Source: Methanosarcina sp. DH2 (lineage in GTDB: Archaea > Halobacteriota > Methanosarcinia > Methanosarcinales > Methanosarcinaceae). From it: DNA of 64,000 bases. Location: contig NZ_WJBI01000010.1 of assembly GCF_020804225.1 (NCBI RefSeq), positions 46,635 to 110,634 of the forward strand, given 5' to 3'. The position numbers were made by a program, and so were the translations under genes. Shown piece after piece: positions 1 through 64,000 of the stretch (its first letter is position 1; each line of letters begins with the position of its first letter). The notes under the pieces were generated by a model that worked only from the letters and a program-made list of their open reading frames with translations, was not told the DNA's origin and did not search any database.

Positions 1-1254
1 GTGCTCATCTGAGAGATCCATTGTGTCAACACTGAGCTTCTTTGCCACATACTCTTTTGCTTCTTTTATCCTCATGTTCTTTGAGAATTCCATCCTTGCT
101 ACAAGGTCTCCGGCTGCTCTCATACCTGTCATACCTGAAGCCATTATGTGGGAGATCGGCATACCCAGAGGGTCGCCGACCCCGACCTATATGCCGTCTA
201 CGCCGGCAATCTCGACCATTGCCTTGCTTGCCCTTGTAACGGCATCGATTGGGGGAGTCTCAAGCATCGGAATTCCGCCCACACCCATACCCATATCAAC
301 GTGACAGGGGATAGTGGACGCTTCAACCGCTGCCTTCATGAAAGTTACTGCCCGTGCCAGGTTCCACGGAGAAGTCTTGCTGGTGTTTGTGTTGCATACA
401 GGTCCGAAGACATTTGCTCCTGCCTTTGCAACAAGTGGAGCCTGCTGGTGTGGCCAGAGCCCTGCAAGGGTCACGCCGTCATACTGCAGGTTTCCGTGCA
501 TACCAAGCACGCATTCTCCAGCCATACCGGCTTCGATGTACATGTCAGGGAATTCCTTCCTGAGGGCTTCGATTGCGTGCAGGGTTCCGTACATGTCAGC
601 GTCGCCTGCTGCAGCCGTTGTGTCAAAGTTAACACCATCCGCACCCGAGGCAAAGAGCTTCTGCATAACCCAGACAGTGTCCCTTGTAAGGTGCTCGGCT
701 GCATGTTCCATGGAGTCCCAGGCTTCCTGAATTTTGAAAGCCTTCATCAAGTCACCAGGGTTTTCGAAAGGCCCGTCAGGAGTGTAGTAGAGTCCCATGT
801 TAGGCATTGCACCGTAGAAGAGAGGGATAACCATGTTCTGCTGGCAGACTTCCATTGCCTGGCATTCGTTTGAGACCACGGGTTTTACAGGTTTGTAGCT
901 GTAGTCAATGTGCCCGAGTTCCATTGTGTCGGCGCCAAAAGCTCTCTCGTGCATCATGCAGCCGACAAGCCGGCTTGAGGGAATACCTACGCCACTGTTC
1001 CCCTGGTCGCCGTCAAGTCTCAGAGTCCCGATATCGTGAGTTACAGGCACTTCCATGCCGTGTTCCACACTGACTGCCTTTCCGGGCATCATAAGGATTT
1101 CTGCAAGCTTGTCGACTTCATCGGCACTCAGACCGGAGATCTCACCGAGGTCGGCGGCATTTGCCACACCTGCCTCAAGTTCCTCTACGATCTTTTCTTT
1201 TGTAAGGAAGATACGTTTCCCGTCTCCCATTCTCAAAGCATATTCAGTTGCCAT
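1..1254 (-). CDS. mtbB: Dimethylamine:corrinoid methyltransferase MtbB, pyrrolysine protein, 3' end cut by window
   Basis: Demethylates dimethylamine and passes the methyl group to the Co(I) corrinoid of MtbC in methylotrophic methanogenesis. The start is the ATG at 1254 ([12 protein letters not shown]), with GGTGAAG just upstream; an upstream extension to 1356 has no support. The frame meets one TAG at 187-189, codon 356, and continues in the same frame with family-like sequence ([13 protein letters not shown], then [18 protein letters not shown]) to the window edge. TAG at codon 356 is the known pyrrolysine position of MtbB, so it is read through rather than a stop. An automatic caller would end the gene at 187. 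The gene is last in the mttP cluster, as in the known Methanosarcina barkeri operon. The family is certain; the C-terminus lies outside the window. Confidence 0.96.
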
Positions 1255-1315
1255 TTCTTCACCATTTATGTTGTTTATTAGTATTAGATCTGGAATAGCT
1301 ATATTCTGTTGGGGT

Positions 1316-1465
1316 TCAGAACTTAGACACGAAAGTCCTTGCCTGCCATAGAGCAATTACTGCCAGAACCAGAATCAGGACCATCCACATGACATGCCCG
1401 GCGGGTATGAAGGAATTTGCCCAGTAAGCGTTGTAAGCTTCAAGAGCTGCTGCTGTTTGTGTCAT
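1316..1465 (-). CDS. Small single-span membrane protein of the methylamine operon (49 aa)
   Basis: This 49-codon ORF is below usual size cut-offs. It has a strong ribosome binding site (GGAGG, 8 nt before ATG at 1465) and ends with TGA at 1316. The protein starts [15 protein letters not shown] and has one hydrophobic span at about residues 25-41, followed by a short basic tail. It lies between a 98-aa gene and mtbB on the same strand, 19 nt downstream of the former and 62 nt upstream of mtbB, so it is probably co-transcribed. I do not recognise a family. By position it may assist the permease MttP or be a small membrane subunit; that is inference only. Confidence 0.7.
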
Positions 1466-1483
1466 TTTTTTATCCTCCGTTGA

Positions 1484-1780
1484 TTACACATACCTCAGGC
1501 AGGCGTCAGAGCCACGGGCTTTTCCAAAATCGGTGATCATATATTTGTGCAGTAGGAAATCTTTTTTGTAGACCCCTGCCTCATCGACTTTCTGCTCGAC
1601 ATCTTTTAGCATCCCTCCGGATGCCAGTTCAATAATATCGAAGTTGATGCTGTCCCTGCCATATGCACTCTTCATATTGTATTCTTCCTGGATCTTTGAG
1701 ACAATCTCATAGTTCCAGTGTTCCTTTCCATCCAGCAAAAGTTCCAGGATCCTGAACTTAATAGGTCGGTTTCCACTCAT
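1484..1780 (-). CDS. Conserved small protein of the methylamine operon, winged-helix-like (98 aa)
   Basis: The protein begins MSGNRPIKFRILELLLDGKE. An N-terminal pattern of helices (IKFRILELLLDGKEHWNYEI, then VSKIQEEYN) and a C-terminal YMITDFGKAR segment look like a small winged-helix domain, but no named family is recognised. The ATG at 1780 follows the mttP stop by one base (TAAGATG) with GAGGCG as ribosome binding site, so the gene is translationally coupled to mttP. It could be a regulator of the operon or a cytoplasmic partner of the permease; neither is shown by the sequence. Confidence 0.75.
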   Translation of the reverse strand: MSGNRPIKFRILELLLDGKEHWNYEIVSKIQEEYNMKSAYGRDSINFDIIELASGGMLKDVEQKVDEAGVYKKDFLLHKYMITDFGKARGSDACLRYV

Positions 1781-1781
1781 C

Positions 1782-2843
1782 TTATTCGCCTCTCAGGGTT
1801 TCGAGTTCACTTGCATCTTCAGTGAACATAATGAAGCTGCCAGCAATACAGAGCGTGCCGCCGACAAGAATAGTCCACTGCGGAACATCCCCGAAGAAGA
1901 GGAAAATAAATATGACCGCGCAGAACCCGTAAAGGTTTCCTATACCCTGACCTCTTCCAACCCCGATAAGTGGGAAAGATTTGTACCAGGTAACATAACA
2001 GAAACCAAATGTTATACCTGCAAAGACCAGGACCAGCAGAGTTAGAGGTTCAAAAGCCTGGAATGCAAAGGAATACATCGGGAACCCAATGAGTGCCAGG
2101 ATAGGCACAATAATGATCCACCAGATGACGTTTTCTCCGAGGAAACGTAAGGTCAATCCTGCATCAGGCTCTGCAATATCAAGCCCTTTGCCTGCGATAG
2201 CGCCTTCAATGCCCCAGCCAGCAGCGGCCATCAAACCTCCGAGGTACCCGATCCACTGAACGTTGCCAGACGAAAGTTCTGTAAGAAGTCCACCACCGTA
2301 GATAGAAATACCTCCGAGGACGATAACCCCGATACCAATTGCTGCCCTCTTTGAAATCTTTTCTCCATACCAGTAGTAGGCAAGAATCGAGCCCACGACA
2401 GGGTAAAGAAGTCCGGCAACAGCTGCAAATGCTCCACCTATAAATCCCATGGCAATAAAAGAACCGAGGATTGCCAGAGGACCACCGAAAATAGAGGCAA
2501 GGAAGAACCATTTGGAACACGGGTGGAATTCCTTGAGAGTTCGGCCAAGTTCCCCGTATTTACCAAGCACTCCGTTCCAGAGCATAAGAGCGACCATAAC
2601 GGCAAGCGCATTGAAAGCAGTAATCAGCACAGCAGTTACAACCAGGGATACACCGTCCCCACTTGTTGCGGCAATGGCGCTGTACATTTCATCGAACGGG
2701 TTAAGAACCCACACAACGGTCCCTGGCAAATACCAGACACCCCAGAATAAAGCACAGAAAAAGGCCCACATGTACCCTTTACTGATCTTTCGTTTATTTT
2801 CCTGTTTTTTTAAGGCTTTTAAATCCACGGAAAATCCCTCCAT
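1782..2843 (-). CDS. mttP: Methylamine permease MttP, DMT-type transporter
   Basis: A polytopic membrane protein of about 350 residues with roughly ten hydrophobic spans after a basic N-terminus (LKKQENKRKISKGY). It has DMT-family glycine-rich spans such as GVIVLGGISIYGGG. In Methanosarcina barkeri mttP lies between mttC and mtbB1 and is assigned to methylamine uptake; the order here (mtbC-mttB-mttC ... mttP-mtbB) is the same. Start choice: the ATG at 2843 has no good ribosome binding site, whereas a GTG five codons in (2828) is preceded by GGAGGG at 8 nt spacing. The real protein may therefore start at 2828 and be 348 aa. A separate promoter is likely in the 510-base gap upstream. Confidence 0.85.
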   Translation of the reverse strand: MEGFSVDLKALKKQENKRKISKGYMWAFFCALFWGVWYLPGTVVWVLNPFDEMYSAIAATSGDGVSLVVTAVLITAFNALAVMVALMLWNGVLGKYGELGRTLKEFHPCSKWFFLASIFGGPLAILGSFIAMGFIGGAFAAVAGLLYPVVGSILAYYWYGEKISKRAAIGIGVIVLGGISIYGGGLLTELSSGNVQWIGYLGGLMAAAGWGIEGAIAGKGLDIAEPDAGLTLRFLGENVIWWIIIVPILALIGFPMYSFAFQAFEPLTLLVLVFAGITFGFCYVTWYKSFPLIGVGRGQGIGNLYGFCAVIFIFLFFGDVPQWTILVGGTLCIAGSFIMFTEDASELETLRGE

Positions 2844-3002
2844 TTTTCAAAGTGCTGTAGAATTCCCTCAGGGCAGGAGTCCGTCTCAGCCCTATTCCAC
2901 AGCCTGAAAGCACAGTTTGCGAACCCTTTACGGGCATATTATATCTCAGGGAATTATACTTACTGTAATATTTAATTTAGGAACTATACTCTTTGGCTTA
3001 CT

Positions 3003-3012
3003 GTATATAAAT
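3003..3012 (-). promoter_or_regulatory. Candidate TATA box for mttP-mtbB
   Basis: On the minus strand the sequence reads TTTATATAC in an A-rich context, about 160 nt upstream of the mttP start. Transcription would begin near 2978. The 2844-3353 gap between mttC and mttP also holds a repeated GACAATTG motif (about 3083 and 3112) and the mttC terminator, so mttP-mtbB can be transcribed separately from mtbC-mttB-mttC. Confidence 0.45.
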
Positions 3013-3302
3013 TTAACTACAGTAGTGGCTTGCCATTTTTTTCTCCGTTTTTTATCCGTTTTAACTGCAGTTTACAGGCATTTTGACAATTGCTTTAAGC
3101 TTTCATTTTAGACAATTGTTATAGCTTTAAAATTGTCAGTTTGTTGCCGCAGATCAGCATATCTACCTGATATAATAATGAACAGGCTCACTGCACAGCC
3201 TTTTCATAATTGCTTATTCCCGTGAGTTATGACCGGATTTGCAGAGTTTTTTGCCTATACCCTCAGCTATCGGTTTCGCAAAACTGTACAAAATAAAATG
3301 GG

Positions 3303-3341
3303 GCAGAAAATGCATTTGATAAAATCTTTTGCATTTTCTGC
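3303..3341 (-). terminator. Hairpin after mttC
   Basis: A perfect 12-bp inverted repeat (GCAGAAAATGCA at 3303-3314 and its complement at 3330-3341) lies 13 bases downstream of the mttC stop. It could act as a 3'-end processing or termination hairpin for mtbC-mttB-mttC. Confidence 0.5.
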
Positions 3342-3353
3342 TTATTGAGCCTT

Positions 3354-4004
3354 TTAAAGTAAGGCTGCTTTTACCTTGCTGACGACATCAGTGGCACTTT
3401 CCCCATAGAGATCTGCGCCGATCTTGTCAGCCCAGTCCTGGGTAACGGGTGCGCCTCCGACCATGGTCTTGATCTGTCCGCGGATACCTGCTTCTTTTAG
3501 CTGTTCCTCGATCTGGATCTGGTTGACCATGGTAGTGGTCATAAGGGCGGAGGATGCGACTATCTGTGGTTTGAGTTCCTTTGATTTTTCAACAAAGGTC
3601 TTTATTGGGACATCTCTTCCGAGGTCCACTACGTTAAAGCCTGCAATATTGAGCATGGAGGCAACAATGTCCTTTCCTATGGAGTGGATGTCACCTTCGA
3701 TAGTTCCTATGACAACGGTTCCAAGGCTCTTGGTCTGAGATTTGCGCTTTTCCATTTCCGGCTTGATGACTTCCATGCCTGCATTCATCGCTTCGGCAGC
3801 TGCAAGCACATGGGGCAGGAAAAGGGTTCCCTGTTCGAACTGCTCTCCAACTTCCTGCATGCCTGCGGTGAAACCTTTTTCAATGAGCTCTACAGGGTCA
3901 ATCCCTGCAACAAGGGCTTCCCCTGCGATTTCTGCTGCGAGTTCATCATCAAAATCTGTAATTGCGTCTTTTGCTCTTGCAATAATGTCTTCTTTGCTTG
4001 CCAT
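3354..4004 (-). CDS. mttC: Trimethylamine corrinoid protein MttC
   Basis: Cobalamin-binding methyl carrier (216 aa) that accepts the methyl group from MttB and presents it to MtbA for coenzyme M methylation. It has an N-terminal four-helix cap (about residues 5-85) and a Rossmann B12 domain with the DxHxxG lower-ligand motif (GDIHSIGKDIV), followed by GRDVP, SALMTTT and VGGAPVT motifs. The start at 4004 (MASKEDIIARAKDAI) is preceded by GGAGAT; the longer reading to 4067 overlaps the mttB 3' end and has no ribosome binding site. It sits 28 bases after mttB. Confidence 0.95.
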   Translation of the reverse strand: MASKEDIIARAKDAITDFDDELAAEIAGEALVAGIDPVELIEKGFTAGMQEVGEQFEQGTLFLPHVLAAAEAMNAGMEVIKPEMEKRKSQTKSLGTVVIGTIEGDIHSIGKDIVASMLNIAGFNVVDLGRDVPIKTFVEKSKELKPQIVASSALMTTTMVNQIQIEEQLKEAGIRGQIKTMVGGAPVTQDWADKIGADLYGESATDVVSKVKAALL

Positions 4005-4032
4005 TTTTAGATCTCCTGATATCCTGATATAA

Positions 4033-5520
4033 TTACTCGCCTCTGAAAGCTTTGTCAGCTCTGTCAACGACTGCCTTCATGTTCTTGAGGGTGTCTGCAT
4101 CAACCAGTTTGACTACATGGTTCTTGAGAACATCTACTACTTTGTCATGTGCGGCGGCTGCGAGGTCCTTTGATCCGGCTGCTGCCCAGTCCCCGAACAT
4201 GCGCCTGTCTATGAGCATTGGGTCAGACGGATAGTTCACAAGCATCCTGGTCTGTTTGAGTGCAAGGAAGTTGTTTCCGATGCCTACTTTCTGGATAGAC
4301 TCGACTGCAAGGGTTTCCTCATTTACAGGGACTCCCTGAAGGACTTTTTTGGTCATCTTGATGATGTCGTTGTCAATAACGAGCTGTTCCATGGAGAAAG
4401 TCATACCAAGCTCAAGCATCCCGGCGCCGTAGAGGGTGTTTGCCCCTGCGAGGGCGGGAAGGAGGCAGGTAAGGGTCTTCTCGTGTCCAGCCTGGCTGTC
4501 CGGGACCTTTGCATCAGACTAGGTGCCTGCCACGAATGCGGGGAGGCCATAGAACTGGGCGAGCTTTGCGACGGATGCGCTAATCAGGCCGAGTTCGGGA
4601 GATCCAACGGGAGCAGTACCCTTCTTCAGGTCGAAGGTGGTAGTGGAACTTCCGTACCATACTTTGGTTCCGGGTACTGTAAGCTGAGCGAGAGTGATAC
4701 CTGAGAGTACTTCGGCGTTGTGGGTAACAAGGGTCCCTGCAAGGTATACAGGAGAAGAACCACCTGACATTGCCATACTCAGGACGTTTACAGGCATTCC
4801 GAAACGTGCGCCTTTGATAATGACCTGGCATGCGTTAACGCTGAGCTCAAGAGGGCTTGTCGGGCAGACCAGCATGGAGAAGATTGGCTTTTTCCTTGCT
4901 TCTTCTTCATTGCCGCCGTAATAGGCATTTACGATGTCCCGGTAGTATTCGACATTTTCGCCGACAGGGTCAATGTGGTGGAAATGCTTTGAGGTGTTGG
5001 TGATAGCAGTGAAGGTCTCGTGGACGTCCTGGGCACCCTGACCTGCAATATCTCTTGCGGAAACAGGGAGAGAGAAGTAGTCGATATTTTCTGCCCAGTC
5101 ACAAAGCTTTGCAATGTCTGCAATGTCCTGTTCTACGGAGTCAACGGTTACGTACTTGCCGTCCTCGTACTTGCACATCTTAACGCCAGTACCGAAACAG
5201 GTCCAGTGCACTTTACCGCCGGCTTCCTGGACGGTATTGTGCTTCTTGTCGCGGCCCCAGAGGACAAATCTGGAAGGAGCGAGCTGAAGAGCTCTTCTTA
5301 CAAGATATTCAGGGATTTTTACAACATTAGTCTGTTCGTTTACTTCACAGCCATTTTCCTTGAAGATCTGCCTTGCCTCGGGATCAGAGACCTGGATACC
5401 GGGGTCCATCAGAACTTCCATTGTGGCGTAGTGAATTGCTTTGAGTTCGTCAGTGGTAAAAAGGTTTAATTCTACACCGTTAAGTGAGTTGAATCCTGCA
5501 ACTGCATTATTTTTTGCCAT
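4033..5520 (-). CDS. mttB: Trimethylamine:corrinoid methyltransferase MttB, pyrrolysine protein
   Basis: Transfers a methyl group from trimethylamine to MttC. Start ATG at 5520 ([15 protein letters not shown]). A TAG at 4519-4521 is codon 334, the known pyrrolysine position of MttB; the frame then continues with family sequence ([29 protein letters not shown]) to a TAA at 4033. Read through, the protein has 495 residues, the usual MttB length. Without readthrough the gene would look like two ORFs of 333 and about 128 codons. It is the middle gene of mtbC-mttB-mttC. Confidence 0.97.
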
Positions 5521-5546
5521 TTTTGTGACCTCCGAATAAGAATGAT

Positions 5547-6188
5547 TTAAACGAGCAGTTCTTTTGCCTTTGCAACGGCTTCGCTTGCGTTTTCGGCATA
5601 ACAGTCTGCGCCGATCTTGTCAGCCCATGCCTGGGTTGCGGGTGCGCCTCCGATCATGACCTTTACTTTTTCTCTCATGCCTTCTTCTTTGAGAAGTTCG
5701 ATAACTCCTCTCTGGCCTGGAAGAGTTGTGGTCATGAGGGCAGAAAGTCCGATCATGTTAGCATTGACTTCTTTTGCCTTCTGGACAAAGTTCTTGATCG
5801 GGACATCACGGCCGATGTCATGCACTTCAAAACCGGCAGACTGGAGCATTGTGGACACAATAGATTTGCCAATGTCATGGACATCGCCTTCTACGGTACC
5901 GTTCACAATGACGCCCATCTTTGAGCTGGCAGAGCTTTCAGGCATAAGATCCTTAAGGGCTGCAACTCCGGCAGTCATTGCATCGGCAGCCATCATCACA
6001 TGGGGTAAGAAAAGTTTGCCTCTTTCAAAGAGGACCCCAACCTGGTTCATGCCTGCTGCAAGTCCGTTTTCAATTATTTCGGAGGGATCCAGTTCTCCTT
6101 TAGCCTTTTCGACGGCAGCGAGTACCGCATCCTTTTTACAGGTGATTACAGCGCCTGCAAGTTCCTGAAGCAATTCTTCTTTGCTAAT
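5547..6188 (-). CDS. mtbC: Dimethylamine corrinoid protein MtbC, non-canonical start
   Basis: Corrinoid methyl carrier for MtbB with the same two-domain plan as MttC: helical cap, then a B12 domain with [23 protein letters not shown] and [16 protein letters not shown]. First gene of mtbC-mttB-mttC. No in-frame ATG or GTG exists upstream of the conserved region before a TAA at 6204-6206. A GGAGGA ribosome binding site (6195-6200) is placed ideally for an ATT at 6186-6188 (7 nt), which gives (M)[13 protein letters not shown], matching the MASKE start of MttC. The only in-frame TTG (6171-6173) has no ribosome binding site and would trim the cap helix. The start is thus probably AUU, or an ATG has been lost or misread. 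The protein would be 213 aa. Confidence 0.9.
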
Positions 6189-6520
6189 AATGCATCCTCC
6201 GTGTTAGTTTTTAAACTATGGAGACCTCTCGACCAAAACTATCACGAATAACCATGATCATTTGGACTGCAAGCTCACGCTATACGAGCCATGAGATGCA
6301 CGAGAAGTAACTCATGATTACCATGGGTGGGAAACCAGGATTACCACAAGCGAAACTACAAAATCATGAAGGATTCATGATTGTCATGATTGGGGTTCAT
6401 GAGTATTTTAGCAGAGGGAGGATTTTTGGTGCCATTTTAAATCCCGTCTGTTTAACTCATCTTCACAGATGTCTCCAGATTAAACTTCTCTTTACTGGTA
6501 TAAATATTTTGTTAAAAAAG
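6189..6520 (-). promoter_or_regulatory. Long mtbC leader with a cluster of CATGA motifs
   Basis: No gene is seen between the mtbC start and its TATA box; a 5' leader of about 330 nt is implied. It holds many CATGA/TCATGA copies (near 6253, 6288, 6312, 6364, 6376, 6385 and 6398), most of them palindromic TCATGA. They could be operator sites or parts of an RNA fold. Long leaders on methylamine operons are known in Methanosarcina; the motif cluster itself is what the sequence shows. Confidence 0.4.
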
Positions 6521-6540
6521 AGAACTCAAAACCAAGGGTT

Positions 6541-6550
6541 CTATATATAA
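6541..6550 (-). promoter_or_regulatory. TATA box of the mtbC operon
   Basis: The minus strand reads TTATATATAG preceded by an A-rich BRE-like stretch (CCAAAAA). Transcription would begin near 6515, about 330 nt before mtbC. Confidence 0.55.
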
Positions 6551-7035
6551 TTTTTGGTTTTAACTTTTTGAAAGGAGTATTCGGGAAAGAATTTAAGAGA
6601 ATAAACGAAAAATATAAATATCAAACATTAAAGATGGCCTTTTAAAGGTATGTGAAAGAAGGAAAATTAAGGAAATCATTGTAAGAGATTAGAGAAACTA
6701 CAAACATAATATAATTTTCGTTCTTCAATGTGCAAGATAAAAATTAAGGCTACTGAGATTGTTTTTTACAAGAACTTCAAACAATATGTTAGATTGGCGA
6801 TCAATTATTTCTTTTTTTGAACATTGTTTTTTTTATTTCCCGGAGCCTGAACACAATTGAGGTAAGGGAATAGGAAGAAAGAGAAAATAATATATAATAG
6901 AAATTTTACTGAGCCAGATTTTGATTACAATTCCGTGCCTATAGAAGAAAAGAATGATCTAAAACTCTGGTGTGCCAGAAAGAAATACTTTACTAATAAA
7001 AAGTCGAAGACAGAAGAAATAATAAAGGTAAGAAA

Positions 7036-7165
7036 TAATAATGAAAATAAATAATAAATGGAATAAATAATGAACGGAAGGAATAATAAATGGAAGAAAT
7101 AATAAATGGAAGAAATAATAAAGGGAATAAATAATAAACAAAATGAATAATAAACGGAAGGAATA
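7036..7165. repeat. Imperfect A-rich tandem repeat
   Basis: Variants of AATAATAAATGGAAGAA repeat about eight times. The whole stretch 6551-7227 between the mtbC promoter and the next gene is very AT-rich and shows no convincing gene. Confidence 0.7.
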
Positions 7166-7227
7166 ATGACTTGAAACCCAGGTGTATAAAATAAGAGGAA
7201 AATTTGAAAGAAAAGAGTAAAGAGGAC

Positions 7228-8376
7228 TTATGAAAAGTCCGGTTCTTTATAATCCAAAATACATAAGCTGTAAGCCCTATTTACAAACTCGGACATTTTC
7301 TGATCTTCCCGTCGTATTTTTATACCGCAAGCAAGGGCAAGGTATTCAGCAAGGTCAAAAACCTTTGTTTTCCTATCCTTTCCGGCTTCGATAAGGTTCT
7401 GCATGCAGCCCCCGCAGTTAGTTATGATCACGTCACACCCTAGTTTCTCGGCAACCCGGTAGCGGTCCGAAGCCACTGACAGGGACTCGGAAGAATAATT
7501 GACCCTTACCCCTCCACCAAAACCGCAGCAGGCTGAATTTTCAGGGGTTTTATTTGAGAGCTCAGTGCCCGGGATATTCTCGAGAACGTTTCTTGCTTCC
7601 CTGTAGACCCCCATGCCCCTTGTAAGGTGACAGGGATCATGGTAAAAAGCTCTGTGTTTGAGAGTAGTTTCCGGAATAAGTTTGCCCTCCTTTAAAAGAC
7701 GTTCTAGGTACTGCGAGACCTGCAGCACCTCAAAGTCCAGTTCCCCAAACATCCTAGGGTAGATATCCTTAAAAGCCCTGAAACATCCCGGACAGGCAGT
7801 GATAAGGATTTTCGCCCCTCTTCTCCTGACCTCATCGATATTTTGCTGCCCGTGCCTGCGGAGAGGGCCCGAATCTCCTGCGCCTGCAGACACTGCCCCG
7901 CAGCAGTACTCAAGCCCACTAAGGACAGTGTAATTGATCCCTGCCTTTTCTAGAAGAGCAACTGAAGCCTGTGCCATGCATTTGTTAATATAGGTGCCTG
8001 CGCAACCAGGGAAATACACAACAGAGCCCGGACCACTCCTGTATTCAGGTATTTCATCCATTTCTGCAATTTTTTTGAAGATATTATTTTCAGATTCAGG
8101 GTCCACTATAGTCTGCCTGTCCGTAAGGCCATTTTCACTTACCCATTTCTGCCGGGCGGGAGAGATCAGTGGCTTGATTCCCAGTTCTTCAGGGCAGGCA
8201 GAAACACAGAGCCCACAGGTAAGGCAGCGCAGCAGAGATTCGGGATCGATATTTGAAGACCCGTCCAGATACCTGTAAAGTCGGTCAAGCAAACTGAAGT
8301 CATCGTACCGAGGGCAGACTTCAAGACACTGCCCGCACTGCGTACATTTTTCCCGGTGTTCTTCCACTATATTCAT
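7228..8376 (-). CDS. HdrD/GlpC-like Fe-S oxidoreductase with two CCG domains
   Basis: A 382-aa cytoplasmic electron-transfer protein. Two [4Fe-4S] ferredoxin motifs lie near the N-terminus (CTQCGQCLEVCP and CLTCGLCVSACP, about residues 11-62). Two cysteine-rich CCG domains follow: first PGCAGTYINKC, CCGAVSAGAGD and CPGCFRAF; second HDPCHLTRG, CCGFGGGVRV and NCGGCMQN. This is the layout of HdrD, the catalytic subunit of heterodisulfide reductase, and of GlpC/LutA-type proteins. It lies upstream of the methylamine operon on the same strand but about 1 kb away, with its own region. It is shorter than true HdrD and probably reduces a disulfide or serves as an electron-transfer partner; the substrate is unknown. 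ATG at 8376. Confidence 0.85.
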   Translation of the reverse strand: MNIVEEHREKCTQCGQCLEVCPRYDDFSLLDRLYRYLDGSSNIDPESLLRCLTCGLCVSACPEELGIKPLISPARQKWVSENGLTDRQTIVDPESENNIFKKIAEMDEIPEYRSGPGSVVYFPGCAGTYINKCMAQASVALLEKAGINYTVLSGLEYCCGAVSAGAGDSGPLRRHGQQNIDEVRRRGAKILITACPGCFRAFKDIYPRMFGELDFEVLQVSQYLERLLKEGKLIPETTLKHRAFYHDPCHLTRGMGVYREARNVLENIPGTELSNKTPENSACCGFGGGVRVNYSSESLSVASDRYRVAEKLGCDVIITNCGGCMQNLIEAGKDRKTKVFDLAEYLALACGIKIRREDQKMSEFVNRAYSLCILDYKEPDFS

Positions 8377-8624
8377 ATTTTAACTCCATATCATTTTAAA
8401 CTCATGAGACTTTATTCTTATAGCGATCCTTAAAACCTCTTTCTGGAGAATTCCATCCCTGCAAACCATTCAACAAGGCAATCAATCACGAAGACTGCCT
8501 TTAAAAATATAGAGGAATATCTTAATGGGGCTTAGAACCCTGGCGTCCAGATATCTTTCGGAAAAAGATAAGACTAATATCCAAAGGCGCAGTAACAATA
8601 GCCAGATAAAAGGAAGGGATTGAA

Positions 8625-9242
8625 ATATTTGACGACTTAAAAAACAGTGCAAGAGAAATTGTAATTCCTCTAGCCCGTACAATACCACTCTCTCCAAACA
8701 CCCTTACCCTGCTGGGTTTTGCAGTAAGCGTAGCTGCCGGAGCTGCATTTGCCCTGGGAAAACCTTTTGAAGGAGGGCTCCTGATCCTCTTCAGCGGAGT
8801 TTTTGACATCCTTGACGGGGGAGTCGCAAGAGCAAAAGACAGGATCACTCCTTTCGGAGGCGTGCTTGACTCGGTATGCGACCGTTATTCAGACGGGCTC
8901 ATGTTTCTCGGAATAATGGCAGGAGCGATAAACGGGAGGCTTATACTTCCCCAGATCATGGGAATTGACGGATGGCTCTGGTCAGGTTATGCCCTCATAG
9001 GTTCTTTTCTGGTAAGCTACACTCGCGCCCGTGCAGAATCTGCAGGCTGCAGGAAGCTGTCTGTCGGAATTGCCGAACGCACGGAAAGGATGCTCATCCT
9101 GGCTTTCGGCGCCCTTTCAGGATTTCTTGGTTGGGCACTTCTTCTGATAGCGATATTCTCGCACATCACCATGATCCAGAGAGTCCTGCGGGCAAAAAGC
9201 ATATTGAGCAAGCCGTTGGAACCCGGTATCCAGAAACCATAA
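8625..9242 (+). CDS. CDP-alcohol phosphotransferase (archaeal phospholipid synthase), non-canonical start
   Basis: Integral membrane enzyme that moves a phosphoalcohol onto a CDP-activated lipid. The signature DGxxAR-x8-Gx3Dx3D is complete (DGGVARAKDR, then GGVLDSVCD, about residues 74-98). Several hydrophobic spans follow. It may be archaetidylinositol-phosphate synthase, but the alcohol cannot be told. The frame is open only from 8610 (TAA at 8607-8609), and there is no ATG, GTG or TTG before the catalytic motif; the first ATG (8862) would remove it. GGAAGGG at 8612-8618 is spaced 6 nt from an ATA at 8625, giving (M)FDDLKNSAREIV; ATT at 8619 is the alternative. Start codon AUA/AUU or a sequence error. 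Confidence 0.85.
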   Translation: MFDDLKNSAREIVIPLARTIPLSPNTLTLLGFAVSVAAGAAFALGKPFEGGLLILFSGVFDILDGGVARAKDRITPFGGVLDSVCDRYSDGLMFLGIMAGAINGRLILPQIMGIDGWLWSGYALIGSFLVSYTRARAESAGCRKLSVGIAERTERMLILAFGALSGFLGWALLLIAIFSHITMIQRVLRAKSILSKPLEPGIQKP

Positions 9243-9424
9243 GCTGAAAAATCCCTGAAAGGGCTCGTGTAAAAAACACAGGTTAATAATTGGAAAAACA
9301 GCAAGAGTAAAATGCTGGCTATTCTCTACCGATACTCATTTATACTACATGTTTAATTACAATAGTTGGTTGATGGCAAGTAAGGTAAAATCCTTTGTCA
9401 TCGAAGAAATATAATCTGCTCTGC

Positions 9425-9502
9425 GGGGCCGTAGGGTAGCTTGGTCCATCCTGCAAGACTGGGGGTCTTGCGACTTGAGTTCGAATCTCAACGGCCCCAC
9501 CA
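9425..9502 (+). tRNA. tRNA-Pro(GGG), CCA encoded
   Basis: Acceptor stem GGGGCCG pairs with CGGCCCC; the anticodon stem CAAGA/TCTTG encloses loop CTGGGGG with anticodon GGG; the T arm holds GTTCGAATC. Discriminator A is followed by an encoded CCA. A TATA-like ATTTATACTAC lies near 9346. Confidence 0.95.
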
Positions 9503-9655
9503 TAATTCCATTCCGCTATTTTAGATATCCTGCTTCAGACATTATTACGTATTTTGTTACAGATTTTACAATTACCTGCCCTGTTGTGCAATTTTGTTTT
9601 TCAGAACCCGTATCGTTACTGCCAATATCGTTACTGATTAAACTTTGAAGTTAAA

Positions 9656-11710
9656 TCAACCGTTTGAACTTAGTATGCTGTTGAAGCTAATTTTGAATTC
9701 AGTCCCGTTCTCTTTTTTAAGCTCCAGATAGCCTTCTATCTGGTTTACAAGAACATCTATAAGTTGAAGCCCGAGAGAATCCGTATTTTCGAGATCTATT
9801 TCTTTCGGAATTCCAGGACCATTATCAGCTACTATCAAAGTGTACTTAAACTGCTTTTTACTTTCGCTTTTTCTTGTTACGGCTTCTGCAGGACTTTCGT
9901 GCATTATGTCGTGGTTTTTATTTTCGTAGAGGCTTATGCGAATTTCTCCTTTCTGCCCTGGCTGAAAGGCATGTTTCAAAGAATTTGATATTAATTCGTT
10001 TACAATGATGCCCAGAGGTATTGCGGTATCCATACCAAAGTAAACCTGCTCGGTGTTCAGTTTCAGGTTTATATTATCGTGGTCCACAGTATACGAATTG
10101 ACAAGGTCTGCAGTTAGTTTCTGGAGGTAAGCGCCAAAATCTAAAGTAGTCATATCTTTGGATTTGTATAGTTCTTCATGAATGAGAGCCATAGAAATTA
10201 CACGGTTCTGGCTTTCCCTGAAAGCTTCGATAATTTTCAAGGTATCACATACTTTGAGGTCAGAGAATGTTCCTGCCTGAAGGTCAAGCAGGGATGAAAT
10301 TACCTGTAGATTATTTTTTATTCTATGATGAATCTCTTTTATCCGGGCCTCTTCATGCTTTTTCACGGATTCTTCAATCATTTTGCGCTCCGTAATATCA
10401 TAAATCAGACCCTGGAATTTTTCCCTTTTACTGGAGTTTTCGTTAATTTTCCGAATTGTTACCCTTACCCATCTTACCTCTCCATCTTTCTTCCTTATAC
10501 GATATTCCAGCTCCATAGACGATTTACGACCGGATTGGAAATCAGCTGTCTTTTTAGAGACATATGGAAAGTCCTCAGGTTCGATAAGCTTCTCCCATTT
10601 CACATTTCCGGAAAGAAAGTCCTCCTTACTATAACCCGTAATATTCTGTGTTCCCTCTGTAAAAATTGGTGAAAGGTCTTTATCCAGTTGAAAGAGTCTT
10701 CCACTAAAATGTTTTATAAATGAATAATAATGCTCTTCTTTTTTCTGTAAATCCTCTATTACAGCCTTTTTTTCAAAAGTGTTTTTATTTACTCCAAGAA
10801 TAGTGTATATGAGCATCTGTTCATTAGTAAGGAAAGTTGTTTCCTCTGTTAAAGCTTCTTCTCTTTGCTTAAGTTCCCTGAAAAGAAGGCTGTAAGGCTC
10901 TTCAAAACCGGTCACTACAATTGCTCTATATATAAGGTAATAGGACAGCACTTTAAACAGGTGGCCCATAAAACTTGGAAAAATATCCATATGACTATAA
11001 ATCAGAAAAGGCAGTCCTTCGAGAATTGCCAGGAATATGGATAATGCAATTAAAACGAAAACGTCTTTGTCGAACCTTTCTCTTTTTGCATATAGAATAA
11101 CCAGTGAGAGAATAAAGATTAAAGTTACAACCTGCTCGCTTATTAATTTAAAAGAAGTAAGACCTGAGCCTTCGACATAAGAAGCAGGAAAATTTTTAAA
11201 GTAGAGAACTGAGGTAAGAAGATATGCGGCAATTAGAGCATATATAAAGAATGTTCTCCTGGAAAATCGATAGCTATCAAAGGGTATTGAGCTATTCTTT
11301 TCATTTTTTCTACCCTGAACCAGGAACAATGAAGCTATTAGAAAAGAAAAGCCTTCTATGTACCTTCCAATTATCCAGAATTGAACAGGAAGATTTGAAT
11401 CAAATCCAGGGAATAGCCCGAATTCTTTGAATGATAGAGTATGCAAGAGGTCAAAGCTTCCTATAAAAAGATAGGATATTCCTACCAAAAGTAAATATCT
11501 ATTTAATAGAGAGTTTTTTGATTTCCATATTATAAGAAAGACAATGTATGCAATTAGGATGTTGAATAACTCCGCAAATGTATGAGAAAGAAGATGGTTT
11601 TCAAGACTAATTATGTAAAGTGAAAAGGCAATAATTGCCCCGATTATTAGATCGTTTGAGTCTAATCCATATTTTTTTCTTCCTGTTTCTTCTATTTTTA
11701 CACAACCCAA
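9656..11710 (-). CDS. Membrane sensor histidine kinase: MASE3-like region, PAS, HisKA_2, HATPase
   Basis: A 684-aa sensor kinase. About eight hydrophobic spans at residues 20-265 resemble the MASE3-type sensor region of methanogen kinases. One PAS/PAC domain covers about 330-450 (YSKEDFLSGN ... RWVRVTIRK ... YDITERK). A HisKA_2 phosphoacceptor follows (EIHHRIKNNLQVISSLLDLQ, about 455-530), then a HATPase with NELISNSLKHAF and DNGPGIP. The start drawn is a TTG at 11710 with no clear ribosome binding site; it could begin a little further in. No response regulator is adjacent. The kinase half closely resembles that of the PocR kinase at 48.6-51.2 kb, so the two are paralogous there. Confidence 0.85.
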   Translation of the reverse strand: MGCVKIEETGRKKYGLDSNDLIIGAIIAFSLYIISLENHLLSHTFAELFNILIAYIVFLIIWKSKNSLLNRYLLLVGISYLFIGSFDLLHTLSFKEFGLFPGFDSNLPVQFWIIGRYIEGFSFLIASLFLVQGRKNEKNSSIPFDSYRFSRRTFFIYALIAAYLLTSVLYFKNFPASYVEGSGLTSFKLISEQVVTLIFILSLVILYAKRERFDKDVFVLIALSIFLAILEGLPFLIYSHMDIFPSFMGHLFKVLSYYLIYRAIVVTGFEEPYSLLFRELKQREEALTEETTFLTNEQMLIYTILGVNKNTFEKKAVIEDLQKKEEHYYSFIKHFSGRLFQLDKDLSPIFTEGTQNITGYSKEDFLSGNVKWEKLIEPEDFPYVSKKTADFQSGRKSSMELEYRIRKKDGEVRWVRVTIRKINENSSKREKFQGLIYDITERKMIEESVKKHEEARIKEIHHRIKNNLQVISSLLDLQAGTFSDLKVCDTLKIIEAFRESQNRVISMALIHEELYKSKDMTTLDFGAYLQKLTADLVNSYTVDHDNINLKLNTEQVYFGMDTAIPLGIIVNELISNSLKHAFQPGQKGEIRISLYENKNHDIMHESPAEAVTRKSESKKQFKYTLIVADNGPGIPKEIDLENTDSLGLQLIDVLVNQIEGYLELKKENGTEFKISFNSILSSNG

Positions 11711-12014
11711 TTCGGTGGTATTCTTCTATATGTCCTCTCTCATATAATAAATTACAAAATCACCTCAGTCTGCTATTAAGAGAATTTCAGAATTCCCGTA
11801 AACAGGAATGGCACGAAGACGCCAGGCAGGTTGCCCGGGAAATATATTGATTAACCATAGAACATCAGAAGTTTATTACGTTTTTTTGAGCTTATTTTTA
11901 AGGATGTGCCCACATCTTTGAATTTGCTTTTTAGTCCCCGGGCTCTCAACGACTGCGAAGCAGGTGGCCTTTCCAAAACAGAACATAAGAGTGAAAACAG
12001 GATACAGGCAATTT

Positions 12015-12176
12015 ATGACCAGCAAACACAACGGCGGGGAATATACGGAAGCTAAAGAAGAACATGCATAAACAATTGCCCATATTCAGACCTTTATTCA
12101 GGAGAACAGAGGGTTAAATATCCAGCTGTTGACGGAGAAACTGGAAAACAAGAAACCAGCGCATAAGTTCGGATAA
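12015..12176 (+). pseudogene. Decayed small ORF, one of three relics in the window
   Basis: A 54-codon frame (MTSKHNGGEYTEAKEE...) is broken by TAA at 12069. Its second half (HIQTFIQENRGLNIQLL, then EKLENKK) resembles relics at 38437-38515 and 48297-48355, both also broken. I see nothing else in 11711-12215 except AT-rich sequence. Confidence 0.4.
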
Positions 12177-12215
12177 CGTCCGAAAAGAACATTAACTGAA
12201 GGCAGGTACCAAACC

Positions 12216-12242
12216 TTTTTTATAATGTAAACACTGTTTACA
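12216..12242 (+). promoter_or_regulatory. TATA box with an abutting 17-bp palindrome
   Basis: TTTTTATAAT at 12216-12225 is followed at once by the palindrome TGTAAACACTGTTTACA (8-bp arms, one central base). The palindrome covers the expected transcription start just before the acyltransferase ATG, as a repressor operator would. Confidence 0.55.
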
Positions 12243-12254
12243 TTTGGGGTTAAT

Positions 12255-13409
12255 ATGAGGCTTCACTGGATTGACGCTTTAAAAGGTATTGGAATTATTT
12301 TTGTAGTGTTTGCACACCACAGCTTGCCGGTAGGGCTTGACACTTACATATTTTCATTTCATATGCCACTCTTCTTTTTCATTTCCGGATTTCTATTTGA
12401 CTTTGGGAAATATGCAGGATCAGCTGCAGATTTTGTTAGAGGGAGGTTCAGGTCTCTTATCATGCCTTACTTTGTTTTTGCAGTGCTTACCTGCCTGTTC
12501 TACTTTTTGCTGGATACGGGATTTCAGCCAGGGGTCACAAATATCGAGTTTTTCGAAGCCACTGCTCTTTATGGCATTTATTCCATCCTGTATGCATTAG
12601 GACCCCTTGTCTCCTATAATCCGCCTCTCTGGTTCCTGACCTGCCTTTTCGTAACCGAACTTCTCTTTTACGGACTTGCGAAGAACTATTACAAGAAACC
12701 GGGTAAACTTATATTCTGGCTTACTGCAGCCGGAGTGATCGGGTATCTTTATTCGGTATATATACCTTTCAGGCTGCCCTGGAATGCTGATGTGGCTCTC
12801 TCTGCGGTGGTATTTTACGGAGCTGGAAATCTATTTAGAAAATTTACAGAGTTGGAAAAAGAGTCAGGATCAGGTTTCAATCCGGAGGTAGATTCGGTTA
12901 TGGAGCCGGGTTCGAGGTTCAGGAAGGGGTTCGCCAGAGCTGAGAGATTTTTCCCTGGAATATTTATCCTTTTGAACCTGCTTTATTTAGCTTACCTCCT
13001 GGAGTTTCCTGCATCGGATAAGGTCAATATGAACGTGCTGAAATATGGGGGTTTCTTCTCGTATTACTTCTTTGCTTTCTCGGGGACTTTTGCCTTTGTT
13101 TACCTTTTCAAAAAAATCGGAAGTTCAAAGATTCTGGAATATTACGGGAGAAACAGCCTGATTGTGCTTGCGCTTCACTTTCCTATCAAGGATATCCTGA
13201 CAAAACTGGCAGTTCTCAGTTTCGGGGTCGAGCTTGAGTATTTCTATTACAATACCGCTTTTGCTCTGAGCTTAACAGTGCTGAACCTCCTGCTCCTGAT
13301 ACCTGTGATTTTCCTTATCAACAATTATTTTCCTTTCCTGCTTGGAAAAAAGAGAGCTTCTGCGAAACTTGAAGGTTTTAAAGCTCGCTTCAGAAGAACC
13401 GTAAATTAA
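12255..13409 (+). CDS. Acyltransferase family 3 membrane protein (sugar O-acyltransferase type)
   Basis: A 384-aa membrane protein with about ten spans. It opens with the family signature RLHWIDALKGIGIIFVVFAH and FSFHMPLFFFISGFLF, the histidine-containing start of the acyltransferase-3 / fucose 4-O-acetylase group that acetylates cell-surface sugars. NSLIVLALHFPI near residue 305 fits the family's C-terminal half. A hydrophilic loop with Glu/Gly/Ser lies at about residues 200-230. GGGG precedes the ATG at 12255. The palindrome at the transcription start suggests repression. No glycan cluster is nearby. Confidence 0.85.
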   Translation: MRLHWIDALKGIGIIFVVFAHHSLPVGLDTYIFSFHMPLFFFISGFLFDFGKYAGSAADFVRGRFRSLIMPYFVFAVLTCLFYFLLDTGFQPGVTNIEFFEATALYGIYSILYALGPLVSYNPPLWFLTCLFVTELLFYGLAKNYYKKPGKLIFWLTAAGVIGYLYSVYIPFRLPWNADVALSAVVFYGAGNLFRKFTELEKESGSGFNPEVDSVMEPGSRFRKGFARAERFFPGIFILLNLLYLAYLLEFPASDKVNMNVLKYGGFFSYYFFAFSGTFAFVYLFKKIGSSKILEYYGRNSLIVLALHFPIKDILTKLAVLSFGVELEYFYYNTAFALSLTVLNLLLLIPVIFLINNYFPFLLGKKRASAKLEGFKARFRRTVN

Positions 13410-13621
13410 TAAGGCTGATCTCTGATCAAAGAAAAGTAGCAGATAAATACCCGGATATCATGTGAAAACACGGAGGGTAAAAGTAAATATTCGGGTAGCC
13501 CTCCAAAGTAGGAGATAGTAAAACTTCTGCAGCAGATGATCTAAAACTGTGGAAAGTAAGACAGGTTCCAAAAGTAATTTAAAGAATTAAAGCATATATA
13601 AAATGCAAAATATAACTAACT

Positions 13622-13828
13622 TTATTGCTCTTCTTTCTCTCTTTCACGCTTATATTTTTCCTTGATTTTCTCAATCATTTCTTCATTGGCTTCAATAACA
13701 AAAGCTCCAACATACCCGCATTCTTTGCAGTGGTAGACCGCACCTGCGTACCCGCCAACTTCATAGTATATATTCGAATTCCCGCAGACAGGACAGACTT
13801 CAACTAACTTTTCCCGACTCAGGGCAAT
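13622..13828 (-). CDS. Small zinc-ribbon protein, non-canonical start
   Basis: A 66-68 residue protein with CPVCG and CKECG knuckles spaced for one zinc ribbon (CPVCGNSNIYYEV ... YHCKECGYVGAFV) and a Glu/Lys-rich C-terminal helix (EKIKEKYKREREKEEQ). The frame opens after a TAG and contains no ATG, GTG or TTG before the first cysteine pair. AAAGGAGG at 13831-13838 lies just upstream of ATT (13826-13828, giving (M)ALSREKLVEV) and 8 nt before CTG (13820-13822). The coding character is strong, so a non-AUG start or an error at the start is likely. Function unknown; possibly nucleic-acid binding. Confidence 0.65.
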   Translation of the reverse strand: MALSREKLVEVCPVCGNSNIYYEVGGYAGAVYHCKECGYVGAFVIEANEEMIEKIKEKYKREREKEEQ

Positions 13829-14176
13829 TTCCTCCTTTAGCTAAACTAACAATATCATTTAACTGAATACTAAAACGTACCGAATTAATGGAACCGTTTT
13901 TCTCAATCTGCGCTAATAACCAATTTTCATGCATAAATGACTGATTTGTGGGCAAAAAGCCTTAAGTCACTAATCAAACCAAAACCAAACTTGTTTCAAT
14001 CCTTATATAAACAAAATTAGAAGAAATGCCTTTTGGTAGCAGTACAATTATTATCATCGGTTCTAAAAGTTGATGGACTCTTATATTAAATCCAGAAACA
14101 ATTGGCGATTAAAAGACTTTAAGATTAATTTTATTACTTCGGGAGTGCGGAGGGTCACGAATATCCTATCCTTTAG
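13829..14176. other. No gene seen
   Basis: AT-rich intergenic sequence between the zinc-ribbon gene and the first MITE-like element; no ORF with a ribosome binding site was found. Confidence 0.5.
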
Positions 14177-14503
14177 AGGCTGTCCGACAATTACCCTCAA
14201 TAATCAAAGTTGCGCTGGCGCACCCCGCTGCAAGCAACGGGATATGTCCGCGCCCCAGCTCCAAATTTCGTTAAAGTAGACAGTAAACCTAAAAAATTTA
14301 GTTTGAGTAGAACTTAACAACCAAAAAATGGAATTAATGGATCACATTAGATTTAGCGGTTCCCGGGGAAGTATTCCATCCCCGCAGCAAGCTAGCTGGG
14401 TATTCGACTGATAAGAATCAAATTTCTTTTTTTCGATTTGAAGGCTTTAAATGCCTTCTTTTTTACGTGTTTTTGCCTTGAGATTGAATTGTCGGACATC
14501 CTG
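14177..14503. mobile_element. MITE-like or deleted IS element, about 325 bp
   Basis: The ends are inverted repeats matching at 15 of 16 positions (AGGCTGTCCGACAATT at 14177-14192; the complement of AGGATGTCCGACAATT at 14487-14502). TTTAG flanks both sides (14172-14176 and 14504-14508) as a possible target duplication. No transposase ORF is present. The ends resemble those of the next element (AGAGCCTATCCGAAAAGT), suggesting related IS5-like parents. Confidence 0.55.
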
Positions 14504-14563
14504 TTTAGGTTGGGGTGGCCGCACGCAGTTTGATTTATTGAAAAAAGGAGGCTAAAGCACTTA

Positions 14564-14694
14564 GAGCCTATCCGAAAAGTGGTTACCTGCTATAACTTTT
14601 ACAATATGCAATATGCAAAACCGGAACGGATACTCTGACATTATGGACCTATTGTGACTTTTCAACATGCATTACTGACTTTTCGGATAGGCTC
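14564..14694. mobile_element. MITE, 131 bp, with perfect 17-bp terminal inverted repeats
   Basis: GAGCCTATCCGAAAAGT (14564-14580) is perfectly repeated in inverse at 14678-14694, flanked on both sides by TTA (14561-14563, 14695-14697) as target duplication. Too short for a transposase. An IS5-like parent is a reasonable guess. Confidence 0.8.
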
Positions 14695-14839
14695 TTAGTA
14701 AGAATTACTAATTAAAATAAGAAAGTATAAATAGACAAAAAAGGAAAATGCAGGCAGTTTAGAAATAAGAACCAATATAGATTAAATATAAGATCTACAT
14801 ATTACGCATATAAAGAAAAGATGTCAGGTCGAAAGGGGC

Positions 14840-15385
14840 ATGAATGAAACTAAAAGAAGTATACTATCTCAAGAAGAAAAACTAATACTTGAAATATTCA
14901 CATATAATAAAAAGGGAAAACCCATATATCCGTCAAAATTGGAAGAAATATATAAAGATCAAATTAGTAAAAGTAATATAAATAAAATAATTGATAAATT
15001 ATTTAATCTCAATGTGATTAACGCAAAATGGGAGAATGATAGAGGAAAATGGGTCAGGTCTCTGTACGTTACGGAGGAAAACAAATCTAAAAGAGATTTT
15101 TTATCTAACGAAGAAAAAATTGCTCTCGAGATATATAGATATAACAATATAATAAAACAGCCCATATATTTTTCTAAACTAGTTGAATTATTAGAAGGAA
15201 AAGTAAGTCGAAATGCGATAAGCAAAAAAATAGATAAGCTGTTTGATCTTTGCATGATTGATGCGAAATGGGAAAATGATGAAGGAAAATGGGTAAGATC
15301 TCTTTATATTGATGGTGGGGAATATAAAGAATATTTCAAGCATTTATATAACAATTATTCAGACAGACTAGTGTCGCGTCAATAA
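14840..15385 (+). CDS. Tandem duplicated winged-helix-like protein
   Basis: A 181-aa protein made of two copies of an about 80-residue unit. Each runs S(Q/N)EEK...LEI...Y......KPIY(P/F)SKL, then a helix-turn-helix-like segment and ends INAKWENDRGKWVRSLY / IDAKWENDEGKWVRSLY. Hydrophobic spacing suggests two winged helices, so DNA binding is likely. Not recognised as a named family. It is very AT-rich and lies alone at the left of the AT-rich island, convergent with the PRTase gene, with a repeat array between them. It may regulate the neighbouring pair; that is inference. Confidence 0.6.
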   Translation: MNETKRSILSQEEKLILEIFTYNKKGKPIYPSKLEEIYKDQISKSNINKIIDKLFNLNVINAKWENDRGKWVRSLYVTEENKSKRDFLSNEEKIALEIYRYNNIIKQPIYFSKLVELLEGKVSRNAISKKIDKLFDLCMIDAKWENDEGKWVRSLYIDGGEYKEYFKHLYNNYSDRLVSRQ

Positions 15386-15665
15386 TCAAGGATTGAACAA
15401 TTCTGAATAGTTGTAACCGATTTTATACGAGATTTTACCGTTGAAGCGACACTAGTATTGCGATTCCGAAGTATGTTCACAAAAGTTGAAGTTTGAATAT
15501 ATACAATGGTCACCCATTTTCCCACTAAATAAGGGATTTATTTTGGAATCGAAGCACTAGTATTGCGATTCCAAAGTATATTCACAATTCTAACTTTTGA
15601 ATAGATTTATGGATCAATAAATTTCCCGTTAAGCGAGGGACTTACTTTGGAATCGACGCACTAGT
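15367..15665. repeat. Three abutting palindromic units sharing ACTAGT borders
   Basis: ACTAGT occurs at 15367, 15451, 15556 and 15660, dividing the stretch into units of 84, 105 and 104 bp. Each has inverted ends. Units 2 and 3 begin ACTAGTATTGCGATTCC and end GGAATCGAAGC / GGAATCGACGC, and are similar to each other throughout; unit 1 has different ends (GTGTCGCGTCAA / TTGAAGCGAC). The first border overlaps the end of the winged-helix gene. Looks like MITEs inserted side by side at CTAG targets. Confidence 0.65.
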
Positions 15666-15693
15666 AAACTCACGAGTATAGTCTTTAGAGAAT

Positions 15694-16761
15694 TTATAAA
15701 GCCGAATAGGACAAATCTTCTACAACAGTTGTAGTAAAATTATTGGAATCGATTAAAGTTCCATTAAATATCCACGGTAAAGGCTCGAATTTGAGCGTAG
15801 AATTATAATTTAATCTTAGTTTGTTAGACTCCAAAATCCTCCTTAAAAAAGATCTAATATACATAGTGACGTTGTAAACTGAACATATGAAACATTCAAC
15901 TCTCATGTTTATTTCTTTATTACAAAGAAAATATTTGTAATTTAATCTCCCAGTACAATTAGAGAGAGTTAAATTTGTCGGAATTGGGGTAATAACATAC
16001 TCAAGATAAATCTGTGTTTGATTTTCTAATATATGGATAAAAAACCTAACCTTGCATTGGTCAAGTTCAAAATTGATACCGTTAGAAACTGCATATTCAT
16101 ACGTTTTTTTGCGTAGCTCTTCATCAAATTCTAAAACCATTTTAAAACGGTCTTCAAATTGGATGGAACTGTCTATGATTTCCGGCTCGTACAATTCTGT
16201 ACTAAATAATTTAACTACTTCTTCTTTTGATAATTTTCTGGAAAAAGTAATTTTGTCAACTATCAAATTCAAATTAGGTATACATATAGAGTCAAAATAA
16301 GCAGGCATGAAATTATAATAAACTTTTAGGAACTCGATCTCAGGAAGTATTTTATGGCTAACAAATCTGACATTAGGATATTCATTAACCAAGTTTTCAT
16401 AAGTATCTTTGCTAGCTAATATAGTTACCACAGTAAGAGAACCAAAATCATTTATAGTAGATAACATTTTTTTGATCGTCTTGCCCGTATGAATAGAATC
16501 ATCAAACACAAGAATATTTTTCCCTTTAAGAGTTTGTGGATCAAAGCAAGAGAAATCAAAAAACGTGATCTCACTTACATTTAAAGGATAACCTTTACAA
16601 AGATCCTCAAAAACAAAGGCTCCCTTCCTACCAATCTTTATTACAACATCTCCATAGTTACAATTTTCACGTATTTTTTCATCGAAAAAAATGAGCATTT
16701 CCGATCGGAAATTTTCTAATTCATCTTTATTTAAATTTATATTAAATGGATTGAAAATCAT
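15694..16761 (-). CDS. Phosphoribosyltransferase-domain protein, coupled to the upstream membrane protein
   Basis: A 355-aa protein. The N-terminal half carries a type I phosphoribosyltransferase fold: KIGRKGAFVFEDL near residue 45, then the PRPP loop ILVFDDSIHTGKTIKKML (DDSxxTGxT, about residue 80-95). The C-terminal 190 residues are not recognised. The start is taken at 16761 because its ATG overlaps the stop of the membrane-protein gene (TAATG), a translational-coupling arrangement; the reading from 16791 is unlikely. The enzyme could act on a base or nucleotide, or the domain could be a nucleotide sensor. With its partner it may form an unrecognised two-gene system. Confidence 0.65.
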   Translation of the reverse strand: MIFNPFNINLNKDELENFRSEMLIFFDEKIRENCNYGDVVIKIGRKGAFVFEDLCKGYPLNVSEITFFDFSCFDPQTLKGKNILVFDDSIHTGKTIKKMLSTINDFGSLTVVTILASKDTYENLVNEYPNVRFVSHKILPEIEFLKVYYNFMPAYFDSICIPNLNLIVDKITFSRKLSKEEVVKLFSTELYEPEIIDSSIQFEDRFKMVLEFDEELRKKTYEYAVSNGINFELDQCKVRFFIHILENQTQIYLEYVITPIPTNLTLSNCTGRLNYKYFLCNKEINMRVECFICSVYNVTMYIRSFLRRILESNKLRLNYNSTLKFEPLPWIFNGTLIDSNNFTTTVVEDLSYSAL

Positions 16762-18314
16762 TATATATACCCCAGATATGGATCTATGCATTTAGTTCCT
16801 TGTTCAATATTGGAATATATTTTTATTCCCTCCAATATTTCCTTTAGCTTTAAACTTGTGTCTCTATCTCCCTCAAATGAATTCTTAGAATCGTCCAAGA
16901 TGTCTTTAAAAGTTCTATAATTAGTAATTGCAGTATTGCAGCAGTTATACATGCAATATTCGACGCAGCATTCGGCAATTTTGTTCAGCACAACAATGAC
17001 AAAATTTGAGAAATTTAATTTTTCAATTATGTCAACAATAGAATTATTAGGAGAATTTATCTGGCCAAGAGAAATAATTGCTATTTTTCCTAAAATCACC
17101 AAAACATTTTCTGTAGGAGCTTCAAAATGATATTCAGCAGAAATTAAACCTATTGACCCTATTTTAGTTAAATAAGGCAGAGGAATTTCATTTTTACCTT
17201 CAGTCATAGCGTCAACTAGCTCATCGACATATTCTAAGCTTCTTAGAGTTGACCTTTCATGTTTCATTTCAGAAGAAACCTTTCCGACATTAAGTAAGGA
17301 ATTCAATATATTTGTGTGAAATTTGGAGATGTCAGAATCATCTTTTGGGATATCTGACAATATGCTCTTGGAGATATTAAATAATACATCTACACCAATT
17401 ATTGTTGAATTTTCAAGATTTTTTCTGGCACAGTACTCTATAAAATAGGATATATTGTCAATATTATAATAAAAGTAATCTCTTCTATTATCCGTATTTA
17501 ATTCGAGAAATAGTTTTTTGATTTGATCAAAAACAAGCGCTGTAGCTTTATCATTACCAAATGAAACAGTAACAGTACCAATATCTATTAGATCAGATAT
17601 GATTTTATTAAATTGAGATTCGTCGAGGTTCTCTTCAGAAAAACTAGAATTATAAAAATTAGATAAGCCTTCTTTAAAGGAAAGGAAGTCGTGCCTACTA
17701 ATGGAACCGACTATGAAATCAAAAATTATAGAGTTACTATGTGGAAATTTATTATTTCTTTTTAATAAAAAACTAACTAATGATTTGGGGTTTAAAAGTT
17801 TAATTGTATGATATACATATTTACCTATTAGAAAATATGCAAGAACTGCAAATACAATAGAAAATATGATCAGTGGATACAAATAACTAGAGACTTTATC
17901 TGAAATAAGTAGTATAAGAAAAAGATCATATAGTATAGAAATTCCACAGAAAATCCATACCATCCTGAAGTCTCTTGTAAAAATATCTGAAAAGTTTAAG
18001 GAATAATTTGAAGAAAGTAGTTGTAACACTATTGAATTTAAGGCAAATGCTATCGCAAATATAGTAACTTGACTTTGTGCTAATACACTCAGTAAAGACA
18101 ATACAGAATTTGGATAAAATGAAAAAACATCAATGAGATGAGATATAAAAATAAAATAAATACTATAGATGTAATATTTATAAAGAAAACAATTATTTAC
18201 CATATTAGATATAAAAAGAAGAATAAAAGTTAAACTCTCAAAAATTAATACAAGTAGAAAAGGAGCGAAAGTACAAGAAAACATAGGATAACAAACATTA
18301 TTTTTATTCTTCAT
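16761..18314 (-). CDS. Membrane protein with large cytoplasmic domain, partner of the PRTase protein
   Basis: A 517-aa protein. Residues 10-175 hold five or six hydrophobic spans, including an QSQVTIFAIAFALNSIVLQL segment that resembles DUF2254-type membrane proteins by eye. The remaining 340 residues are soluble, helical and poorly conserved in composition. Very AT-rich, low-GC codon choice compared with mutS next door. It overlaps the PRTase ATG by one base (TAATG), so the two make one operon. Function unknown. A membrane effector plus nucleotide-handling enzyme is a plan seen in defence modules, but no known system is recognised. Confidence 0.6.
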   Translation of the reverse strand: MKNKNNVCYPMFSCTFAPFLLVLIFESLTFILLFISNMVNNCFLYKYYIYSIYFIFISHLIDVFSFYPNSVLSLLSVLAQSQVTIFAIAFALNSIVLQLLSSNYSLNFSDIFTRDFRMVWIFCGISILYDLFLILLISDKVSSYLYPLIIFSIVFAVLAYFLIGKYVYHTIKLLNPKSLVSFLLKRNNKFPHSNSIIFDFIVGSISRHDFLSFKEGLSNFYNSSFSEENLDESQFNKIISDLIDIGTVTVSFGNDKATALVFDQIKKLFLELNTDNRRDYFYYNIDNISYFIEYCARKNLENSTIIGVDVLFNISKSILSDIPKDDSDISKFHTNILNSLLNVGKVSSEMKHERSTLRSLEYVDELVDAMTEGKNEIPLPYLTKIGSIGLISAEYHFEAPTENVLVILGKIAIISLGQINSPNNSIVDIIEKLNFSNFVIVVLNKIAECCVEYCMYNCCNTAITNYRTFKDILDDSKNSFEGDRDTSLKLKEILEGIKIYSNIEQGTKCIDPYLGYI

Positions 18315-18760
18315 ATTACTCAGAATTAACTATAATAACAATATTTAAAAAATGATCGAAACTTCAATAATTAAGTTATGTTCTTTTCTTTACTTTTAGA
18401 AATAAATTACAATTCAAGGTTAATTAAGACTAAAAGTCTAATAAAGAAACACAGAATTACGTAATCATTGAATTACTCCCAATCAGTTCATTGATATTGT
18501 TTTGGAGTTATGTAAAATATGTAATTATCAGTCTATTAAAAACTAAAAAACGAAATCGATAGCCAACAATTATATAATAAATATATACTAAAAGAAACTC
18601 GCCCATTTAACTGTAGTAAGATGGCTAGACATGATTGTGTCTAAATTAAACAACTACAAATTGCAAGGAAATTGAAATGCAACGATAACTGTTAAAGTAT
18701 ATCATATATAACCTTCTTGGTGATTGCAAAAATAATTCAAGGCTTAAAGTGAGTTAAAAA
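18315..18760. other. Divergent intergenic region, no gene
   Basis: A very AT-rich stretch between the membrane-protein gene and mutS. TATA-like AATTATATAATAAATATA lies near 18567. No small ORF with a ribosome binding site is seen. GC content rises sharply at the mutS start. Confidence 0.5.
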
Positions 18761-21463
18761 ATGACTGAAATGATGACACCTGCAATGCGCCAGTACTACG
18801 AAGCCAAACAGGCACACCCTGACACCCTGATCTTCTTCCGGATGGGAGATTTTTACGAATCCTTTGGAGAAGACGCAAAAACCATTGCAAAAGAACTCGA
18901 AATTACCCTGACAGCCAGGGGAAAGGACAAATCAGGGGAAAGAATGCCGCTTGCAGGAATTCCCTACCATGCCATTGACACATACCTGCCCAGGCTAATA
19001 AATAAGGGGTACAAGGTAGCCATTTGTGAACAACTCGAAGACCCGAAGCAGGCAAAAGGGGTTGTGAAACGGGGAGTTGTCAGGGTGGTAACCCCGGGAA
19101 CAGCAATAGACTCATCCATGTTTTCGGATGCCTCAAACAATTATCTTATGGCAGTTGCAGGAAAGGAAACAGGAAAATCCGGAAAAAGTGGGGAAAAGGA
19201 AATGGAGTTCGGGCTTTCCTTCCTGGATATCTCGACAGGAGAGTTCCTAACAACCCAGTTTACGGACTCTGAAAGCTTTGAAAAGCTCCTTAGCGAACTT
19301 GCCCGTATGCACCCTGCAGAATGCATCCTGCCCCCGTCTCTGTATGGAAATTCGCAATTGGTGGACAGATTAAAGGACCAGACAATTGTGCAGGAATTTG
19401 CTCCTGAGATTTTCGGAACCGAGGAAGCCGGGGAAAAACTGAAATCCCATTTCGGAGTCGCAACTCTCGAGGGTATGGGCTGCGAAAAACTGGAGTTTGC
19501 AGTTTACTCTGCCTGGACTGCCCTTGAATATGCAAAGACTACCCAGATGAGAGACCTTGACCATATCAATACCCTCAGGACTTACTCAAACACCGAATTT
19601 ATGGTTCTCGATTCTGTTACCCTGCGCAACCTTGAAATCGTGAAAAACGTGAGGGATGAAGGAGATCAAAATTCCCTTTACAGGACCCTGAACTGCACAC
19701 GGACACCTATGGGGAGCCGGATCCTGAAAAAATGGCTCTTAAAGCCGCTTCTCTCCGTAGAAAAAATCAACCTGAGGCTGAATGCAGTAGAAGAGCTGGC
19801 AGAAACCCCTCTGCTCCGCTACGATATACGGGACTGGCTCTCAGACGTGAGGGACATCGAACGCCTTGTAGGCAGGATAGTTTACGGAAACGCAAATGCA
19901 AGGGACCTCGTAGCCCTAAAAAAATCCCTTGATGCCGTACCCTCTATTCGAGACTGTCTTCTGGAAAAAGCCGGGGCAGGGATTTTAAAAGAGATTGCGG
20001 AAGGGCTTGCAGCTTTTTCGGAACTGGAAGACCTGGCTGAAATGATTGAAAAAGCAATCGTTGAAGAGCCTCCTTTAACTGTCCGGGAAGGGGGAATGAT
20101 AAAGCCCGGATACAGTGCAGAACTTGACGAGCTCCGCGATATTGCAAGCAACAGCAAGCAGTGGATTGCGGCTTTTCAGCAAAAAGAAAAAGAGAGAAGC
20201 GGGATCAAGTCCCTTAAAGTCGGATACAATAAGGTCTTTGGATATTATATCGAGATTACCAATGCAAACAGCAGCCAGGTGCCTGAAGATTACATAAGAA
20301 AGCAGACCATGACAAATGCCGAGCGCTTCTTTACGCCGGAACTTAAAGAAAAAGAAAGCCTGATCCTGACAGCAAATGATAAAGCTGTGGCTCTGGAATA
20401 TGAAATCTTCACTGAAATTACACAGGCCCTTTCAGCGCATTCAAGGGAACTCCAGGAAACAGCAGAAAGAATAGGCACCCTTGATGTCCTCGCAGACCTT
20501 GCCGAGGTTGCAGAAAATAACAACTATACACGTCCGCAGCTAACTGAGGATTGCACCATCCTTGTCAGGGACGGAAGGCATCCGGTAGTTGAAAGTACCG
20601 TATCAGGAGGCTTTGTCCCAAACGATACCGAAATGGACTGCAAGGAAGACCAATTTTTACTGGTAACAGGACCGAACATGGCAGGAAAGTCCACCTATAT
20701 GCGCCAGACTGCCCTCATTGCAATTATGGCTCAGGCAGGCTCCTTTGTCCCGGCATCCTATGCCTCCATAGGCGTTATTGACCAGGTCTTTACAAGGATA
20801 GGGGCTTTTGATGACCTTGCAAGCGGACAGAGCACTTTTATGGTCGAGATGGTAGAACTTGCAAATATCCTGAACAATGCAAGCCCGAAAAGCCTTGTAC
20901 TGCTCGACGAAATCGGCAGGGGGACCAGCACTTATGACGGATACAGCATTGCAAAAGCTGTTGTTGAGTTCCTGCATAACAGGGGAAAGGTCGGTGTAAG
21001 GGCTCTTTTTGCAACTCATTACCACCAGCTCACAGCCCTTGAAGAGAAATTAAAAAGGGTAAAAAATTATCATATTGCAGTAAAAGAAGAAGGTCACGAG
21101 TTAATTTTCCTGCGGAAAATAGTGCCGGGAGCAACCGACAGGAGTTACGGGATCCAGGTTGCAAGGCTTGCAGGAGTCCCGGAAAAGGTTATAGAAAGGG
21201 CAAACGAGATCCTCAAGGAACTGGAAAGGGAAAACGTGCTTGAGGAAGCAGAAGACAGCGAAAACGGAAAAAAAAGGAAAAGCAAAGTAAGTGCACGCTA
21301 CACCCAGATGATGCTTTTCGATCCCGGGAACGGCAGTGGGAATTCGGAGAGGGCAAAAGGGTTGAGCCCTGTGGAAGTAGCCCTTAAAAAAATAGATGTG
21401 GACGAGATGACGCCAATAGAAGCCATGAACAAGCTCCATGAGCTGAAAAAGCTGCTTGGTTAA
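18761..21463 (+). CDS. mutS: DNA mismatch repair protein MutS
   Basis: A 900-aa bacterial-type MutS that recognises mismatches and signals to MutL. The mismatch-reading FxE motif is within RMGDFYESF (about residue 27). Connector, lever and clamp domains follow. The ABC ATPase has Walker A GPNMAGKSTYMRQ at about residue 637, STFMVEM, Walker B LVLLDEIGRGTST and ATHYHQL. The C-terminus ends in a short helical tail (EAMNKLHELKKLLG) as in full-length MutS. ATG at 18761. Bacterial-type MutS/MutL in Methanosarcina is generally ascribed to old transfer from bacteria. mutL follows on the same strand. Confidence 0.97.
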   Translation: MTEMMTPAMRQYYEAKQAHPDTLIFFRMGDFYESFGEDAKTIAKELEITLTARGKDKSGERMPLAGIPYHAIDTYLPRLINKGYKVAICEQLEDPKQAKGVVKRGVVRVVTPGTAIDSSMFSDASNNYLMAVAGKETGKSGKSGEKEMEFGLSFLDISTGEFLTTQFTDSESFEKLLSELARMHPAECILPPSLYGNSQLVDRLKDQTIVQEFAPEIFGTEEAGEKLKSHFGVATLEGMGCEKLEFAVYSAWTALEYAKTTQMRDLDHINTLRTYSNTEFMVLDSVTLRNLEIVKNVRDEGDQNSLYRTLNCTRTPMGSRILKKWLLKPLLSVEKINLRLNAVEELAETPLLRYDIRDWLSDVRDIERLVGRIVYGNANARDLVALKKSLDAVPSIRDCLLEKAGAGILKEIAEGLAAFSELEDLAEMIEKAIVEEPPLTVREGGMIKPGYSAELDELRDIASNSKQWIAAFQQKEKERSGIKSLKVGYNKVFGYYIEITNANSSQVPEDYIRKQTMTNAERFFTPELKEKESLILTANDKAVALEYEIFTEITQALSAHSRELQETAERIGTLDVLADLAEVAENNNYTRPQLTEDCTILVRDGRHPVVESTVSGGFVPNDTEMDCKEDQFLLVTGPNMAGKSTYMRQTALIAIMAQAGSFVPASYASIGVIDQVFTRIGAFDDLASGQSTFMVEMVELANILNNASPKSLVLLDEIGRGTSTYDGYSIAKAVVEFLHNRGKVGVRALFATHYHQLTALEEKLKRVKNYHIAVKEEGHELIFLRKIVPGATDRSYGIQVARLAGVPEKVIERANEILKELERENVLEEAEDSENGKKRKSKVSARYTQMMLFDPGNGSGNSERAKGLSPVEVALKKIDVDEMTPIEAMNKLHELKKLLG

Positions 21464-21532
21464 AGGCAACAGATAGAAAAATGGATAGAAGAAGAGACGG
21501 GAAGTCCGGTAAAAGAGTAGATAGAAAGGAAG

Positions 21533-23821
21533 ATGGAAGGGCAGATGAAAGAGCTAGTTGAAGAAAAGCTGGAAAAGCAGATGAAGAAGCAATCTGAAGA
21601 AAAGTTGGAAGAAGAGCTAGAAGAACTGGAAGAGCTGCAAGAAGAGCTGGAAGGGAAAATGGAAAAGCAGGTAAATAAAATCCGGATCCTTGACAGGGAC
21701 ACGATAAATAAGATCGCAGCCGGGGAAGTAATAGAACGTCCTGCGTCCGTGGTAAAGGAACTTGTGGACAACTCAATAGATGCCGGAGCAACGGAAATCC
21801 GCATCGAAATTGAAAAAGGAGGAAAACATTCGATCCTTATCCGGGACAACGGCAGTGGAATGAGCAGAGCTGATGCTCTCCTTGCGTATAAAAAACACGC
21901 AACCAGCAAACTTACACGGATAGAAGATCTGGATACGATCTCTACGATGGGCTTCAGGGGAGAAGCTCTTGCTTCCATAACTGCTATTGCAAAGGTAGAA
22001 ATCCTTACCCGCCCTCCGGAAGAAATTGCAGGCACGAAAATTGTAATTCACGGAGGAAAAGTAGAGGAGACATCGGACGCAGGCACGGCTCCGGGAACAT
22101 CAGTGCATGTGAAAGAACTATTCTATAACACACCTGCAAGGCGCAAGTACCTGAAAACCGACCGTACCGAACTTGCCCATATCACTGACACCATTATGAG
22201 ACTGGCTCTGGCAAATCCGGGAATTTCTTTTACCCTGCTCAACGAAGGAAAGCCAGTTCTCAGAAACACGGGCTCAAATGACCTATTTAACAGTATGGTA
22301 AACCTGCTCGGGCCTGATACTGCGCGTTCAATGCTTCCTCTTGAGTACCGGACAGAAGATTTTCAGATCCTGGGCTATGTCTCTAAACCTGAACTGAATA
22401 GAGGAGATAGTGACCAGCTCTTCCTTTTCGTAAATACCCGTCCTGTAACTTCAAACACTATCAATAAAGCCATCCGGGAAGGGTATTACACAAAAATGCC
22501 TAAGGGCCGCTATCCCGTTGCAGTTCTTGCTCTTACCCTCGACCCGGGAGAAGTGGATGTAAATGTACACCCCCGCAAAGCCGAAGTCCGCTTCAGCCGG
22601 GAAAAGGAAGTTGGGGATGCAGTCGTTCATGCAGTTGAGAAGGTCCTCTCGGAACACGGACTTGCCCCCGAGATAAGGGAAAAAGAGGGAAAAAGGTTTC
22701 AGAAAACCTTTGAGGAACCCGGATCATCAGGAAAAATTCAGGTATCGGATATCCCGGGAGCACTGCCTGAGAAGGGAGTGGCAGAGGGAATTGGGAAAGT
22801 AGCCGGAAAAGAAGTCGGAAAAGAAACTGGAAACGAAGCAGAGGTTCCAGCGGAAGTGAGGGTTCAGGAAAGCGGGGTCAGATTCCTGAGAGATAAGTCC
22901 GAAACTTACACTTACCCGATAAAGGATACTGAGAGAAGGCTAAAGAAATCCGAGCGCCTCCTGGATTTTAAAGAAAAGTCAGGAACGGTGGAAGCCCCGG
23001 AAACCCTGCAGGAAAGAGGGCAGGAAAGTAAAAAGAGAGAAGAGAAGAAAGGAGAAGGTGAAGAGAAGAAGACAGGAGAGAGTGAAGAGAAGAAGACAGG
23101 AGAGAGTGAAGAGAGAAAGGCGGGAGAGAAAGAGGAAAGGAGAGAAGGAGAGCTGCTAAGCAAAAAGACAGTTGAGAAGGCAAGTGAAAGAATAAACATA
23201 GAGGAAACACAAATCCAGAAGCCGAAGCAAAAAGCAAATACTGACCTTCTCGAAGACCTGCGGATCATAGGCCAGGTTTCCAGAATGTATATCCTTGCCG
23301 AAAAGGGAGAAGACCTTGTAATAATCGACCAGCATGCAGCCCATGAGCGCGTTCTTTACGAGCAGGTCCTCAGAACTAAAAAATCCAGGGTGCAGGAACT
23401 GATTACCCCTGTAATGATAGAACTTACCCCCAAAGAAAAGGTGCTTATGGAAGAATACATCCCCTGCCTGGAAGAGTACGGCTTCGGAATCTCGGAATTT
23501 GGGGACAACACCTATGTCGTTACCTTTGTCCCCGAGGTTTTCGGACGGCTCGAGGATACGAGTGTAATCCATGATGTGATATCTGACCTGCTTGCTGAAG
23601 GAAAGGTCAAAAAAGATACAGGGATCTCGGAAAAGGTAAGCAAGACCCTTGCCTGCAGGGCAGCAATCAAAGGAGGGGCAGCCTGCAACGCAAGGCAGAT
23701 GGAAGAGCTGATAGAACAGCTCAAAGCAGCTGAAAACCCCTACTCCTGTCCGCACGGAAGGCCAACGATTATAACCTTTACGAAAGGTGAACTGGACCGC
23801 ATGTTTGCAAGGACTCAATAA
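21533..23821 (+). CDS. mutL: DNA mismatch repair protein MutL, endonuclease type
   Basis: A GHKL ATPase acting with MutS. Motifs: IAAGEVIERPASVVKEL, NSIDAGAT, DNGSGM, GFRGEALASI. The C-terminal domain has the metal-binding endonuclease motif DQHAAHERVLYE (DQHA-x2-E-x4-E) plus ACRAA and CPHGRP, so it is a nicking MutL. A long charged linker (about residues 380-565) is full of Glu/Lys/Gly repeats such as KKTGESEEKKTGESEE. The 42 residues after 21533 are a Glu/Lys coiled coil not typical of the family; MutL proteins normally begin near MEKQVNKIRILDRD, which here is the ATG at 21659, itself preceded by GGAAGG. The true start may be 21659. Confidence 0.96.
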   Translation: MEGQMKELVEEKLEKQMKKQSEEKLEEELEELEELQEELEGKMEKQVNKIRILDRDTINKIAAGEVIERPASVVKELVDNSIDAGATEIRIEIEKGGKHSILIRDNGSGMSRADALLAYKKHATSKLTRIEDLDTISTMGFRGEALASITAIAKVEILTRPPEEIAGTKIVIHGGKVEETSDAGTAPGTSVHVKELFYNTPARRKYLKTDRTELAHITDTIMRLALANPGISFTLLNEGKPVLRNTGSNDLFNSMVNLLGPDTARSMLPLEYRTEDFQILGYVSKPELNRGDSDQLFLFVNTRPVTSNTINKAIREGYYTKMPKGRYPVAVLALTLDPGEVDVNVHPRKAEVRFSREKEVGDAVVHAVEKVLSEHGLAPEIREKEGKRFQKTFEEPGSSGKIQVSDIPGALPEKGVAEGIGKVAGKEVGKETGNEAEVPAEVRVQESGVRFLRDKSETYTYPIKDTERRLKKSERLLDFKEKSGTVEAPETLQERGQESKKREEKKGEGEEKKTGESEEKKTGESEERKAGEKEERREGELLSKKTVEKASERINIEETQIQKPKQKANTDLLEDLRIIGQVSRMYILAEKGEDLVIIDQHAAHERVLYEQVLRTKKSRVQELITPVMIELTPKEKVLMEEYIPCLEEYGFGISEFGDNTYVVTFVPEVFGRLEDTSVIHDVISDLLAEGKVKKDTGISEKVSKTLACRAAIKGGAACNARQMEELIEQLKAAENPYSCPHGRPTIITFTKGELDRMFARTQ

Positions 23822-24002
23822 ACAGTATTAACTAAAAAAAGAGAATTTTTAAAAAATCCGGAAAAAAAGGCTGTTCAAGACATTGGAAATCCTCATAAAA
23901 ACCGCGATCTGTCGATAGAATAAATAGAAAGAATGCCTATTTATTAGTCAGTAAGGAATAAAAAATGTTTCCATTAGAAATCTACCTTTATTTTCCTATA
24001 GT

Positions 24003-24014
24003 TTTATATAATAT
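24003..24014 (+). promoter_or_regulatory. Candidate TATA box for an intergenic RNA
   Basis: GTTTTATATAATATAAC at 24001-24017 matches an archaeal TATA box with no ORF start downstream until cbiD 630 bases away. The stretch 23822-24002 shows no gene. Confidence 0.4.
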
Positions 24015-24034
24015 AACTGAAATGTAGAGTAGGT

Positions 24035-24250
24035 GTCAGGCGAGTACTGACATCTAAGAGGCATCATTCCACAAGGCTATTTTTCACACACCAACCCCCC
24101 AAACCCCAACAAAGAATGGTAACCCCCCATTCAAACCCCAAGAGAAATACCCCAACTTCCAGAAAAACGAAAAAATCCCCACTCCTGGAATGATGCCACT
24201 CTTTTCTATTATTGTTCTTTTTCTATTATTGTTCTTTTTCTATTATTGTT
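24035..24250 (+). ncRNA. Candidate structured RNA with C-rich loop and T-rich end
   Basis: A 12-bp perfect inverted repeat (GGCATCATTCCA at 24060-24071; TGGAATGATGCC at 24186-24197) closes a loop of about 115 nt that is strikingly rich in CCCC and CCCCCC runs and nearly free of G. It is followed by three copies of TCTATTATTGTTCTTTT (about 24205-24255), a T-rich stretch of the kind that ends archaeal transcripts. A TATA box lies 20-30 bases before. No coding frame fits. The opposite strand has G-runs able to form a quadruplex. Could also be a mobile-element remnant. Confidence 0.35.
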
Positions 24251-24282
24251 CTGTTATTTTTACACCGCTCAATGATACTTCT

Positions 24283-24350
24283 ATCTCGATAAGTCGAGAG
24301 AACTCCTTCCTCGGAGCGTAAGCGAAAGGGAGGGTAGTTCACAGCGCACT
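24283..24350 (+). other. Hairpin-rich segment resembling an IS200/IS605 right end
   Basis: Nested short stems (TCTCGATAAGTCGAGA near 24282; AACTCCTTCC...GGGAGGGTAGTT around 24301-24340; CGGAGCGTAAGCG loop) look like the structured right end / guide-RNA 3' end of TnpB-carrying IS200/IS605 elements. No tnpA or tnpB is present. Resemblance is by eye only. The rest of 24351-24646 holds no clear gene. Confidence 0.25.
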
Positions 24351-24646
24351 GACTGTTTACTATTATCCACTGACTTTTCTAGATTGAGTAACCTTCTTTC
24401 CGGAGTCCGGCACTCTTTTTTCCCGGAGCCTTGCAGTCTGTTAGAACTCCGCAGCCTTTTTTCCAGAAACTGTTCTCTTACCATGGTTTATCCTGTTTAT
24501 CCTAATTCTTATGGCGGCTATACAGGTTCTGAGTATACAGGTCCTGAGCAAGTATCGGTGGTGTTTTGGTGAGGCTTTATTTTTCTAATTCTTTTCCGGT
24601 TTTCAGGTCAATACATTTATAATAAAAAACCTCCGAGTATTCTTCC

Positions 24647-25666
24647 ATGATAGATCCTGTTAACAATTTCAAGATCCCTGAAGAATGGATTGCCCGTACA
24701 GGGCTGCTCAGGGAAGAGCTTGAAAAAAACGTGTCATCCGGGATGATCGTGGTCCTGAGCGACGGGTCCGTACTCAAGAGAGGATATACTACAGGAACCA
24801 CAGCCAGTGCCGCTGCAAAAGCCGCTGTCCTTTCCCTTAAAAAAACAGTTGACAGCGTATCCGTCCCCACCCCGGTCGGACTGAGAGCCTACCTTGAAGT
24901 CAGCGAGTCCTCTCCAGGGCGTGCAGTCGTAAAGAAGATCCCTAACGACCACGAATCCGATATTACGCGAGGGCTTGAATTTGTGGGCGAAGCCAGGGAA
25001 GCCGAAGGAATCAGTGTTCTCGGAGGAAAGGGCATAGGTGTTGTAAGAAGGGACGGACTTCAGGTTTCGAAGGGCAATCCAGCCATCAACCCAAAACCCA
25101 TGGAACAGATCCGGGCTGCAGTGCAGGAAGCTGTTGAGGAACTGGGCTTGCAGGGAGCCGAGGTCACAATATCAATCCCTGAAGGTGAAAGGATAGGAAA
25201 AGAGACTCTGAACAGCAGGATAGGAGTCGAAGGCGGAATTTCCGTCCTCGGGAGTACAGGCTTTGTCGAGCCCTGGAACGACCACCTTGGAGAGATGAGA
25301 GGAGACCTGATCCGCTGCACGGATAAAGTGGTCCTCACTACAGGCAGAATAGGGATGCGCTACTCCCACATGCTCTTCCCTGACTACACCGTTGTTATGG
25401 TCGGGAGCAGGATCTCAGAAGGGCTCGATAACGCTTCAGGCGATGTAGTTATCTGTGGGCTTCCCGGCCTTGTCCTGAAATGGGGAAACCCTGAGATGCT
25501 TGAAGGCAGCGGGTATGCAACCGTTGTTGAGATGCTTGAAAAGGCTCCGGATCACGAGCGCCTGAAAGAAGCCTTTGAGATGGCAGTTGAAAAAGGCAAG
25601 GGTGCAAGAATCGTCGTAATTGACAGGGAAGGATCTGTCCTTATGGACAGCAAACCTGAGAAGTAA
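24647..25666 (+). CDS. cbiD: Cobalt-precorrin-5B C1-methyltransferase CbiD
   Basis: Methylates C1 of the corrin ring in the anaerobic cobalamin pathway. The 339-aa protein has the CbiD signatures [16 protein letters not shown] (about residue 45), [28 protein letters not shown] and [15 protein letters not shown]. It has no SAM-methyltransferase tetrapyrrole fold of the CbiE/F/H type, as expected. cbiE follows on the same strand at 141 bases. Corrinoid supply is fitting beside the corrinoid-dependent methylamine genes in the same window, though the two loci are 18 kb apart. Confidence 0.95.
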
Positions 25667-25807
25667 AAGTGAGAATTAAACTGAAGAAATGGGCTAAAAG
25701 TAAAATTCAAGCGTTGAAATCAAAGAGTGAATTCAGAAATGAAATTCAACTTTTGAAATTAATAAGCTAAATCGGACAACTTAAACCGGACAAGGGGAAG
25801 AAAAACT

Positions 25808-26395
25808 ATGATTGTGGTAGGAGTCGGGGTCGGACCCGGCATGCTTACGGAAGAAGGGATAAAGGCAATAAGGAAGGCTTCAGTGGTTTACGGGGCAAAG
25901 CGAGCCCTTGAACTCGCACAGGAACATATTACCTGCGAAGCAAAAACTATTAAGGACTATAAGTCTCTCCACCTCCTGCCCGCAGATGCTGTTGTCCTGT
26001 CCACAGGAGACCCCATGTTTTCGGGGCTCGGAAAATTTGCAGGGGAAAAGGATACCGTGATTCCCGGAATTTCCTCAATGCAAGCAGCCTGTGCCCGCAC
26101 GAAAGTAAACCTGACCAACCTCTGTGCAATAACAGCCCACGGAAGGGATTTTGAGCCTGCAAAAGCCGAGCTGATCCAGGAGTTGAAGAACGGGAGAAAC
26201 ATCTTCCTGCTGCCGGAAGAGACATTTGGCTCCTGCGAGGTTGCGAAAGTCCTTAAAGAACTTGGAATAGAAGCCGAGCTCTATACCTGCGAAAACCTCG
26301 GTTATCCGGAAGAAAGGATCGCAAAAGGTACACCTGATAACCCTCCGATTGCGGAAACTATTCTCTATGGGCTGCTTGTCGTGCAGAAAAGATGA
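25808..26395 (+). CDS. cbiE: Cobalt-precorrin-7 C5-methyltransferase CbiE
   Basis: A 195-aa tetrapyrrole methylase. N-terminal VVGVGVGPGMLTEEGI is the SAM-binding GxGPG loop; VLSTGDPMFSGLGK and PGISSMQAACARTKV are the family's second and third motifs; FLLPEETFGSCEV near residue 138 fits CbiE. It lacks the C-terminal CbiT domain found in fused CobL, so a separate CbiT must exist elsewhere. GGGGAAG precedes the ATG at 25808. Second gene of cbiD-cbiE. Confidence 0.92.
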   Translation: MIVVGVGVGPGMLTEEGIKAIRKASVVYGAKRALELAQEHITCEAKTIKDYKSLHLLPADAVVLSTGDPMFSGLGKFAGEKDTVIPGISSMQAACARTKVNLTNLCAITAHGRDFEPAKAELIQELKNGRNIFLLPEETFGSCEVAKVLKELGIEAELYTCENLGYPEERIAKGTPDNPPIAETILYGLLVVQKR

Positions 26396-26494
26396 AAAAG
26401 GTTAAAAGAGAAAAAAGGTTAAAAGAGAAAATTCTTACAGGCTTTCGGTTTATTTCAGAGATTTTCGAGTTACTCCGTAACCGTAAATGTTCAG

Positions 26495-27259
26495 TTAGCC
26501 CCCGATAAAGCTAAAGACGGCATAAAAGATCAAATCCCCGAAAACGACTGCGGTTATAAAGCCTGCTGTAATTGAGAGCATAAAAGGCAGGCCAGGAGTA
26601 ACCCAGACTTCTTTTTCAATTAACCCTTTTTTTACGTATTCCTCAAGCTCAGGCTTCAGGTTCGCATCAAAATCGAGCCCTGTCCGCGCAAACTTTCTTA
26701 TGACGGTCCCATTTTCATCAAGCTCGAACTTTTCAAGTAAACCGAGATGTTCTTTATTCTTTAGAGAGGAAACTTCAGTCCTGTACCCGATAAACATGTA
26801 GAAGGGTTTTTTGAGCATTTCAGGCGAGTAATGCAGGAGGTTGTAGCAGAACATCCCTAGAGGCACGAGGACAGTTACAAGGAGAGCGTTTTCCAGCACA
26901 GTGAAAGTAAAGAGCCCTATAGGAGGCAGCCCGAGCAGGGGATAGACCTCTCCCGAGAACAGGAAAACCGGATAAAGAGGAAATAAGATGGAAAGCACTA
27001 TCAGCCCTTTTGCATCCCCGCCCCCGAAGGCCCCAAGCTGGAAAAGGATGTAAATCGAGATGAAAACAATAACTCCGGAAAAAATAAGAGATTTAAGGTA
27101 AGGAATCCCTCCGGTAAAAACTTCGTAAGCTACAAATACCGAACCCGATGCGAGCATGTATTTCCACACCTTATTTGAGACTCTACGTTCCTTCAGGTCG
27201 GTATAGCACGCATAGAGCAAAAACGGCATGGTGAAGAAGATTTTCAGGATTTCTATCAT
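26495..27259 (-). CDS. A24 family prepilin/preflagellin peptidase
   Basis: A 254-aa membrane aspartyl protease that cleaves class III signal peptides of archaeal pilins or archaellins. The two catalytic aspartates are in YACYTDLKERRVSN (first loop) and FGGGDAKGL (GxGD motif). About six spans; a hydrophilic insert of some 70 residues lies at about 155-225. Stands alone; no pilin genes adjoin. ATG at 27259. The 317 bases between it and tRNA-Val show no gene. Confidence 0.88.
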   Translation of the reverse strand: MIEILKIFFTMPFLLYACYTDLKERRVSNKVWKYMLASGSVFVAYEVFTGGIPYLKSLIFSGVIVFISIYILFQLGAFGGGDAKGLIVLSILFPLYPVFLFSGEVYPLLGLPPIGLFTFTVLENALLVTVLVPLGMFCYNLLHYSPEMLKKPFYMFIGYRTEVSSLKNKEHLGLLEKFELDENGTVIRKFARTGLDFDANLKPELEEYVKKGLIEKEVWVTPGLPFMLSITAGFITAVVFGDLIFYAVFSFIGG

Positions 27260-27576
27260 ACAAACCAGGCAATTAAATTATTTCTATAGTTATTTACATT
27301 ATTACTTCTTTACTTTTTTACCTTATCGCTTGAATGAAAACTTCTGCTATAAAAATGGAAATTTCAGCCATGGACTGAGAAATTCAGGTCGGCTGCTCTC
27401 CCCCTTCAAAACTCCAAAAAAATACAAAAAAACTGAAAATCCTGCGGCAAAAATATGAAAATCAATCACATAACAGGTCCGGGTAAGCCCAAAATCAGCC
27501 CGCAAGCGATAAGCTTATACATAAGAAGTTCTATTTTATGGTTGCTTAACCCTTTTAATTTTCGATTTAAATACAT

Positions 27577-27650
27577 GGGCTCGTGGTCTAGACGGTTATG
27601 ACGTCGCCTTCACACGGCGGAGGTCCTGAGTTCGAATCTCAGCGAGCCCA
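27577..27650 (+). tRNA. tRNA-Val(CAC), integration target
   Basis: Acceptor GGGCTCG pairs with CGAGCCC; the anticodon stem TCGCC/GGCGG encloses loop TTCACAC with anticodon CAC; T arm CTGAGTTCGAATCTCAG. No encoded CCA. The segment from the anticodon loop to the 3' end recurs nine times downstream (29.3, 30.2, 33.6, 34.8, 36.4, 37.5, 43.2, 47.5, 52.3 kb), marking this gene as an attachment site. Confidence 0.96.
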
Positions 27651-27790
27651 CTTTCTGTTTCTTCTTTTTTTCCGATTTAGAGGTTTTATAGACTTCCTTT
27701 TCTAATGCTTCGATTCTTGCTTAAAGATCATACTTGATATTTGGTTTTAATTCGTGTTATATAACTTTAGAACTCGCTAAAAATTTGATT
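27651..27790 (-). pseudogene. Integrase N-terminal relic, copy A
   Basis: On the minus strand, reading into the tRNA 3' end, one frame gives ARIEALEKEVYKTSKSEKK, the coiled-coil segment seen best in the ORF at 36.4-36.6 kb. Further upstream the frame is broken. It fits int(N) of an SSV-type element left at the tRNA. Confidence 0.45.
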
Positions 27791-27818
27791 TTTCTTTTTG
27801 TTCTTTTAATTACTTTTC

Positions 27819-29051
27819 TTACTTTCGTAGAAACACGGCAAATAAACTAGCTATCCCACCAACCACTTCAAAACCAGGAGTGTTTGCATTTTTGGTCTTC
27901 TCAGGCGTCTGTTCAACATTTGTTACAGCAGTTATATTTTCGTGTTTAAAATCCTGAGTATTATTTTCAGGCTTTATTGAAGTCTCAGATTTAGTTTTCG
28001 TATCCATCGAGCTGCTGGCTGTACTACTGCTGACAACTGTAGTATTGCCTTTGCTTTGAGAAGTCGAAACTATAGACTGCCCAAAGCCACAGGGCCATTT
28101 TCCTACTTTCACAGTTGCTGTAACAGTGTTTCCTGTCGTGTCAATTACAGAGACAGTTTCACTAAAAGAATTAGCCACATATGCCTTTCTTCCATCGGGG
28201 GTGACTGAAACTCCAAAAAGCTGTAGTCCTACATCTACCGTATCTGTAACAGTGTCAGTTGTTGTGTTAATTATAAAGACAGTGGTGAATCCTGTCACAT
28301 ACACTTTTTCCCCATCTGGAGTTATTGCAATCCCTAAAGGATCACTTACACCTACTGTGGCTATAACAGTATTTGTGGTTGTATCAATTACAGAGACCGA
28401 GATGCCAAAGTAATTCGCCACATAAACCTTTTTTCCATCTGGAGTTACTGCCAATCCCCGAGGACTACGTCCTACTTTCACGGCGGCTGTAACAGTATTT
28501 GTTGCTGTATCGATTACAGAGACAGAATTACTTTCAGGATTCGTATTCGATACATATACCTTTGTTCCGTCTGGCGCGGCTACAGCCCCAAAAGGTCCGT
28601 CGTCTACATTTATTGTGGCTACAACAGTATCGGTTGAAGTGTCGATTACAGAGACAGTATCGTCTTCGTTGTTCGCTACATACGCTTTTGTCCCATCAAG
28701 GAGAACTGCAATTCCCCGAGGACTAACTCCTACTTTCACGGTGGCTGTAACAGTATTTGTTGCGGTATCAATTACAGAAACAGTGTTTTCGTGAGAATTC
28801 GTCACGTACACTTTTGTTCCATCGGGAGTAGTTGCAACTCCATAAGGTTTGTCACCTACGTTCACTGTGGTTATAACAGTGTCTGTTGCCGTGTTAATTA
28901 CAGAAACATCATTGGTGCGTAAGTTTGTAATATATGCAAATGGTGCCGCTCCTGCGATACTTACCAATATTAAAAGCACTAGCACAGATGCTCCTAAAAC
29001 TCTAATGAAAACACAACCCCTTCCTGTTTCATCATGTTTTATTTCTTTCAT
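27819..29051 (-). CDS. Secreted YVTN beta-propeller protein with PGF-CTERM tail (copy 1)
   Basis: A 410-aa cell-surface protein. Signal peptide at residues 18-38 (VLGASVLVLLILVSIAGA), then seven or more 42-residue YVTN repeats (VIDTATNTVTATVKVG ... TPDGTKVYVTN) forming a propeller, a Thr/Ser-rich linker, and a C-terminal TPGFEVVGGIASLFAVFLRK, the PGF-CTERM anchor recognised by archaeosortase A. Ligand unknown; probably adhesive or structural. Close paralogue at 34946-36193 with the same flanks. Confidence 0.88.
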   Translation of the reverse strand: MKEIKHDETGRGCVFIRVLGASVLVLLILVSIAGAAPFAYITNLRTNDVSVINTATDTVITTVNVGDKPYGVATTPDGTKVYVTNSHENTVSVIDTATNTVTATVKVGVSPRGIAVLLDGTKAYVANNEDDTVSVIDTSTDTVVATINVDDGPFGAVAAPDGTKVYVSNTNPESNSVSVIDTATNTVTAAVKVGRSPRGLAVTPDGKKVYVANYFGISVSVIDTTTNTVIATVGVSDPLGIAITPDGEKVYVTGFTTVFIINTTTDTVTDTVDVGLQLFGVSVTPDGRKAYVANSFSETVSVIDTTGNTVTATVKVGKWPCGFGQSIVSTSQSKGNTTVVSSSTASSSMDTKTKSETSIKPENNTQDFKHENITAVTNVEQTPEKTKNANTPGFEVVGGIASLFAVFLRK

Positions 29052-29266
29052 TTTAAACCTCAGACATTAATTGCGTACTGACTCTAAAAATAAATTAGAA
29101 ATGTATAGTATATAACATTTTTCTCCAAAAAGAGAGAGTTTATCCAAAAAAAGAAAATATTTATATTTAATTTTAAAACACTTATACTATTTCTCATGGG
29201 CTAAATAATATAGAAAATTCTAGGCTTATCAAAATGTACACATAATTACCTTGAAGTTGTCAAATT

Positions 29267-29305
29267 ACACGGCGGAGGTCCTAAGTTCGAATCTCATCGG
29301 GCCCA
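29267..29305 (+). repeat. tRNA-Val 3'-half copy B (att-like)
   Basis: ACACGGCGGAGGTCC onward matches tRNA-Val(CAC) to its 3' end with a few changes (CTAAG for CTGAG, CATCGGG for CAGCGAG). No 5' half is present, so it is not a tRNA gene. Confidence 0.85.
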
Positions 29306-29459
29306 CTTTCGTAATTATTCTTGTTCTCTGATTCTAAGTGCTTATTAAGCTTCTTTTCTAATGCTTCAAGTCTTGCTTCAAGATCAGATTTCATTTCTGG
29401 TTGTACAACTTTAAATTTCGCATTAGTTCTTGATCAAGAGCAATTAAATAAACAGGTTT
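29306..29459 (-). pseudogene. Integrase N-terminal relic, copy B
   Basis: The minus-strand frame reads PVYLIALDQELMRNLK, then VVQPEMKSDLEARLEALEKK and, inside the att copy, GPDEIRT followed by a stop. It aligns along its length with the ORF at 36422-36631, apart from a one-base frame change near the Leu-Lys-Val. Reads across the att copy as an SSV-type int gene would. Confidence 0.55.
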
Positions 29460-29485
29460 ACTATTTTACTAAGAGGAAAACAACA

Positions 29486-30070
29486 ATGACTGAAATGACT
29501 GAAAAAGAAAAAGCAGCCCAGGGTTTATTATATAATGCAATCTATGATAAAGAGCTGAACGATGAACGAGATTATTGTAAAGCACTTTGCTACGAATATA
29601 ATCAGCTTCATCCAGCAAAAATTGGGGAAAGGACATCTTTAATTCAGAAACTTTTTGGCAAAACCAGGGGTTCTTTTCTTATTGAGCCGCCATTTATATG
29701 CGACTATGGTTACAACATCGAAATAGGAAGCAATTTCTTTGCAAATCACAACTGTATCATCCTTGACGGAGCAAAGGTTGTTTTTGGTGATAATGTGATG
29801 ATTGCTCCACACTGTGGCTTCTATACAGATGGACATCCGCTTGATGCAGAACGTCGTAACGCAGGACTGGAGTATGCTTATCCCATTAAAGTCGGTAGCA
29901 ATGTATGGATAGGCGGCAATGTTGTTGTACTGCCTGGAATAACTATCGGAGATAATACTGTTATCGGCGCTGGAAGTGTTGTGACAAAAGATATTCCGCC
30001 TGGCGTTGTCGCCGTTGGGAATCCTTGCAGGGTTATTCGTGAGATTATCGATGAAGATAAGAAGTTTTAA
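29486..30070 (+). CDS. Sugar O-acetyltransferase, maltose acetyltransferase type
   Basis: A 194-aa left-handed beta-helix (hexapeptide) acetyltransferase that moves acetyl from acetyl-CoA to a sugar hydroxyl. N-terminal Mac domain (EKAAQGLLYNAIYDKELNDE), then NIEIGSNFFANHNC, catalytic histidine region YTDGHPLDAERRN, and VWIGGNVVVLPGITIGDNTV. Length matches the family. Start at 29486 chosen because GAGG lies 9 nt before; the frame extends upstream only through the integrase relic. Low similarity to its neighbours in composition; probable cargo between att copies B and C. Confidence 0.92.
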   Translation: MTEMTEKEKAAQGLLYNAIYDKELNDERDYCKALCYEYNQLHPAKIGERTSLIQKLFGKTRGSFLIEPPFICDYGYNIEIGSNFFANHNCIILDGAKVVFGDNVMIAPHCGFYTDGHPLDAERRNAGLEYAYPIKVGSNVWIGGNVVVLPGITIGDNTVIGAGSVVTKDIPPGVVAVGNPCRVIREIIDEDKKF

Positions 30071-30158
30071 TCCTTATTTTTGTGTATTTCAGACTCTGTT
30101 TCTTTTATATTTGTGACAATGGCAATATACAAAATATTGTCCTTTCTGCCTCTGTACA

Positions 30159-30203
30159 GCCTTCACACGGCGGAGGTCCTGAGTTCGAATCTCAGCGGGC
30201 CCA
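30159..30203 (+). repeat. tRNA-Val 3'-half copy C (att-like)
   Basis: From GCCTTCACACGG to CAGCGGGCCCA it matches the tRNA except near the acceptor stem. Sequence to the right (30204-30280) is weakly like the int(N) relics but too decayed to translate. Confidence 0.9.
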
Positions 30204-30309
30204 CTTTGTTTTAGTCTTATTTTTTGGTTTTAGAGTATATAGAGCATCTTTTCTGACTTTTTGAAAAAATTAGACCGGATTATAGAATCCTATAAATCAC
30301 AGCTAAAAC

Positions 30310-30660
30310 TTACTTTTTATAACCGAATTTTTTATCGTACTTTCTATGGTCAATTATGTCAAGCACCAATACGATAATCTCAATACCTGAACTTCCTGCT
30401 GTAAGCGTGTAAAGCATTCTCCAAAAATTAGGAAGCTCAACTCTAAAAAGATTCACTATCCCGTACCTTGTTTTGTATTCCGCAGGAATCAGTTTTTTGG
30501 CAATTGGTTGTCCATAGTGGATATTTTCCTTTATCAGTTTCACTTTTTGAAGAAAAGCATTAAAGATTATCTCTTCCTGCTTTGATTGTTGTGCTTTATT
30601 CATGAGAGAATTATATGTATCTGCGGCTTCCGGTGATAGGATCACTCGAACATGTTTCAT
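30310..30660 (-). CDS. RelE/ParE-type toxin
   Basis: A 116-aa protein; VRVILSPEAADTYNSL at the N-terminus and YGIVNLFRVELPNFWRMLYT ... IIVLVLDIIDHRKYDKKFGY are the RelE-fold pattern of a compact mRNA endonuclease or gyrase poison. It starts with an ATG overlapping the upstream gene's stop (ATGA), the usual antitoxin-first layout. Sits as a two-gene cargo between att copies C and D, where it could stabilise the module. Confidence 0.8.
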   Translation of the reverse strand: MKHVRVILSPEAADTYNSLMNKAQQSKQEEIIFNAFLQKVKLIKENIHYGQPIAKKLIPAEYKTRYGIVNLFRVELPNFWRMLYTLTAGSSGIEIIVLVLDIIDHRKYDKKFGYKK

Positions 30661-30935
30661 AGTTCAAGTCCCTGAACCACTGCCTTTCTCAGGTTTTCAT
30701 TCCTGCTGTGAATCCAGGTTATTCCCTTAAGCCCGACAGCAATTTTATTACTCTGCTCCAGATAGTCCAGAATAACCATCAGAGTATTATGATTTACCTG
30801 TCTTGGCAACATTTTTTTGAGTTCGGCAACTGTTACAACACTGTTCGGGCTGTTTTTCAGAGTGTCTTCGACCATAAGAATAGTATTAAGAGTTGGGGAA
30901 GGCTTTGCTTTATCAGAACTTAATGCTTCTGTCAT
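30657..30935 (-). CDS. Antitoxin with winged-helix domain
   Basis: A 92-aa protein upstream of and overlapping the RelE-type toxin by 4 bases. Residues 15-75 (ILMVEDTLKNSPNSVVTVAE, then LMVILDYLEQSNKIAVGLKG) form a winged-helix-like domain suitable for autoregulation. A decayed copy of its SNKIAVGLKG region occurs at 48546-48590. Assigned as antitoxin by position and size. Confidence 0.7.
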   Translation of the reverse strand: MTEALSSDKAKPSPTLNTILMVEDTLKNSPNSVVTVAELKKMLPRQVNHNTLMVILDYLEQSNKIAVGLKGITWIHSRNENLRKAVVQGLEL

Positions 30936-31221
30936 TTCTGCGTCTCCAGTAGATTTGTAACAGCTCTTAGTGTTTTGAATTTCATAAATGATTACGTAAT
31001 AGAAAGTTATTGATTAATAACTAATTGATATTTATAGATACTTATGTTTTCCGGAGTAAGATTTTTTTGGGTTACTACAACCTTGAACAGAATTCAAGAG
31101 CTCATATTTTATTTACATTGCTAAAATTGAAATTCTGAAACCTGTCTTTTAACTTTGAGAATAAAAGGGTGGATACAAAAAATATAATAAATTATAAATG
31201 TAAAAGAGTTTAGTGATAAAT

Positions 31222-33501
31222 ATGAATACTAAAACTCTTTTCATTTCTTTTATTTTATTTATCTGTTTTTTTTCAGCAAATTGTTCAGGTGCGGTTATCA
31301 ATGTAAGCCCAGGAACTTCCTTTAGCCCTGCAGGCTCAGACGACCAGAATGTTATTAACGCTGCCATACAATCAGCGAATTCAGGTGACACTGTACAGCT
31401 TGCACCGACTATGTTTCACATAAGTTCACCAATAATCATGAAATCAGGGGTAACCCTTAATGGAAATGGGATTGGTGCGACTGTTATCTATTGTGACAAT
31501 CCGAGCTCTAATTTTGCAACTCAAAATATTATTCTCTGTGAAGGTATTTCTGATATTGAAATTTCAAATTTCTTAATTGATGGTGGTTGGGAATCATTAA
31601 GCATAATGCATGCGGCAAGCAACAAGTATAGGGAGTATGAAAAAGGAGTTTATTTGTCTGGCTGCTCAAATGTAGATATTCACGACTTAAAAATGCAGTA
31701 CAGTATGGGTGACTTTATTTTCTGTAAAAAAAATACCAGCAATGTTCAGGTTTATAATACAGTCTGTAAACCCGGTCATGACAGTTTTGATGCGTGGTCT
31801 GCCGGTGATGGAATTTCAATATTTAATAATTGCTGGGGCACTTTCATAAATTCTTGCATTAAAATTCATAATACGAAAAACGTTCAAATTTACAGGAATA
31901 CTTTCTACTCTGATGCTGGTTCTGGTAATGCTGGCGTAGAAGTAATGGGAGGAGATGTAACAGGTCTTAATATTCATAATAATATATTTTCAGCACTTCA
32001 ATTAAATACAGTCTACCAAGATCCGGCTGATGGTGCCTGTTCAGGCAGAGGTACTGTTTCGAATAACATATTCTATAACAGCCCTGCATATAATGGAATT
32101 AATGGAATGTATATTGCATCGACTGGCAATATTGTAACCAGCTCCTATTCAAGCTCCAGGGGCACAAAAGATTATGGATATGTTGCAGAAAATGGTACAA
32201 GAAATTTACCTGTTTACAACGGTTCTGAGGTACCTTCCGTTACTTTTCCGGCTAATGGCAGTACAATTTCAACTGTTAACGGATACGTAAGCATAAGCTG
32301 GACTTATTTAAATGCAACCAGTTATTCTATCAATGTATATAACAGTACATCGAAATTCGATTCTTTTCACTTAATATATAGTCTTAACACTTCACAAACA
32401 TCTGCAAATGTACCGATAAACCACAACGGGTTGTTTGCTATTAAAATCGGGGCACACGATGACGTTCATAATTTATGGGTATACAGCAGTCCTGCACGTT
32501 CGTTCACAGTAAATGGCAGAAAATCGGCTACAGTTAATTCTGGTATATTTGGATATTTAACAGATGCAACTACGGGTCAACCTGTTCAGAGTGCTGTAAT
32601 AACATTATCAAATAATACGTGGGATAGTACTCAAATTACCGATGTTGATGGGCTTTATCAATTCAATATGGACAGTGGAAAAGGCACGTACTGTTTAACT
32701 GCTTTAGCAATAGGCTATCTTAACAGTCCTGAATTACCAGTAAATTTGACAGGTATAAATACAGAAATAAATTTGAAAATGGCAAAAGCACCTGATTATT
32801 TAGAACCGCACTATGTACGGTTATATGTCTGTACTAATTCAAACGAGAAGGTACCTGGGTGCGAAGTTCAGATTTATACGCCAAATAATGACCCAAGTAA
32901 TGAAAAACCGAATTTTTGTGCCTGGACAAATAACGACGGTAGAGCAAATTTCCATTTGACTAAAGATGTCACATATAAAATTGTAACAATTACTTTAGAT
33001 GGACAAAAGTACACCAGCACATTGACACCTAATTTGGATCAATATACTATCACAATACCTGCAGGTGACACATCTGCAATACCTGCAATGCAGACTGTGA
33101 TTAGTGCAAATTGTACATATAAACAGATAAACAGTACAGCAACTTATATTAATGCAAGCTATTATGATTCTTCATCACAGTCTAGCAACCTAACTTTTGT
33201 ACTGGGGACTATGAGTGGTGGAAAAACGTTTGTACCTTCTGGAATCTCAGGTACTAATGATAACATAAGTAACCCTACAGGAGTAGTAACTGACTCTTTT
33301 ATGGTCACTAATTATTCTGGAAAAACATACATTGTCAGAATTACTGCTCAGTCTCAAACTTATGGTTCTGTGTGTGAAACTGTTAATGTATCATTTCCAG
33401 GTAGTAATGTACCGGATGTAGGGTCTAATATGAGTTATTTCTGTGTTTTAATCTTAGTTATTGCAGGACTCATATTGTCAAAAACCCGTAAGGCGCATTA
33501 A
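31222..33501 (+). CDS. Secreted parallel beta-helix surface protein
   Basis: About 759 aa. Signal peptide (LFISFILFICFFSANCSGA). Residues 25-330 are a right-handed beta-helix (NVINAAIQSANSGDTVQLAP; repeated ISNFLIDGG, NVDIHDLKM, NVQIYRNTF, NIHNNIFSA), the fold of pectate-lyase-like and periplasmic copper-binding NosD proteins. An Ig-like domain follows (about 345-440), then a carboxypeptidase regulatory-like domain (GIFGYLTDATTGQPVQSAVI) and a second similar domain. One C-terminal membrane span (YFCVLILVIAGLILSKT) with basic tail anchors it. ATG at 31222 preferred to GTG at 31213. The 286 bases upstream show a TATA-like region but no gene. Confidence 0.85.
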   Translation: MNTKTLFISFILFICFFSANCSGAVINVSPGTSFSPAGSDDQNVINAAIQSANSGDTVQLAPTMFHISSPIIMKSGVTLNGNGIGATVIYCDNPSSNFATQNIILCEGISDIEISNFLIDGGWESLSIMHAASNKYREYEKGVYLSGCSNVDIHDLKMQYSMGDFIFCKKNTSNVQVYNTVCKPGHDSFDAWSAGDGISIFNNCWGTFINSCIKIHNTKNVQIYRNTFYSDAGSGNAGVEVMGGDVTGLNIHNNIFSALQLNTVYQDPADGACSGRGTVSNNIFYNSPAYNGINGMYIASTGNIVTSSYSSSRGTKDYGYVAENGTRNLPVYNGSEVPSVTFPANGSTISTVNGYVSISWTYLNATSYSINVYNSTSKFDSFHLIYSLNTSQTSANVPINHNGLFAIKIGAHDDVHNLWVYSSPARSFTVNGRKSATVNSGIFGYLTDATTGQPVQSAVITLSNNTWDSTQITDVDGLYQFNMDSGKGTYCLTALAIGYLNSPELPVNLTGINTEINLKMAKAPDYLEPHYVRLYVCTNSNEKVPGCEVQIYTPNNDPSNEKPNFCAWTNNDGRANFHLTKDVTYKIVTITLDGQKYTSTLTPNLDQYTITIPAGDTSAIPAMQTVISANCTYKQINSTATYINASYYDSSSQSSNLTFVLGTMSGGKTFVPSGISGTNDNISNPTGVVTDSFMVTNYSGKTYIVRITAQSQTYGSVCETVNVSFPGSNVPDVGSNMSYFCVLILVIAGLILSKTRKAH

Positions 33502-33629
33502 TCATCTGCGCCTTATTCAGGATTTTTCATTTTATAGAACAGTGTTCTGGTGATTTGACCTCGTTTAATGAAAAAGAAAGGTCTACCGCATTTGACTAGT
33601 CAATAACGATGCATACGTCGTATGTTCCA

Positions 33630-33673
33630 GCCTTCACACGGCGGAGGTCCTGAGTTCGAATCTCAGCGGACCT
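33630..33673 (+). repeat. tRNA-Val 3'-half copy D (att-like)
   Basis: GCCTTCACACGG through CTCAGCGGACCTA matches the tRNA except at the acceptor. To its left, on the minus strand, the frame continuing from the att reads ...DVCIVID(stop)SNAVDLSFSL, which resembles the flank of copy G (ALSFSLIE). Confidence 0.9.
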
Positions 33674-33740
33674 ACCATACACTTCACTCCTCTTCGTCGC
33701 CTTTCTTTGAGTGATGGATTTTTTCCACGAACCAGCACTT

Positions 33741-34391
33741 TCAGTACTTCCTCTTCCCGAATATGGCAGAACCCACACGTATCATCGTGGCTCCTTCCTC
33801 GATGGCAATCCTGTAGTCACTGGACATGCCCATGGATAGCGTTCTGATATCGATGTTGTCCCGGTTTTCCTGCTTCATTTCATCAAAAAGGGCCTTCATC
33901 TTCCTGAAATAGGAACGGGTTTGTTCAGGGGGTACAAAAGGAGGGATGCACATGAGGCCTTCCACACGGACATTCCTTAAAGAGCGGATCTCTTTTATTG
34001 CGTTTTTTATCTCATGAAGTCGGAATCCGTATTTTTGTGGCTCATTGCCGATGTTAACCTGAAGATAGACCCTCTGTACTTTGCCAATATCCCTGGCTCT
34101 CCTGTCAATATTCCTTATCAACTTCAGGGAGTCAATTGACTGAATAACATCAAATAGATGTGCGGCTTTTTTGACTTTTTTTGCCTGCAGATGGCCTGTA
34201 AGGTGTGTCTCACAGGGCAGTAGATCATCACGTTTATCCTCGTACTCCTGAACCCAGTTCTCTCCAATGATAGTGGCTCCGGCCCGAATGGCTTCGTTTA
34301 TCCGTTCAGGTTCAATCGTCTTGGTAATGCAAACCAGTGTTGTGCTTCCGATCTTTTCAAGGATAAACTTTGTATTTTCATAGACTGGCAT
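33741..34391 (-). CDS. YggS/PROSC family PLP-binding protein
   Basis: A 216-aa alanine-racemase-fold protein of PLP homeostasis. Family motifs: VCITKT (PLP lysine), GENWVQEYEDK, HLTGHLQAKKVKK, IQSIDSLKL, VNIGNEPQKYGF, GLMCIPPF and LSMGMSSDYRIAIEEGATMI with IRVGSAIFG. All expected phosphate-binding elements are present. It lies between att copies D and E as a single-gene module; unusual cargo, since it is a housekeeping function. Confidence 0.93.
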   Translation of the reverse strand: MPVYENTKFILEKIGSTTLVCITKTIEPERINEAIRAGATIIGENWVQEYEDKRDDLLPCETHLTGHLQAKKVKKAAHLFDVIQSIDSLKLIRNIDRRARDIGKVQRVYLQVNIGNEPQKYGFRLHEIKNAIKEIRSLRNVRVEGLMCIPPFVPPEQTRSYFRKMKALFDEMKQENRDNIDIRTLSMGMSSDYRIAIEEGATMIRVGSAIFGKRKY

Positions 34392-34559
34392 TGCTGTCCC
34401 TAAATCTGTTTTTATTCAAAAGTAGTTGTATTTAAATGATTCCAATTATGGCTTTATGGAGTGAGAATATAATCCATCCTATAGACTATGCGGAGATATT
34501 TTTCAGGCTGTTTTTTACTTTTGTCTTAGCTTTCTTTTTCGGGTTGAAAAGCAAAGATC

Positions 34560-34747
34560 ACATAAACCGATTGGCTTTGGCACTTTTGTATATGTATCTG
34601 TGAGCGCTTGCTATCACTGCTACGATAAATTGTTAAGAGCCTGACCTTTTTGTTCGTCAGTATTCTGTTGATTAAATTGCTCATTCAATAAAAAGGAAGA
34701 CTGATCGAAGTTGGCTCGTCATTTACGGTGCATATCTCATTTTCCAA
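34560..34747 (-). pseudogene. Integrase C-part relic left of att copy E
   Basis: Similar for about 170 bp to 37280-37467, which lies left of copy G. The minus-strand frame here includes TVNDEPTSI and TDEQKGQALNNLS; the partner has TVFDEPSMIALSFSL and NDEQKDNALNNIWAEHK. Both are full of stops. Position, strand and pairing with att suggest the start of int(C). The stretch 34392-34559 shows no gene. Confidence 0.4.
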
Positions 34748-34791
34748 CCTTCACACGGCGGAGGTCCTGAGTTCGAATCTCAGCGAACCCA
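34748..34791 (+). repeat. tRNA-Val 3'-half copy E (att-like)
   Basis: CCTTCACACGGCGG through CTCAGCGAACCCA; two differences from the tRNA at the acceptor. Confidence 0.9.
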
Positions 34792-34930
34792 CTTAATTTC
34801 TCAGCTTTTTTTCTAAATTCGAGTCTTTATAATCTCCTTTTCTAATGCTTCAATTCCTGCTTCAAGATCAGATTTGGCATTTGGTTTTACTTTGTGTTTT
34901 ATAACTTTAGACTTCCCTAATAGTTTCATT
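34792..34930 (-). pseudogene. Integrase N-terminal relic, copy E
   Basis: Minus-strand frame KPNAKSDLEAGIEALEKEII, then a stop, then AEKLSGFAEIRTQDLRRV across the att copy. Same protein as the relics at A, B and F. Confidence 0.55.
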
Positions 34931-34945
34931 TTTCATTTTGTTGTC

Positions 34946-36193
34946 TTAATTACCTTTCCTACTTTCTCTTCGTAGAAACACGGCAAGTAAGCTAACTATC
35001 CCACCAATCGCTTCAAAGCCAGGTGTATTTGTACTTTGAGTTTTCTCAGGCTTCTGTTCAAAGTTTGCTACGGTAGTTACATTCTTTTGTTCAAGATCCT
35101 GAGTGCCATTTTCAGGCTTTATTGAAGTCTCGACTTCAGTGTTCTTATCCATTGAGTTGCCGGTCGTATTAGTGCTGACAATGACTGTACTATTGTCTTT
35201 GCTATGAGAGGCAGGAACTATAAACTGCCCAAATCCACAAGGCCAGGTTCCGACTTCCACAGTGGCTGTAACAGTGTTTGTAGCCGTGTCAATTACAGAG
35301 ACAGTATGACTTGCAGAGTTCGCTACATATACCTTTGTTCCATCTGGAGTGACTGCAATACCCTCGGGCCATATTCCTACATCTATCATAGCTGTAACAG
35401 TGTCCGTTGCTATGTCAATTATAGAAACAGTGTTAAAGTTCGTCACATATGCCTTTTTCCCATCTGGAGTGACTGTAACCCCAACAGGATCTACTACATT
35501 CATTGTGGTTATGACAGTATCTGTGTTTGTGTCAATTACGGAGACAGTTGTGCGCGCAAAGTTCGCCACATATACCTTTTTCCCATCTGGAGTAACTGCA
35601 ATACCCCGAGGACTACGTCCTACTTTCACTGTGGCTATAACAGTGTTTGTTGCTGTATCAATTACAGAGATAGTGTTTCTGTTAGCATTCGATACATATA
35701 CCTTTGTTCCATCAGGGGTGACTGCAACCCCAAAGGGTCCATCACCTGCATTTATCGTGGCTACAACAGTACTGGCTTCAGTGTCAATTACAGAGATAGT
35801 ATTATCCCCGTAGTTCGCCACATACGCCTTTACCCCATCAGAGATGAATGCAATTCCCCGAGGATTTGCTCCTACTTTTACCGTGGTTGTCACAGTGTTT
35901 GTTGCTGTGTCGATCACAGAGACAGTATTACTGTCTCTATTAGCAACATATGCCTTTGTTCCATCAGGAGTGACCGCAACTCCATCAGGTGTGTCTCCTA
36001 CTTTCACCGTGGCTGTAACAGTGTCTGTTACGGTGTCAATTACAGAAACATCGTTGGTGCGTGAGTTTGTAATATATGCAAATGGCTCCGCTCCTGCGAT
36101 ACTCACCAGTGTTAAAAGCACCAGCAACACCACTCCTAAAACTCTAGTGAAAGCACAATCTCTTCTTGTTTTGTCACGTTTCATTTCTCTCAT
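34946..36193 (-). CDS. Secreted YVTN beta-propeller protein with PGF-CTERM tail (copy 2)
   Basis: 415 aa, paralogue of the protein at 27819-29051 along its whole length. Signal peptide (VLGVVLLVLLTLVSIAGA), seven or more YVTN repeats (VIDTATNTVTATVEVG ... TPDGTKVYVANS), Ser/Thr/Asn-rich linker, and TPGFEAIGGIVSLLAVFLRR PGF-CTERM anchor. The flanks on both sides match those of copy 1, so a whole att-bounded module was duplicated. Confidence 0.88.
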   Translation of the reverse strand: MREMKRDKTRRDCAFTRVLGVVLLVLLTLVSIAGAEPFAYITNSRTNDVSVIDTVTDTVTATVKVGDTPDGVAVTPDGTKAYVANRDSNTVSVIDTATNTVTTTVKVGANPRGIAFISDGVKAYVANYGDNTISVIDTEASTVVATINAGDGPFGVAVTPDGTKVYVSNANRNTISVIDTATNTVIATVKVGRSPRGIAVTPDGKKVYVANFARTTVSVIDTNTDTVITTMNVVDPVGVTVTPDGKKAYVTNFNTVSIIDIATDTVTAMIDVGIWPEGIAVTPDGTKVYVANSASHTVSVIDTATNTVTATVEVGTWPCGFGQFIVPASHSKDNSTVIVSTNTTGNSMDKNTEVETSIKPENGTQDLEQKNVTTVANFEQKPEKTQSTNTPGFEAIGGIVSLLAVFLRRESRKGN

Positions 36194-36421
36194 TTTAAAC
36201 CTCAGTAAATGAAATTTTTGTACTTCTAATGGAAAAAAGTTAAAAATGTGACATAATATAATGTGTTTCTAAAAAGAGAATTCTTAGTATAAAAACGGTA
36301 TTTTTCGATATGATTAGAAAATTTTTAGATTATTTTCAATCGCTTCTATAATAGAAACATTCTCTGACTTATCAAAAATTACAAGGCCTCAGAAACATAC
36401 ACAGTAACCACCTCAATATCA

Positions 36422-36631
36422 TCAAACTGCAGGGAGAAGGTCCCTAGTTCGAATCTCAGCGAACCCACTCTTCTTTTTTGTCTTTAGTTTCTTTGTTTTC
36501 GGATTTAGAGGTTCATAGAGATTCATTTCTAATGCTTCAAATCTTGTTTCGAGGTCAAATTTTGCTTCTGGTTGTGTAACTTTAAGTTCACATTTAAGCT
36601 TTTCATCAAAGACGGTTACATAAACAGGCAT
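36422..36631 (-). pseudogene. Best-kept integrase N-terminal fragment (69 codons) across att copy F
   Basis: Intact frame from ATG at 36631: MPVYVTVFDEKLKCELKVTQ, then PEAKFDLETRFEALEMNLYE (coiled coil), a lysine-rich stretch, and SGFAEIRTRDLLPAV encoded by the tRNA-like att sequence. The same protein start appears in relics A, B, E, G and at 40.96 kb. SSV-type integrase genes contain attP in their 5' part, so integration leaves an N-terminal stub of about this size overlapping the tRNA 3' end. Not excluded: a separate small coiled-coil gene that happens to end in the att. Confidence 0.55.
36431..36467 (+). repeat. tRNA-Val 3'-half copy F (att-like, diverged)
   Basis: AGGGAGAAGGTCCCTAG, then TTCGAATCTCAGCGAACCCA; the anticodon side is diverged, the T arm and acceptor side are kept. 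Confidence 0.75.
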
Positions 36632-36972
36632 TCCTTTTCTCTTAAACTTGAAGGAATAACCTCAGTAAAGGCTGAAGATAAATGAAGAAACTGATCAAAG
36701 TTATTAATTAAAACATTAAAAATAATTTTTGAAGAAATACTCATTAGACATTGTAGCGAAGACCAAAAAATAATACATAAATGAGCTGTCGTCAATTATT
36801 TTTCCGGCTTTTATACCCATCTGACTAATATGATATCATCAATATCTCAGAAATACCGTTTAACTAATATTAGTTCAATGAGATAACTATTTATAGAAAG
36901 TATTTGTATTTACTATCAAAGAAGTACAATCAAAAAGAACTTTACAGTGGGGAAAAACAGTAGGGGAAATAT
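36632..36972. other. No gene; AT-rich upstream region
   Basis: Holds a TATA-like ATTTATAGAAAG near 36888 that could serve the small gene at 36973. Nothing else recognised. Confidence 0.4.
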
Positions 36973-37179
36973 ATGAAACAGAATGAGACATATTTCAGGC
37001 AGTTTGACAGCGCAATATGTTATGATGGTACTGTAATCCGCGGGGGAAACAGCATTGAAGTTCGGATGATGAGAGGTCTGAGCTCGCTTGGATTTTTTCT
37101 GTACATGTTTCTAGCATCATTGCCAATAGCTTACGTGCTGATAAAAGTAACCTCAATGATCTTTGGAAAAATAATGTAA
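36973..37179 (+). CDS. Small protein with one membrane span (68 aa)
   Basis: A hydrophilic N-terminal half (MKQNETYFRQFDSAICYDGT) and a hydrophobic segment at about residues 38-60 (LGFFLYMFLASLPIAYVLI). GGGGAAAT lies before the ATG. No family recognised. Single cargo between att copies F and G. Confidence 0.5.
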   Translation: MKQNETYFRQFDSAICYDGTVIRGGNSIEVRMMRGLSSLGFFLYMFLASLPIAYVLIKVTSMIFGKIM

Positions 37180-37224
37180 ATATATGTTTCCAAGTAAAAA
37201 GGTGTGAATCTTGAGACCACACTG

Positions 37225-37467
37225 GAGATTAGATTGCACAACTCATCGATTCCAAATCACCTTTATCTGATCTCCAACTTAACATTTTTTTATGGCTTTT
37301 AGGAGTGTCCATTCTTTGAATTTGTCCTTATGCTCAGCCCATATATTGTTAAGAGCATTATCCTTTTGTTCATCATTGTTCTGTTGATTTAATCATTCGA
37401 TCAAAGAGAAAGAAAGTGCTATCATACTTGGCTCATCAAACACGGTGCTTGTGTCCTTATTCCCCAA
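37225..37467 (-). pseudogene. Integrase C-part relic left of att copy G
   Basis: Minus-strand reading from the att gives TVFDEPSMIALSFSLIE, a stop, then LNQQNNDEQKDNALNNIWAE and HKDKFKEWTLL. Similar sequence lies left of copies E and D. No tyrosine-recombinase catalytic residues survive. Confidence 0.4.
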
Positions 37468-37511
37468 CCTTCACACGGCGGAGGTCCTGAGTTCGAATCT
37501 CAGCGGGCCCA
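37468..37511 (+). repeat. tRNA-Val 3'-half copy G (att-like)
   Basis: CCTTCACACGGCGG through CAGCGGGCCCA; nearly identical to copy C. Confidence 0.9.
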
Positions 37512-37605
37512 CTTTGTTTTTTGTCTTTTACTCTGATTTTAAGAATGTATTGAGCCTCTATTCCAGCTATTTATTTTATTTCGAGATCAGATTTTATTCC
37601 TTGAT
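37512..37605 (-). pseudogene. Integrase N-terminal relic, copy G
   Basis: Minus-strand frame KSDLEIK, a stop, then IAGIEAQYILKIRVKDKKQS running into GPAEIRTQDLRRV in the att. More decayed than copies B and E. The stretch 37606-38057 holds no gene. Confidence 0.45.
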
Positions 37606-38058
37606 GGCAACACTATTTAGTTTATTATTCATTCTCAATTATCTTGAGGTTTGCATGCAATCAAACTTGGAATCAACCTGAGCTCAGGATGAACGAGATA
37701 TTCTGGATATAATTTCATTTACTAAAAATATTCATGAGTATAGATTATATTAAAATTAAAAGAGTATTTTTTTAAAAAATGTATGAAGTATTCAGGATTT
37801 ATATTATCAAATATATGAAGAAAGGAACATAAAGAATAGATGGGATATTTCTAGTATTTAATCCACAGGAGGAATGAAAAAATATATAATATATCTTTTC
37901 TTCTTCTCCTCTTCTGTATTTTATCCATTTTCCTTAAAATTGTTATAACTGTTCTTGATGCTCTCGGTTAATTTTGAATTCTTTCATTTTCCTGGTATGT
38001 TGTGAACCGATTAAGTATTAATAACTATAATCTGTAACGATTTATCCTTGAAAAAATA

Positions 38059-38069
38059 TTTATATATTT
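38059..38069 (+). promoter_or_regulatory. TATA box for the 52-aa gene
   Basis: AAAATATTTATATATTTATA at 38054-38073, about 25 bases before a purine-rich start region, with the 52-codon gene ATG at 38101. Confidence 0.5.
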
Positions 38070-38100
38070 ATACAGCCATGTTAGTAATGGGAGGTCCAAA

Positions 38101-38259
38101 ATGATATTCGAAAAAGGATACACGGTTAGAAAAGTAAATACTTCACATGGCCTGGATATGTACATCTCCAGATTTGGTGAGATTGTAAGCGTTCTGCCAT
38201 ACAACCCAAGAGCTAATATTTCTAACTTAATTAAAAGAATAGAATCAATGAATTATTAA
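38101..38259 (+). CDS. Small protein of 52 aa, strong RBS
   Basis: Starts MIFEKGYTVRKVNTSHGLDM and ends RIESMNY. GGGAGGTCC lies before the ATG (spacing about 5) and a good TATA box sits at 38059. No membrane span; a mixed alpha/beta pattern with a basic C-terminus. Not recognised. Belongs to a run of very small genes at 38.1-42.7 kb. Confidence 0.6.
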   Translation: MIFEKGYTVRKVNTSHGLDMYISRFGEIVSVLPYNPRANISNLIKRIESMNY

Positions 38260-38436
38260 AAGTCGAGTATGCGAAGTTAACAAAACTTCAGCTATCTCTT
38301 TTTTCCTCCAGGTGTCTCTATAACCTTTTCATTTATCAATGATTGAACCTGCAGGGAATAATTATGATATGTAGTCTTAAGGTCCTCTTTATCCGGCTCT
38401 GCTTTACCCATCTCTTTTTATGCGTAAGCAAGCTGC

Positions 38437-38515
38437 CCATATTTAAACCCTGATTCAGGAAAATAGCAGGTTAAACGCAAGCTGCTTCCGGATAATACGG
38501 AAAATAAAAGCCCTA
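38437..38515 (+). pseudogene. Relic of the small ORF family seen at 12.0 kb
   Basis: The frame AHI, stop, TLIQENSRLNASCFRIIRKI matches HIQTFIQENRGLN at 12088 and SRLSINLLPENTENK at 48297. Broken by a stop. Confidence 0.35.
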
Positions 38516-38628
38516 GTGGAAGATCTGGTGATATCTAGAAGGTCTTATTTTTTGGATATGATTTATGGATTGAGCTGGCTTTTATTTGTCCGAATATTAA
38601 CATTAATATTTAAAATAAGCCAGTATTT

Positions 38629-38689
38629 TGGCATCATAACGGTTTTTTTGGCATCATAACGGTTTTTTTGGTATCATAACGGTTTATAG
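38629..38689. repeat. Three 20-bp tandem repeats
   Basis: GGCATCATAACGGTTTTTTT repeats three times with one change in the third. Nothing coding is seen in 38516-38999 apart from a 40-bp direct repeat (about 38871 and 38943, ATTTGG-GA-CTAAAT-TATA-CTCACCTGC) just before the 33-aa gene. Confidence 0.8.
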
Positions 38690-38999
38690 TTTTTTTGCAT
38701 CGATCCTATAGTGGGTCCCAAAGGTTCGGATCGGGGCTACATTTTTCGCTACGCCTTTCACCTTTTTCATTACATCTTAACCACTAAATTTTGATTGTTT
38801 TATACATATGAAATAAATTTTAAATATACATGCCTATTTATAGGTTTAAATACTGTTATGTCATGCAGGATATTTGGGGAATCTAAATATATAACTCACC
38901 TGCATGAAAGGTCATATGGAATATGTGAGAAAGCTAAAATATATTTGGAGAGCTAAATTTATAGCTCACCTGCCTGAAAAAGATAAAGAGGTAAAAACC

Positions 39000-39101
39000 A
39001 TGAGTAAAACAGACAAAATTATTGCACCAGAAGTTACTAAAGAAGCAGTAAAAGATGAGAAAGTATCAAATCCGGATGTCAAAGTAGAGACATCTAAATA
39101 A
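39000..39101 (+). CDS. Very small charged protein (33 aa)
   Basis: MSKTDKIIAPEVTKEAVKDE and so on to the end at residue 33, rich in Lys, Glu and Val. GAGGT lies 7 nt before the ATG. The frame is open back to 38904 but without a ribosome binding site there. Probably unstructured. The 319 bases that follow hold no other gene. Confidence 0.45.
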   Translation: MSKTDKIIAPEVTKEAVKDEKVSNPDVKVETSK

Positions 39102-39420
39102 TAATTCTTGTCTGTGAGTTATTAATTAAATCTGGAAAACCAGGCACAATTTACATGTTTGGAGAATGTAGAGATTCTCATGTTCATGGTTTTCAGTAAC
39201 TCACCCACTACCCGATTTTGGTAATTGCCGTTGATAAAAGTCAGGGTAGTAATCCTGCAAAACTGAAAATTGCTGTTATCTTATTTTGATCTGGAATTTT
39301 ATCTGGATCCAGATTCTGGTAGTAATGGGGAAAGAGATTTTGAAGTTGTGCTGAGTGCACAGGCTTTAATATATATCTCCTGAAATTTGAGGAGTTAGAA
39401 AAATTATAGGAGTTGGAAAT

Positions 39421-39822
39421 ATGGAAAGTACAGAGAATTCGCATTTTTTGTCAGCAAGCACGATAAAAGGGGATAAGGTAGTCAATAGAGCCGGAGAGGA
39501 CCTCGGGAAGATTGAAGAGTTAATGATCGATCTCGAAGATGGAAGAGTAGCATATGCAGTACTCTCTTTTGGCGGATTCCTGGGTATGGGTAACAAACTA
39601 TTCGCTATTCCCTGGAAGGCTCTTTCACTGAAGCCGCATGAGCACTCCTTCATCCTTAATGTCGATAAAGAAATCCTGGAAAAGGCAGAGGGTTTTGATA
39701 AAGACCATTGGCCTGTAATTGACCGCGGGTGGCTTGGCAGCATGTACATTTATTATGGCCACAAACCTTACTGGCAGGTAGAGTTGCCAGAGCAGACAGA
39801 GATTACACAACCGCTTAATTAA
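39421..39822 (+). CDS. PRC-barrel domain protein
   Basis: 133 aa; residues 8-85 form a PRC barrel (LSASTIKGDKVVNRAGEDLG, KIEELMIDLEDGRVAYAVLS, FGGFLGMGNKLFAIPWKAL). The C-terminal 45 residues (AEGFDKDHWPVIDRGWLGSM) fit the long form found in stress-linked PRC-barrel proteins of bacteria and methanogens. Two GAGTT-type sequences precede the ATG, and a TATA box (TTTAATATATAT) lies near 39366. Cytosolic; role probably RNA or protein binding. The gap 39823-40160 shows nothing. Confidence 0.85.
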   Translation: MESTENSHFLSASTIKGDKVVNRAGEDLGKIEELMIDLEDGRVAYAVLSFGGFLGMGNKLFAIPWKALSLKPHEHSFILNVDKEILEKAEGFDKDHWPVIDRGWLGSMYIYYGHKPYWQVELPEQTEITQPLN

Positions 39823-40160
39823 AAAGGAAAATATCTCTAGGAAGCTGTTTTAAAGTTCAAGTCATTCGTACAATTGGGTAATGAACAATACCAACTTTAA
39901 AAATCGTACTGTAAATTTTTTTCGAAATTCAGGTACATATCGGCCTTAAAGATAGTATTTTATTTCATAGGAATTACGCACTCGATATATGAAATCAAAT
40001 GCATTAGCCATTATGGTTTAAATTTGCATTTTAGACATTTGACAGCTTAATGAGACTATTTTTCAGTTCAAATGCGTAAGTCCTATCCCAATTGTATACT
40101 CAAATTTAATTTTAATACAGGCACTAAATTATCGGTTAAATACCACTGGGGGAATGAAAC

Positions 40161-40328
40161 ATAATTGACTTGATAGGACTTGCAATATTCTTTTTAATAT
40201 TAGCATTGATTGCATATATATTGGGCGCAAAAGGAATTGCCGGTTTCTCTATGCAGATTGCAAAATGGCTCATCATAATCTTTGTCATACTCGCTATTAT
40301 CTCGATTTTATTTATCTCGAATTTATGA
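40161..40328 (+). CDS. DUF1328-like small membrane protein, non-canonical start (ATA)
   Basis: 55 codons: (M)[20 protein letters not shown], then [15 protein letters not shown] and a second span. This two-span GxxGIAG plan is that of DUF1328/YtjA proteins. GGGGGA at 40148-40153 is spaced 7 nt from ATA at 40161. An in-frame TGA lies before it and no ATG or GTG is available; the only in-frame TTG is 17 nt from the ribosome binding site. An ATG at 40154 is in another frame and stops after four codons. AUA start or a local error. Confidence 0.65.
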
Positions 40329-40448
40329 GGGCATGTTTAAAAAACTAAACCTTCAATTTTTGATAAGTTCGGGAAGTCCCTATTGTATAAAGAACTAATA
40401 GAATATAAAATCTCCAAAATCAATTTTATAAGCAGATAATTTGGGAGC

Positions 40449-40604
40449 AGAACTTACCATAACATATTCTTCCAGAAAGTAATCTGAAAGATTAATTGGC
40501 AATACAATCTTCACTCAGTAAATCTGCTAAGAAAGTGCATAAAAATAGACACTCTTAAAATTAAATAAACACTCTTAAAATTAAATAAACACTCTTAAAA
40601 TTAG
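40449..40604. repeat. Partial copy of the 55-aa gene's 3' end, then a 20-bp triple repeat
   Basis: 40455-40512 resembles the end of the gene at 40670-40837 and its 3' flank (CATATTCTTCCAGAAAG, then AATCTGAAAGATTAATT). At 40549-40604 ACACTCTTAAAATTAAATAA repeats three times. No other feature in 40329-40669. Confidence 0.65.
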
Positions 40605-40669
40605 ATCAAATTGAACGAAAATTAGAACTAAAGATACAATAGGATAACAACTGAATAGGATAATGACTG

Positions 40670-40837
40670 ATGGGAAATAAAATATTTGACAGAATTAAAA
40701 AGGTACTGACTGCTAAAAAGGTGCTGAGTATTTTTGTGGTGCCTTTTTTTGTAGCGTCAATAACAGCTATAGTAGTAATCTCATTGGCATATAACATGGG
40801 AATAAAATTTGCCAATAATCTATTCTTCCAAAAATGA
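40670..40837 (+). CDS. Small membrane protein of 55 aa
   Basis: MGNKIFDRIKKVLTAKKVLS, a hydrophobic span (IFVVPFFVASITAIVVISLA), then NMGIKFANNLFFQK. AGGA lies 9 nt before the ATG. Basic N-terminus, one span. Not recognised. Confidence 0.5.
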   Translation: MGNKIFDRIKKVLTAKKVLSIFVVPFFVASITAIVVISLAYNMGIKFANNLFFQK

Positions 40838-40956
40838 ATCTGGAAGATTAATTGTAAAAATAATCTCTACATTTAAGTTTTTTATCCCTCAATAATTTCT
40901 GTGTTCAACTCATTGAGAACAGCAACGTTTTACCTAAAATGGTACTATTTCACTAG

Positions 40957-41110
40957 TTTTCAGGTTTTTTTTGGAATTAAAGGCTTTCGATACTTCCTTT
41001 TCGAACGCTTTAACTTTTGTTTCAAGATAAGATTTGCTTCCGGTTTGCACAACTTTAAGTTCGCCATTAAATTCTTCATTAAGGGAAATCACAGACAAAG
41101 ACTTGCCATT
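40957..41110 (-). pseudogene. Integrase N-terminal relic without an att copy
   Basis: Minus-strand frame: ISLNEEFNGELKVVQTGSKS, then YLETKVKAFEKEVSKAFNSK. This aligns with the fragment at 36422-36631 (EKLKCELKVTQPEAKFDLET). The tRNA-like part is lost, so this marks one more old element end inside the G-H module. The rest of 40838-41492 shows no gene. Confidence 0.5.
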
Positions 41111-41492
41111 ATATCTTGTTTTGAAAACATAAGCAGTTTCTCCGACAAGATTAATTTCCGATTGCTGTAAACTTATAAAAGGGTATTTGATATGTAGTTT
41201 TGCCCTGTGTTGTATGGCTCTTCGTAGTATTTTGAATCCATTATGTTTACTTTAAATATCATTCGTACAGTACGAAAACTATAAATAGTATACGTCTGGA
41301 TGGTCAGATAGACATAGTAATTATATTAAAACAAAAGAGAACTCGCAAGAATCAAAGTGAACCAAATAAACTTTATTGTTAGGGATGAGGGAGACCCATA
41401 TATTTTTTATTTAACCGGTTTGTGGGCAAGGTTATCGGTTATCATGGGTAAAGGTATTGGTTATATGAGTAATACAAGGAGATATTAAGAAA

Positions 41493-41669
41493 ATGATAGA
41501 AGATATATCTTTTTTTGGATACTTTATTTTCTTTTTTTTATTCAGTAGGGTCATACTTCAAATTGTGTCAGGTGTTATTCGGCTGCTTTTGAAAAAAGGC
41601 GGAACCCCCGTAGAAAATGAATACCACAAATTGTATGAAGAAAGCATGGAATGGGTAAGGAAATCATGA
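41493..41669 (+). CDS. Small membrane protein of 58 aa
   Basis: MIEDISFFGYFIFFFLFSRV, then ILQIVSGVIRLLLKKGG and an acidic C-terminus ending MEWVRKS. One or two spans near the N-terminus. AAGGAGAT lies about 11 nt before the ATG. Not recognised. Confidence 0.5.
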   Translation: MIEDISFFGYFIFFFLFSRVILQIVSGVIRLLLKKGGTPVENEYHKLYEESMEWVRKS

Positions 41670-41713
41670 GCTCAAAACTTTCAAATAAACCGAGCAAAAC
41701 GGGAGTACAAAAA

Positions 41714-41792
41714 GAATACCTCCCTAAATAAAAGAATATCCCCCTGAATAAGAGAATATCCCCTAAATAAAAGAATATCTCTCTAAATAATC
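41714..41792. repeat. Four imperfect tandem repeats of about 20 bp
   Basis: Variants of AGAATATCCCCCTAAATAAA repeat four times just after the 58-aa gene. Confidence 0.7.
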
Positions 41793-41965
41793 CCTTGGAT
41801 TTTTTTCGAAACTCTGACTATTGTGCTCCTATGATCACAGAAAATGTTACAACATACTACATGCGGTTGACGAAGGATTCGTCAATACTTCTGATTTTCA
41901 CGTAACCAAAATTATGATTACTTGAAGTTCTGATTAATCTCAAGAGACTGCTTGAATACGTAGAG

Positions 41966-42032
41966 ATTGAAATGATTGATTGAAATGATTGATTGAAATG
42001 ATTGATTGAAATGATTGATTGAAATGATTGAT
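41966..42032. repeat. Five 13-bp tandem repeats
   Basis: GAAATGATTGATT repeats five times shortly before the 134-aa gene. No gene seen in 41793-42065. Confidence 0.85.
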
Positions 42033-42065
42033 AGATACCTGGGAATAGATACATGGAGTTAAAAA

Positions 42066-42470
42066 ATGAGTGAAAAACCGTCAAACAAACCATCAAAATC
42101 GATTTTATGGCCGATTAATCACTGGCGGATTATCATTATTCTTGAATCAGTTAAAGAAGTGCTCCATCAGACTGTGATGGCGAGGGGAATACCCACAAAT
42201 GTAGGTATCGCTAATGCAGGAAAACATTGTATAGTGATTTTAGGGCATAAAGAGATACAGGATCACAAAATAGAATTGCTTGCAGATGATACGGTTTATA
42301 CTTGTGTGGCTGATTCGAAGGGGAGATTATCATCTATAGGGCCTAAGAACGTGGGAAAGGATGTTACTGTTCTCTTGCGTTTGGAATTACATAAAGAGGA
42401 TAAAAAAGGCACAGAGCAAGAAGAAAAATTGAAGAAGCTTAAAGATAATCTGGCTGAAAAACAAGAATAG
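42066..42470 (+). CDS. Hypothetical protein of 134 aa
   Basis: MSEKPSNKPSKSILWPINHW opens a basic N-terminus; the middle (VMARGIPTNVGIANAGKHCI, ILGHKEIQDHKIELLADDTV) is beta-rich and compact; the last 35 residues are a Glu/Lys coiled coil. GGAG is 8 nt before the ATG. No family recognised, though the coiled tail and size suggest a small oligomeric protein. Confidence 0.6.
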   Translation: MSEKPSNKPSKSILWPINHWRIIIILESVKEVLHQTVMARGIPTNVGIANAGKHCIVILGHKEIQDHKIELLADDTVYTCVADSKGRLSSIGPKNVGKDVTVLLRLELHKEDKKGTEQEEKLKKLKDNLAEKQE

Positions 42471-42573
42471 CTTAACTGGCTGGCAAAGCAGACTGAAGAA
42501 TTAGAGAGGGAATGATGATAAAACCCAAAAGCGATGACCAAAAGTAAGATATATCGATCTATCATTATTATAT

Positions 42574-42723
42574 ATGGTAATTGGAGTGTATGAACTAGGA
42601 AGAGTTCGAGTAAGAATTGGCCCGGTCATACTCAACCTTTTGATTCTTTTATTTTTGGTACTGCTTGGGTTGTTTACAGCTGAGTTGGTTCTCAAAAGTT
42701 TGATAATTTATAGTTTTTTTTGA
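42574..42723 (+). CDS. Possible small membrane protein of 49 aa
   Basis: MVIGVYELGRVRVRIGPVIL, then a span of Leu/Ile/Phe residues. No ribosome binding site; a TATA-like TTATTATATA directly precedes the ATG and so cannot be its own promoter. Weak. Confidence 0.25.
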   Translation: MVIGVYELGRVRVRIGPVILNLLILLFLVLLGLFTAELVLKSLIIYSFF

Positions 42724-42737
42724 AAAGCCTCGGCTTT

Positions 42738-42866
42738 TCTTTTGTTTTTCTTTTGTTTTTCTTATTTTTCTTTTGTTTTTCTTATTTTTCTCTTATTCTT
42801 CTCTTATTTTTCTCTTATTTTTCTCTTATTTTTCTCTTATTTTTCTCTTATTCTTCTCTTATTTTG
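42738..42866. repeat. Low-complexity pyrimidine tract
   Basis: TTTTTCTTTTG and TTTTTCTCTTA units repeat over about 130 bases; not coding on either strand. 42867-43200 has nothing recognised. Confidence 0.8.
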
Positions 42867-43200
42867 CTATTTTTTCATATTTTTTAATCTGGCTTAATTT
42901 CAGTCTCTACATTCGACTTTCTCAGGTATTCCTTTGTTCCCATATTCAAAGAAAAAAACAGTCTAAAACATCATAATTAACTCCTAAAATCAAGTTATGC
43001 GCGGTCACCCCGCAAAAAAGGCAGAAGATATGGAGAAAGAGAAGTGGCGAGGAAAACTGTGCCATGCCCTGTGAGAACTACCTGTTTTCTGCACAATGGC
43101 ATGGTTACTCGAGAGTAATTTTGAGGAAACACCTATTTTGAGAAATTAAAAATATAATATTCACCCGATACCGGGCTTTTTTTGAAATCTATGAATTTAA

Positions 43201-43249
43201 CGTCGACTTCAAACGGAGGAGGTCCTGAGTTCGAATCTCAGCAGACCCA
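43201..43249 (+). repeat. tRNA-Val 3'-half copy H (att-like)
   Basis: CGTCGACTTCAAACGG, then AGGAGGTCCTGAG and TTCGAATCTCAGCAGACCCA; the match reaches further 5' into the anticodon stem than other copies. To its right (43262-43320) the minus-strand frame FESRLEVVEQNLSLILKS recalls the int(N) coiled coil. Nothing else in 43321-43718. Confidence 0.8.
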
Positions 43250-43718
43250 TCATGCTTGTTTTACGATTTTAATATTAAAGAGAGGTTCTGTTCTACAACT
43301 TCAAGCCTTGATTCAAAGTTGATGGTTCTTCAAACTGTGCTAGATTTGTGTTATTATCGATCTGAGTGTTGCATATTGATCACATTCCAGTTCCTTAGAA
43401 CAGTTTAAATTCAAAATTTATTATATTAATAGAGTGGTCTTTGCATAGTATTTGTGAGGTCATCCCGCCCTGTAGATACGTTTACAATACTACTGTTATC
43501 CGGAATTTCATTAGAGTGCCTGGGGAACACAGTTAATCAAAAGCAAAAACTTATGAGAGACAGCAATTAAAACAAAGGAAATTATGGCAAAATCTAATGA
43601 ACTAAAAAACAGAAACAAAAATAATTTAATAAAATATATATATTACATTATACTAAAATAATAATGAAAGCTATCCACAATATATGGTATTTTGATCACT
43701 GGAATTTAACTGAAAAAC

Positions 43719-46700
43719 ATGACCGAAGAGTATCACAACCATACCACTGAGCCTTCAGACCTGTCGGCAAAACACCACGAATGTTTTGAGAACCTCATTG
43801 ACGACCTACCCCTTGGAATACTTTCATGTGATAGAGAAGGAAATATTACCGCACTAAATGATTTTCTGTTGAATCTACTTGGGTCTCCTTCCGCGGATTT
43901 CACAAAGCAATTCAACGTACTTACTTTTCTACCTCTGGTTGAAAGTGGCATATCAGCTGCTATTGAAGAAACATTTACAACAGGCAGGAACTCTTCGATA
44001 GAAACGCTTTACAGATCGGTCCGGAATAAGGAACTTTTTCTAAGTTTTAAGGTCTTTCCCCAAAAAGATGAGAAAGGATTCGTTTACGGATGTCATGCGA
44101 TTATTGAAGACCTTACTAATAAAAAAAGAGAAAAGGCTGCACTTGAACAAAGTACACGCAAGGACAAACTGATATCACAGATATCTGATCGTTTTATAAA
44201 TAGTAACTTTAAAAATATTGACAGGGACATCAATAAGACTTTAAAAGACCTGGCGGATTTCATAGGTGCAGATCGAGCGTTTCTGTTCAGTGTTGCTGAA
44301 AACACAGACTACATCATCAAAACACATGAGTGGCGTGCAGATGGTGTAATCTCCAAAATACAACTTAACGAGAAATCGGATACTAAAAAGCTTGTATTTG
44401 AACGACTGAGTAATTTTCAGATTGTTAATATCCCTGACATTGATAAAATTCCGAAAGAAAAAGAGTATTTACAGAAGATGCTGCAGGATCTGAATATTAA
44501 ATCCGTTGCGATGATTCCTCTTTCACGCTACGGCACTTTTAAAGGCTTTATCGGAGTCGATTCAAAAAGAAAAAGGTGTAATTGGGATAATAAAGAACTT
44601 AATGTTTTGAAGATTGCCGGGGGTATGATAGCAAATATCCTCGAACGCAAAAATACAGAGTCGATGCTACTTAAAAGAGAAAAGGAATATGAAGAGATCG
44701 TTAATTCCCTGGATGCAGCGATCTGGAAAGCTACCTTTGACAAAGAAGGAAATGTACTGAATACCTATATTTCCAAACCTGTAAATAAAGTACTGAGACT
44801 CCCGGATGGCATCATAGAAGATGACTGGGATAAGCTTTTTGCGCATATCGATCCGGAAGATATGGCGAAAGTAATGGAAGCACTTGAACAGTCTTTTAAG
44901 CAACCTGATACTCCTCTGAGCATAGATTACAGACTGGTATCTAATGACGGCAGACCCGTCTGGATAAACACCATAGGATCTTCTCACCGCCTGGATGATG
45001 GAACCTTTATTACATACGGAACATCAGTGAACATTACCGACAAGAAGATGGCTGAGGAAGAAGTCATTCGTAGTGAGAAGCGATACAGATTTCTTATAGA
45101 ACAACTGAGCGATGCTGTTTTTATAAATACTCTCGAAGGGCAGATACTGGAAGTGAACGATAGCGCCTCTAAGATGCTCGGATATTCAAAGGAAGAGTTA
45201 CAAAAAATGAATGTTCATGACCTGTTGATCCCGGAAAGTCTGAAGAAAGGTCAGGAGGTAATGAAAAGATTAGGAATTGAAAGGGCTGTACGGGGTGATA
45301 CTAAATGTCTCACTGCAAATGGGGATATTTTAGATGTGGAGATAAGTGCCAGACTCCTTGAAGGATATCATGGTATAGCCCAGGCAGTTGTCAGAGATAT
45401 TACACATCGCAAGCAGACAGAAAATAAACTGCGTGAAAGTGAGGCTCTTCTGAGTGAAGTCGGCAGAATAGCCAAAATCGGAGGATGGGAGCTTGATGTA
45501 GTGTCCGGTGTGATTATATGGACACCTGAAATTGCAAGGATTCATGGAAAAGACGAGTCTGTGAATCCAGAGAACAGGTTGTATAGCTTTCCCTCCGGCT
45601 CAAGAGAAATCTTTGGAAAAGCAATTAATGATGCTGCGAAGAAAGGTAAATCATTTGATCAGGAACTGGAATTCATTTCAGCAAAAGGTAAACATAAATG
45701 GGTAAGAACAATTGTCAGTCCGGTAATAAAAGATGATAAAGTTATAAAATTAGTTGGTACACTGCAGGATGTAACAGAGCGTAGAGAAGCCCAGGAAGAA
45801 CTGAAGCGCAATGAGGAAAGATACAGGGCACTTTTCGAACAATCAAATGACGCCATATTCCTGAATCGGCTTGACGGTCAGATAGTGGAAGTAAGTAAGA
45901 AAACCTGTGAGATGTTTGGATACACAGGGGAAGAACTTCAGGCAATGAATGTGGTAGATCTCTTGCCTCCTGACCAGAGAGATGCCGGTACTCTGGCAAT
46001 GGAGAGATTAAGAAAAAAGAGATTTATTCATATCAATACAGTGTACGAAAAAGCAGATGGTGAGACCTTTGATGCAGAAGGCAGTTCCAAGGTGCTTGAG
46101 GGACACCCTAACCTTGCCCTTGCCGTGGTGAGAAATGTCAGTGAGCAGAAGAAAGCAGAAGAAAAAATAGCCAGAAGTGAAATTAAATACAGGAGCGTTT
46201 TTGAGAAGTCGAATGACGCCATAATAATCCACAACTTTACCGGACGAATACTTGAAGCAAACAAAATGACCTGTGAAATATTGGGTTATAGTGAAGAAGA
46301 ATTAAAACAAAAATCAATAAAAGAACTGATTTACCCAGAAGAAAGGGAAGAAGCCAGATCCGAAATGATGAAAGTAAGGACAACGGGTTCCACACGTAAG
46401 GAATTCAGAATGATACGATCAGACGGATCTTTTATCTTTACGGACATTAGTGCTTCACTACTCCAGACGCAAAATAACACCATCCAGGCTGTGATAAGAG
46501 ATATAACCGACCGTATACAGGCGGAAGCAGCTATGCTCAATGCCAGGATAGAAGCAGAAACTGCCAACCGCACAAAGAGTGAGTTCCTTGCTAATATGAG
46601 TCACGAACTGCGGACGCCTCTGAATTCCATCATTGGTTTTTCGGATATTCTCATTGAGAGAATTTTTGGGGAACTCAACGAAAAACAGCTGAAGTACATT

Positions 46701-47309
46701 AAGAATATATCTGTAAGCGGAAGACACCTCCTGGGACTTATAAACGATATTCTTGACCTCTCAAAAGTGGAAGCTGGAAAAATGGAAATACATTACAGTG
46801 AGTTTTCTGTTGTCTCGGTTTTCGAAGAGGTAAAGGCTACTCTCTTCCCCCTTGCCCAGGACAAATCCCTTGAAATAGACTTTAAAGTAGGACCGGGCTC
46901 TGGAGATATTCAGGCTGATAAAAACTATCTTATCCAGATCCTTTATAATCTTGTTAGCAATGCAATTAAGTTTACTCCGGAAGGAGGCAGGGTCTCGATC
47001 CACTGTGAAAAGAGCAGAGACAGAGCTCTTTTTTCCGTAAAGGATACGGGAATAGGTATTTCTTCTGAGGACCAGAAAAAACTTTTTCAGTCATTTACTC
47101 AGATCGATTCCTCATCCGCCAGGCAGTACTGCGGGACAGGGCTTGGGCTTGTTCTCGTGAAGAAACTTGTAGAACTTCACGGCGGGAAGATCTGGATTGA
47201 AAGCGAAGTTGGAAAGGGAAGCAGTTTCACATTTGAATTACCAGTAGGGAATGAAGACGACATCAAATTAGAATTTGATTTTAAAAATTTAACCAGTGCA
47301 CAAAAATAA
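43719..47309 (+). CDS. Large cytosolic multi-PAS/GAF hybrid-type sensor histidine kinase
   Basis: 1196 aa without membrane spans. Order: PAS (about 20-135), GAF (150-315), five further PAS/PAC domains (about 325-445, 455-570, 575-695, 705-815, 825-935; each ends in a VRDIT or DVTER motif), HisKA with SHELRTPLNSIIGFSDIL (phosphoacceptor His about residue 965), HATPase with N box NLVSNAIKFTPEGG, DTGIGIS and GTGLGLVLVKKLVELHGG. No receiver domain is seen. Signals and partner are unknown; no response regulator adjoins. Module cargo between att copies H and I. Confidence 0.92.
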   Translation: MTEEYHNHTTEPSDLSAKHHECFENLIDDLPLGILSCDREGNITALNDFLLNLLGSPSADFTKQFNVLTFLPLVESGISAAIEETFTTGRNSSIETLYRSVRNKELFLSFKVFPQKDEKGFVYGCHAIIEDLTNKKREKAALEQSTRKDKLISQISDRFINSNFKNIDRDINKTLKDLADFIGADRAFLFSVAENTDYIIKTHEWRADGVISKIQLNEKSDTKKLVFERLSNFQIVNIPDIDKIPKEKEYLQKMLQDLNIKSVAMIPLSRYGTFKGFIGVDSKRKRCNWDNKELNVLKIAGGMIANILERKNTESMLLKREKEYEEIVNSLDAAIWKATFDKEGNVLNTYISKPVNKVLRLPDGIIEDDWDKLFAHIDPEDMAKVMEALEQSFKQPDTPLSIDYRLVSNDGRPVWINTIGSSHRLDDGTFITYGTSVNITDKKMAEEEVIRSEKRYRFLIEQLSDAVFINTLEGQILEVNDSASKMLGYSKEELQKMNVHDLLIPESLKKGQEVMKRLGIERAVRGDTKCLTANGDILDVEISARLLEGYHGIAQAVVRDITHRKQTENKLRESEALLSEVGRIAKIGGWELDVVSGVIIWTPEIARIHGKDESVNPENRLYSFPSGSREIFGKAINDAAKKGKSFDQELEFISAKGKHKWVRTIVSPVIKDDKVIKLVGTLQDVTERREAQEELKRNEERYRALFEQSNDAIFLNRLDGQIVEVSKKTCEMFGYTGEELQAMNVVDLLPPDQRDAGTLAMERLRKKRFIHINTVYEKADGETFDAEGSSKVLEGHPNLALAVVRNVSEQKKAEEKIARSEIKYRSVFEKSNDAIIIHNFTGRILEANKMTCEILGYSEEELKQKSIKELIYPEEREEARSEMMKVRTTGSTRKEFRMIRSDGSFIFTDISASLLQTQNNTIQAVIRDITDRIQAEAAMLNARIEAETANRTKSEFLANMSHELRTPLNSIIGFSDILIERIFGELNEKQLKYIKNISVSGRHLLGLINDILDLSKVEAGKMEIHYSEFSVVSVFEEVKATLFPLAQDKSLEIDFKVGPGSGDIQADKNYLIQILYNLVSNAIKFTPEGGRVSIHCEKSRDRALFSVKDTGIGISSEDQKKLFQSFTQIDSSSARQYCGTGLGLVLVKKLVELHGGKIWIESEVGKGSSFTFELPVGNEDDIKLEFDFKNLTSAQK

Positions 47310-47461
47310 TCACGAATCGCGATTTTAGAGATATTTTTAGAATAGAGCCAATCCTTAAATGAATCAATGTGCTATAACCGGGTATCATTAAGAGTTGGAT
47401 TGTCGTTTTTTTCCTGATCTGCCTGAGATATTTCTCATGACATTGATGTTGCAATTACATT

Positions 47462-47507
47462 GGCCTTCACATGTCGGAGGTCCTGAGTTCGAATCTTAGC
47501 GGGACCA
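47462..47507 (+). repeat. tRNA-Val 3'-half copy I (att-like)
   Basis: GGCCTTCACATGTCGGAGG, then TCCTGAGTTCGAATCTTAGC and GGGACCA; mutated in the anticodon stem. No int relic recognised beside it. Confidence 0.8.
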
Positions 47508-48060
47508 TAATACGTACTTTTTCAACGTACTCTTTTTAAGGAAATATATCATAAGACTAAATATGGTCCGGAAAATGGACATAATATGATTTTCTTTCAG
47601 AAAAAATGAAAATTTGATCCACATACACCAGTAGATGAGGAAGTTGTAATGTTTATGTCAGCGGGAGAGACATTAGAGTATTGTCCGGGAAATTGAATTG
47701 CCCTTTACCACACGCGATGGAAACCCTGAACTTGCCGGGGGTTATGAATATTTAGAGTCAAAAAATGTATTTTTTCCTAACAAACATTTCCTGAGTGAAC
47801 CAGATAATAAATACTTACTGAAAGGCGGAAAAGTGCCTACGCTGCGATGTAAATGTGTGATTCTGGCTATTTCCATCCACTCCATATAAGGATCATGTCC
47901 AGAAAGACAGGGCAATATGGAGTGATTTTGAAAACCCATGGAATAGATCAGAATAGATGAAAGAGTTCTGGGATTACTCCACTTTATACTTTATTTTCAG
48001 TAGGGACCAGTGCGAAACCCAGCTGTCCGTAATAGGAAAAGAGTGTTAACGTTCCAGTTA

Positions 48061-48133
48061 TTGCTGACATCTAAAGTTGTTGCTGGCATCTAAAGTTGTT
48101 GCTGGCATCTAAAGTTGTTGCTGGCATCTAAAG
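48061..48133. repeat. Four 21-bp tandem repeats
   Basis: TTGCTGGCATCTAAAGTTG-type units repeat about four times. In 47508-48060 I see no convincing gene; a 63-codon frame at 47698-47889 lacks a ribosome binding site. Confidence 0.8.
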
Positions 48134-48296
48134 CTTAAACGTCAAAAACATTAAAAAGAAAGGCTCTTTGCTGTTTTTAATGGGTAGCTTACATCCGTTT
48201 CCAAATATCATATTCAATCTCTTTATTTTCTTTATTTCTCTTTTTTGATTGGAAACTTACGACGATCAATATTCAAAAGTTGATCTAAGATAACAG

Positions 48297-48590
48297 CAGG
48301 TTAAGCATCAATCTGCTTCCGGAGAATACAGAGAATAAAACGCTATAATGGAAGTATTGGTAAACAATTCCACAATTTCAAGATTCCACAATTTCAAGAT
48401 TCCACAGTTTCAAGAATAGAAAATATTACCATCAGGATTTTCCACTCAAATACTGTATCTCTGCAGTTTGTCTATTTGAGTTAAACCAAACGAATTAACA
48501 TAGCCACTTCGAGTATATATCACGCTTTGAAGCTTAAAAACAAGTTCCCTTAAACCCGACAGCAATTTTATTGCTCTGGTTCGATTCCGA
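48297..48590. other. Graveyard of small gene fragments
   Basis: 48297-48355 (+) encodes SRLSINLLPENTENK, related to relics at 12.1 and 38.4 kb. 48366-48412 is a triple repeat of about 17 bp (CCACAATTTCAAGATT). 48546-48590 (-) encodes SNQSNKIAVGFKGT, a decayed piece of the antitoxin at 30657-30935 (EQSNKIAVGLKGI). Confidence 0.45.
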
Positions 48591-48612
48591 TTCAAGTAGA
48601 CATAACTCAAGT

Positions 48613-51168
48613 TTAGACATTTCCAAACCGGATAGCGAATTTTGTTCCACGATTCTTTTTGAGTTCTATACGACCATTTATTTGCTCAACAAGAAGATTT
48701 ACAAGCTGAAGTCCAAGGGAGTCCGTGTTTGAAAACTCAATTTCTTCGGGAATGCCTTTTCCGTTATCCTCTACAGTGAGTATGTAATGTAAACCGTTTT
48801 TTCCCATGCAGGAAGTGCACGGGCCTGGGGTGTCAGAGTTTGCGGCAAAACTTTCTTTTTTGAAGAAGCTTATATGAATTTCGCCCGCTTTTCCAGAGGG
48901 GAAGGCATGTTTCAGGGAATTTGAGACCAGCTCGTTTACAATAATGCCAAGGGGTATTGCAATATCCATATCAAGATGAATATTCTCAAGGTCCAGCTTC
49001 AGGCTGATACTACTATTTCTAAGATTATATGAATCGAAAAGATCTGCAGTCAGCTTCTGAAGATAAGCTGCAAAATCAAGTGTGTCCAGCTCGTTTCCCT
49101 TATAGAGTTCTTCGTGAATCAGGGCCATTGAAGCTACACGGTTCTGGCTTTCCCTGAAGGCTTCAAGCATTTTTGCATCACTGAATTTTTCAGCTTCGAG
49201 ACTGAGCAGGGAGGAGATTACTTGCAGGTTATTTTTGATTCTATGGTGGATTTCTTTTATGTGGGTTTCCTGTATTTTTTCCAGAGCTTCTTCAGCCTTT
49301 TTACGCTCAGTAATATCCTGAATTATCCCCTTGGCTCGAACAGGGATATTATTCTGATCAAAAATAATTTCTCTCTCCGCATGAACTGTGCGTTCCTCCC
49401 CATTATCCAGGACGATTCGATAATCAATGCCATGGCGCTCCCCTGTTAATTTTCCCTTAATTATATTAATCACATAATCCCGGTCATCGGGGTGCACATA
49501 GTTTAAAAGCTCGTCATAACTTGCATCGGATTTTTGAGGATCACGTTTAAAAATACTGAAAAGTTCTGCAGACCAGTGAACTTTACCGGTCACAAGGTCC
49601 AAGTCCCAATTTCCAAGGTGTGCCATTTTTTGAGCTTCAGAGAGGCTTTTCTCACTTTCTTTTAATGATTTATAAGCACCTTCAAGCTGCATTGTTCGCT
49701 CTTCAACCAGTTTTTCTAAATTATCGTGTGCTTTTTTTAGAGCTTTTTCTGCCTTTTGAAGTTCCGTAATATCACGTGCAGCAGCAAAGACCCCGATAAC
49801 CTCACCAGATTCGCCCTTATAAACTGAGGCATTATACAAAACAGGAGTTATACGCCCATCCTTATGCTGAATCTCAAGAGGGTAATTCCGTACCAATCCT
49901 TCCTGAAACACATGCCTATAGACTTCTTTCGCTTTTTCAGGCTCAGTAAAATAGTCTGAGAAATCGGTACCTATGAGTTCGTCTCGGGAATAGCCGGTAA
50001 CTGTTTCAGTGGAATTATTGACATCGGTTATTTTTCCGTCCGGCCCGATGGTTACAAGGGGATCCGGACTGGCTTCAATCAAACTGCGGTTATAAATATT
50101 TGATATTCTCAGAGCTTCTTCTGCTTTTTTGCGCTTGGTGATGTCCTGCGTTATACCGAAACCGCCGATCAGCGTTCCGTCTTTTTCAAATTCAAGATAT
50201 GCTTTTTCACGTACCCACTTGATCTTACCGTCCACGATAATACGGTGCTCTATGTCGTATGGTTCCCCTTCTAGCCCTGCCTTCCATTCTTTGTCGACAT
50301 ATTCTCTGTCATCCGGATGAATCGTTGAAAGAAAAGTCTCATAGGTCAAAGGGGTACCTTTTGGGATGCCGAAGATAAGGTGATTTTCATCAGACCACGT
50401 CAATTCATTTTTACGTACATCCAGACGCCAGCTTCCGATATTTCCCACAGTCTGGGCGCGGTCGAAATCTTCCCTGTTCTCCTCCAGCGCATTCACAAGG
50501 GCATCACGTTCCGTCAGCGCCTGGGCCAGTTTGATGTTGCTGTAGCTTAGCTGTGAGAGCATATTGGCAAAGGTCATGAAGAAGCCCATGCCAGTGTCCA
50601 CAGCCTCCCTGCTCAACCGAGGAACTTTTTCAAGCGCTTCTATGTATTCCTCTTCATTGAAACCGTATCGTTTAGCCTGAGACCGGAAAAGCTCATAGTC
50701 AAGAGGCTCGTCCTCAAAAAAGAATTGCCCTGCGAAGACATAGCCGACGTGCCGCCCGCCCACGATGATAGGGGTTACTACGTCCCACATATTGTTCCTG
50801 CACCTGTACAGCTTGAACTCTCCCGGAGAAATGCCCTCCGAGAGCTTTATGTTGCTTTCTACGCAATGTTTGCAGGTTTCGGGATGAACCCTGTGGAATC
50901 TGGTGCAGATATCCTGCCATCCAACGCCTACCAGAACATTGCCTTTGAGATCGTTTAAGCCCATGGGGATGTGAGTAAGTTTATAAAAATTATCCATCAG
51001 GGGCTGGATAGCCTCGACATCAAGGATCTCGGCCAGCTCCAGGTTCTCTATCGTCCGGGCAGGAGAGAGACTGTTCTTCGACTTCAGCCTGAAACATTGT
51101 TCACTCTGGCTCAGAACTTCCTCTACTCGCTTTCTATCCACGCCAGAATTATTCAGTTTTTCTCTCAT
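48613..51168 (-). CDS. Sensor histidine kinase with PocR ligand-binding domain
   Basis: 851 aa, cytosolic. PocR domain at about 45-215 with its cysteine cluster (WQDICTRFHRVHPETCKHC, later LYRCRNNMWDVVTPI), a sensor fold for small ligands. Three PAS/PAC domains follow (about 235-350, 355-475, 510-635) with a coiled coil at about 475-510. HisKA_2 (EIHHRIKNNLQVISSLLSLE, about 650) and HATPase with NELVSNSLKHAF and DNGKGIPEE. Kinase half nearly parallels the membrane kinase at 9.7-11.7 kb. GGAGAAGA precedes the ATG. Ligand unknown; PocR kinases in methylotrophic methanogens often control methyltransferase genes. Confidence 0.92.
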   Translation of the reverse strand: MREKLNNSGVDRKRVEEVLSQSEQCFRLKSKNSLSPARTIENLELAEILDVEAIQPLMDNFYKLTHIPMGLNDLKGNVLVGVGWQDICTRFHRVHPETCKHCVESNIKLSEGISPGEFKLYRCRNNMWDVVTPIIVGGRHVGYVFAGQFFFEDEPLDYELFRSQAKRYGFNEEEYIEALEKVPRLSREAVDTGMGFFMTFANMLSQLSYSNIKLAQALTERDALVNALEENREDFDRAQTVGNIGSWRLDVRKNELTWSDENHLIFGIPKGTPLTYETFLSTIHPDDREYVDKEWKAGLEGEPYDIEHRIIVDGKIKWVREKAYLEFEKDGTLIGGFGITQDITKRKKAEEALRISNIYNRSLIEASPDPLVTIGPDGKITDVNNSTETVTGYSRDELIGTDFSDYFTEPEKAKEVYRHVFQEGLVRNYPLEIQHKDGRITPVLYNASVYKGESGEVIGVFAAARDITELQKAEKALKKAHDNLEKLVEERTMQLEGAYKSLKESEKSLSEAQKMAHLGNWDLDLVTGKVHWSAELFSIFKRDPQKSDASYDELLNYVHPDDRDYVINIIKGKLTGERHGIDYRIVLDNGEERTVHAEREIIFDQNNIPVRAKGIIQDITERKKAEEALEKIQETHIKEIHHRIKNNLQVISSLLSLEAEKFSDAKMLEAFRESQNRVASMALIHEELYKGNELDTLDFAAYLQKLTADLFDSYNLRNSSISLKLDLENIHLDMDIAIPLGIIVNELVSNSLKHAFPSGKAGEIHISFFKKESFAANSDTPGPCTSCMGKNGLHYILTVEDNGKGIPEEIEFSNTDSLGLQLVNLLVEQINGRIELKKNRGTKFAIRFGNV

Positions 51169-51644
51169 TTCATATCTTCTCCAACCAGGAAGAGTTAACT
51201 TGTCTGTCGCGTCAAGCAGGAAGATCTAACCATATATTTTCCTATTTTCCAGGAAGATTGTGTCTGCTTGCGATTGTCACCATATATTATTAATAGGTTT
51301 TTATATAAAAATTGCATATAAGTTTTATCAGGTAATTGATAATCTAAAAGCTATTACAATAAGTAGTATGTGTTTTTGATGAATGATATTAAACACAGAA
51401 TTGTTTTCTGATCAATTATAAGATATGGCAGAAGACACGGTTTTGTGAATCAACTTAAATTAATGTCTCGTACTTAAAAAAAGTAGGCAGCCAGAAGTCA
51501 GAAACACCAAAGACATGGAACTAAATTTGAAAGCCCTGAAAAAAAACTGATCCTGGAATTGCCATTGAATACCTGAGTGTGACTTTGACTACATCATCCC
51601 ACAAAAAAAGATTATGAAAAAACCTGCAGACTGCAGGACAGGCG
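51169..51644. other. No gene seen
   Basis: AT-rich upstream region of the PocR kinase. No ORF with a ribosome binding site. Confidence 0.4.
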
Positions 51645-51649
51645 TTGAA

Positions 51650-51905
51650 TTATTCCAGAACACGTCCGCTACTGGGTTTCAAAATAACGACCCCTTTCGT
51701 CATTATGGCTGGAGCCACCTCGAGCATGGGCAATTCAGCAAGTGCCTTGATGATATGCCACTGTCCAGGGTTCTGTTCCCAGCTCAGTTGTGTCCATTTG
51801 ACAGTGCCACTGCCTGCCCAGGCGCTGTGGATCTCGGCACCCTGGGGATAAAGTATAGGCTGGCTCAAATCCGCTCCTGAACCACCGACTTTTGGAATAT
51901 AGCGC
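51650..51905 (-). pseudogene. C-terminal fragment of an acetoacetate decarboxylase-like gene
   Basis: The minus-strand frame reads RYIPKVGGSGADLSQPILYP, IHSAWAGSGTVKWTQL, then HIIKALAELPMLEVAPAI and ends GRVLE. The pattern (aW.G.gt.., ..aLa.LP..EV.., GrVl) is that of the acetoacetate decarboxylase family C-terminus. Upstream of about 51905 the frame runs over the SDR relic, so the N-terminal half is gone. Confidence 0.45.
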
Positions 51906-52260
51906 CACCAAATATGCAGTGATCGGGATGAGTGAAAGCATGAGGTACGAATTTGCAGAAGAGGGCATTCATTTCTCAGTGGCATGCCCTGCAGCTGTCG
52001 TTTCGCGCATCTGGAAAAAGCCGATACTCGGCCCTGTTCATGAAGAAGTAGAAGCCCCTGAAGATGCAATTCCAGCAGAAGAAGCCGCGAGGATAATCCT
52101 TGAGGGTGTTGCAGAGAAAAAAGGAATCATTGTGGTACCAGAAGAGCCGGGGGGCTGGCTCTGGCATGAATATTGTATTTCTTCTGAAGCCGCAGAGGAC
52201 TTCCTGATGAAAATGGCTCACGAGCGGCGGATAGAATGGTCAAAAAAGCAAAAAGTATGA
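51892..52260 (+). pseudogene. C-terminal half of a short-chain dehydrogenase
   Basis: The frame reads YSATKYAVIGMSESMRYEFA (catalytic YxxxK), then HFSVACPAAV and a C-terminal tail typical of SDR enzymes. The nucleotide-binding TGxxxGxG half is missing; sequence just upstream belongs to the opposite-strand relic. 122 codons remain. Confidence 0.75.
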
Positions 52261-52325
52261 AGGAGAAGGTGTGAAGGAATAGAAACGCGGCACCTGATTG
52301 CTTTCGGAATCCGGGGTTTAAAACC

Positions 52326-52369
52326 ACCTTAACATGGAGGAGGGCGAGAGTTCAAGTATCAACGAGCCC
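52326..52369 (+). repeat. tRNA-Val 3'-half copy J (att-like, most decayed)
   Basis: ACCTTAACATGGAGGAGGG, then CGAGAGTTCAAGTATCAACG and AGCCC. Alignable to the tRNA from anticodon loop to acceptor but with many changes. The remaining 52370-52597 shows no gene. Last copy found in the window. Confidence 0.55.
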
Positions 52370-52597
52370 TTTTCTATTTAATCTTTGTTCATTATTTCCG
52401 GCTTTTTATTTTCCAGTTTTTTCGTGCTTAATTTCATTTCATAAATAAGTATAGGTAGTGGAAGAGTCACTGAATTTGATCAATAACTCTCCAAAACTTA
52501 TTATAATTCAATCTGTTTTAATCTGTTTTTCAATCTGTTATTCAATGTGTTATTCAATGTGTTTTTAAATATGTTTTTTATTATATTTCGATCTGTT

Positions 52598-53824
52598 TTA
52601 CCGTCTCCTATCAAGGACACACCAAGCAAACCGATGATAAGAAATAATTTCAAACCCTGTGATATTTTTGCTTGTGCTTTCTTCCCTCTCCGGCTCGGGG
52701 TTAACCTCTAATCCAGATGCCGGGTTAACTTCTGACCTTATTTCGGGTTCAACTTCTGACTTTGCATCCTTCCCTAAAACAGTACACACATAGATGTCAT
52801 TGTTTCCATTGCGGTGGTCCCGCCACATGATCCTGTTCCCCCAGATATCAAGCTCCCCCCACTGGTTTGATTCGTTGGTTGTTATCTGAGTTTCAGTGGA
52901 GGTGAAAAGGTCATACATGTAGATATCCAGGTTTTCCCACCCTTTGCGATAATCCACCCACACTATCCTGTCTCCGTAGACTGCAGGCCCGTAATCTACT
53001 GATCCGCTTGCGGTTATTTGAGATTCGACGGAGGTAGAAACATTATACATGTATATGTCTGCTTTTCCGTTGCGGGCATCAGTCCAGATTATTCTGTCCC
53101 CGTAGATGGCAGGAGAGTACTGTGCTGCAGGGTCGGTGGTGATTTGAGTCTCTCTGGAAGTTGAGAGGTCGTAAAGGTAAATATCCAGATTTCCATTGCG
53201 GGAATCCTGCCACACTATCCTGTCCTCGTAGATGGCAGGGTATTCCTGCATTGACTCATTGGTGGTAATCTGGTATTCAGTGGAGGTGGAAAGGTCATAC
53301 ATGTAGATATCCCAATTTCCAGTCCTGTTACCCTCTTTATCCCAACCTCCTCCGTTGCGTGTATCCTCCCAAACTATCCTGTCCTCATAAATGTCGGGGG
53401 CATATTGACCTGACATGTTTGTTGTAATTTGAGTTTCAGTGGAAGTGGTTAGATTATACATGCAAATATCCGCATTTTGATAGCTATTGCATGTATCCTC
53501 CCATACTATTCGATTCCCGTAAATAACAGGGTTTCTGTGATCGAAACTACTATTCGTAATCCAGGTTTCCTCTTGAGTCGAAAGATTGTACATGTAGATG
53601 TCCCAGTTCTTCCCGTTGCGCAAATCCTGCCACACTACCCTGTCCCCGTAGATTGAAGGACAGGCTTCATCCGAAATGTTTGTGGTGATTTGAGTCTCAT
53701 TTATGGTAAGCCGGTTACTGTGTAGAGAAAATGCCAGCGCCACAGGTAAAGTGGAAATAAACAAAACAAAAACCAGAGCTGTTAAAGCTAAAAATATTAA
53801 GTACCGATCTTCCCTATTTTCCAT
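52598..53824 (-). CDS. Secreted TolB-like propeller protein, C-terminal anchor apparently frameshifted
   Basis: 408 aa. Signal peptide (FLALTALVFVLFISTLPVALA), then six or seven repeats of the type DIYMYDLSTSTETQITTNES ... PAIYGDRIVWQDSRNG, a propeller found in Methanosarcina surface proteins. Linker rich in Glu/Pro/Ser. The end reads NITGFEIISYHRFAWCVLDR; shifting the frame by one base after GFEI gives FLIIGLLGVSLIGD, a normal PGF-CTERM-type hydrophobic anchor. A one-base insertion near 52640 thus seems to have removed the membrane anchor, unless the base is a sequence error. Confidence 0.8.
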   Translation of the reverse strand: MENREDRYLIFLALTALVFVLFISTLPVALAFSLHSNRLTINETQITTNISDEACPSIYGDRVVWQDLRNGKNWDIYMYNLSTQEETWITNSSFDHRNPVIYGNRIVWEDTCNSYQNADICMYNLTTSTETQITTNMSGQYAPDIYEDRIVWEDTRNGGGWDKEGNRTGNWDIYMYDLSTSTEYQITTNESMQEYPAIYEDRIVWQDSRNGNLDIYLYDLSTSRETQITTDPAAQYSPAIYGDRIIWTDARNGKADIYMYNVSTSVESQITASGSVDYGPAVYGDRIVWVDYRKGWENLDIYMYDLFTSTETQITTNESNQWGELDIWGNRIMWRDHRNGNNDIYVCTVLGKDAKSEVEPEIRSEVNPASGLEVNPEPEREESTSKNITGFEIISYHRFAWCVLDRRR

Positions 53825-54194
53825 TCACTATTCCCCTTAACAATGTAATATCTGAACTTCAGGTAATTTTAAATGTTTTCATTTGAATCCAGATTTTAGG
53901 GAAGTGCCCCAAGTTAGGACGATTTATCGAGGGAAAAATGACAAATCAAAGATTTCCGGAATAAAAAAGAGTATTAACGTTCCCGGTCATTGCTGACATT
54001 TAATTTTGTCACTGATATCCCTGTGTAGGATTCAGCATAAAAATAAAAGTGCCAACTTTTTTGTGAAGAGATAATTTACGCATGGTTTCCATGAGGTGTA
54101 TATTGTTTGAGACTAAAAAATATGAAAAAATACTGAAAGAAAGTAAGATATATTTAAAAAAATAAGAATGTGTTTGCATAGGCAGACAATAGTT

Positions 54195-54634
54195 TCAATT
54201 ACCGTCCCCATTTCCATTAATTGTAACCATAATCTCCTTGAAACTTGCCAGTGAAGCCTCCATATACTCAATAATCTCATTTGCAAGAATATCGGGATCC
54301 GACAGGTTGTCTAGATCAGCGAGACTTTTGTCTTTGAGCCAGAATATGTCCAGATTTGTTTTATCCCTTGATACAATTTCGTCATAGCCGAATTTTCGAA
54401 ACTTGCCTTCGGGAGATTCTTCACTCCAAGTCTCTTGCGGCTGTGGCGATTTTCCGGGTTATAGCATTTGATGAAGTCTTCCAGGTCTGAAAACTTCATC
54501 GGGTTCTTCTTCAATGTATGGTGCACATTGGTGCGGTAGTCGTAGATCCACACTTTTTTGTCCATGGTTCTTTAGCTGCAGATTTTGCTTCAAAGAAAAG
54601 CACACTTGCTTTTACGCCGTTTGAGAATTGAAGT
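54195..54634 (-). pseudogene. Duplicated 3' fragment of hsdM
   Basis: About 430 bp closely matching the hsdM 3' part at 56058-56490. Frames include VWIYDYRTNVHHTLKKNPMK, then FSDLEDFIKCYNPENRHSR, IWTYSGSKTK and further pieces, with frameshifts (near 54430). With the intact hsdM it forms direct repeats on both sides of the propeller gene at 54884-55897. Between 53825 and 54194 I see no gene. Confidence 0.85.
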
Positions 54635-54883
54635 CTGCAATTTTATTTCATAACAAAAATTGATATGTAATAAAGGTTGGAAAATATTTTATTCGCAAAA
54701 TTATATAATTGCTTAGTCTCTTTACTAATATATCACATAATTTATTGGGTAAATAGTCCAGATTTGGATTAATATACCTTTAGTAATAAATGATTCAGAT
54801 ATTATTACAGAACCTGAAAAAATATCCGAATCATATAAACTGTACATTAACTTTGAAAAATAAAGCTATCTGGGGGAAAATAA

Positions 54884-55897
54884 ATGAAAAATAAGGGGAA
54901 GCTATGTTCAATAACTTTAGCTTCAACATTCCTGGTTTTTGTTTTTTTAATTTTAATTTCAGCTGCAGCTTCAGCGGCTCAAGTTACGAAAATTGGCACA
55001 GGATACGATCCTGCTGTTTATGGTAACGAGGTAGTATGGACAAATGGGGTTGTTATTCATCTATACAACCTGACCGACGGAACAGACACTAAGGTTAGCT
55101 CTTCTGGAGCATCCAGTCCAGATATTTACGACAACAAATTAGTGTGGCATGATGAAAGTAGCGGAACACCAAGGCTTACTGTATACGATATTCCTACAGC
55201 CACAAAAAGTTACATCACGCAGGATGTAGACCAATATAGTAAACCTGCTATTTACGGCGACAGAATCGTCTGGAGTGCAAATGATAGTGTATATCTGATG
55301 AACATGTCTACATCCACACAGACAAAAATAGGAAATGGTAGTAATCCTGACATATATGACACAAAAGTGGTGTATTACTCATATTCAGAAGATCCAGAAG
55401 CGGATATAACTATCAGAATGTATGACATCAATACGAAGGAAAAAATAACTGTCAATTCGTATGGAGATCCAAACATACCGCATATATGGGGTACTAAAGT
55501 CATCTGGTCTGACGTATATAATCATCAGGGATATATTGCGATGTACGATACGTCAACAAATGAAACTATAGACGTTACAAATCAACTTGACACCGATCCA
55601 GATGGAAATGAATATGGAGCCAGTACAGGGACACACATTGCCATACAAAATGATAAAATTGCATACAATAAAGTTGTTGATGATTATGAAGGCAAACCTG
55701 GAGTATACGTATATAACATAACCACAGGACAAAGCACACTGATATATGGCTATCTTGAAGATGTTTATACGACACCAGAAATATACAATAACACTGTTGT
55801 ATGGGGAATAGACAAGAACTACGTTGATGGTTCGCAAAGCAATGACATCTATTTATATAACTTTTCAGAACAACCCGAAAATCTCACAGTAAGGTGA
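54884..55897 (+). CDS. Secreted propeller protein without membrane anchor
   Basis: 337 aa. Signal peptide (ITLASTFLVFVFLILISAAA), then six or so repeats such as PAIYGDRIVWSANDSVYLMN and IYLYNFSEQPENLTVR, related to the repeats of the 52.6-53.8 kb protein. No C-terminal span, so it is probably released or held by partners. GGGGG precedes the ATG (spacing 8). Lies between the hsdM relic and hsdM. Confidence 0.85.
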   Translation: MKNKGKLCSITLASTFLVFVFLILISAAASAAQVTKIGTGYDPAVYGNEVVWTNGVVIHLYNLTDGTDTKVSSSGASSPDIYDNKLVWHDESSGTPRLTVYDIPTATKSYITQDVDQYSKPAIYGDRIVWSANDSVYLMNMSTSTQTKIGNGSNPDIYDTKVVYYSYSEDPEADITIRMYDINTKEKITVNSYGDPNIPHIWGTKVIWSDVYNHQGYIAMYDTSTNETIDVTNQLDTDPDGNEYGASTGTHIAIQNDKIAYNKVVDDYEGKPGVYVYNITTGQSTLIYGYLEDVYTTPEIYNNTVVWGIDKNYVDGSQSNDIYLYNFSEQPENLTVR

Positions 55898-56047
55898 GTG
55901 GTGGACATCCACCACAACATTTTACTGAAAAACATCTGAATTTTTGGATTTGGCGAGGATAGAAAAGGATATTATAATATTTTTTAATCTGAAGATAAAA
56001 GAATGTCAGACCTTCTTTTATCTTCAGACATATTCGGAATTTCTTTT

Positions 56048-57544
56048 TTAATTCTCTTCACTTTCTCCATTGATCGTAGCCATAATTTCTTTAAAACTTG
56101 CCAGGGAAGCCTCCATATTCTCAATAATTTCGTTTGCGAGAATATCAGGATCCGGTAGATTATCCAGATCAGCCAGGCTTTTGTCTTTGAGCCAGAATAT
56201 GTCCAGATTTGTTTTATCCCTTGCTGCAATTTCGTCGTAGTTGAATTTCCGGAACCTGCCTTCTGGAGATTCTTCACTCCATGTCTCGTTTCGGCTGTGG
56301 CGATTTTCAGGGTTGTAGCATTTAATGAAATCTTCCAGATCAGAGTATTTCATCGGATTTTTCTTCAATGTATGATGCACATTGGTCCGGTAGTCATAGA
56401 TCCACACTTCTTTTGTCCAGGGCTCTTTAGCTGCGGATTTAGCTTCAAAGAAAAGAACGTTTGCCTTTACGCCATTAGCATAGAAAATACCTGTTGGCAG
56501 GCGCAGTATCGTGTGCAGGTCGGTAGTTTCAAGAAGCTTTTTGCGGATGGTCTCTCCTGCTCCGCCTTCAAACAGGACATTGTCAGGAAGTACCACTGCT
56601 GCCTGCCCGCCTGTTTTGAGGATCGTATGGATATGCTGCACAAAATTGAGCTGTTTGTTGCTTGTGGTTGTCCAGAAGTCCTGCCGGTTGTAAGTGAGGT
56701 CTTCTTTTTCCTGCTCCCCTTCTTCGTTGGTGAAGGTCATGCTGCTCTTTTTTCCAAAAGGCGGGTTGGTGAGGATGTAATCGTAACGATAACCTGGGTC
56801 GGCTATGAGAGCATCGGAATTTGAGATCATGGGCTCCCCGTCTATTTCCCCGATGTTGTGCAGGAACATGTTCATCAGTGCAAGCCGCCTGGTCCCTGCG
56901 ACTATCTCGTTGCCGCCAAAAGTTCTGTTTTTCAGGAAGCGGCTCTGTTCCCGGTCCAGCCGGTGGTGTGAAGTAAGGAAGTCATAAGCTGCTAAAAAGA
57001 ACCCGCCTGTGCCGCAACAGGGATCTCCTATTGTTTTCATGGGTTCGGGCTGCAGGCACTGCACCATTGCCCTGATGAGCGGCCTCGGGGTGAAGTACTG
57101 CCCAGCTCCGCTTTTTGTGTCCTCTGCATTCTTCTGCAGGAGCCCTTCGTAGATCTCTCCTTTCGTATCCACACCCATCATGACCCAGCTTTCCTTGTCG
57201 ATCATATCAATGACCTTGTAAAGCATGGCAGGATCGCTGACCTTGTTCTGGGCTTTGAGGAAGATCTGCCCGAGCATCCCCGGCTTTTTCCCAAGCTCTT
57301 CTAACAGCTTCTTGTAGTGAATATCGAGTTCTGCTCCACGCTGCTGTTTCAACCTGTCCCAGGTGTATTCCTCGGGGATGCCAATATCCCTGTTGTACGG
57401 CGGTTTCCTGTACTCTTCAGCCATTTTCAGGAATATGAGGTAGGTCAATTGTTCCAGATAATCGCCGTAGCTCACGCCCCCGTCCCTCAGGACGTTGCAG
57501 AAGCTCCAGACTTTGGAAACGATGGATGAGGTGTTTTCAGACAT
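56048..57544 (-). CDS. hsdM: Type I restriction-modification methyltransferase subunit HsdM
   Basis: 498 aa N6-adenine methyltransferase. N-terminal helical domain (about 1-130), SAM motif IGDPCCGTGGFFLAAYD (about residue 168), catalytic motif NPPF in ILTNPPFGKKSS (about 262), and the C-terminal part VWIYDYRTNVHHTLKKNPMK typical of HsdM. Same strand as hsdS and hsdR. The AlbA_2 pseudogene ends at its start codon. Confidence 0.95.
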   Translation of the reverse strand: MSENTSSIVSKVWSFCNVLRDGGVSYGDYLEQLTYLIFLKMAEEYRKPPYNRDIGIPEEYTWDRLKQQRGAELDIHYKKLLEELGKKPGMLGQIFLKAQNKVSDPAMLYKVIDMIDKESWVMMGVDTKGEIYEGLLQKNAEDTKSGAGQYFTPRPLIRAMVQCLQPEPMKTIGDPCCGTGGFFLAAYDFLTSHHRLDREQSRFLKNRTFGGNEIVAGTRRLALMNMFLHNIGEIDGEPMISNSDALIADPGYRYDYILTNPPFGKKSSMTFTNEEGEQEKEDLTYNRQDFWTTTSNKQLNFVQHIHTILKTGGQAAVVLPDNVLFEGGAGETIRKKLLETTDLHTILRLPTGIFYANGVKANVLFFEAKSAAKEPWTKEVWIYDYRTNVHHTLKKNPMKYSDLEDFIKCYNPENRHSRNETWSEESPEGRFRKFNYDEIAARDKTNLDIFWLKDKSLADLDNLPDPDILANEIIENMEASLASFKEIMATINGESEEN

Positions 57545-58981
57545 GGTTTGGATCCTTGAGATGAGAGTAATATTTTTGATTAGGGCTATTCGGTTTGTCA
57601 GGAATGGAGAGGAAAAGTTTTCCTTCTTGAATAAGTGGATTTAAGATTTCTAATCTGAAATGCTTTCTATCTTTTAATCCCATAAACTCTTGAATTTCGT
57701 CTCTACTTCTTGGTTCAATACAATATTCTAATAATGCGTTGATCTTGTCGTTTTTAGCTTGGGGGGTAGCTTGGGGGGTAGCTTGGGGGGTAGCTTGGGG
57801 GGTAGCTTGCGGGGTGACAGGAACAATTATCTTAAAAATGTCTCCTTCAAGAAGCTGCGGGTCAACTCCACCGGAATAAATTCTTGTATAGTTTTAGAGG
57901 TTCCTGACACCTGAGCCTAACTCATCCGCCCTCCCGATTTCTTTGAAAATCGAGCAATCACCGGATTCTTAGGATACGGTGTGAAATTGGAAGGATTTAT
58001 TCTGCCATGTCCGTGTGGACGGTTCGCATTCTCTGCAAGAACCTGATTATTTCCTATTATGAATTTTGCAGGAAACCCGTTTATATACTCTCTGTGGATG
58101 AGCATGTTTGCGACGACTTCTCTGAAAACATGATCTCTCAGGCTGATTCTCTGATCCTTTTCCAGATAGAACGGATCTGGCAGATGTTTTGCAACAAAAG
58201 CCATCAACCTGTCATAGCTTTCTATCAGGTTGGTCCGGATGTCGTCCCTGTCGTCATAACGGTCAAGGTTTATTCTGCGAAGGATGGCATCAGTTTTGAA
58301 ATGCGGCAGTATGCTCTGGATAACTTCGTCTTTGCCCAGCAAAAGAACAGCAGCAAGAGTATACCCTTCTTTACCGGTCTGGTAGTCATGCTGATATAAT
58401 CTGGCACTACTTAAGAATTCCTCATCGGTCATTATTCCCCATGGGTGGTTGGGGTTTTCGGCGCGGACCATTTTCCGTACCCTCTGGATAAGGTCGCCCC
58501 TGAGGTCTTCAAGCCTGACATAGGGGTAAATGCGGCTCTCGGAAAAAGAGCTCTGTTTTCGAATATAGAGATGAGCCACAGCATCAGGATGGTTGGTTAT
58601 ATCGAGATCCCCATCTTCATTTCTGTCAAATATCTTACCATTACAGCGGTGAACCTGAGAGCTTTCAGGAATGCTGAGATAAAGAAGGGTTTTTCCTTCA
58701 ATGATCATTGTTTCCGGCAAGATGTACAAAGGCGGATTGATCTTTTGGGAGTTATTCAGTGTAGTGACCAGGTCCTTTTTGATTTGCAGCAGAGCATCCG
58801 CATCAATTCCTGTAATATTTCCATTGTCATCAACCCCAAGGACAATATGCCCTCCACTGCGATTTAAGAAAGCGCAGACGGTCTCGTACACATCCTTGTT
58901 CACCTGATCCCTGCACTCCTTGAATTCCACAGTCAGCCCTTCACCATCCCGGATGATGCTTTTCAATTGTCCAGAGATCAT
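57543..58981 (-). pseudogene. AlbA_2 (Schlafen-type) ATP-binding regulator, broken by frameshift and stop
   Basis: Residues 1-130 are an AlbA_2 DNA-binding domain (EGLTVEFKECRD, FLNRSGGHIVLGVDDNGNIT); the rest is the HATPase_c_4 region (FREVVANMLIHREYINGFPA). After NPVIARF the frame is lost: one T seems missing near 57948, and TAG ends the ORF at 57917. The other frame continues FKEIGRADELGSGVRNL, a further stop near 57895, then NYTRIYSGGVDPQLLEGDIF, a (TPQA)n stretch and a winged helix (AKNDKINALLEYCIEPRSRD) to 57543. This family often sits in type I RM loci between M and S genes. The intact part is 57917-58981 (354 codons). Confidence 0.8.
57756..57815. repeat. 12-bp minisatellite encoding Thr-Pro-Gln-Ala
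   Basis: AGCTTGGGGGGT repeats five times (last copy changed). On the minus strand it encodes TPQA repeats, a hinge commonly seen between the HATPase and winged-helix parts of this family. Multiples of 12 keep the frame. Confidence 0.9.
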
Positions 58982-58987
58982 GTTTCT

Positions 58988-60433
58988 TCACTTTTTCCCA
59001 TTCTCTGCTCTTTCCGCCCTTATTCTTTCCAGCAAAACCTCAGCTGGTTCCCAATCCTCTGCCCCTCGAACCTCTGCCAGCTCCCTTTCATTAAGCAACT
59101 TCCCCTCAAACGCTTTTTTCAAAATACTCTGCCGCAGTGCTTCGGCTTTTTCCAGATTCTCTTTTATATCCTGCTCTATCTTATCGCAGACTGAAAGGCG
59201 GGTTTCGATTTCCTGAACGATGGCTTGTTGTTCTAGAAGCGGAGGTAAGGGTATCTCTAAATCCAAGAACCGATTTTGTGTGAGATTCACGCCACTGTCA
59301 CTAATGCCCGTTTTTAAATCTTCCATCTTGCGTGTATATCTAGGTGAATTCAGAGTATATTCGAAAAACTGCGGTAAAATAAGATTTTCTTTAAGTCGGA
59401 TACGGTATGCTTTGTCACAATTGATTAATCTTGGTCTTACTTTTTTAACTAAACAACATACGCCTACTCTTACTCTAGGACCAGCACGTGTTATTAATAT
59501 GTCACCTGCTTTAAGTTCATGTTTTACTCTTGGTTCCAAATCAGCAGGAAGTTTCTTATTTTCACTTTCATTGAAATAACCGGCTTGAATGGCTGTTGTT
59601 TTTATTACTCCCCATTCTTCGTTATTAATTGATGGTTCATTGTGACATTTAGGACTCCACCCCTGTCCCAGCTCATCAATGATATTATTAATGGGTACAA
59701 ACTTTTCAGTATTCGTTGTCTTATCCAGCACCGCCTGCCGATAAACCTTGAGTTGTTCCTGTGCCAGTTTGAGGTTGGCAATGCCGTTGTCCAGTTCGCT
59801 GAAGAGAAGCTCGATTTTGGAGACTATGGCGCGTTGTTCGGGGATTGGGGCTAGGGGGAACGGTTGTTCTGCAAAATAATTAGTTGAAACACGAAGTTGT
59901 CCGGCGCTCCCGGTCATACTTCTTTTTGCTTCTTTACGAAACATTTGCTGTACTAAATAATGAAACAAGTATTTGCCCGAAACACTTGATGTGGGACGTG
60001 ATACATGAAATTCCGTGGAACCAAATCCAATTCCATTAACCAACTTTTCTAGAAGGGCTACTTTTCCATTTTCCATACATGGAGTAATCTTGGCAAAAAT
60101 AACATCGCCCTCAATGAATCCAGTATATCCTTTTCTTACTTCTCCTAGCTTTCGAGTTTCTGATAAAGAGTATCTCCCAGTTTCTTCTTCGACCGCAGGC
60201 ATGGGTAAAAAAGAAATCTCCAATGATTCATCACCAGTTGGTTTTGGAGGGTTAATTATTGCTATTTCGGAGTGAGATACCCATTTCCAATCCTTCGGTA
60301 GCTTGGGCAATTTTTCCAGCTGCTCTTCGGTAAGAGGTTCGGGTTCTTTAGATTTTTTTGATTTCGTGGGCTTTTTTTCCTGTTTTCCAGAGGTTTCCCA
60401 TTGTTCCATTTTTGTAATATCAGGTTTTTCCAT
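58988..60433 (-). CDS. hsdS: Type I restriction-modification specificity subunit HsdS
   Basis: 481 aa. Two target recognition domains, each followed by a conserved helix: first TRD about 45-205 then PFPLAPIPEQRAIVSKIELL; second about 245-400 then DLEIPLPPLLEQQAIVQEIE. The N-terminal 35 residues are a Lys/Glu-rich extension. Its ATG overlaps the stop of an hsdR-like tail (TAATG at 60431-60435). The C-terminus stops 6 bases before the AlbA_2 start. Confidence 0.94.
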   Translation of the reverse strand: MEKPDITKMEQWETSGKQEKKPTKSKKSKEPEPLTEEQLEKLPKLPKDWKWVSHSEIAIINPPKPTGDESLEISFLPMPAVEEETGRYSLSETRKLGEVRKGYTGFIEGDVIFAKITPCMENGKVALLEKLVNGIGFGSTEFHVSRPTSSVSGKYLFHYLVQQMFRKEAKRSMTGSAGQLRVSTNYFAEQPFPLAPIPEQRAIVSKIELLFSELDNGIANLKLAQEQLKVYRQAVLDKTTNTEKFVPINNIIDELGQGWSPKCHNEPSINNEEWGVIKTTAIQAGYFNESENKKLPADLEPRVKHELKAGDILITRAGPRVRVGVCCLVKKVRPRLINCDKAYRIRLKENLILPQFFEYTLNSPRYTRKMEDLKTGISDSGVNLTQNRFLDLEIPLPPLLEQQAIVQEIETRLSVCDKIEQDIKENLEKAEALRQSILKKAFEGKLLNERELAEVRGAEDWEPAEVLLERIRAERAENGKK

Positions 60434-60555
60434 TATAACTCCACTAATGCCTCATTTAATTTGTAAATAATATCGTTCATGAGCCGGAGTATTTTCTCCC
60501 AACTTTTCACCCCACTTTTCACCCTACTTTTCTCCTAACTTTCTCCGAACCTTTC
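60433..60555 (-). pseudogene. hsdR-like 3' tail plus 12-bp repeats, upstream of hsdS
   Basis: The minus-strand frame VKSWEKILRLMNDIIYKLNE, then ALVEL and stop, resembles the end of HsdR (NMVISELNEALAA). Its stop overlaps the hsdS ATG. Before it, GTGAAAAGTGGG-like units repeat, similar to sequence at 62418-62560. In 60556-60901 I see no further gene. Confidence 0.45.
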
Positions 60556-60901
60556 ATTATCAGTTTTGGAGTACTTTTAAGATGTCAGTGGATTAAATAA
60601 TTGTCTACTTGTGTTCTTTGGGATTATCTTCTATAAATTGGTTGATGCTGTTTCAGAAAAGCCCTTTATGTCGTCCCAATACCTTTCTTCTGCGCTTCAG
60701 TGAGGTTGTCGCGGATTCTATTATCAAGATACGCACATTAATTTATACTTCAAAATTAGATACTATTCTGATCGAACCGGGGAAATTTTTGAGCGGTGGC
60801 TAAAAAAATATTGCGACTATTTTGAGCTGTTTTTCATCGTATCGGAGATCAAAAAGACTCAGAGGCATAGAATCAAAGAGTATAGGATCAGGAGGTATAG
60901 T

Positions 60902-61312
60902 ATGTCAGCCGAAGAAAATAAAGCATCAGATCGTCGTTTCTGGGAAGAGGTCTTCAATGGGAGGAAGCTTTCTCTGATGGACGAATTTATAGCCCCTGAC
61001 TGGGTCTATCACGGGCCAGCAGGTCAGGAGATGCACGGGCCTGAAGAGCTCAAGCAGTTGTTTTCCATGTACTTCAATGCTTTTCCCGACTTACATGCTG
61101 ACATCGAAGATATCATCGCCGAGGGGGATAAAGTAGCTATCAGAGTAATGTGCCGTGGAACACATAAAGGAGAAATCATGGGGATAGCTCCGACCGGCAG
61201 GCAAATAAAAGTTCCTTTGATGGGCATCAATCGTTTTAAAGACCATCAGGCGGTAGAAACCTTTGAGCTTATTGACATATTTGGGATGCTACAGCAGCTG
61301 GGATCAGCCTGA
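60902..61312 (+). CDS. SnoaL-like ester cyclase/hydrolase family protein
   Basis: 136 aa, NTF2-like fold. Motifs: FWEEVFNGRKLSLMDEFIAP, DWVYHGP, LHADIEDIIAEGDKVAIRVM, GTHKGEIMGIAPTGRQIKVP, and FELIDIFGMLQQLG. This is the common SnoaL_2 type found widely with unknown substrates. AGGAGG lies 6 nt before the ATG. It is on the plus strand, opposite to hsdR and hsdS, and separates them, so it looks like an insertion into the RM locus. Confidence 0.88.
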   Translation: MSAEENKASDRRFWEEVFNGRKLSLMDEFIAPDWVYHGPAGQEMHGPEELKQLFSMYFNAFPDLHADIEDIIAEGDKVAIRVMCRGTHKGEIMGIAPTGRQIKVPLMGINRFKDHQAVETFELIDIFGMLQQLGSA

Positions 61313-61483
61313 CAGCCGGGCAGAGCTAAAGTTTGTTAAACATAAAATGAAAAGAGGAGAAAAGCAGTAAAAGAAGAGAGAACAATATCTATACGCTTTA
61401 ACTTTGATTGAAAGAACGAATAAAGGGTTCACAAGGTTTGGCCTGCAACAATGAAGTTTATTGCGGGATCAGATTTCACCCGT

Positions 61484-61905
61484 TCCTGAATCTGCTTCAT
61501 TTTACAGCTTAATATATCAATGAAGGTATCACGGAATCAGATTTACTCTGTCCTGAATTTGCTTCATTTTAAGCTCGTACGTCAATGAAGTAATTACGGG
61601 ATCAGCTTTCGGACTGTCCTGAATTTGCTTCATCTCGCAGTTCACGCCATAAATGAAGGATACTACGGGATCGGTTTTCAAGCCGTCCTGAATTTGCTCC
61701 ACCTTATAGCTACGCGTCAATGAAGTATATTGGATCAGCTTTCAAACTGTCCTGAATTTGCTCCATTTTAAGCTTACACGTCAATGAAGTAGATTTCGAG
61801 ATCGGTTTTCAAGCCGTCTTGAATTTGCTTCATTTTAAGCTTGTACGTCATGAAGTTCATTGCGGGGTCAGGTTTTACTCTGTCCTGAATTTGCTTCATT
61901 TTACA
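61484..61905. repeat. Seven-copy minisatellite, period about 66 bp
   Basis: TCCTGAATTTGCTTCAT recurs at 61484, 61551, 61617, 61686, 61750, 61817 and 61883 (steps 67, 66, 69, 64, 67, 66). The between-parts are also similar (GGGATCAG.TTT, TCAATGAAG), so this is not a CRISPR array. On the minus strand a 22-residue unit can be read (MKQIQD..K.DP..), but indels break the frame. Each unit can fold on TTCATT/AATGAA. Confidence 0.85.
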
Positions 61906-62576
61906 GCTTAGTTCCTTGTGAACAATATATAATATGTAACTTCTAGTATAAAACACTGGCGCTTATATTACTCTGAGTAATATAAACCGTTCATTTTTTG
62001 CTGAGTCTACCTGTAAATCATCAATCAAATACTCTGTCGATCAGTGTGTGCATCAAATGCTTTACTAATTTTTACATTTTTTAAACGACATTTTACGGTT
62101 TCCCTAGATGGCGAAAAAGCCTTCGTAGGTATCTCGTTTAGAAATGTGTGTCTCATTTAGAAGGAAGACAGATACAGCAGGTTCCTTAAGGAAATAAGGC
62201 ACACAATGAGAATATGTGATATTCTCAGGCGGAGCACCTGTAGCATCGTCCTTTAAATATCCTTTAAAACCTAAATTCTAATTGTAGTTACGATATAAAA
62301 TATTTGACTCGTTTACAACCTGATCATTACCCAACTTATCTCCCAACTTATTCTTTACTTCTGTTTTTAAGCCGTCAGTGCCTCGTTGAATTCAGTATCT
62401 AATCTTTTCCCCACAATTTCCCCACAGTTTTCTCCTAACTTATCTCCGAACCTTTTTCTTAATCGTTCTCCGAATCTTATTCCTTGCTTTAAACCGTGCT
62501 TTCACCCAACTTTTCACCAAACTTTTTACCCAACCATCACTCAATTTTTCACCCAACCTGTTCTTTTCTTCTATTC
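61906..62576. other. No gene; contains a second hsdR-tail-like fragment and cytosine-rich repeats
   Basis: 62374-62400 resembles the end of hsdR at 62580-62610 (GCCGTCAGTGCCTCGTTGAA versus GCCGCCAGTGCCTCATTCAA). From 62400 to 62560 TTCACCCAAC/TTCTCCCAAC-like units repeat irregularly, as at 60490-60555. No supported ORF in 61906-62373. Confidence 0.5.
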
Positions 62577-64000
62577 TTATGCCGCCAGTGCCTCATTCAA
62601 TTCACTGATAACCATATTCATCTCGTCCCCGAAAAGCTGGTACATTCTGCCGCGCCCGCCAAGAGCATCAAAGGGAGTGTAATCAAGGTCATCTATTTCC
62701 AGGTGGAAACTGTTAGCCACATAATCTTTTATCATGCGGAGCCAGTTCATCTGATCGTCATTGAATTTCAGGGTTCCTGCCTGTTTTTTAAATACCCAGT
62801 CCTGGAAGTTGCGGTTTACGGTCTGGTCGTAGGAGGTCAGCACAGGGTCGATTTCGGTTATCCTGCGTATCAGGGAAACCAGGGCTGTGAGTTCGTTTTT
62901 CGGAGAATTTCCGTTCACCTTTTCCAGCTGCTCGTAAGCCTGCCAGATCCTGAAGGGCGCGAAATAGGGCTTTTCGAGTTTCAGTTTGTCCAGCACTTCT
63001 TTTATCATCGTAAAGGTAACTTCCCTGTGCTGGTAGGGCTGGTTGTAGAAAATTCTCAGGGCTATGATCTCGTCTTTGTTAGCTTCCATATATGCTTTAA
63101 AATCGTTGACCAGCTCATCTGCCTTTACAACAGCGTCTTTGTCCCATTCGGCTCTGAGAAGGACATCGGTATTTACGGTATCGATTATCTGCTCATGGAC
63201 TCTGCGGACATTCTCGATATAATCATTTAGCTCTCCGGAAAAGGTAGACCTGGCAACATCAAGCAGGTTCTCCTGCGCCTTTTTCTTTGCATCAGCTTCC
63301 TGAATTTCCGGCTGGTACAGTTTAATTTCAGAAGCCTGGAGATCGATGATATCAGGGTTATATGCACTGAGCAAATCCTTCACGGTCTGATTGATAGTTT
63401 TTCCGTTAGCCTTCTGAGCAAAAGTGGCTCTTTCATCCTCACTTATCTGCCGGTTCAGCCTTGCCAGTCGGGAAGCCAGGGAAATGTAAAGGTCTTCGTC
63501 CTGAGCGCCAAAGGTTACTGCTGCCAGCAGGTCTTTCAGCGGCGTATTTTTCTTGCGTTCCAGAGGCCGGCTGTCGCTCTTCATGGTCTTTGTAACGCCC
63601 ACGGCATCTACAATTACAAAATGCGTCTTAGCCGAAACAGCCGATTCAGTCACCTTTTTCAGGTCATCATAGCCCAGTGTCCGTGTGCCTCGCCCCTTCA
63701 TCTGCTCAAAATAGTTCAGACTCTTGACGTCCCTCATAAACAGCAGGCATTCCAATGGCTTAACGTCCGTTCCCGTGGCAATCATATCCACTGTAACTGC
63801 TATCCTGGGATTGTAATCATTGCGAAAAGCTGATAACACTGATTTTGGATCTTCTTCCGCTTTATAGGTAACTTTCTTGCAAAAAGCATTGCCTTCTCCA
63901 AACTCTTCCCGCAGTATATTGATAATATCATCTGCATGGCTGTCATTCTTGGCAAAGACCAGAGTTTTTGGAACTTCTCTTCTGCCGGGGAAAATCTCAG
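62577..64000 (-). CDS. hsdR: Type I restriction enzyme R subunit HsdR, C-terminal part (5' end beyond window)
   Basis: The frame is open to the window edge (64000) and ends with TAA at 62577, so 474 codons of the C-terminal part are seen. Helicase domain 2 motifs: FPGRREVPKTLVFAKNDSHA, VDMIATGTDVKPLECLLFMR and QMKGRGTRTL (motif VI). After the helicase comes the helical EcoEI-type C-terminal domain that contacts HsdM. It is an ATP-driven translocase; the endonuclease motif would be in the missing N-terminus. Confidence 0.95.
   Translation of the reverse strand, partial: EIFPGRREVPKTLVFAKNDSHADDIINILREEFGEGNAFCKKVTYKAEEDPKSVLSAFRNDYNPRIAVTVDMIATGTDVKPLECLLFMRDVKSLNYFEQMKGRGTRTLGYDDLKKVTESAVSAKTHFVIVDAVGVTKTMKSDSRPLERKKNTPLKDLLAAVTFGAQDEDLYISLASRLARLNRQISEDERATFAQKANGKTINQTVKDLLSAYNPDIIDLQASEIKLYQPEIQEADAKKKAQENLLDVARSTFSGELNDYIENVRRVHEQIIDTVNTDVLLRAEWDKDAVVKADELVNDFKAYMEANKDEIIALRIFYNQPYQHREVTFTMIKEVLDKLKLEKPYFAPFRIWQAYEQLEKVNGNSPKNELTALVSLIRRITEIDPVLTSYDQTVNRNFQDWVFKKQAGTLKFNDDQMNWLRMIKDYVANSFHLEIDDLDYTPFDALGGRGRMYQLFGDEMNMVISELNEALAA

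Follow-up and report, generated by a model that had tools for sequence, protein, structure and literature searches.

A predicted free-standing C-rich RNA between mutL and cbiD in Methanosarcina, and a sister RNA with a common box

The unit between mutL and cbiD

The window discussed here, a stretch of 64,000 nucleotides of DNA from Methanosarcina sp. DH2, carries between mutL and the cobalamin gene cbiD a unit that, judged from its sequence, appears to be a non-coding RNA gene standing on its own on the + strand, at approximately 24030-24210. It is called RNA-A in what follows, and its parts are collected in Table 1. An earlier sequence-only reading of this DNA had already proposed a non-coding RNA closed by a stem and served by its own promoter, and conservation and covariation now back that proposal for the predicted transcript. 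The TATA box it had marked is found as the TATA-like TTTTATATAA, and the columns of the promoter are well kept: conservation is 0.90 in the bin 24000-24019 versus 0.75 at 23980-23999 and 0.58 at 23960-23979.

The closing stem was also correctly placed. It is a perfect inverted repeat of 12 bp; when the surrounding 253 nt (24003-24255) were dinucleotide-shuffled 2000 times, a perfect repeat of that length appeared in 7 shuffles. Between its arms lie 114 nt. Counted from the 11 bp of the stem that are conserved, the loop measures 116 nt, and over this length it is 38% C, 41% A, and 8% G and contains six runs of at least four C. As for the T-rich triple repeat, its presence stands, since three 17-bp units run head-to-tail at ~24202-24252, the third of them imperfect. 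Its role as a defining part does not: conservation, which is 0.92 in the bin of the 3′ arm, spans 0.34-0.62 in the 20-base bins from 24200 on (0.62, 0.41, and 0.57 across the repeats), the units beyond the first TTTTCTAT being those that are not conserved. Three further elements were absent from that reading, namely the 5′ hairpin, the inner hairpin, and the conserved box at 24073-24097.

Table 1. Positions of the parts of RNA-A and of the cbiD promoter-like element, with the loci of RNA-B and RNA-C
Feature	Position	Strand	Basis or remark
Promoter: conserved TTTCCTATA element (23992-24000) and TATA box TTTTATATAA (24002-24011)	23992-24018	+	Sequence, column conservation
RNA-A, predicted transcript	24030-24212	+	Ends placed from TATA spacing and T-rich stretch
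5′ hairpin, arms 24033-24039 / 24047-24053	24033-24053	+	97.7% of cells paired, 32 sequences
Closing stem, 5′ arm	24060-24071	+	11 bp conserved, 12 bp in window; 99.7% of cells paired
Conserved, mostly unpaired box AAGGCTATTTTTCACACACCAACCC, partly common to RNA-B	24073-24097	+	Bins 24060-24099 at 0.92-0.93
Remainder of C/A-rich loop	24098-24185	+	Drifts more than box; bins 24100-24179 at 0.70-0.76
Inner hairpin, arms 24114-24119 / 24127-24132	24114-24132	+	95.7% of cells paired
Closing stem, 3′ arm	24186-24197	+	Inverted repeat, structure counts
T-rich tail	24201-24252	+	First TTTTCTAT largely conserved, terminator-like; triple 17-bp repeat not conserved
Separate TATA-like element of cbiD	24615-24624	+	Near-invariant block around CAATA(C/T)ATTTAT, 31 of 31 loci read
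RNA-B, second C-rich RNA gene	G000:C5:8442-8598 (L080 ~1942-2098)		Further loci L117, L118, L119, L121
RNA-C loci	L144/L154 (G006), L155 (G028), L158 (G026), L159 (G007), L183 (G012), L162 (G000:C28), L166 (G010)		

RNA-A is single-copy in its own genome, and the remaining matches with E < 0.5 cover the T-rich tail only. No Rfam 15 family reaches the gathering threshold near the unit, whether in a search of the window, of 23822-24646 at E values up to 5, or of eight further loci (one RNA-A of genus g5, two RNA-B, and five RNA-C); CrcZ (E 0.16) and CRISPR-DR14 (E 2.5) match 23822-24646, both far below gathering score. Elsewhere in the window, Rfam matches are given by two pyrrolysine insertion elements, PYLIS_2 (mtbB) and PYLIS_3 (mttB), at 90-189 and 4422-4521 (- strand), and by two tRNA genes, at 9425-9499 and 27577-27650.

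Range, helices, and the conserved box

How widely is RNA-A distributed? The blastn search finds it in 29 of 30 Methanosarcina genomes, the one miss being an assembly (G019) that is 81% complete, and once oriented, the 29 copies can be aligned from promoter to tail, each with the 5′ arm of the stem. Run against 237 genomes of the class, a covariance model (R1) matched strongly 32 times (E ≤ 2.7e-23), in 29 of the 30 Methanosarcina and in three of the four genomes of genus g5. The latter three score between E 2.3e-25 and 2.7e-23, although they formed no part of the model. Weak distant matches may escape such a search, because more than 40 genomes triggers stricter search filters. Two weaker matches were inspected: that in G099 (E 0.0035) is without the parts of RNA-A, stem and box both being absent, and was rejected as a homologue, and a second match in G020 (E 0.007) is the sister RNA described below. 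A search with the stem pattern returned 11 stretches, ten in Methanosarcina and one in Bradyrhizobium; the last is a palindrome and was taken as chance, because both strands match at the same place.

The neighborhood is kept as well: of the 32 loci, 28 have mutL on the upstream side, and in 31 the RNA is followed by cbiD on the same strand. Of the loci that depart from this order, L017 lies at a contig end; no mutL was found within 1.2-1.5 kb upstream in L031, L036, and L037, and no cbiD within 1.5 kb downstream in L020.

The structure was evaluated on 32 sequences, 29 from Methanosarcina and three from genus g5. With its three helices, 98.2% of 758 cells are paired versus 29-41% in slid controls, a comparison that favors a structure read from the same sequences. 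Changes on both sides of a pair occur in 34 cells, and in this count, as in the covariation score and the percentage paired, the alignment exceeds all 500 shuffles. Two other counts are unexceptional: 54 of 500 shuffles have at least as many pairs that change on each side, and 498 of 500 at least as many further pair types. In the closing stem, seven of the 11 pairs never vary, and two g5 sequences show a change from U-A to C-G; given that the stem varies so little, its support comes mostly from conservation rather than covariation. In the 5′ hairpin, one pair is UA, UG, or CG across the 32 sequences; in the inner hairpin, pair 24117/24129 occurs as U-A in 16 sequences and as C-G in 15. The latter hairpin is lost or unclear in L036 and L037, and gone in L037. 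The covariation search in other Methanosarcina that the sequence-only reading had suggested came out in its favor, with the stem kept and the three helices supported. The fold of the single sequence beats its shuffles only modestly (z -2.0, 4 of 200 as good), so that conservation is the main evidence; the minus-strand fold is unremarkable (z 0.66). RNA-A is almost certainly a real structured non-coding RNA.

The best-kept parts of RNA-A are the closing stem, the promoter, and the box AAGGCTATTTTTCACACACCAACCC, for which the computed fold gives a mean unpaired probability of 0.69. The loop is freer. Its 32 homologues contain 25-41% C and 4-11% G, and in L035 (G003) and L034 (G012) it is enlarged by tandem copies of a AAAACCCCATTTCCA-like unit, from which it follows that its length is free. 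The box, too, has its exceptions: the CACACCAACC part is missing in L017 (G023, 99% complete), where the clamp, as the closing stem is also called here, and the hairpins are kept; it is altered to TTTATCACACATCAGCCC in L034 and to ATTTCTCAC in L036 and L037. These last two belong to a divergent Methanosarcina pair (G016 and G017) in which the loop has no run of four C, and the clamp and most of the box are kept.

Like the archaeal intergenic small RNAs (itsRNAs), RNA-A lies, by its sequence, between genes and behind its own promoter, its secondary structure is conserved, and no conserved ORF was seen in the six of 32 homologues whose ORFs were examined.

A sister RNA and a possible pairing partner

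RNA-B was discovered through weak model matches of ~150 nt in many Methanosarcina. It has a strong TATA box, a clamp formed by GTGAGCGGG and CCCGCTCAC, a U-tract, the box CACATACCATACC, and a C-rich loop, and in the own genome it is flanked by the genes of an MFS transporter and an H+-pyrophosphatase (names read from translations). The exact 18-nt RNA-B box is present in 27 of 30 Methanosarcina genomes, RNA-A being its other usual place; G023 retains it despite the truncated box of its RNA-A. Stem and loop of RNA-B were read in 16 of the 27 box-bearing genomes, with a nearly identical loop, and RNA-B also occurs in three g5 genomes and one g4 genome. Its ~57-nt unpaired loop is nearly invariant among the copies read, which span three genera, and such near-identity is unusual for unpaired RNA. 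The computed fold leaves its box largely open (mean unpaired probability 0.89). In short, what is conserved is the clamp, the box, and a C/A-rich composition in RNA-A, and nearly the whole sequence in RNA-B.

The box has nine matches in genera other than g1, g4, and g5, and none of the eight that were read (a second match in G165 was left out) stands in a clamp or C-rich context. Several of these matches look protein-coding by eye. In the own genome, sequence complementary to the box shows no enrichment: 28 places, counting the box itself, match it with up to three mismatches, whereas the reversed control has 33. The box as a guide to a unique complementary target there was rejected accordingly.

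A third family, RNA-C, was reached from two matches to the box (G006 and G026) and one to its complement (G000), all in elements without a long ORF. It is an intergenic, multicopy family, whose members have a long hairpin and the promoter-like block TAATTAATTTAAAATAA; a genome may contain as many as 26 matching pieces, and the five loci searched are unmatched in Rfam. One of its branches carries a GGTADGGTATGTGA-like sequence that is complementary to the box of RNA-B, and the best copy forms 19 consecutive pairs with that box, one of them G-U (-27.8 kcal/mol, z -7.7). The comparison was made with the RNA-A and RNA-B loops of the own genome and 60 shuffles per segment; of 32 loci compared, 30 gave a segment, two matches being too short, and two duplicates were dropped to leave 28, drawn from the loci returned by the search rather than from all places found. 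Pairing at p ≤ 0.05 was seen for 12 of the 28 segments with box B, four with box A, 12 with loop B, and three with loop A, scores that are not independent, as the site was found after looking and the copies are related. In the eight copies folded, the pairing site is more unpaired (0.49-0.74) than the copy average (0.39-0.44), and a long hairpin comes after it.

Are RNA-A and RNA-B, then, two members of a new archaeal RNA family acting through the shared box as sponges or antisense regulators of RNA-C? If true, a network of interacting RNAs would have become fixed in a genus of methanogens. The pairing is a lead only, because the copies are related, the find is post hoc, and more distant members of RNA-C are without the site; the proposal is accordingly regarded as rather doubtful.

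What RNA-A may do

The position of RNA-A had suggested, with due caution, a role in regulating the cobalamin genes, and in 31 of 32 loci cbiD does follow it on the same strand, as would be expected of a cis-acting leader or riboswitch. This proposal has become unlikely. In 31 of 31 loci read, cbiD has a near-invariant promoter-like block of its own ~30 nt before its start, the distance from the RNA to cbiD ranges from ~0.1 to 0.7 kb with a poorly conserved spacer just past the RNA, a T-rich stretch follows the stem, and no Rfam riboswitch is matched even at E values up to 5, so that a cobalamin riboswitch was rejected. With a separate promoter-like block and no riboswitch match, the adjacency is no evidence for regulation: RNA-A looks, from its sequence, like a neighbor of cbiD rather than its leader, very probably acts in trans, and as a leader it would be a considerable surprise. 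The C runs of the loop had raised the thought of G-quadruplexes on the complementary strand, which would make the locus a DNA-level element. On the minus strand, many copies do contain five or six stretches of at least four G, but the standard motif (G3+, loops of 1-7) is found in none of 32 homologous loops and a relaxed one (loops of 1-12) in three; moreover, the helices in which both sides change indicate an RNA, and runs of four C are missing from two Methanosarcina lineages in which the stem is kept. We give this reading next to no credence. Hardly better placed is the idea that the transcript is a small mRNA for a short protein. In M. mazei, 21% of 314 unannotated small translated ORFs are reported to fall within sRNA candidates detected earlier (PMC11456600), and an ATG in the inner hairpin opens 25-37 codons in three of six homologues checked. 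The three peptides, however, differ strongly in sequence and length, the other three homologues have no ORF from that ATG, one of them lacks any ORF of 15 codons, the loop contains indels, and no ORF is common to the six.

A more serious candidate is a C-rich sRNA whose C runs would pair with G-rich Shine-Dalgarno regions and thereby block translation. The loop is C-rich, G-poor, and largely open, and there is a precedent in M. mazei, where sRNA41 and sRNA154, the latter by its loop 2, are reported to mask ribosome binding sites (PMC5867862); by analogy, the open loop of RNA-A might suit an action of the sRNA41 type. Start-site pairing is nevertheless not enriched for either RNA: over 47 predicted starts, a small sample of script-predicted sites from the window and the cdh region, RNA-A averages -13.0 versus -13.4 kcal/mol when shuffled, and RNA-B -12.9 versus -13.7. 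In L036 and L037, furthermore, the stem is kept although no run of four C remains. On balance this mode of action is unlikely, if less so than the readings above. Another question is whether RNA-A, or RNA-B, already figures in the 2009 list of M. mazei intergenic sRNAs, or whether RNA-B is sRNA41; here the chances appear even. For M. mazei, 199 intergenic sRNAs are reported, 21% of the intergenic ones conserved in three species (PMC5867862), but sRNA154 (MM3337/MM3338) and sRNA162 (MM2441/MM2442) lie at other places, and RNA-A or its kind is not named in the titles and abstract openings of the literature searched.

RNA-A can be compared with the characterized RNAs. Like RNA-A, sRNA154 is intergenic and highly conserved in Methanosarcina; it differs in lying between MM3337 and MM3338, in its length of ~130 nt, and in a potential NrpR operator, GGTA-N6-TACC, in its promoter (PMC3177094, PMC5867862). 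RNA-A is flanked by mutL (28 of 32) and cbiD (31 of 32) instead, and the operator is absent by eye at 23960-24025, which sets aside identity with sRNA154. The pair sRNA162/sRNA171 resembles RNA-A/RNA-B in being two homologous intergenic RNAs with relatives in the genus, and its length of 191 nt, with stem-loops and a long single-stranded stretch, can be likened to RNA-A. It differs in location (MM2441/MM2442 and MM2448/MM2449) and in having three stem-loops with a 39-nt linker (PMC3510493), whereas RNA-A has one clamp around a 114-nt C-rich loop. Identity with sRNA162 was rejected as well, its place being that of MM2441 (ArsR) and MM2442.

Unpaired C-rich motifs are also a feature of bacterial sRNAs such as IsrR and RoxS, where they are short. 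In RNA-A, by comparison, a single loop of 114 nt is held by a clamp. A Y RNA of Ro60 was considered and rejected, as TROVE/Ro60 (PF05731) occurs in none of 39 genomes, 24 of them Methanosarcina.

The reading preferred here is that RNA-A is a free-standing, trans-acting sRNA or RNP of the Methanosarcina lineage whose clamp presents the box, and we consider it reasonably probable. RNA-A would be transcribed from its own promoter and would end at the T-rich stretch just past the closing stem. The 5′ hairpin would be followed by the 11-bp clamp, holding open a large, G-poor, and mostly single-stranded loop, so that the U-tract and the CACACACCAACCC box are presented immediately past the 5′ arm. 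It could then become a trans-acting regulatory RNA or RNP, either through an RNA-binding protein common to both RNAs or through pairing of the box with other RNAs. What would the box contact? Since RNA-A and RNA-B have the same layout of clamp, U-tract, CACATACCATACC box, and C-rich loop, they probably contact the same partner through it. A protein is our tentative first choice and may well be the partner; pairing with RNA is possible but comes second, because the own genome is not enriched in complements and no excess was seen with the 47 starts, the latter a weak test; some other role is improbable. The box-complement and translation-start searches found no target or partner for RNA-A itself.

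Few archaeal sRNAs have known targets, and in this respect Methanosarcina is a convenient ground: RNA-A and RNA-B are present in nearly all of its genomes searched, and genetic tools exist for the genus. A box common to two otherwise different RNAs offers a concrete bait for an archaeal RNA-binding partner.
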